21,826 nt of DNA from a virus: IMG/VR virus record IMGVR_UViG_3300048916_000025, positions 1 to 21,826 of that record. One strand, written 5' to 3'. Of this stretch, positions 1 through 21,826 are shown one piece after another; the first letter of the stretch is position 1; every line of letters begins with the position of its first letter. A program made the position numbers and the translations under genes. Under the pieces are notes generated by a model that was not told where the DNA came from, searched no databases, and saw nothing but the letters and a program-made list of their open reading frames with translations.

Positions 1-141
1 CCACAGGTGCGCGGTGTAGTTGAAGGTTGTTACGTCTGATTCGGTAGGTACTGGCTTGGGTTTGTTTCTGGAGCGTTTGGTGGGGATGAATATCAGGTTG
101 TCCATTGCGATTTGAGTGATGCTTCGTCGCTGTTTAGCCAT
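1..141 (-). CDS. ninE: NinE-like protein, 5' part only (runs off left edge)
   Basis: The first 47 codons are visible. The protein starts MAKQRRSIT and contains a basic stretch ([11 protein letters not shown]) followed by [14 protein letters not shown]. This pattern is typical of NinE of P22-like phages; lambda NinE shares the TLLGYTA-like ending. The start ATG at 141 has a GAGGA ribosome site just upstream. It is the last gene seen on the left-going pR/nin operon. NinE has no established biochemical role. The C-terminus lies outside the window, so length and integrity cannot be judged. Confidence 0.75.
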
Positions 142-150
142 TTCGTATCC

Positions 151-321
151 TCATGATATTGCAGGGCATCCGTGAAGCACCCATTCAGCTATTAGATACC
201 AGCCCCATGGCGGGAAGAATATGCTGAATAGCGTCGACCAGAAGCCATTAGCCAGCACCGCACCAAGCACCCATGCGATAATTACGAGAAGCTCAGTTAA
301 AATCTCTGTTAGGTATTTCAT
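151..321 (-). CDS. Small hydrophobic (probable two-helix) membrane protein
   Basis: This is a 56-residue protein with a hydrophobic stretch at about residues 8-24 (LLVIIAWVLGAVLANGF) and a second at about 28-45 (FSIFFPPWGWYLIAEWVL), so it is probably a two-segment inner-membrane protein. The start chosen is the ATG at 321, which overlaps the ninB stop as ATGA and has GGAG upstream; an in-frame ATG at 348 lies inside ninB and lacks that support. It sits between ninB and ninE, where accessory genes commonly vary. No family is recognised and no function is assigned. Confidence 0.7.
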   Translation of the reverse strand: MKYLTEILTELLVIIAWVLGAVLANGFWSTLFSIFFPPWGWYLIAEWVLHGCPAIS

Positions 322-755
322 GCCGCATCTCCGAATCTGGCTTTCCACTCCAGTGCTAATCTGGCTTCGTCAGACCACTTAACATTCTTCTCGGTACCGA
401 ATGCCTGGATAAGCTCCAGAAGCTCTCCGAACTCACTGACGCGCATCTTGCTGGTTGACTGGCCTATCACCACGAATCCGTTTCCGGCGAGGTTAGGCAC
501 AACGTCCTGCTGCTTTAACGCCGCGGTGAAGATGCACTTCCAGCTTTCAGCATCCAGCCATCGACCATGCCATTCGACCTGCAAAGAGATATCGCGCAAA
601 GTGGCCCACAAACGTTTGTTCTGGACTGCTGAGCGAGTTCTTTCTGAGATGGTTACGATGATTGGCTTGTCGTAGGAGGGTAAAACTTGCTGTATGGCTT
701 GAATGGCGTTCTGCTGATGAATGGGGCTTCTTAGTTCAAACGTTAGTTTCCTCAC
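318..755 (-). CDS. ninB: NinB (Orf-type recombination mediator)
   Basis: The 145-residue protein matches lambda NinB/Orf (146 residues) in length and in characteristic stretches such as LRSPIHQQNAIQAIQQVLP, QVEWHGRWLDAESWKCIF and DVVPNLAGNGFVVIGQSTS. Family knowledge: Orf is a dimeric ssDNA-binding protein that can replace RecFOR in loading recombinase onto SSB-coated DNA. The start is GTG at 755, where the family's usual MKKLTFE begins; here it reads MRKLTFE. The upstream 54-codon ORF overlaps this start, so translational coupling is likely. Confidence 0.95.
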   Translation of the reverse strand: MRKLTFELRSPIHQQNAIQAIQQVLPSYDKPIIVTISERTRSAVQNKRLWATLRDISLQVEWHGRWLDAESWKCIFTAALKQQDVVPNLAGNGFVVIGQSTSKMRVSEFGELLELIQAFGTEKNVKWSDEARLALEWKARFGDAA

Positions 756-900
756 CCTTCACGCTCCTGTAATCGTCAAGTGCGGCTGCAATGGTTCCGA
801 TCGGGTCATGGTCTTGCCCGATAATCTCGTTTACGTTTTCATCTTCTTCCACATCGAAAAAGAATCGCAGGGCTAACATGATTTCTTCGTATGTACTCAT
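736..900 (-). CDS. Small acidic protein of unknown function, 54 aa
   Basis: ATG at 900 opens a 54-codon frame (MSTYEEIMLALRFFFDVEED... ending KGEETNV) that overlaps the start of ninB by 20 nt. The protein is acidic, with an amphipathic N-terminal helix and a conserved-looking DHDPIGTIAAALDDY segment. Small proteins of this look are common just upstream of ninB in lambdoid phages, but no function is known to me. It follows the next upstream gene with a 2-nt gap and overlaps ninB, so it is most likely translated as part of the operon. Confidence 0.65.
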   Translation of the reverse strand: MSTYEEIMLALRFFFDVEEDENVNEIIGQDHDPIGTIAAALDDYRSVKGEETNV

Positions 901-902
901 AC

Positions 903-1163
903 TCACTCCTTCACTTTGATTCCAGCGGCGCGGACCTTGCTGATAATGCTTTGCCGGCCATAGTGGTAATGATCAGTTGGGCTGTTCTCTTTTGGCATCG
1001 GGTAGAATGGTTCAGCTGGCGCATCAATCTCGATAGCTGCGCGAGATGCCTGCCATGCCGCCCATGAGAAGGTGAATAAGTTAACCCTGTCTTTAGGCGG
1101 CATTGAAATACTGTCATATCGAGAATGAAACCAATCTTCAAACTGCTTTCTTGATTCGTCCAT
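903..1163 (-). CDS. Hypothetical phage protein, 86 aa
   Basis: The protein starts MDESRKQFEDWFHSRY and includes a tryptophan-rich FTFSWAAWQASRAAIEI segment, a pattern seen in many accessory proteins of enterobacterial phages (N-terminus 'xxFExWF', then 'AWxAWQASR'). The ATG at 1163 is preferred because GGAGAGGA lies immediately upstream; the ATGs at 1175 and 1178 lie on or before that ribosome site. The C-terminal half is polar and ends IKVKE. The role is unknown. Confidence 0.65.
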   Translation of the reverse strand: MDESRKQFEDWFHSRYDSISMPPKDRVNLFTFSWAAWQASRAAIEIDAPAEPFYPMPKENSPTDHYHYGRQSIISKVRAAGIKVKE

Positions 1164-1174
1164 ATTCCTCTCCA

Positions 1175-1369
1175 TCAATGAACCTGCTCGCCAATTGTCA
1201 TCTTCACGCGCATTGTTCCGTCATCCCACTCGTGAAGCATCTCGGTCTTTCCTACGCTATCCAAATAGCCACGTACAAAGCTGAGGCAATAGTTAACTCT
1301 GTCTTCACCTGCTTCGTGCACTGCCATCATTGCTTCCTGAAATAACTTGTCTGCTTTCTTCTTGTTCAT
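1175..1369 (-). CDS. Hypothetical protein, 64 aa
   Basis: This is a short soluble protein beginning MNKKKADKLFQEAMMAVHEAG, predicted mostly helical, ending MTIGEQVH. The ATG at 1369 has GGAGAGGA at a suitable distance; the adjacent ATG at 1372 is too close to it. The 14-base segment around its ribosome site is repeated exactly upstream of the next gene. No family is recognised. It is one of several small genes between the helicase and ninB. Confidence 0.6.
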   Translation of the reverse strand: MNKKKADKLFQEAMMAVHEAGEDRVNYCLSFVRGYLDSVGKTEMLHEWDDGTMRVKMTIGEQVH

Positions 1370-1397
1370 CATTCCTCTCCATCAGCGTGCTGGAGTG

Positions 1398-1655
1398 TTA
1401 GTTGGCATCCTGGCGATAAATCATAATCACCAAGCCTGACTTTGTTGCTAGCTTAACCGTGTCGCCTGCGGTTATCTTGTCTAGATCGTAGGCCTCGTAT
1501 AATGCATTGACCGCTTTTTGCTTTTGGGAATCCTTACGTCGTTTATCCCATTGCTTTAGGGCGTTACTTACAACCCATTGGCCAGTTTTGAACATGATGT
1601 AGAGATATCCGATGAAGCAAAGGCCAATATTTAGCGCCGAAGATAGGTCTTTCAC
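1398..1655 (-). CDS. DUF4752-like small membrane-anchored protein
   Basis: The 85-residue protein has one N-terminal hydrophobic segment (about residues 9-22, IGLCFIGYLYIMFK), then a basic region (DKRRKDSQKQK) and a C-terminal domain KITAGDTVKLATKSGLVIMI. This arrangement resembles the DUF4752 family of enterobacterial prophages; that assignment is from memory and not tested. The start overlaps the end of the upstream winged-helix gene as ATGA. A single-pass protein with a cytoplasmic C-terminal domain is inferred. Confidence 0.6.
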   Translation of the reverse strand: MKDLSSALNIGLCFIGYLYIMFKTGQWVVSNALKQWDKRRKDSQKQKAVNALYEAYDLDKITAGDTVKLATKSGLVIMIYRQDAN

Positions 1656-2101
1656 GTTCTCACCTCTCTTAATGCCTTGTTGATAAATGCAGTCAGGGGG
1701 TTAGCTGCGCCGAAGTTAAACACTGGTTTCTTGCTGTATACCCATGCGTTCTTGTGGCACCAGTCACGATGAAGTTCACCGTTTTCATGAAGGTGCTTAA
1801 GCATCTTCGTAACGAGGCGCTTGTCGATTCCTGTTGAGGTAGATATCTCAACGGCCATCCCTGTTTCGTGCTCATCCAGATAGCGCAGAACAGCTTCTGT
1901 GCGTTCATGATGAAGCGATGCTAACCGGTAATACTTCACGCTCTTGCTGATGCGCTCAATCTCAATCTGACCGTCTGCGATAAGGTCACGCAGTAGCAGG
2001 TTGATATGTGATTTTTGGCATTTGAGGAGTTTTGCGAATTGTGGTGCTGAGGTGGGAATGTTTGTTTCAAGGTGGTTGAGTATTTTGTCTCGTGTGTTCA
2101 T
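1652..2101 (-). CDS. Tandem winged-helix DNA-binding protein
   Basis: The 149-residue protein appears to contain two helix-turn-helix/winged-helix units. The first is at about residues 4-60 ([21 protein letters not shown], then wing KSVKYYRL). The second is at about 66-125 ([21 protein letters not shown], then wing KNAWVY). The ATG overlaps the stop of the helicase gene, so it is coupled to replication genes. It could be a replication accessory or a transcriptional regulator; the sequence does not decide. It is not a lambda P-type helicase loader in length or composition. Confidence 0.7.
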
Positions 2102-3471
2102 ACATCAGCTCCTGAATATCGCCGGCCTTTTTGTTGTGGCTGGCTTGCAGCGGTGCATTTCGCTCTGGCCTCAGTCTGGTCGCATCCAACAAAGTGACCA
2201 TTTCTGAATCCCTGATAAACAGTGCCCAGGGAACCAAAGCGGTTTTTCGTCACGATGATTTCTGCGTAAGGTGCAGCCGGGCTGTTTTCGTCATACACAG
2301 CCTCGCGATACAGCATGATGATTGAGTCTGCATCCTGCTCGATACTGCCTGAGTCGCGCAGGTCTGCGTTGGTTGGGCGTTTGTTGGGTCTCTTCTCGAC
2401 TTCTCGTGAAAGCTGGCTGAGCGATACGACGGGAGTTTTAAGCTCCTTCGCCATGGCCTTTAGGCTTCCTGAGATGTGAGCAACAGCCAGGTCATTTCGT
2501 TCTGCTTTTGGCTTCTGAATGAGTCCAAGGTAGTCAGCCATGATGAGCGACAGGTGAGGATTCTCCTGCTTCAGGCGTTCTGCGATCGACCTGATTTCCT
2601 CAACAGAAAGACGGCATGCATCCACAACCCAAACGTCGAGCCCGGCAAGGCGCTTCATGCCTTCAGCAACCCTACCCCATGCCTCGTCGTTCATTCGTGT
2701 TGGGTTTCTCAGTGAGCTAACCGACATCATCCCGGCACCGGCAATGCTTCGCTCAGCAATCTGCAGCGCGCTCATCTCCATAGAGAAAATCAGCACTCCG
2801 CGTTTTTGCTCTGAGTTAGGTAACGTGCGGCTTGCCACGCTTTCTGCCAACTTGAGAGAAAACTCCGTCTTACCCATGCCCGGTCGTGCGGCAACGATGA
2901 TCAGGTCTTCGGCGTTAATCCCGCCAAGGATTGCATCTAGCTCATCGATACCAGTCTTCAGGTTGTCTGACTCCTCACCGTTGCGCAGGCGCTTATCAAG
3001 CGTTTCTGTGTAATCGGTGATGATATCGCCAAGGTGCACAGGTTTAATCTCGTCACGTGGCTTCCTGATGGCTGAGAGGCGCTTTACCAGTTCGTCCATT
3101 GCCTGACCTGATGTATCGATGGTTCCGTTCTCGATAGGGTCACGCATTTCGCTAATCAACTGCAGTACCAAGCGGCGATGATAGTTATCGGAAACCATGC
3201 TGGCGTAGCCTTTCAGGTTTGCAGCGCTTGGGCATGACCTCGCAGTCATCATCACGGATGTGGCGTGCTCATCACCGCACTCCTCAGCGACCATTAGAGC
3301 GTCAATCAGGTTACGATTACGCGCTTGCTTGCAGATCACCTCAAAGGCTTTCCGGTAGAGCGGTATGGAGAATGCTTCCGGTTCAAGCGTTGCCAGAACG
3401 TCGCCAGCTGCAGGCGTTAACCCTCCCAGGAGAAGTCCGCCGATAACGCTGGCCTCGATATCCTGTCTCAT
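2098..3471 (-). CDS. 12: Replicative DnaB-family helicase (P22 gp12-like)
   Basis: The 457-residue protein has the same length class as P22 gp12. Residues about 1-130 form the DnaB N-terminal domain ([11 protein letters not shown]). The RecA-like C-terminal domain has Walker A ARPGMGKT at about 195-202, the catalytic Glu in FSMEMS (E232), Walker [11 protein letters not shown] (D313), and the H4-type loop [22 protein letters not shown] around 361-382. It is expected to be the hexameric 5'-3' helicase at the phage fork, replacing host DnaB, so no lambda P homologue is needed. It overlaps the initiator gene upstream and the winged-helix gene downstream. Confidence 0.95.
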
Positions 3472-4280
3472 AGCGTTCCCTCACGAATTGCGGTTAATAC
3501 TTTAGGCTGCAGCAGGTAATCAAACGTCGCCACCCATCCGCGGTCGTTATCGCCAAAGTGGAATGGCCTTGCAGCGGTCATGAACGCTTTCACGTATGCC
3601 CGGTAGCCGTCGATGTTTTTGGTAGCGAGAGAGTTAATCAGCTTCTTGAGTTTTCGCTGGCGCTCTGCGTTGGCTTCTACAGCGTGAGGTAATCTGTCGC
3701 CCACGATTTCATTGTAGGCTTCGAGATACTCGTTGTAGTTGATGCGAACAGTCTTTCTCTTTTCAGGTTTAACCAGTTCGCGGTCATCGCAAGATGACTG
3801 TGTGTTTTCTTTTCTTTCTTTCTTTTGAATATTGTCTTTTGTGTTTGACTGATTCGGTAAATACCCTTTTACCGAATTGGTAAAGGTTAGTTTTACCGAT
3901 TCGGTGAATGTTTTACCGATTCGGTTAACCTTCGTTTTCCACTCAGAAATATTCTTGTTCATCCCAACCTGACGACCTTCCTGAATGAGGATCCCCATCC
4001 TGATAAGCTCGTTTTTTGCTGTAGAACATTTGGTGGCAGCCATGCCAGTTAGTTCAGAAAATTGCTCGTTTCCGATCCAATCCATTTTCTTGTTGTAACC
4101 GTATGTCTTGCGCCATACAGCCATAACAATCAGTAGTTGATGTTGGGTTAGCCCGGAGAGCATGACAGCCTCCAGCAGTGTGTTTGCAGTCCGGGTGTAA
4201 CCATCGTCGAGTTCTGCCACACGATGCTCCACAACCTCGCCGGGAGGTTTGCGATAGTCTTCAAGTCTAGCGACGCCCAT
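3468..4280 (-). CDS. 18: Replication initiator (P22 gp18 / lambda O type)
   Basis: The 270-residue protein is close to P22 gp18 (about 271). Residues about 25-110 form the Phage_rep_O-type winged-helix domain ([19 protein letters not shown]... [23 protein letters not shown]). A polar linker at about 125-180 is encoded by the origin repeats, and the C-terminal part ends with [20 protein letters not shown], typical of helicase-contacting domains. It should bind the iterons inside its own gene and recruit the adjacent helicase. Start ATG 4280 overlaps the upstream small ORF; stop overlaps the helicase start as ATGA. Confidence 0.93.
3790..3928. other. Origin of replication inside gene 18 (four iterons plus AT-rich tract)
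   Basis: Four near-identical palindromic 17-mers on the model TTTACCGATTCGGTAAA are seen at 3845-3861 (TTGACTGATTCGGTAAA), 3868-3884 (TTTACCGAATTGGTAAA), 3892-3908 (TTTACCGATTCGGTGAA) and 3912-3928 (TTTACCGATTCGGTTAA). Start-to-start spacings are 23, 24 and 20 bp, about two helical turns. On one side lies an asymmetric pyrimidine/AT-rich tract at about 3800-3842. This is the same architecture as lambda ori within gene O: initiator-binding iterons next to an easily melted tract. Confidence 0.88.
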
Positions 4281-4425
4281 TCTTCACTCCTGCTTTGGCT
4301 AGTCTGTAAACGCCAATAAGACGCTCTGCGAACGCCCGGTTATTGGCAGCTGTATTCACTAATCCTTCAGGTGAATCAGGGTGTCGAATCTCTTCTTTTT
4401 CCTGGTACTTTTTACGCTTTCGCAT
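4267..4425 (-). CDS. Small basic protein between cII and gene 18 (DUF2740-like)
   Basis: ATG at 4425 follows an AGGAGA-type ribosome site and opens 52 codons: MRKRKKYQEKEEIRHPDSPEG, then a helical NTAANNRAFAERLIGVYRLAKAG, ending NGRR. Its last codons overlap the start of gene 18 in another frame, giving coupling. Short proteins of this kind (I recall DUF2740, P22 orf48) sit at this exact site in P22-like phages. The function is unknown. The putative OOP promoter lies on the other strand across its start. Confidence 0.75.
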   Translation of the reverse strand: MRKRKKYQEKEEIRHPDSPEGLVNTAANNRAFAERLIGVYRLAKAGVKNGRR

Positions 4426-4437
4426 TAAAATATCTCC

Positions 4438-4509
4438 TGTTAGATGTGTTGACGTAACACAGTGACCTAAGCCCTAAACGAGTTACCGCTCGTTTGGGGT
4501 TTTTCTTTT
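4438..4509 (+). ncRNA. oop: OOP-like antisense RNA to the 3' end of cII
   Basis: A strong plus-strand terminator (4472-4509) lies at and across the 3' end of the minus-strand cII gene, pointing away from cII transcription. That is where lambda OOP RNA ends. A possible promoter is TAAAAT at 4426-4431 with TGGTAC 17 bp upstream at 4403-4408, which would give an RNA of about 70 nt, close to the 77 nt of lambda OOP. The terminator is clear; the promoter and start point are inferred. An antisense RNA here would promote processing of cII mRNA. Confidence 0.5.
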
Positions 4510-4766
4510 GTGAGATAACTAGCCAGCCGCTTTGTCAGCTCAGCCATTTCCTCGTCTTCGATTCCGTATTCCAGAACCGCCAGCATCATGCTCATGGTCT
4601 TGAAGAAGCTGTTCTTCTCCCTTCCCTTTGCCACCTTCATGCGGCAAATCTGTGCTTCGTCTACGCCGATAAGCTTTGAAAGCTTCGACTGACCAAACGC
4701 GGCGATCTTGTTAAGCAATGTTGATTCGATTTGCATTGCTTTCTTGCGATACATTGATTCTTCCAT
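4467..4766 (-). CDS. cII: CII transcriptional activator (P22 C1-type)
   Basis: The 99-residue protein aligns with lambda CII (97). Both have about 20 residues up to IESxLLNKIA, then the HTH KLSKLIGVDEAQICRMKVA and the tail SMMLAVLEYGIEDEEMAELTKRLASYLT. Family knowledge: a tetrameric activator of PRE, PI and PaQ that binds TTGC-N6-TTGC direct repeats and is degraded by FtsH. ATG 4766 reproduces the lambda length; the leader TAAGGGAAGTATTACAAATG also resembles lambda's. The recognition helix differs from lambda, and a short insertion (GREKNSFFKT) follows it. Confidence 0.92.
   Translation of the reverse strand: MEESMYRKKAMQIESTLLNKIAAFGQSKLSKLIGVDEAQICRMKVAKGREKNSFFKTMSMMLAVLEYGIEDEEMAELTKRLASYLTKEKPQTSGNSFRA
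4472..4509 (+). terminator. Intrinsic terminator (OOP-type)
   Basis: An 11-bp stem (4472-4482 with 4489-4499, one G-T wobble) with loop TTACCG is followed by TTTTTCTTTT on the plus strand. There is no T-run on the minus strand, so it does not serve the cII-18 operon. Confidence 0.85.
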
Positions 4767-4776
4767 TTGTAATACT
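4744..4776 (+). promoter_or_regulatory. Candidate CII-dependent promoter PRE
   Basis: TTGC-GATACA-TTGA at 4744-4757 is followed after 13 nt by AATACT at 4771-4776. In lambda PRE the CII site TTGC-N6-TTGC lies antisense to cII codons 4-8 and is followed after 13 nt by the -10. The position and spacing here are the same. The last repeat base is A instead of C. Transcription would run antisense through cro into cI. Confidence 0.6.
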
Positions 4777-4831
4777 TCCCTTAGTTAAATAGTTAGTTAC
4801 GCATCGGTTGATGCGATTTGAAGTTTGAGGT

Positions 4832-4845
4832 TCGCTTTTCAGCGA
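4832..4845 (-). promoter_or_regulatory. nutR boxB hairpin
   Basis: On the minus strand TCGCT-GAAA-AGCGA forms a 5-bp stem with a GAAA tetraloop, between cro and cII, where nutR lies in lambda. It is preceded by ACAACG...CTACG, which also precedes the matching hairpin in the pL leader. This is the expected RNA target of the N protein encoded at 6302. No good boxA consensus was found. Confidence 0.72.
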
Positions 4846-4877
4846 CGTAGGACGGAGAGTCCGTTGTGGGGTATTAC

Positions 4878-5102
4878 TTAAGCTGCCTGGTTCGGACGAG
4901 GAAACAGGTGAGGTAAATCAGGGCGAATCTCATAGGCCTTGATCTGCCCTCCAGTGGCGTTAACGATGGCGGATACTTTCTCTGGTGATACCAGGCCGCC
5001 TTTCAGCCATTTGTGTACAGCTGGCTGCGTTACACCACACTCGTCGGCGAGTCGCTTTTGACTACCGACAATTTGCAAGGCTCGTTGAATAACTAAATTC
5101 AT
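4878..5102 (-). CDS. cro: Cro repressor
   Basis: The 74-residue HTH protein is the first gene of the pR operon and diverges from cI. The helix-turn-helix is at about residues 12-36 (SQKRLADECGVTQPAVHKWLKGG), followed by VSPEKVSAIVNATGGQIKAYEIRPDLP, a YdaS/Cro-type layout. ATG 5102 has AAGAGG upstream. It should bind the OR and OL operators and repress cI transcription from PRM and later early transcription. Confidence 0.88.
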   Translation of the reverse strand: MNLVIQRALQIVGSQKRLADECGVTQPAVHKWLKGGLVSPEKVSAIVNATGGQIKAYEIRPDLPHLFPRPNQAA

Positions 5103-5135
5103 GAGTTTGCCTCTTGTGGTTATTGGACATAATTA

Positions 5136-5164
5136 ATCATAACTTAAGTTATCGAGCATGTCCA
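5136..5164 (-). promoter_or_regulatory. Promoter PR
   Basis: On the minus strand TGGACA (5159-5164) and TATGAT (5136-5141) are separated by exactly 17 bp and drive cro. OR1 (5139-5152) covers the spacer and -10, and OR2 (5164-5177) abuts the -35, so a bound repressor would block it. Confidence 0.8.
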
Positions 5165-5201
5165 TAACCATTGTTATTTTACTTTGCATAACCGTGGTTA
5201 T
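5139..5201. promoter_or_regulatory. OR operator region, three CI/Cro sites
   Basis: Three 14-bp palindromes on the model ATAAC-N4-GTTAT are present: ATAACTTAAGTTAT at 5139-5152, ATAACCATTGTTAT at 5164-5177 and ATAACCGTGGTTAT at 5188-5201. Start spacings are 25 and 24 bp. They fill the cro-cI interval, the first two overlapping PR and the third overlapping the likely PRM -10 (TATAAA at 5199-5204). Confidence 0.92.
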
Positions 5202-5213
5202 AAATTTGATGGC

Positions 5214-5927
5214 ATGAAAACATTCGCTGAAAGACTAAATGCCGCCATGAGTTCTGCGGGGCTTTCACAAGCTCAGCTGGCCGAAATGGTAGGTATATCG
5301 CAGCCTGCCATTCAGAAGATGTCCTCTGGTAAAACCAATGGGACGCGGAAGATGGTGGAGCTTGCTCACGCGCTTAAAGTAAGACCGGAGTGGTTAAGCT
5401 CTGGCATCGGCTCTATGCGCACGGATTCCAATGAATCCAACATTGCCCCTGAAAACTCGTGGGGTAGCATTGACGCCTGGGATAGTTCGACGCCGTTACC
5501 TAAGGATGAGGTGGAGATCCCTTACTTGAAAGACATTGAGTTCGCTTGTGGCAATGGAAGAATCACAGCAGAAGATCACAATGGGTTTAAGCTGCGTTTC
5601 TCGAAGGCCACTCTAAGAAAAGTTGGGGCTAATAGCGATGGTTCAGGAGTTTTGTGTTTCCCGGCAACGGGCGACAGCATGGAGCCAATCATACCTGATG
5701 GGACAACCGTTGCGATTGACACTAACAACAAACGCATTATCGACGGAAAGATTTACGCAATATCGCAGCCAGGGGCAGGCGAAGAGAGGTTAAAGCGGAT
5801 AAAGCAGCTTTACCGAAAGCCTGGAGGAAAGCTCACCATTCGGAGTTTCAATCGAGAGGATGAGGAGGCTGATGAATCAGAAGTTGAAATAATCGGCCGC
5901 GTATTCTGGTACTCAGTCTTACTCTAA
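5214..5927 (+). CDS. cI: CI prophage repressor (S24 self-cleaving)
   Basis: The 237-residue repressor has an N-terminal HTH at about residues 17-40 (LSQAQLAEMVGISQPAIQKM). Its C-terminal S24 peptidase domain has the cleavage site ACGNG (Cys112-Gly113, as in UmuD; most CI proteins use Ala-Gly), nucleophile S155 in GDSMEP and base K194 in RLKRIK. RecA-stimulated self-cleavage would induce the prophage. ATG 5214 is chosen because the HTH protein normally starts about there. The likely PRM -10 ends 10 bp upstream, so the PRM message would be nearly leaderless, as in lambda. An upstream in-frame TTG at 5184 lies within the operators. Confidence 0.95.
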   Translation: MKTFAERLNAAMSSAGLSQAQLAEMVGISQPAIQKMSSGKTNGTRKMVELAHALKVRPEWLSSGIGSMRTDSNESNIAPENSWGSIDAWDSSTPLPKDEVEIPYLKDIEFACGNGRITAEDHNGFKLRFSKATLRKVGANSDGSGVLCFPATGDSMEPIIPDGTTVAIDTNNKRIIDGKIYAISQPGAGEERLKRIKQLYRKPGGKLTIRSFNREDEEADESEVEIIGRVFWYSVLL

Positions 5928-5930
5928 TCA

Positions 5931-5954
5931 AAGCCCGCACATAGCGGGCTTTTT
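5931..5954 (+). terminator. Intrinsic terminator after cI
   Basis: Stem AAGCCCGC/GCGGGCTT (5931-5938 with 5944-5951), loop ACATA, followed by T's; it starts 4 nt after the cI stop. Confidence 0.88.
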
Positions 5955-6059
5955 AGTGCCCACAACACCAAACCCCACCCCAAAAATAACCTTCAAGACA
6001 AAATTTACAAAACTAAATTCCTTTAGTTATCGCACAGTTATAACTTTTTAACACCAATT

Positions 6060-6098
6060 ATAAATAAAGTTATTGCACCACATCATAACCTAAGTTAT
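6060..6098. promoter_or_regulatory. OL operator region (two clear sites)
   Basis: ATAACCTAAGTTAT at 6085-6098 is a full operator. ATAAATAAAGTTAT at 6060-6073 matches in its right half and mostly in its left half. The 25-bp spacing equals that at OR. A third site further upstream (around 6036-6053) is at best degenerate. An additional perfect inverted repeat AACTAAA-TTCC-TTTAGTT lies at 6011-6028. Confidence 0.8.
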
Positions 6099-6101
6099 CT
6101 T
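6073..6101 (+). promoter_or_regulatory. Promoter PL
   Basis: TTGCAC (6073-6078), a 17-bp spacer and TATCTT (6096-6101) give a promoter read toward N. The operator at 6085-6098 lies in its spacer and -10. Confidence 0.68.
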
Positions 6102-6169
6102 TAAGCCATCAACACGGAGCACTACTCACCAGGACGGTGAACATACAACGATTCAGAGATGAATCTACG

Positions 6170-6183
6170 AGGCTGAAAAGCCT
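6170..6183 (+). promoter_or_regulatory. nutL boxB hairpin
   Basis: AGGCT-GAAA-AGCCT forms a 5-bp stem with a GAAA loop about 60 nt downstream of the predicted PL start. It shares the loop, stem length, T-A closing pair and preceding CTACG with the nutR hairpin. A shorter GCT-GAAA-AGC element lies at 6209-6218, and a hairpin CTGGTT-GGC-AACCAG at 6255-6269 stands just before the N ribosome site. Confidence 0.72.
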
Positions 6184-6301
6184 AACAACCAAAGTGAACT
6201 TTGGGATTGCTGAAAAGCTGAAAGGAGCCGTAGCCATCGGCATTGAGGCCAGCACTGGTTGGCAACCAGCGGCAATCAACAAAGTTCATCAGGAGGTCAC
6301 T

Positions 6302-6682
6302 ATGACACGCAGAACAGCTTTCAATGGCTCAGCATCAGGTCGTCGTCGTGAGCGTCGCGCAGCGCTCCAGAATGAGATTACGGCAAGCTCAGAAGTAATG
6401 CACCGCCCTACTCTGAGTCGTGCACAGATTCAGGCTAAAGGAACCCACGAAACGCCTAAGCGCATCGAAGACGCTAAGCCGATCTATTTCATAGCGAAGG
6501 ACGCGTTATGGAACTCGGAAGAGAGCAAAATCCAGTACAAGCGCAAGATTGAAGATGCAGCGAATATGTATGCGAAGGAGTTCGGAAACAAAATCCATCA
6601 AATGGAAACCGGCGCTTGCATGCAAGATGTTGCGCTTTTCGCAGCTGGTCATCGTACAAGTAAACAGGTTACCGCGAGGTAG
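6302..6682 (+). CDS. N: N-type antitermination protein
   Basis: The 126-residue basic protein is the first gene of the pL operon. It has an arginine-rich motif near the N-terminus (GRRRERRAALQNE, about residues 13-25) that matches RRRERRAE of lambda N, followed by HRPTLSR, comparable to NRPILS of lambda N. The C-terminal half is longer and different. It should bind the GAAA-loop boxB hairpins and, with Nus factors, make RNA polymerase ignore the terminators downstream. ATG 6302 has an excellent AGGAGG. The frame is open back to a GTG at 6137, but that start would place nutL inside the coding region. Confidence 0.82.
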   Translation: MTRRTAFNGSASGRRRERRAALQNEITASSEVMHRPTLSRAQIQAKGTHETPKRIEDAKPIYFIAKDALWNSEESKIQYKRKIEDAANMYAKEFGNKIHQMETGACMQDVALFAAGHRTSKQVTAR

Positions 6683-6684
6683 TT

Positions 6685-6816
6685 ATGGAAGATGAGGCTG
6701 AATGTGATTTATGCGGAAAGCAATTATGGCTGGAAGTGTATAGCGGAAATGGCGTCGAGGAGCTTTGCTACGAATGCTATCACGACATTTACGATATTGA
6801 TAATGAAGCTGAATAG
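6685..6816 (+). CDS. CxxC mini-protein, probable zinc ribbon
   Basis: This is a 43-residue acidic protein with two Cys pairs, CDLC (residues 7-10) and CYEC (28-31), spaced as in a small zinc ribbon. The ATG at 6685 lies 2 nt after the N stop and has GAGGT upstream, so it is probably coupled to N. I do not recognise the family. The acidic, zinc-binding character suggests a protein-protein adaptor rather than a DNA binder, but this is inference only. Confidence 0.7.
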   Translation: MEDEAECDLCGKQLWLEVYSGNGVEELCYECYHDIYDIDNEAE

Positions 6817-6924
6817 CAGCTGATAGCTAATTCTCTGAGTTAGCTATTAGGTGTAATACCGCACCACATCATCTAAAGGAGACGATAGGTGATGTTCTGA
6901 TTGATACCCCTTGTTGTCTGATTT

Positions 6925-6949
6925 GCCCCGCTAGTCGGGGCTTCTTTTT
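6925..6949 (+). terminator. Intrinsic terminator in the pL operon
   Basis: GCCCCG (6925-6930), loop CTAGT, CGGGGC (6936-6941), then TTCTTTTT. It lies beyond N, like lambda tL1, and would need N antitermination to be passed. Confidence 0.88.
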
Positions 6950-7139
6950 GCATGGAGGAAATATAAAGTACCCAATTCCTGATTCCGAAGATATCGAGTG
7001 GCAACAGGATATGTTGCGAGAAATAGACCGCACACTCGAAACGATAGTTGATGATTTTGAATTAGAAAGCCGAGTGGAAAAATATCTTACAGACGTAATA
7101 GCCAGGGTGGCATCACTGCGGGATTATTCAGGTTACTAG
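6948..7139 (+). CDS. Small acidic protein with uncertain start codon
   Basis: The reading frame encodes YPIPDSEDIEWQQDMLREID and an acidic helical C-terminus ending SLRDYSGY, and is clearly coding in character. The start is odd. A TTG at 6948 sits in the T-run of the preceding terminator with no ribosome site. The good GGAGGA (6954-6959) is followed in frame only by ATA at 6963. The ATG at 6952 is in another frame and stops after four codons. Homologues probably begin MKYPIP, so an ATG-to-ATA start is possible. Function unknown. Confidence 0.6.
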   Translation: MHGGNIKYPIPDSEDIEWQQDMLREIDRTLETIVDDFELESRVEKYLTDVIARVASLRDYSGY

Positions 7140-7159
7140 CCGCCACTGTGCGGCTTTTT
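7139..7159 (+). terminator. Intrinsic terminator
   Basis: GCCGC (7139-7143), loop CACTGT, GCGGC (7150-7154), then TTTTT. It begins at the stop codon of the preceding small gene. Confidence 0.75.
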
Positions 7160-7230
7160 CATAGCTGCATCTGAGTGAGCGTTAATAAGCGCTCAGCCAC
7201 ATGCAATCACAACAAACTAAGGACTATCCC

Positions 7231-7365
7231 ATGATGCACTACAGCCTCGCGGGAAGCGGCGTCATGTCCGCTTTTTATCCCGCTGAATCCGAATTATCCA
7301 AACGTGTTCGCCGTCTTATTCGTGCTGCCCGTAAGCACCTGGAGGGTTTATGTCACCAGTTATAA
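7231..7365 (+). CDS. cIII: CIII (FtsH inhibitor)
   Basis: The 44-residue protein aligns with lambda CIII: MHYSLAG against MQYAIAG, then a PAESELSKRVRRLIRAARKHLE amphipathic helix (about residues 17-38) against PSESLLERITRKLRDGWKRL. Family knowledge: this helix inhibits the FtsH protease and so stabilises CII, favouring lysogeny. AAGGA lies 7 nt before ATG 7231. A 6-bp hairpin (TGAGCG at 7176-7181 with CGCTCA at 7190-7195) lies in the leader. The kil start is inside its last codons. Confidence 0.78.
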   Translation: MMHYSLAGSGVMSAFYPAESELSKRVRRLIRAARKHLEGLCHQL

Positions 7366-7496
7366 ATCACAGCCTGCTCAAAGCAGCGCAAAGCAAAGCG
7401 GTTATCGCTCGTTATCTCGGCGATGGTCGCATGTGGCAAGAGGCTCATGAAGCCATTAAGACCGCAATCAATCATCCGTGGTACCGCAAATCATGA
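7350..7496 (+). CDS. kil: Kil-like cell-division inhibitor
   Basis: The 48-residue protein resembles lambda Kil (47) in its middle part: KAVIARYLGDGRMWQEAHEAIK against FTIATFIGDEKMFREAVDAYK. It follows cIII directly, as in lambda. ATG 7350 has GGAGGG upstream and overlaps cIII in a different frame. Lambda Kil blocks FtsZ ring formation when expressed; the same is inferred here. It ends with an ATGA overlap into the next gene. Confidence 0.78.
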   Translation: MSPVINHSLLKAAQSKAVIARYLGDGRMWQEAHEAIKTAINHPWYRKS

Positions 7497-7612
7497 GCAT
7501 TGCAGATACCTGGTCAGAAGACGCCTTTGTCCGCCTTATGCAGGACATGTTGAAACAGCAGAAAGAGGATGCAGAAGATGCGCCTGACGATGACAGACAA
7601 AACAGAGATTAA
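7493..7612 (+). CDS. Short acidic protein after kil (possible Arf-like position)
   Basis: This is a 39-residue protein beginning MSIADTWSEDAFVRLMQDMLKQQ and ending in a highly acidic, polar tail. It starts in an ATGA overlap with kil and overlaps the next gene. In P22 the small recombination accessory gene arf lies between kil and erf. This ORF occupies the comparable place before recT, but I cannot confirm similarity. Confidence 0.6.
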   Translation: MSIADTWSEDAFVRLMQDMLKQQKEDAEDAPDDDRQNRD

Positions 7613-7886
7613 GCAAATCATCGCGAGCTTTTCCGATAAGGACAATGCAGCGATTGATAAGCAGGTTGAGATGCTGTGCGCGAACATGAGGCCAGTGCTC
7701 AACATGCTGGAAGCGCATAAACCTGACGACCACACAAAAGCAGCTGTGGAATGGCTTGGCGAAGACGACTGCAGTTATCAGGAATTCGCTGGCGAAATTA
7801 TGTGGGACATATTCAGACCACGCGTAGAGGTTGAGTATGCGATCGGCATATTCCTGCGCCGTCATACATTTGGGGAAGCAGCATGA
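7578..7886 (+). CDS. Hypothetical protein upstream of recT
   Basis: This is a protein of about 102 residues (MRLTMTDKTEIKQIIASFS...), mostly helical and acidic, with DDHTKAAVEWLGEDDCSYQEFAGEI in the middle and FLRRHTFGEAA at the end. GAGGA lies about 8 nt before ATG 7578; ATG 7590 is an alternative. It ends in an ATGA overlap with recT, so it is co-translated with it and may help recombination in the way Gam or Abc proteins do. That is inference from position, not similarity. Confidence 0.65.
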   Translation: MRLTMTDKTEIKQIIASFSDKDNAAIDKQVEMLCANMRPVLNMLEAHKPDDHTKAAVEWLGEDDCSYQEFAGEIMWDIFRPRVEVEYAIGIFLRRHTFGEAA

Positions 7887-8785
7887 GCAATATCGTTGAG
7901 TTTGTTAAGCAGCAGGAGCCGCTATTCTGCGGCGCGTTAACTGAGCAGACAGTTACATGGGCTAAGGAAAGCCAGTTTGCAATTCAGTACTTTCAGAAGA
8001 ATGACTTCCTCGCAAAAACCGCCCTATCCAACCCTACCAGCGCACAGAACGCGATTATCAACGTCGCAGCCATTGGCATTACGTTGAACCCGGCAAGCAA
8101 GCTGGCTTATCTGGTTCCTCGTGACGGAATGGTGTGCCTCGATATCAGCTACATGGGATTGCTGCACCTAGCGCAGTCTACAGGTTCCATTAAGTGGGGT
8201 CAGTGCAAATTGGTGTACTCAGCTGACACATATGAATCAAACGGCCTTGATAGCGCTCCTACGCACAAATACAACGCCTTTGGTGAGCGTGGAGAGGTTG
8301 TCGGTGGTTACTGCACCGTTAAGACTGCTGATGGTGACTACCTGACGGAGGAAATGAGCCTGGCAGAAATTAAGGTAGTGGAAGCGACCAGCAAAGCGAA
8401 GAATGGCCCATGGAAAACGTTCTGGGAAGAGATGGCACGTAAGACCATTGTCAAGCGCGCTTCTAAATACTGGCCTAAAGCACAGCGTCTCGATAACGCT
8501 ATTCACCTTCTCAATGAGGATGAAGGCATGCATCAGGAACCAGTGATGCCGCATAAGTCAGAGGAAGATATCCGTGAGGATGAGCGGAAACGCCAGCAGG
8601 AAATCATCGAGCAAGTTCAGGCGCTTTGCGATGATATGGCTCATGCTGAAACCATGGATGACCTTAAGCGGATCTTCGCTGATGCGTATAAACGCACTGC
8701 TGGCATGAAGCTGCAGCAAAACGTGCAAGCAATTTACGCAGAGTGCAAAGCAAAGCTGGAGGTGACCAGTGAGCAAACTGTATGA
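7883..8785 (+). CDS. recT: RecT-family single-strand annealing recombinase
   Basis: The 300-residue protein has the RecT-family core: NPTSAQNAIINVAAIGITLNPA, LVPRDGMVCLDISYMGLLHLA and NGPWKTFWEEMARKTIVKRASKYWP, the last being a conserved late motif. The C-terminal 70 residues are highly charged and helical. It should coat ssDNA and anneal complementary strands during phage recombination. No RecE, lambda Exo or YqaJ-like exonuclease is visible next to it. It overlaps the Gp157-like gene by 17 nt. Confidence 0.93.
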   Translation: MSNIVEFVKQQEPLFCGALTEQTVTWAKESQFAIQYFQKNDFLAKTALSNPTSAQNAIINVAAIGITLNPASKLAYLVPRDGMVCLDISYMGLLHLAQSTGSIKWGQCKLVYSADTYESNGLDSAPTHKYNAFGERGEVVGGYCTVKTADGDYLTEEMSLAEIKVVEATSKAKNGPWKTFWEEMARKTIVKRASKYWPKAQRLDNAIHLLNEDEGMHQEPVMPHKSEEDIREDERKRQQEIIEQVQALCDDMAHAETMDDLKRIFADAYKRTAGMKLQQNVQAIYAECKAKLEVTSEQTV

Positions 8786-9251
8786 GATTGCTAACGATTA
8801 CGCGAAGCTTATGGATGCCGATTTTGAAGCCGACGAGATAGCCGACACATTGGAAGGAATGGAAGGCGAACTTACAGATAAGATTGAGCAATTGCTGGCT
8901 ATCTGTAAGAACGAAACTGGATACGCGGAACGCCTCAAGGAAGAGGCTAAGGCACTCAATGAGCGCGCTGCTGTAATCAACAGCAAGGTCGATAACATCA
9001 TGACCTACATCGCGAATTCGCTTGAGATGATGGGTAAGAAAAAGATTCGTGCTGGCATCCATCAGGTAACGGTTCGTGCGCCTGTCGAGTCGGTAGAAAT
9101 CACAGATGAAGGCTCACTGCCAACTGAGTACGTTGAATACGTAACAACAGTTAAGGCCGACAAGTTAGCCATCAAGCATCAACTCAAGGCCGGTAACACT
9201 ATTCCTGGCGCATCACTCAAGCTCGGAAAGCCAACTCTTCTCATCAAATAA
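8769..9251 (+). CDS. Siphovirus Gp157-family protein
   Basis: The 160-residue protein has an N-terminal coiled-coil region (about residues 1-95, LYEIANDYAKLMD... INSKVDNIMTYIANSLEMMGKKKIRAG) and a C-terminal β part (VTVRAPVESVEI ... IPGASLKLGKPTLLIK). This is the Gp157 pattern (Pfam PF05565, from memory), a family repeatedly found beside phage recombinases and linked to phage resistance in Streptococcus. The start is GTG 8769 with GGAGG upstream, inside the 3' end of recT. Confidence 0.88.
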   Translation: MSKLYEIANDYAKLMDADFEADEIADTLEGMEGELTDKIEQLLAICKNETGYAERLKEEAKALNERAAVINSKVDNIMTYIANSLEMMGKKKIRAGIHQVTVRAPVESVEITDEGSLPTEYVEYVTTVKADKLAIKHQLKAGNTIPGASLKLGKPTLLIK

Positions 9252-9254
9252 CCA

Positions 9255-9563
9255 ATGCGAAAACTAAACGTCACTCCTGAAGAAATGAAGGCGGTGTGCG
9301 GCCGCATGGTCGCGCCCCGCGCAGCAGACCATCTCAGACTTACGTTAGCCCAATTCTATTACCTCGCTCAGAAATACTCGTTATCTACAGCCTGCACACA
9401 GAGCCCATGGAGCCCGAAAGACGAAGAGACGCTAGCTCGACTCTACCGTGATGGCTACCTGCAAAAGGACATAGCCGAAATGATGGGCAGAGGTTACACG
9501 GCTGTCAGGTCAAAGGTCACACAGCTTCGCAAGCGAGACACGAACATGAGGAAAGCAGCATGA
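9255..9563 (+). CDS. Putative HTH (SANT/GcrA-like) DNA-binding protein
   Basis: This is a 102-residue basic protein. The C-terminal half, WSPKDEETLARLYRDGYLQKDIAEMMGRGYTAVRSKVTQLRKR, looks like a Myb/SANT or GcrA-type helix-turn-helix, with the recognition helix at about residues 80-92. ATG 9255 stands 3 nt after the preceding stop, with no strong ribosome site, so reinitiation is likely. It is probably a phage regulator; the target is unknown. Confidence 0.7.
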   Translation: MRKLNVTPEEMKAVCGRMVAPRAADHLRLTLAQFYYLAQKYSLSTACTQSPWSPKDEETLARLYRDGYLQKDIAEMMGRGYTAVRSKVTQLRKRDTNMRKAA

Positions 9564-9742
9564 TCGGAAATTACTACGACCCATTCATCACTCCCAATGA
9601 GTTAATCGCCGGACACCGCTTCAAACCCATCAACGATATCCCACGCGAAGAAATGCTGAAGCGTGACTCATTCGGGAATGCAGAACGTCTAAACAACAAT
9701 CGATACCTGACAGCGTGGTTAAACCAGAGGGCGAAGAAATGA
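9560..9742 (+). CDS. Hypothetical protein, 60 aa
   Basis: This is a small protein MIGNYYDPFITPNELIAGHR... NNRYLTAWLNQRAKK with no family recognised. It overlaps the preceding stop as ATGA, with GAGGA upstream, and overlaps the next start in the same way. The compact overlap on both sides supports it as a real gene of the pL operon. Confidence 0.65.
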   Translation: MIGNYYDPFITPNELIAGHRFKPINDIPREEMLKRDSFGNAERLNNNRYLTAWLNQRAKK

Positions 9743-10344
9743 GCGTGAAACGTTATGCAGCACATACCAATATTGACGATTTCAAATCAGATTGGCATGA
9801 GAGCAAAGATGGTCAGATGGTGAAGCATGAAGACTACGCCGCACTTGAAGCCAGATGCTTAGAACTGGCTGCGGAGAATGCTTATCTGCTAAACGGAGCC
9901 GCACGTGAACTCAACACCTCCTGGATGTTCCATAAGACCATGCTTGGCGCTCAGGCTGCCTTGGTGTGCCTATCACATGGATATCAGGCTGCAGCTCGCG
10001 AATGGCTGGAAGGAACAACGGACGAAGCCGGTGCTGAAATTCCTGATGATATTTCCGTTGGTGAACTGCATGAATGGTTCGAAAGCAATATGGTCAGCAA
10101 TAGCGGCAATAGCGGATTTCTTACCAGAAAAGAGGCCGAATCGGCTATCAGGAAGGAATGCCCGGCGACCGAAGCTTTCCTGGCTGAAGTGCGGGCCAGC
10201 GGCGTGGAGATGTTTGCAGCGCATAAGCGAGAACGACAGCAGGCTCTGCGTAGCCGAAGCATGAGAATGTCTGAAGAAGCCGCTGGTATGGCTGCTGATG
10301 CTGAAGACTTCGCAGACCAAATTCGCAAAGGAGTGCAGTCATGA
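9739..10344 (+). CDS. Accessory early protein of unknown function, 201 aa
   Basis: The protein starts MSVKRYAAHTNIDDFKSDW and contains HEDYAALEARCLELAAENAYL (helical, coiled-coil-like), a central part with EWLEGTTDEAGAEIPDDI, and a charged helical C-terminus rich in Arg, Glu and Met. The 'DYAALEARCxELAAEN' stretch is common in Ea22-type accessory proteins. The ATGA overlap with the preceding gene fixes the start at 9739. The role is unknown; such genes are dispensable pL-operon cargo. Confidence 0.7.
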   Translation: MSVKRYAAHTNIDDFKSDWHESKDGQMVKHEDYAALEARCLELAAENAYLLNGAARELNTSWMFHKTMLGAQAALVCLSHGYQAAAREWLEGTTDEAGAEIPDDISVGELHEWFESNMVSNSGNSGFLTRKEAESAIRKECPATEAFLAEVRASGVEMFAAHKRERQQALRSRSMRMSEEAAGMAADAEDFADQIRKGVQS

Positions 10345-10568
10345 GCAATGAAGCAATGAAAATGGCATTAGCAAAGCAGTTGACGATTGCTCTGCAAAAC
10401 CTAGGTGCTCCAGTCGAATTACTCTGCATTGTTGGGAGCTACGGAGATACACAGGATGACGCTGACGTTCTTGAAATGCTCGAGCAGCATAACCAGCGCG
10501 GAACATGCATGGATGTGATTATCGCGCCTGAATTCACCTGGAAACCAAATTCTGGAGCAGCCCAATGA
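10341..10568 (+). CDS. Hypothetical protein, 75 aa
   Basis: The protein begins MSNEAMKMALAKQLTIALQ and contains PVELLCIVGSYGDTQDDADVLEML. It looks like a small soluble α/β protein. It has ATGA overlaps at both ends and AAAGGAG upstream of the start. No family is recognised. Confidence 0.65.
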   Translation: MSNEAMKMALAKQLTIALQNLGAPVELLCIVGSYGDTQDDADVLEMLEQHNQRGTCMDVIIAPEFTWKPNSGAAQ

Positions 10569-10795
10569 GCAACATCGACAAACCAATGACAAACCGTGAA
10601 CTGGTGGATGCCGCCATTGAACTGGCCGGAGAGTTCTATGCGATGCAGGGCTATTCGCATCGTCCAGGCTTCAAATACTGGCAATCTCCGCACCCGCATG
10701 AGCGTCTGTGCTTTGAAATGGCTTGTGTAGCATTCGAAACTATTCGCGGCTCAGATGTAATGGACGCCGTATCTGATCTGGAGGATGAGGAATGA
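10565..10795 (+). CDS. Hypothetical protein, 76 aa
   Basis: The protein begins MSNIDKPMTNRELVDAAIELAGEFYAM and includes SPHPHERLCFEMACVAFETI. It has four His residues and two Cys near the middle. It is acidic at the C-terminus (DLEDEE). It starts and ends in ATGA overlaps. No family is recognised. Confidence 0.65.
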   Translation: MSNIDKPMTNRELVDAAIELAGEFYAMQGYSHRPGFKYWQSPHPHERLCFEMACVAFETIRGSDVMDAVSDLEDEE

Positions 10796-11142
10796 GCAAC
10801 ATCTACACACTCGCATTACGTAAAGCGGCTGAGAGGGCGCGCGCGGACAACCATACCCAGGATGAATGGTTCCACTATCTGCGCTGCTCAAGTCCAGAAA
10901 CCGTGCTGGCGCTGCTGGATGAGCTGGAAGCCAAAGACAACAGAATCAATCGACTTGAGGCTATTGTTGCTGTTGCAGAGCAGCGCAACGCCCTAATGCG
11001 CGAGTGGAAGCGCGCTCTGAAAGTACCTTGCGACCTCGTTGATGACCAGGTGCCAGTAGTAATTCATGGCATGGTTATTCGCCTTGAGAGGCTCAAAGAG
11101 ATCGAAGAGAAACTTGCCGCCGCAGCCGGTAAAGGAGAGTGA
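10792..11142 (+). CDS. Ea22-like accessory protein
   Basis: The 116-residue protein contains ETVLALLDELEAKDNRINRLE, the coiled-coil signature common to Ead/Ea22-like proteins of lambdoid pL operons, and two further helical stretches. GAGGATGAGGA precedes the ATGA-overlapping start. Ea22 proteins are non-essential and of unknown mechanism; the assignment rests on this motif and location. Confidence 0.65.
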   Translation: MSNIYTLALRKAAERARADNHTQDEWFHYLRCSSPETVLALLDELEAKDNRINRLEAIVAVAEQRNALMREWKRALKVPCDLVDDQVPVVIHGMVIRLERLKEIEEKLAAAAGKGE

Positions 11143-11143
11143 T

Positions 11144-11380
11144 ATGCCTCGTTATATCGCAGTGATTCACGGTTGGCACGTCAGTAGCAATGGCTTTAAC
11201 GTGCATGAACTTAGCGCAACGGACAAGGAATCAGCCTACAGCGAAGCGGTATTGTTGAAGCATAAGCGAGAAAGCACCTTCGACAAATGCGCCTTCACTG
11301 TAGTTGAAATTGCTGACCACGAAAGATTGCCACGCAAGTTGACGATGCGTGAGCGGCTGACAGGGAGGACTAACCCATGA
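11144..11380 (+). CDS. Hypothetical protein, 78 aa
   Basis: The protein begins MPRYIAVIHGWHVSSNGFNVHEL and has ATDKESAYSEAV, KCAFTVVEIADHERLPRKL and a basic tail. It is probably an α/β fold. ATG 11144 has AAGGAGAG upstream and stands 1 nt after the previous stop. No known family is recognised. Confidence 0.68.
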   Translation: MPRYIAVIHGWHVSSNGFNVHELSATDKESAYSEAVLLKHKRESTFDKCAFTVVEIADHERLPRKLTMRERLTGRTNP

Positions 11381-12012
11381 GCACTATTACCAAACAATGG
11401 CTGCAGCATAAAATTGCCGACATGGAAGCTGCCCGCGATGAAATCCCGTTTGGTCTGGACGTAGACGACAGCAACACGCTTGCGGCTCTGCGTATCGCGC
11501 TGGCATCGCGCGAAGCGGAGCCCTACGGATATGTCCATAAAGCAGCTTATGAGCTAGCGGGAAGTTGCGGATTATCGAGCGACCATGAAGCCTATCGAGA
11601 TAGCTCAACTCACATCGCCGTTTACACCACGCCTCCAGCTCCGGCACCTGTGCCTGACCGCTCTGTATTTGAAAAATGGTGGGAATCTGAGCACGGCTCG
11701 CCTCTCGATAGCTGGGATTCATTACGGACAACTGACGGTTATTGTGATGATGGGATTGATGGTCAGTTCGAAGCCTGGAACGCCTGCCGCGCCGCCATGC
11801 TTCAGGGTGACGATGGCAACTCTCCTGTAATTCCGGATGGTTGGGTGGCTTGCAGTGAGCGGATGCCGGAAGTTGGTAGCACAATAATGGTGTTCATGGA
11901 TAAACCTCAACACTCATCCACCGACTATGCCATCGCTACTTTCGACAAGTATGGATTTAGCAGAGCTAAAGTCACCCACTGGCAACCACTGCCTTCACCT
12001 CCAGCCAAATAA
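11377..12012 (+). CDS. Mosaic accessory protein with DUF551-type C-terminus
   Basis: The 211-residue protein appears modular. An Ea22-like N-terminus (KQWLQHKIADMEAARDEIPFG...) is followed by an AYELAGS...SSTHIAVYTTPP stretch, a middle DRSVFEKWWESEHGSPLDSW...FEAWNACRAAML unit, and a C-terminal DGWVACSERMPEVGSTIMVF...KVTHWQPLPSPP, which is the DUF551 pattern. Each unit is known from separate lambdoid accessory proteins, so this looks like a fusion product of module shuffling. Function unknown. Confidence 0.72.
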   Translation: MSTITKQWLQHKIADMEAARDEIPFGLDVDDSNTLAALRIALASREAEPYGYVHKAAYELAGSCGLSSDHEAYRDSSTHIAVYTTPPAPAPVPDRSVFEKWWESEHGSPLDSWDSLRTTDGYCDDGIDGQFEAWNACRAAMLQGDDGNSPVIPDGWVACSERMPEVGSTIMVFMDKPQHSSTDYAIATFDKYGFSRAKVTHWQPLPSPPAK

Positions 12013-12013
12013 C

Positions 12014-12040
12014 AAACCCGCACATCGCGGGTTTTTCTTT
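12014..12040 (+). terminator. Intrinsic terminator
   Basis: AAACCCGC (12014-12021), loop ACATC, GCGGGTTT (12027-12034), then TTCTTT. The stem resembles the one after cI. Confidence 0.85.
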
Positions 12041-12053
12041 ATCCGGAGTCACC

Positions 12054-12170
12054 ATGCACGCCAATCCAATTATCTGGATCATAGTCGGAGTTATGGCTCT
12101 GAGCGCTATCTCTTCACTCATTCACATGTCAGAGGGCTTGTTATGGCTAAATTTGCTGTGGGCGCGTTAA
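12054..12170 (+). CDS. Small single-pass membrane protein, 38 aa
   Basis: ATG 12054 follows CCGGAGTCACC. The 38-residue product is almost entirely hydrophobic (IIWIIVGVMALSAISSLI, then LLWLNLLWA), so it is likely an inner-membrane peptide. Its last 28 nt overlap the next gene in another frame. No function is known. Confidence 0.55.
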   Translation: MHANPIIWIIVGVMALSAISSLIHMSEGLLWLNLLWAR

Positions 12171-12349
12171 CGGAAGAGCAGCCATTCAAGGCAGGAGATA
12201 TTGTCTGCCAGCGATACGGATATCTACGTGAGGAGTATTTCAGAGTGGTTGAAGCGCATTCTAATGGCGCGCTGGATGTAAGAGGGAAAGGTGGTCGAAG
12301 GTTTGGGTTAACGGCTCGGTTCTGCTTCTTAAAGTACCGACTCAAGTAG
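12143..12349 (+). CDS. Hypothetical protein, 68 aa (SH3-like β protein)
   Basis: The protein begins MAKFAVGALTEEQPFKAGDIVCQRYGY and continues YFRVVEAHSNGALDVRGKGGRRFGLTARF. Its alternating β-pattern (KAGDIV..., FRVVEA, ALDVRG) suggests a small β-barrel. ATG 12143 has AGAGGG upstream. A much longer in-frame opening exists back to 11927 but lies over the preceding gene. Function unknown. Confidence 0.65.
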   Translation: MAKFAVGALTEEQPFKAGDIVCQRYGYLREEYFRVVEAHSNGALDVRGKGGRRFGLTARFCFLKYRLK

Positions 12350-12380
12350 ATGTATAAGAAATTAGCGTAAGGAGATGAAT

Positions 12381-12923
12381 GTGAAACTTATTGATATTTT
12401 GCTGCGGGAATTGCCTGATTTGGGCGGTTGGCCTCCTAGCACAGAAAGCTTATATCAAAACGCTAAAGGCCGCCTTGTTGGTACGCAGGGGTGCATTGTT
12501 AATACTGTGGATATGAAATTGAGCGTTGTAGCTGAGGATACACACAGATCAGTGACGCGCCAGCAATACGAAGCTGCACTTATAGCCAGCAAGACAGAAT
12601 GGGATGGCGAGGGATTGCCTCCTGTGGGCTGTCGCGTAGAAGCCAGTTACGGCGGCGAGTGGGTGGAGGCTATCGTTGCTTACACTGACAGACCTGAATC
12701 TCATGGTGATGCAGTAGCATGGAAGGAGGTGCTCGTATTTGACTGCAAGACAACTCGACCTTTCTGGGCTGATGAATTCCGCCCTATCCGCTCAGAAGCA
12801 GATAAGAAGAAAGAGGCGGCGATATTCGCCATTGCAGAGCTATGCCGAGGGTCAGCAAGCAATGGGCACTCAGCAGAACTTATCTACGACGCTATCAAGT
12901 CAGGAAAAATCGTAATCGACTAG
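12381..12923 (+). CDS. Hypothetical accessory protein, about 180 aa
   Basis: The protein begins MKLIDILLRELPDLGGWPPST, a common opening of accessory proteins in lambdoid pL operons (ILLREL..GGWP). Two related-looking parts follow: TEWDGEGLPPVGCRVEASYGGEWVEA and CKTTRPFWADEFRPIRSEADKKKEAAI. AAGGAG lies 6 nt before GTG 12381, which I prefer; ATG 12375 is directly against the ribosome site. Function unknown. Confidence 0.7.
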   Translation: MKLIDILLRELPDLGGWPPSTESLYQNAKGRLVGTQGCIVNTVDMKLSVVAEDTHRSVTRQQYEAALIASKTEWDGEGLPPVGCRVEASYGGEWVEAIVAYTDRPESHGDAVAWKEVLVFDCKTTRPFWADEFRPIRSEADKKKEAAIFAIAELCRGSASNGHSAELIYDAIKSGKIVID

Positions 12924-12924
12924 A

Positions 12925-12945
12925 CCGCCGCAATGGCGGTTTTTT
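12925..12945 (+). terminator. Intrinsic terminator
   Basis: CCGCC (12925-12929), loop GCAAT, GGCGG (12935-12939), then TTTTTT, starting 2 nt after the stop codon. Confidence 0.85.
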
Positions 12946-12959
12946 ATTGGAGATAGATA

Positions 12960-13298
12960 ATGAATAAACCAACCATTGCTCGCTTCCGTGAATTCTGCAA
13001 GAAACATGGCGATCTGACCTTGGAATATAAGCCAGTAGATTGCGGTTCCTGGCGTGGAGTCTATGCGGAGCCTTGCATTTTTGTTAACAGCGAAGAAGGA
13101 AAACTGTCCGACTTTATCCCATACCTTGACCGGCTTGTTAGTGGCGAGGAGTTTTATGGATACAAAGGAGGTGAATACACATACAGAGAGGATGATGACA
13201 TCAACGTAGAGGGAGATCGAAGCTCATATTACGGCGATGAGAGCATGATTTTCAATGTACTCCAGACCATCAAAGCAATAGATGACCCACTCTTATAG
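12960..13298 (+). CDS. Hypothetical acidic protein, 112 aa
   Basis: The protein begins MNKPTIARFREFCKKHGDL and is rich in Tyr and acidic residues (EFYGYKGGEYTYREDDDINVEG). Intrinsic terminators lie on both sides (12925 and 13398), so it is a self-contained cassette in the operon. GGAG lies upstream of ATG 12960. No family is recognised. Confidence 0.68.
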   Translation: MNKPTIARFREFCKKHGDLTLEYKPVDCGSWRGVYAEPCIFVNSEEGKLSDFIPYLDRLVSGEEFYGYKGGEYTYREDDDINVEGDRSSYYGDESMIFNVLQTIKAIDDPLL

Positions 13299-13347
13299 AC
13301 CTTATGATTGCATCTGATAAATGGGAATCAATTGTGTAGCAGTAACC

Positions 13348-13443
13348 ATGGAATCACACAGCCTCACACTCGATGAGGCCTGTGCATATCTGATAAGACC
13401 GCCTCAAGGCGGTTTCTTTTTGTCTGGAGTACATGATGGTTGA
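13348..13443 (+). pseudogene. Truncated start of an HTH/excisionase-like gene
   Basis: ATG 13348 opens MESHSLTLDEACAYL, which I recognise as the first residues of a common enterobacterial phage HTH protein (usual form MESxSLTLDEACAFLKISRPTATNWI). Here the frame leaves the family after residue 15, runs into a terminator hairpin (RPPQGGFFL is the stem and T-run translated) and stops at 13443, inside xis. It is probably a remnant left by recombination at this module border. If translated it makes only 31 residues. Confidence 0.55.
13398..13421 (+). terminator. Intrinsic terminator before xis
   Basis: ACCGCC (13398-13403), loop TCAA, GGCGGT (13408-13413), then TTCTTTTT. It would stop pL transcripts before xis-int unless N-modified polymerase passes it. 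Confidence 0.87.
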
Positions 13444-13771
13444 AGCCAAAACGCTAACCGCCAGACAGGCGGCAGAACTCCTTATAACCTCGCCACGTAC
13501 CGTCTACAGACTCATCGACTCAGGCCAGTTAGCCGGAAAGAAGGTGGGTAACAAATACCGCACAACCGATGTCGCCTGTATTGCGTATTTACATGACCCG
13601 CGCGATCCTGTTGCCGCGAGCGCGGGTGAACATAAAGGAGAGTATTTATGTCAATCACCCTCAGAGGCGGAGTGTGGCACTGTCATTTCGTTACACCGTC
13701 AGGGAAAAGAATTAGACAATCTCTTGGTACGGGGGACAAGAAACAAGCTCAGGAGTTGCACGACAGGCTAA
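13436..13771 (+). CDS. xis: Excisionase / HTH_17-type DNA-binding protein
   Basis: The N-terminal [40 protein letters not shown] (about residues 7-43) is the MerR-like excisionase fold. It lies directly upstream of int, as xis genes do, and overlaps it by 124 nt, so the last 40 residues are encoded in an alternative frame of int. GGAG at 13426-13429 fits ATG 13436 better than ATG 13433. It should bend attachment-site DNA and favour excision. Confidence 0.75.
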
Positions 13772-14811
13772 AGGCAGAAGCGTGGCGTGTGGATAAAATC
13801 GGAGAACTGCCGACAAGGACGTTTGAGGAGTGCTGCATCAGATGGATTCGAGAGAAGGAACACAAGCGGTCACTGGATGACGACAAGACCAAAATCGAAT
13901 ACCTCCTGAAGCATTTTTCAGGAAGGGATGTTTCGACCATCACAGCCGAGCAGGTTTACGATGCTGTTTCGAAGATGGTTAACCGCAAGCATATTCAGGT
14001 GTGGGAGTCGAGAAGGGATGCGGCCATCCGCAGAGGAAAGGAGCCACCACAGTATGTTGAGAAACCGGTGAGCCAGGCCACAAAGAGTCAGCACCTTTCG
14101 TTCATGCGGTCACTGCTTAAGACAGCAGCTAATGACTGGGGGTGGATAAAGACATCACCGGTTATTAAAACCAAAAAGCCAATCAGCAAGCGCATTCGCT
14201 GGCTTACCAGAGATGAGGCTGAACGGCTTATCGACTGCATGCCGGAGTCGATAAAGCCAGTGGTGATATTTGCACTGGCAACCGGCCTGCGCCGCTCCAA
14301 CATCATTGATCTTGAGTGGCAGCAGGTAGATATGCAGAGAAAGGTTGCATGGGTAAATCCGGAGAACGCGAAGGCGGGCAAGGCTATCGGCGTAGCTCTG
14401 AATGATACCGCATGCAGGGTGTTAAGGGATCAGATTGGTAAAAGTTCGAGATGGGTTTTCGTTCACACCAAACCATCGACGCGGCCGGATAAAACTGTCA
14501 CCCCGGCGGTCAGGAAAATGCGCGTGGACGACAACAGCGCCTGGCGCATTGGCTTGGCAAAAGCGGGTATAGAGGACTTTCGTTTTCACGACCTCAGGCA
14601 TACCTGGGCGAGCTGGTTAATTCAGTCCGGCGTACCGCTTTCCGTGTTGCAGGAAATGGGCGGCTGGGAGTCGATCGAAATGGTCCGTCGTTATGCTCAC
14701 CTGGCGCCGAACCATTTAAGCGAACACGCGCGGAAAATAGATGCCATTTTTGGCAACCATGACACAAATACGACACAAGGAGAAAATCAGGCTGGGTTGA
14801 AACTGGCGTAA
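13648..14811 (+). CDS. int: Tyrosine integrase (P22 Int-like)
   Basis: The 387-residue protein has the same length as P22 Int and matches it in many long stretches, such as SLGT(G/K)[17 protein letters not shown](D/N)[16 protein letters not shown] and [14 protein letters not shown]. An N-terminal arm-binding region (1-50) and core-binding region (58-175) precede the catalytic domain with R215, H314-x-x-R317, W340 and nucleophile Y349. GGAG precedes ATG 13648. It acts on the attP 16 bp downstream. The C-terminal end varies from P22, as it overlaps arm-site DNA. Confidence 0.97.
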
Positions 14812-15008
14812 GTGCCTGTTTCTAAATGGCACGCCCTGTAGGATTCGAACCTACGACCTACGGCTTAGAAGAACGTAGAGTACTATTTAACATACTGTAA
14901 TGTCATTAGTTTTTCCGCGCTCGCACGTGGTTTGTGTCATTATGTGTAGTTACATGCTTCTGCGTTTCGTTATGATTCATCCATTCATGACACATCTGTG
15001 ACACAGAG
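14759..15008. promoter_or_regulatory. attP region with integrase arm-type sites
   Basis: Copies of a TGACACA-like motif flank the core. Left: ATGACACAAATACGACACAA at 14759-14778, inside the end of int. Right: TTTGTGTCAT at 14931-14940 (inverted), ATGACACATC at 14987-14996 and TGTGACACAGA at 14998-15008, with a weaker TAATGTCATTA around 14898. This is the expected P and P' arm layout for a lambda/P22-type integrase. The remaining sequence to 15051 is AT-rich and holds no gene. Confidence 0.72.
14827..14871 (-). other. attP core: 3' part of tRNA-Arg(UCU)
   Basis: Read on the minus strand, the 45 nt run from the anticodon loop CTTCTAA (anticodon UCU) through the variable loop, the T arm GTAGG-TTCGAAT-CCTAC, the acceptor strand AGGGCGT, and GCCA. 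The 5' half of the tRNA is absent: upstream minus-strand sequence has no D arm. So it is an attachment core that restores the 3' end of a host tRNA-Arg gene on integration, not a tRNA gene. Confidence 0.88.
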
Positions 15009-15051
15009 AGTGCATAGCCATATCGCAAGGTATAGCTATGATCTTTCCCCA

Positions 15052-15441
15052 TCACATAACCGGACAATCATCAAACTCACCAGAACGCGCATCATTGATG
15101 ATGTAGGTGATTACCCCGAACATCGGACGCGATGTATCTGACGCATCGTTCTTGTCCGGCAACGCCTCACGCTTACCACTCTCCAGATTTTCAAGATGCG
15201 GTTTCGGGCTCGTCCTGTATCGCTTAATCCTGAACTCACCTTCGCATGCACACACCAGTAATGAGCCATCACAAGGGCTCAATGAAGCGTCGACAACAAG
15301 CAGAGCGCCGCTCAGGATTCCTTCACGATAATGCGTAGCACCGGCTCTCATGAAGTACGTAGCCGCTGGCCTGCTTATGATGCGCTGGTCAAGCGATATG
15401 CGCTGCTCAACATAGTCTTGTGCTGGACTCGGGAATCCCAT
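15052..15441 (-). CDS. UmuD/LexA-like (S24) protein lacking the usual catalytic Ser
   Basis: The 129-residue protein has the fold of the UmuD C-terminal domain: ATYFMRAGATHYREGILSGALLVVD, GSLLVCACEGEFRIKRYR, and GVITYIINDAR...DDCPVM. The Lys of the Ser-Lys dyad is kept in FRIKRY. At the GDSM position the sequence reads GATH, so the nucleophile is missing or replaced by Thr. A near-perfect LexA box lies 17 nt upstream of ATG 15441, with GGAGGT as ribosome site. It is probably an SOS-induced UmuD'-like mimic or regulator; it is not expected to self-cleave. Confidence 0.8.
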   Translation of the reverse strand: MGFPSPAQDYVEQRISLDQRIISRPAATYFMRAGATHYREGILSGALLVVDASLSPCDGSLLVCACEGEFRIKRYRTSPKPHLENLESGKREALPDKNDASDTSRPMFGVITYIINDARSGEFDDCPVM

Positions 15442-15458
15442 AACTCACCTCCGATAGT

Positions 15459-15478
15459 TACTGTATATGCATACAGTA
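15459..15478. promoter_or_regulatory. LexA (SOS) box
   Basis: TACTGTATATGCATACAGTA is a perfect 20-bp palindrome and fits the LexA consensus TACTGTATATATATACAGTA at all but two positions. It stands 17 bp upstream of the UmuD-like gene and about 100 bp upstream of the divergent acyltransferase gene. Confidence 0.9.
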
Positions 15479-15539
15479 TTATCGATCGGTGATGCCGATC
15501 AAGTCGCTTTTGCAAACAGAATGATCAGATTCCTCTTAA

Positions 15540-15566
15540 CTGTTAAAATCACTCGCCTTTTAACAG
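15540..15566. repeat. Inverted repeat upstream of the acyltransferase gene
   Basis: CTGTTAAAA (15540-15548) and TTTTAACAG (15558-15566) form a perfect 9-bp inverted repeat around a 9-nt spacer, ending 12 nt before the acyltransferase start. It may be an operator or an mRNA hairpin that hides the start. A second hairpin, GATCGG-TGATG-CCGATC, lies at 15484-15500. Confidence 0.6.
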
Positions 15567-15578
15567 ATAAGAAAGTTG

Positions 15579-16652
15579 ATGATGATTGCCAACATTCAGT
15601 ATTTGCGGTTTCTGGCCGCCTTCCTCGTGATTTATGCTCATGCAAACCTTGCCGTTTATGGCATCACCCCACATATCACAAACCTTGGTGGTGTTGGTGT
15701 TGACATATTTTTCATCATCAGCGGTTTTATCATGCCTTACATCATTTACGGCGGGCTCTATAAGGATGGCATGACGCCAAAATTAACGCCGCTGGGTTTC
15801 ATAAAGCGCCGCATAACCCGCATATGGCCTTTGTACCTTGTCGCAACATTGGTAGTGGTGTTCATATCATGGCTGGTTGATTCTGGTGCTATATCCCAGC
15901 CTACTGCAGATTTTGCATATATCTTCAACGGCTCGCGACTAGACCTCATGTGGATCATCAAAACGATGACGTTCATGAACTTCGATAAGCCTCCAATCCT
16001 TGGTATCGGCTGGACTTTGCAGTTTGAATTCTTATTTTATTTTTTACTCGCCGGGCTGCTTGCGATTGGCATTAAAAAAGCAAACTCACTCGAGTTTTAT
16101 TCAGTCTGCGCCCTGGTAGTTTTTGGTGCAGGTAACGCACTGGCTCACGGCGAAAGTAAGGTTCTGGTAACGCTGTCCAGCCAGATGTTTATCGAATTCA
16201 TCCTCGGCATGTATCTTTACCGCATGTACTCAGCAGGATGCGTCCTGCCGAAGTGGTTGGCGTGGATTGGTATAGCTTCTTTCTTCCCGCTTTTTGCGTT
16301 CGCTAACTCGGGTGTTTTTGCCTATAACGTTTATTCCAGACTGCTGACATGGGGCATCCCGGCGTTCGTAATTGTCTGGTCGGCGCTGAGCCTTGAAGGG
16401 GTTATTCCTCACAATCGCACTTTCCTGCTACTGGGCGACTCATCTTATAGCCTGTACCTGTCTCACGGTATCTCAGCGCCGGTATTTCTGTTTATCTGGA
16501 CGCAACTTGGCCTTGATAAGACAGTAAGCGTAGTTCCTTATGTTATCGTCTATTACGTCTACTGTCAGGTTATCGCCCTTGCCTGCTATAAACTCATTGA
16601 AAAGCCTGTTAATGGCTGGATAAAGAAAAAAGCATACGGAAAAGCTAAATGA
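15579..16652 (+). CDS. Membrane acyltransferase-3 (O-antigen acetyltransferase type)
   Basis: The 357-residue polytopic protein has about ten hydrophobic segments. The N-terminus has the acyltransferase-3 signature IQYLRFLAAFLVIYAHANL (conserved R10 and H21), then GVGVDIFFIISGFIMPYI at about 38-55 and SYSLYLSHG near the C-terminus. Family knowledge: such proteins (for example Sf6 Oac) carry acyl groups across the inner membrane to surface glycans. There is no fused SGNH domain; the next gene encodes one and starts inside its stop codon (ATGA). ATG 15579 is preferred; TTG 15576 and ATG 15582 are adjacent. Confidence 0.9.
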   Translation: MMIANIQYLRFLAAFLVIYAHANLAVYGITPHITNLGGVGVDIFFIISGFIMPYIIYGGLYKDGMTPKLTPLGFIKRRITRIWPLYLVATLVVVFISWLVDSGAISQPTADFAYIFNGSRLDLMWIIKTMTFMNFDKPPILGIGWTLQFEFLFYFLLAGLLAIGIKKANSLEFYSVCALVVFGAGNALAHGESKVLVTLSSQMFIEFILGMYLYRMYSAGCVLPKWLAWIGIASFFPLFAFANSGVFAYNVYSRLLTWGIPAFVIVWSALSLEGVIPHNRTFLLLGDSSYSLYLSHGISAPVFLFIWTQLGLDKTVSVVPYVIVYYVYCQVIALACYKLIEKPVNGWIKKKAYGKAK

Positions 16653-17764
16653 AACACTTAAAGATACTTACATGCCTGTTTATTTCTCTTTCCGCTAGCG
16701 CGGAGCTTCCAGCGCTGGCTGATAAATACACGACATGCAATGATGTTTCTTGCAGCAATTATGTCGTTAATAAATTTAACATCCATCCTTCATTCTTTGG
16801 TGGGCATTATGTTTATTCAGACATGGTTTATGCATCAAAGGAGTACAAGAAAGAAGGTTTGCTTTTTACCCCTGAAGGTCCGGTGATGATGTTTAATCAG
16901 ATGACCGGGAAACTTTTAGTCGCCGGGAAAGATTTTTCCGTCCATGGCGATCAAGTGTCTTTCCCTTCTTCAACAACTGTTGACCTTGCTCCTGTTGGTT
17001 TCAGCAAGCCGGAGAAAGAAGATAAAGATTTTAACGTAAGAGTAACTCTTGAGTATCCATTCCATCAGATGTCTGTTTCATACAAAAAAAATGAAAGCAT
17101 GCGACTTTTAATGAGTGGCAGCATTACAGATCTGAGGGAAATAATTAAAGATAAGAAAGACTTAAAGATAACTTACTTCGGAGATAGCATAACGTTTGGA
17201 GCCAATGCTACAGGGAACTACTCCGCGCCAAATCAGCCACCTTTTGCTGACCTTACTTCAGCGTACCTTGCGATGATTCGTGGCGGGGATGTGCAGTGGT
17301 ACAATCCATCTGTACCTGGATGGAACAGTGCTAATGCAGTTAGCGATGAAACTGGTCGAATGCTAAAGTTTGATTCAGACGTTTATGTAATTGCATTTGG
17401 CGTGAACGATAGCAATGATATAGAACCTAAAATATTCGTTGCTAACATTGAAAAACTTATTAAAGACATTAAGGCCAAAAATAAGCATGCACGAATCGTT
17501 TTAATGTCGGCAACACGTCCAAACCCAGAGTGGGTATTGCCTAAGAAAGAATACTTTGACGGGTACAGAAAGGGACTGAGTGGACTCTCAAAAAAATATG
17601 AGCGCACTACCTTCATAGATATTACAGATGTGTGGAACCAGCTTCTCAAGCGCAAGAACATATGGGCAATAACGGGAAATGGGGTAAATCACCCGGGTGA
17701 TTTTGGTCACAGGGTGATAGCGGAAGCATTGCTTACCGCCTTCCTTGGCGATGACTTCTCTTAA
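16649..17764 (+). CDS. Secreted SGNH-hydrolase-like protein (partner of AT3)
   Basis: The 371-residue protein has a signal peptide (KHLKILTCLFISLSASA, likely cut near residue 18 or 25). Residues about 30-150 form a β-rich domain like the jelly roll of CE2 esterases. The SGNH domain follows, with GDS at 178-180 (nucleophile S180), block II Gly in PGWNSAN (G224), GVND at 251-254, and the D351-x-x-H354 pair in NHPGDFGH. All catalytic residues are present. It should act in the periplasm as a glycan esterase or acetyl transferase taking acyl groups from the upstream AT3 protein. It overlaps the tailspike stop by 4 nt, convergently. Confidence 0.88.
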   Translation: MKHLKILTCLFISLSASAELPALADKYTTCNDVSCSNYVVNKFNIHPSFFGGHYVYSDMVYASKEYKKEGLLFTPEGPVMMFNQMTGKLLVAGKDFSVHGDQVSFPSSTTVDLAPVGFSKPEKEDKDFNVRVTLEYPFHQMSVSYKKNESMRLLMSGSITDLREIIKDKKDLKITYFGDSITFGANATGNYSAPNQPPFADLTSAYLAMIRGGDVQWYNPSVPGWNSANAVSDETGRMLKFDSDVYVIAFGVNDSNDIEPKIFVANIEKLIKDIKAKNKHARIVLMSATRPNPEWVLPKKEYFDGYRKGLSGLSKKYERTTFIDITDVWNQLLKRKNIWAITGNGVNHPGDFGHRVIAEALLTAFLGDDFS

Positions 17765-19227
17765 ACAACAATTTTTAGGAAGTTTGACGCATCCTTATAG
17801 ATGGTGCCCGCAGGGGCACCGGATATTTCCGCCAGTGTTTTAACATTTTTCAGAGCCACCATTCCATCCGTTGATAGTTCAATGCTCTGTACTCCGTTGT
17901 TCATGTTGATCTTCAATGTTCCAACCGCACTCCCGCCATTTGCACTTGTCCATTCCAGGGATGCAATATCAAGCGAAGTTCCAGTGTTAGAGGTTCCCTG
18001 AAGTTTTATCTTGGCGTTACCAGTTCCTGTAATCCTGAAAGCTGCATTGGTGCCGGTAGGCATGGCAACATCCAGTGGTTCCTTGGGGTCTAATGTGTGT
18101 ATACCAACGAATGGCATATCATTAACACCACCGCCCGCTGCTTTTGCTGTTATTGCAGGAATGACAGAGTTGGCAAAAATGGCTACTGATTTCGTACTTG
18201 AGTTTATCGCTGGGTTACCAGAGTTAATCCCGGAGCCTATAACGATAGCACCGCCATACGCCTGGGAATAACGACCAACGGCAAATGCCCCATCTCCTGC
18301 CGCGCGAGTGGAATAACCTAACGCCGTTGCGCCAATGCCATCGCTTGCCACCCCTCCAGGGTCAGATGTGAATCCAGCCCTGGCCTGAGTGAAATATCCT
18401 GCGGCAAATGATGCGCGCGATTTTGCTTCTACCTCTTCACAAAGGGCTGCAGATTTAGCACCGAGAGCTATAACATTCTTGCCAAACGCAAATGAGCAAT
18501 AGCCTTCCGCGTTTGGAGAGGTAATATCATCAGGGTTACCAGTGGCGCACCCTGCACCGCCAGCAAGCGATGCGACACCATACGTAACGCAGTCATGCCC
18601 GAATGTTGTGGTGTATACCGCGAATGACGCACCGTTTCTGTTAAAAGATACGGAGTAGTCGCCAATCATGGCTGGGTTTCCCCATGAGTTTCTAGATGGA
18701 AGTCCTCGCCAGAAGTTCTTCTCGTCATCAAGCGGCTCCAGATCGGAGCCACCAACTCGCAGATATCCTTTTATCTTGTCAAATAACCACATTACCCCCT
18801 GAGTAAGTGATGAACCTACAGGGATTCCGTAGTTTACCTTCTGCCCGATGAGCTTCATGCCATCGCTCTGTGCCAGCTCATCACGAAGGGTATTCGGGTT
18901 ATATTTCAGTACGTCTGCAAAATTGTGCTGCTGAACACCTGTGGCATCGTACACAGCCATAGAATACTCGTCGGATACAACGAACTTTGCAATCTGACCG
19001 TTATAGACAAGATAGCCACCGCTGTTGATTATAAGCGGCTGAGAAACAGGGATTACAGTTCCTGATTCCGTTTCAACATAGACCTGAATCTGGTTTGATG
19101 GAACGGTTGGGTCTGTGTATTTTGCGCCTATATACACCGTTCCGTTTGCAATAGCCTTGAATGACCTGGCTAACGTATACGGTGTTACTGGCATACCTAC
19201 TAAAATATTCTGAATATCGTCAGCCAT
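17761..19227 (-). CDS. 9: Chimeric tailspike: P22 head-binding domain plus YadA-head-like repeats
   Basis: Residues 1-115 match the P22 tailspike head-binding domain (RSFKAIANGTVYIG, QPLIINSGGYLVYNGQ, MAVYDATG, VLKYNPN). Residues about 188-335 hold short Ala/Gly repeats (SFAFGKNVIALGAKSA, SFAAGYFTQARAG, TALGYSTRAAGDGAFAVGRYSQAYG), typical of YadA-type left-handed β-rolls. Residues 370-488 (VGIHTLDPKEPLDV ... GTIYKDASNFLKIVV) look like a trimerising fibre tip. At 488 residues it is shorter than P22 gp9 (667), and no endorhamnosidase region is seen. It should attach to the tail machine and bind the host receptor. Confidence 0.88.
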   Translation of the reverse strand: MADDIQNILVGMPVTPYTLARSFKAIANGTVYIGAKYTDPTVPSNQIQVYVETESGTVIPVSQPLIINSGGYLVYNGQIAKFVVSDEYSMAVYDATGVQQHNFADVLKYNPNTLRDELAQSDGMKLIGQKVNYGIPVGSSLTQGVMWLFDKIKGYLRVGGSDLEPLDDEKNFWRGLPSRNSWGNPAMIGDYSVSFNRNGASFAVYTTTFGHDCVTYGVASLAGGAGCATGNPDDITSPNAEGYCSFAFGKNVIALGAKSAALCEEVEAKSRASFAAGYFTQARAGFTSDPGGVASDGIGATALGYSTRAAGDGAFAVGRYSQAYGGAIVIGSGINSGNPAINSSTKSVAIFANSVIPAITAKAAGGGVNDMPFVGIHTLDPKEPLDVAMPTGTNAAFRITGTGNAKIKLQGTSNTGTSLDIASLEWTSANGGSAVGTLKINMNNGVQSIELSTDGMVALKNVKTLAEISGAPAGTIYKDASNFLKIVV

Positions 19228-19293
19228 TCATTTGCTCCAGACGAGTAAAAGCCGCACAAGAGTTAACTTGCGAGACTTTGCGTTATGATTGGT

Positions 19294-19299
19294 TATAAT
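19294..19299 (+). promoter_or_regulatory. -10 element for the 23-aa peptide gene
   Basis: A perfect TATAAT lies 21 bp before the peptide start, in the gap between tailspike and gp16-like genes and on the strand opposite both. No -35 stands at ideal spacing; TTGCGA at 19268-19273 is 20 bp away. Confidence 0.55.
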
Positions 19300-19320
19300 C
19301 TTTAAAATATTGGAGGATTT

Positions 19321-19392
19321 ATGGAACGTGACTTACTGAACTTTGCTTTCTTAATCTTCGGCCTTGTGGTGGGTAAGATTTTATTCGCTTAA
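19321..19392 (+). CDS. 23-residue single-pass membrane peptide
   Basis: ATG 19321 follows an ideal TTGGAGGATTT ribosome site and a TATAAT box. The product starts MERDLLNFAFLIFGLVV and ends GKILFA: charged N-terminus, one hydrophobic helix, then Lys. Its last 12 nt overlap the 3' end of the gp16-like gene on the other strand. It fills the place where P22 has the immI/sieA genes. A role in the prophage, such as exclusion, is conceivable but unproven. Confidence 0.6.
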   Translation: MERDLLNFAFLIFGLVVGKILFA

Positions 19393-21573
19393 GGCTTCGG
19401 ATTTTGCACCCTGAGCGAATGAGTTAACAACTCGCTCAATATCAGATAATGCTTTCTCAAAAGCCGTAGAGCCGCGTGGAGTGTTAGCAAGACGAAGCAT
19501 TGCATTACGCGCAGGTTCACTCTCATACATCCGCGCAAGCAACCCATAACCACCACCCACTCCCAACAAAGCGGGGTTTGTCACAGTCCCTATTCCCATG
19601 ATGAATGGAATAGCCTGCTGACCAGTAGGAGTTGTAACACCTGCTTGCCCCGCCCTCTTCGTTGACTCAAGATAGTTCTTCAGCCCTTTCAGATATGCAG
19701 CATCACGGCCTTTGAAAGCAATTCCTGTCTGGTTAGACATCAGGTTAACCTGTCGCAGGAACTGGTCAGGAGAACCACCTGATTTCTCCATAGCCTTGCC
19801 GATGATGCCGTTACGCATCTGTGCACGGCCAATCTGACCTACTGAGTTATACAGATTCTGCACCTCAGATTTGTTCTTGCTGAAAAGCATGTTATTGACA
19901 ACTTCGGGTGTCAGGTCGCCTTTCATAATTACATTTTTGAGACGGGTATTTTGAAGCCTGTTTGCTTCGTCTGCGTAAATGGCATTGGCTTGTTTATAGC
20001 GCCGAAGAGTATCGTTGCCAAGGTTTGTACCTATGGCATTGTCAATATCTCCTGTCATGGCGCTATATACACGGTTTACTGCAGCCTCTGACCTGTTTAT
20101 TAACGCCTGCCGCTCTCCCTTTACGTCCTGTCTGAACTGGCTGCGCAGAGCGCTTAACTGCGAGAGGTCCATCGCCATCGGTCCGCTAGCTCCGGCATTT
20201 CTTGAAAGCTCGTCTCTATATACTTTGAGCTTAGAGATTGTTTCTGTATCAGCTGCGCCTCCTAGCTTTTGCAGGTCCGCGATCTCCTTATCGATTTGCT
20301 GAATAGCTCTGTTAGGCTGGATATTTACTCCCGCCATTGCACTCTGTACCTGCTCTAGCCTGTTACCAGCCGCCCTACGAATACCAGATGATTTTGATTT
20401 CAGGCTTCCTACAACAATTGATGGATCATACTCACCAAATTTAGACGCAAACTCATCAACTAACTGGCTTCTCGCCTCCTGCTGATTGGCACGCATGGAG
20501 CTTGTTCCAGCAAAAGGAATATTTTCCGCTGTGGTTTGAGCCATGCGGCCGACGCGGGAATTAGGCTGAAGAACGTCAGTTGTATGCAGCGGAACGTCTG
20601 CTGAGTTAGCGAATCGGATCGCCTGTTGTGCCTCTGGTGAAATAGCACCTTTAACACCTCGATATGCAGCCCCTGCGACTCGACCTAGCTGATTAATTGC
20701 ACCACCCAATACAACTCCAGTGCCAAGGTCTGTCGCCAGTGCTGATGGGTCATTCTGCTCACTATTTGCAGCCATAGATCCCACGGCGTTTTCCGCCAGT
20801 AAGCGTGACGCTCCTTGCGCCACTCGCCCGGCAATGGTTGGTGCTTGAGTGGCGATTCTCTCTGCTCCAACAGGTGTGAGGTAAGGCAAAGCTTCGGCGA
20901 AAATTTTACCTTCGGTAGTCTGAGGGGTTAATGCCCCTTGCTGTAACCCCATATCCTGAGCAAGACCTTCAGTCGTGACTCGTGGAGCTGGCTGATATGT
21001 TCCGTCTCCTAAACCAAGCTTATTACCAGCCCATGCCCCTGCACTAACTACAGCATCAGCCATGGATGCAGGGATGTTTGCCAGGTTAACGCCAGCCTGA
21101 AGCAAACCACGGCCCGTCTCTGCTGCAGCATTTCCAAGGTCTGACAGGAATCCACCTTGTTGCTGTGGCTGCGCTAGCTGTTGTTGAGTAGGCTGATTCT
21201 GATCAAATTGGTCAAAGAAGTTGGCGCCTGATTTTTCCTGTGCCCCATACTCCTGAGCTTGCTCGTTATGTAGATTCTGTGCAAAAGCCGTAGCATCTTC
21301 CGGAGAATCGAATTTCCCAAAGTGCTTGCCCGTCTTGCCGTATGTGTCCATTGCTTCACGGTCTGACATAATTCGCCCATCTTCACTGACTGTAGGAATT
21401 AGAACTTCTCCCGTTCCGTCATTGATAGAGATAGTGCGAACTGTGCTAATTGTTCCATCAGGATTGTGTACAACAGGGCGGTTATGGATGTTTATATTTC
21501 CAGCCTCTAACATCCCTTTTGGCTTAGGTAATTGTGACTGGCCTGAATCAAACTGGTCAAAAAAATTAGCCAT
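19381..21573 (-). CDS. 16: DNA ejection protein, gp16-like, with inserted N-terminal domain
   Basis: The 730-residue protein is larger than P22 gp16 (609). It starts [12 protein letters not shown], and ANFFDQFDQNQ recurs at residues 117-127. Between them, residues about 25-109 form a domain with NIHNRPVVHNPDGTISTVRT, GEVLIPTVSEDGRIMSD and GKFDSPEDATAFAQNLH, seen in various phage virion proteins. The rest is Ala/Gln-rich and helical, with a hydrophobic Gly-rich stretch near 665-685. P22 gp16 is packed in the virion and ejected with the DNA to cross the envelope. It starts in a TAATG overlap with the upstream gene. Confidence 0.85.
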   Translation of the reverse strand: MANFFDQFDSGQSQLPKPKGMLEAGNINIHNRPVVHNPDGTISTVRTISINDGTGEVLIPTVSEDGRIMSDREAMDTYGKTGKHFGKFDSPEDATAFAQNLHNEQAQEYGAQEKSGANFFDQFDQNQPTQQQLAQPQQQGGFLSDLGNAAAETGRGLLQAGVNLANIPASMADAVVSAGAWAGNKLGLGDGTYQPAPRVTTEGLAQDMGLQQGALTPQTTEGKIFAEALPYLTPVGAERIATQAPTIAGRVAQGASRLLAENAVGSMAANSEQNDPSALATDLGTGVVLGGAINQLGRVAGAAYRGVKGAISPEAQQAIRFANSADVPLHTTDVLQPNSRVGRMAQTTAENIPFAGTSSMRANQQEARSQLVDEFASKFGEYDPSIVVGSLKSKSSGIRRAAGNRLEQVQSAMAGVNIQPNRAIQQIDKEIADLQKLGGAADTETISKLKVYRDELSRNAGASGPMAMDLSQLSALRSQFRQDVKGERQALINRSEAAVNRVYSAMTGDIDNAIGTNLGNDTLRRYKQANAIYADEANRLQNTRLKNVIMKGDLTPEVVNNMLFSKNKSEVQNLYNSVGQIGRAQMRNGIIGKAMEKSGGSPDQFLRQVNLMSNQTGIAFKGRDAAYLKGLKNYLESTKRAGQAGVTTPTGQQAIPFIMGIGTVTNPALLGVGGGYGLLARMYESEPARNAMLRLANTPRGSTAFEKALSDIERVVNSFAQGAKSEALSE

Positions 21574-21826
21574 TATTTAAACCCTTTAGGAAGATATCCG
21601 TATTTAGCTTTGAACTGAGCTGCTAATGATGGGTTTGATTGCAGCGCCTGAAGAGCCTGAGGCGGGGCCTGAGTTTGCATGTTTTGTTGCTGTTGCGATG
21701 CTTCCTGCTTTTTTACTCCAATGTCAATATTATATTGCTGGTTATAATTATCTGTGTATTGCTGAATATCTCTCAGTGACTGCTGCATTGCGTCAGGACT
21801 TGAGTAATCGACCTGAGGCATGCCCT
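21573..21826 (-). CDS. 20: DNA ejection protein, gp20-like, C-terminal part (runs off right edge)
   Basis: About 83 C-terminal codons are visible, and the frame is open to the window end. The sequence is Gln-rich ([19 protein letters not shown]) and ends [20 protein letters not shown], a tail seen in P22-like gp20/ejection proteins. It directly precedes the gp16-like gene, as in P22 (7-20-16). The methionine at 21821 is internal, not the start. Confidence 0.72.

Follow-up and report, generated by a model that had tools for sequence, protein, structure and literature searches.

Introduction

The envelope acylation systems known from reviews and primary papers are AT3-only enzymes, AT3-SGNH fusions and MBOAT-SGNH pairs, and the same literature asks whether AT3-only enzymes have a partner as yet unknown (PMC9833829, PMC12148441, PMC7448272). 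AT3 enzymes bring acetyl through the membrane; in the fused enzymes, the SGNH domain does the final transfer (PMC7448272). A stand-alone AT3 protein, WecH, is reported to hand off in trans to the soluble SGNH protein PatB (PMC9558356, PMC7448272). In gtrABC, gtrA and gtrB are conserved and gtrC is serotype-specific (PMC2629481). Here, we describe a phage locus with an AT3 gene and a free SGNH gene beside the tail fibre, on a DNA stretch of 21,826 nucleotides (positions 1–21,826 of the viral IMG/VR record IMGVR_UViG_3300048916_000025; "the window"). Within the open-access literature, a part of the whole, we found no description of such a phage pair.

Like Oac of phage Sf6, the membrane protein of the window is AT3-only, lies in a conversion slot near the tailspike and carries R-X10-H, RxxR and FFxISG motifs; unlike Sf6 Oac, which has no linked SGNH gene (PMC7448272), it is encoded together with a secreted SGNH protein that has exchangeable alleles. 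The OafA/OafB and OatA fusions likewise combine an AT3 part with an SGNH part bearing a Ser-Asp-His triad and an N-terminal extension before the SGNH core, but the window has two genes rather than a fusion, with neither an eleventh helix nor the fused-type motif in AT3, and an SGNH protein with a signal peptide of its own. As in PatA/PatB and AlgI/AlgX, of the MBOAT-SGNH kind, a membrane-bound supplier is separate from a soluble periplasmic SGNH protein; here, however, the membrane-bound half is an AT3 protein with no sequence relationship to MBOAT, and the pair is phage-borne and fibre-linked. The resemblance to gtrABC lies in the same slot in a related Enterobacter phage, in the division into constant and exchangeable specificity parts and in the occurrence in several phage types (PMC2629481), whereas the chemistry would be acyl rather than glucosyl and the link to one fibre C-terminal region is unusually tight. 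The two systems show no homology: Pfam and PHROG profile searches gave no GtrA, GtrB or GtrC match in the pair. Lastly, an SGNH fold also stands at the fibre locus in phages whose fibres are SGNH esterases (G7C gp63.1, Klebsiella prophage receptor-binding proteins), but the SGNH protein of the window is free, predicted to be secreted and outside the virion.

A stand-alone AT3 gene and a free SGNH gene share a putative conversion slot

The genes and signals of the locus are the following.
13648–14811, + strand: integrase flanking the conversion slot (PF00589, 4.5e-41)
15052–15441, − strand: UmuD-like gene flanking the cassette (phrog_811, 6.8e-50)
15459–15478, unstranded: LexA-box-like palindrome TACTGTATATGCATACAGTA between the divergent UmuD-like and AT3 genes (2 mismatches to consensus, 0 expected)
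15534–15572, unstranded: inverted repeat just upstream of AT3 (15-nt arms, 93%), largely conserved with the cassette
15582–16652, + strand: AT3 membrane acyltransferase, 356 aa, of the stand-alone (ExoZ-like) type; the constant component (PF01757, phrog_3333, motifs)
16649–17764, + strand: secreted SGNH protein, 371 aa; the variable component (PF13472, catalytic set, model fold)
17761–19227, − strand: tailspike/fibre (PF09008, 2.4e-44; weak YadA_head; phrog_14251)

In profile searches the AT3 protein matched PF01757 over the whole domain (residues 3–336 of 356, E = 2.5e-26) and the PHROG family phrog_3333, "O-acetyltransferase" (1.2e-47). It has the ten hydrophobic segments expected of Acyltransferase-3 and no eleventh, and its motifs R9-X10-H20, R77-ITR and F43-FIISG correspond to R/K-X10-H, RxxR and FFxISG. 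GG[FY]xGV[DPV], which characterises AT3 domains with an SGNH fusion (PMC7448272), is absent, with GGVGVD in its place, and PF01757 was the only family matched in the membrane protein, setting it apart from the MBOAT proteins of PatA/PatB-type pairs. We placed its start at 15582 because one relative, L005, retains this ATG only. The same relative holds the sole departure from the AT3 motifs among cassette contigs, H20Y, which removes the otherwise invariant histidine, beside an intact SGNH gene and a whole fibre (4934–6004; IMG 2687453543); its pair is a candidate for a naturally inactive one, or else the record contains a sequence error. Separately, the prophage L002 has a second AT3 gene (1043–2131), 23% identical to the first and a few kb upstream of it, the two being separated by a UmuC/UmuD-like region.

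The SGNH protein consists of a signal peptide (about residues 1–18), an N-domain (about 19–160) and an SGNH domain (about 161–371) that matched PF13472 (E = 3e-19, profile search). Cleavage at ASA|E and export are predicted. Residues S180, G224, N253, D351 and H354, representing SGNH/GDSL-2 blocks I, II, III and V, are invariant in ten homologues. The N-domain, a conserved region of about 140 residues with two invariant cysteines (C30, C35), found no Pfam or PHROG match in profile searches. An AlphaFold model built on an alignment including L149, L131 and distant SGNH proteins reached a pLDDT of 60.6 and a pTM of 0.68 (pLDDT 38.5 from the ten close homologues alone). In this model, residues 160–370 are predicted to adopt an SGNH fold, with 4q9a as the best match (Z score 19.6; 188 residues, 2.5 Å). 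Most structures in the 50 top-scoring rows are carbohydrate esterases; Ape1 stands among the top Foldseek rows at 23–24% identity, and the SGNH structures of OatA and OafB are absent from these 50, which excludes nothing. The rows span residues 155–370; the N-domain was modelled at low confidence.

An earlier note on this DNA, made from its letters alone, had proposed a split AT3/SGNH pair joined by an ATGA overlap and a complete SGNH catalytic set. Both descriptions hold: the AT3 protein has neither TM11 nor a fused SGNH domain, the genes overlap at 16649–16652, and the five catalytic residues stand at the positions it gave. Its key AT3 histidine is present too, though with the start at 15582 the residue it numbered H21 becomes H20. 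The extra β-rich N-terminal domain is borne out as a conserved, cysteine-bearing region, with its strands predicted at low confidence; the CE2-like jelly roll that the note thought possible, corresponding to the N-terminal carbohydrate-binding module of CE2 esterases, is a candidate fold for it. A feature it did not mention is the tail-to-tail overlap of the convergent SGNH and fibre genes, whose stop codons overlap at 17761–17764. Nor did it mention the exchange of SGNH alleles, the tie to a single receptor-binding region on several kinds of virion, the deletion scars or the AT3-only relatives at this locus, all described below.

The int-UmuD region is 85% identical at the nucleotide level to that of E. 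coli phage HK639, in which the slot is empty and the fibre follows int-UmuD directly. In Enterobacter phage vB_Ecl_MII_001, the same slot contains fragments with annotations for a bactoprenol-linked glucose translocase and a bactoprenol glucosyl transferase (gtr); because of these gtr genes, the position supports, by analogy, the view that the pair occupies a seroconversion slot, as the earlier note had supposed. In this Enterobacter phage (L157, 18192–19422), the annotation splits the gtr-like genes next to UmuD into many short pieces, so the record may contain frameshifts or sequencing errors. The host is probably a member of the Enterobacteriaceae. The putative LexA box at 15459–15478, nearly perfect, may place an SOS-controlled promoter close to the conversion genes. 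The inverted repeat at 15534–15572 is a possible operator or promoter region, with TGTTAAAAT resembling an extended −10 element; a sigma-70 scan returned no promoter on the coding strand.

AT3 and SGNH genes occur together throughout one phage clade

Searching IMG/VR with the AT3 protein returned 13 contigs, and an independent query, this time an SGNH profile, recovered exactly these 13, so the pair is obligate within this clade. One contig matches the window at 100% identity in both proteins. In 13/13 contigs the order is AT3, SGNH (with a 4-base overlap) and then a convergent fibre gene with overlapping stop codons. These matches to PF01757 and PF13472 and their constant co-occurrence answer the family search that the earlier note had recommended; it would have given up its idea had homologues never been found next to AT3 genes, and the opposite is the case throughout the clade.

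No close relative of the SGNH protein or of the fibre region was found among INPHARED phages, nor of the SGNH protein among plasmids, and no E. coli genome contained the pair at the sensitivity used. A scan of genome contigs gave one short, weak Clostridiales match only (L020). A degenerate-codon search for GDSITxGAN found mainly the same contigs, and a looser version found L131. In L131 (1–2971), a free SGNH relative (35%) overlaps tail to tail with a non-homologous, SGNH-containing fibre; the record is cut by the contig start, and the region where AT3 would stand is absent from it.

A distant phage, L149, has the same gene order, with 45% identity in AT3, 37% over the whole length of SGNH and 37% in the fibre region; by sequence, its SGNH protein also has the signal peptide and the N-domain with its cysteine pair. 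Other AT3 relatives stand beside a fibre without a free SGNH gene: in L080, AT3 (43%) lies 34 nt from a 39% identical fibre; in L151, AT3 (41%) abuts an unrelated fibre; and in L153/L154 and E. coli L024 (4887–8593), an AT3-only gene (37–39%) faces a fibre with an SGNH domain of its own, the Pfam evidence for which (PF13472) comes from L024. Because of L080, L151, L153/L154 and L024, AT3 beside a fibre is the wider pattern, with the free SGNH gene an addition in the window's clade and in L149. In L024 and L153/L154, an acetylation gene would thus stand beside a probable deacetylating fibre.

SGNH alleles vary beside a near-constant AT3

Across the 13 contigs, AT3 is 94–100% identical at the amino acid level (mostly 85–99% in nucleotides). 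The SGNH proteins, by comparison, form allele A, 96–100% identical to that of the window, and allele B, at 59–62%, with L015 as an 84% branch of B. The catalytic set and the C30/C35 pair are retained in both alleles and in L149. Examined in windows, nucleotide identity between alleles falls to about 60% from the SGNH start and recovers at the last codons. In the siphovirus siblings L003 and L011, identity is about 100% upstream of AT3, 85–100% through AT3 and 97% as far as the SGNH start codon, ATG included; it then drops to 47–78% in the SGNH reading frame and is back at 98% over the last codons. The two also show some difference in their fibre C-termini. L004 and L011, on the other hand, share an approximately 99% identical fibre C-terminus and have different SGNH alleles, which makes the exchange of SGNH independent of the fibre. 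Read from these alignments, SGNH alleles are swapped gene-precisely between sibling phages. Strong purifying selection acts on both genes, with dN/dS of 0.02–0.05 for AT3 and about 0.05 for SGNH within alleles.

One fibre region is accompanied by the pair or by its scar

The fibre of the window combines a P22 head-binding anchor (residues 1–112) with a C-terminal receptor-binding region (about 118–488), and the latter is mostly 71–91% identical at the amino acid level among cassette-bearing phages with other anchors. The window and L015 have the P22 anchor, L002–L004, L011, L016 and L017 have siphovirus fibres encoded beside J-like tail proteins, and L005 has a phrog_1640-type anchor, such that one C-terminal region is combined with at least three kinds of virion anchor. 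When this region served as the query, 26 loci were found. Among its close relatives, 11 have an intact pair (all within the 13 contigs) and five have scars; six loci that stop at the fibre stop codon, where the record ends, and one truncated locus are uninformative. Every readable close relative of this fibre, as far as the contigs can be read, carries the pair or its scar. Two contigs with intact AT3 and SGNH genes have altered fibres: in L010 (4620–7066) the fibre C-terminus is fused to a reading frame whose start looks terminase-like by eye, and in L012 (5632–5961) the fibre is shortened to about 110 aa. Both are possibly degraded prophages.

Scars in L073, L074–L076, L021 and L022 are edged by a direct repeat.
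15616–15625, + strand: left copy of the 10-bp direct repeat CCGCCTTCCT, within AT3 codons 12–15; it bounds two deletion scars on the left
17736–17745, + strand: right copy of the 10-bp direct repeat CCGCCTTCCT, near the 3′ end of SGNH; it bounds two deletion scars on the right

In L074–L076, AT3 codons 1–14 are fused to the last SGNH codons (MIANIQYLRFLAAFLGDDFS, then stop), and L073 shows a fusion of this kind in a sequence of its own. The fusion point lies at the 10-bp repeat that the window has at 15616 and 17736, whose right copy is also near the right-hand border of the SGNH allele swap. A different scar, in L072, consists of the 24 C-terminal SGNH residues next to a fragment of UmuD. The AT3-SGNH fusion scar was present in 11/5426 complete E. 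coli genomes, and a scar of the L072 kind was read in one E. coli genome (L023). We considered whether the scars might be empty sites predating insertion; since the scar reading frame joins AT3 codons 1–14 to the SGNH end, deletion is the simpler account. The scars beside fibres show recurrent loss of the pair.

Discussion

We lean, at slightly better than even, towards a lysogenic-conversion cassette in which AT3 supplies acetyl, SGNH places it on the glycan of the fibre and lysogens refuse the same phage. AT3 would take acetyl groups from acetyl-CoA and move them through the inner membrane; in the periplasm the SGNH protein, a separate enzyme, would set them on a specific position of a surface glycan, presumably the one recognised by the neighbouring tail fibre, with O-antigen as a candidate. 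With this glycan modified, lysogens would no longer bind the same phage. AT3 would be the constant part and SGNH the exchangeable specificity part, in the manner of GtrA/GtrB and GtrC. We favour this two-component acetyltransferase because of the role of SGNH in fused AT3-SGNH enzymes, the hand-off from WecH to PatB and the gtr-like split into constant and exchangeable parts. More tentatively, and falling somewhat short of even, AT3 with a dedicated free SGNH would represent a third envelope-acylation architecture, in which one supplier serves interchangeable SGNH proteins that write different marks on the receptor of the fibre.

Several observations count against two components acting together. 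The AT3 relatives beside fibres without a free SGNH gene (L080, L151, L153/L154, L024) suggest that AT3 can act alone, and the AT3 protein of the window does not have the motif of SGNH-fused AT3 domains. The best structural matches of the modelled SGNH domain are esterases, though few transferases have been solved. Nearly the same AT3 accompanies both SGNH alleles, with no AT3-SGNH co-variation seen, and in L005 the H20Y change in AT3 stands beside an intact SGNH gene.

The main rival, less likely in our estimate, is that AT3 acetylates the glycan by itself, in the way of Sf6 Oac, while SGNH works in the periplasm as an O-acetyl esterase, trimming or moving acetyl groups or stripping the native acetylation of the host. 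The pair would then produce a net pattern instead of a hand-off. It draws on the AT3-only relatives at the same locus, on the stand-alone type of AT3 as judged by its TM1-2 loop motif and on the predicted fold, whose nearest neighbours are carbohydrate acetyl esterases including Ape1. Moreover, SGNH-containing Klebsiella prophage fibres are active esterases (PMC13123978), and transferase and esterase occur together in PatA/PatB/Ape1 operons (PMC12148441). The strict pairing, the ATGA coupling and the tight purifying selection, however, fit a common task, and an esterase and an acetyltransferase working on one bond would form a futile cycle unless their positions differ.

ExoZ-like AT3 proteins modify exopolysaccharide. 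A further alternative is a substrate other than the receptor of the fibre, be it exopolysaccharide, capsule, enterobacterial common antigen or periplasmic glucan, with the pair kept for host fitness as an ordinary moron. The possibly degraded prophages L010 and L012, which retain an intact pair beside rearranged fibre genes, are in keeping with this. We nevertheless regard it as rather improbable, given that one receptor-binding region is linked to the pair across virion types and in the distant L149, and that scars lie beside the fibre. Very improbable, and already disfavoured by the low dN/dS (0.02–0.05) and by catalytic residues retained at 37% identity, is a linkage without function, in which the fibre end and the AT3 start are recombination borders and the pair hitch-hikes, despite the sharp borders and direct repeats that such a process would leave.

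The window locus joins a natural AT3 to a separately encoded SGNH, the two never apart in their clade, and natural phage pairs that differ mainly in SGNH lend themselves to testing which of the two determines the acceptor. With so tight a link to one receptor-binding region across virion types, the enzyme beside a fibre would also reveal the receptor of the phage, and a fibre-linked pair ties lysogenic conversion to receptor use. Together, our data suggest that temperate phages of gut bacteria with this three-gene unit each relabel the surface sugar used for their own entry and can change the label by swapping one gene.
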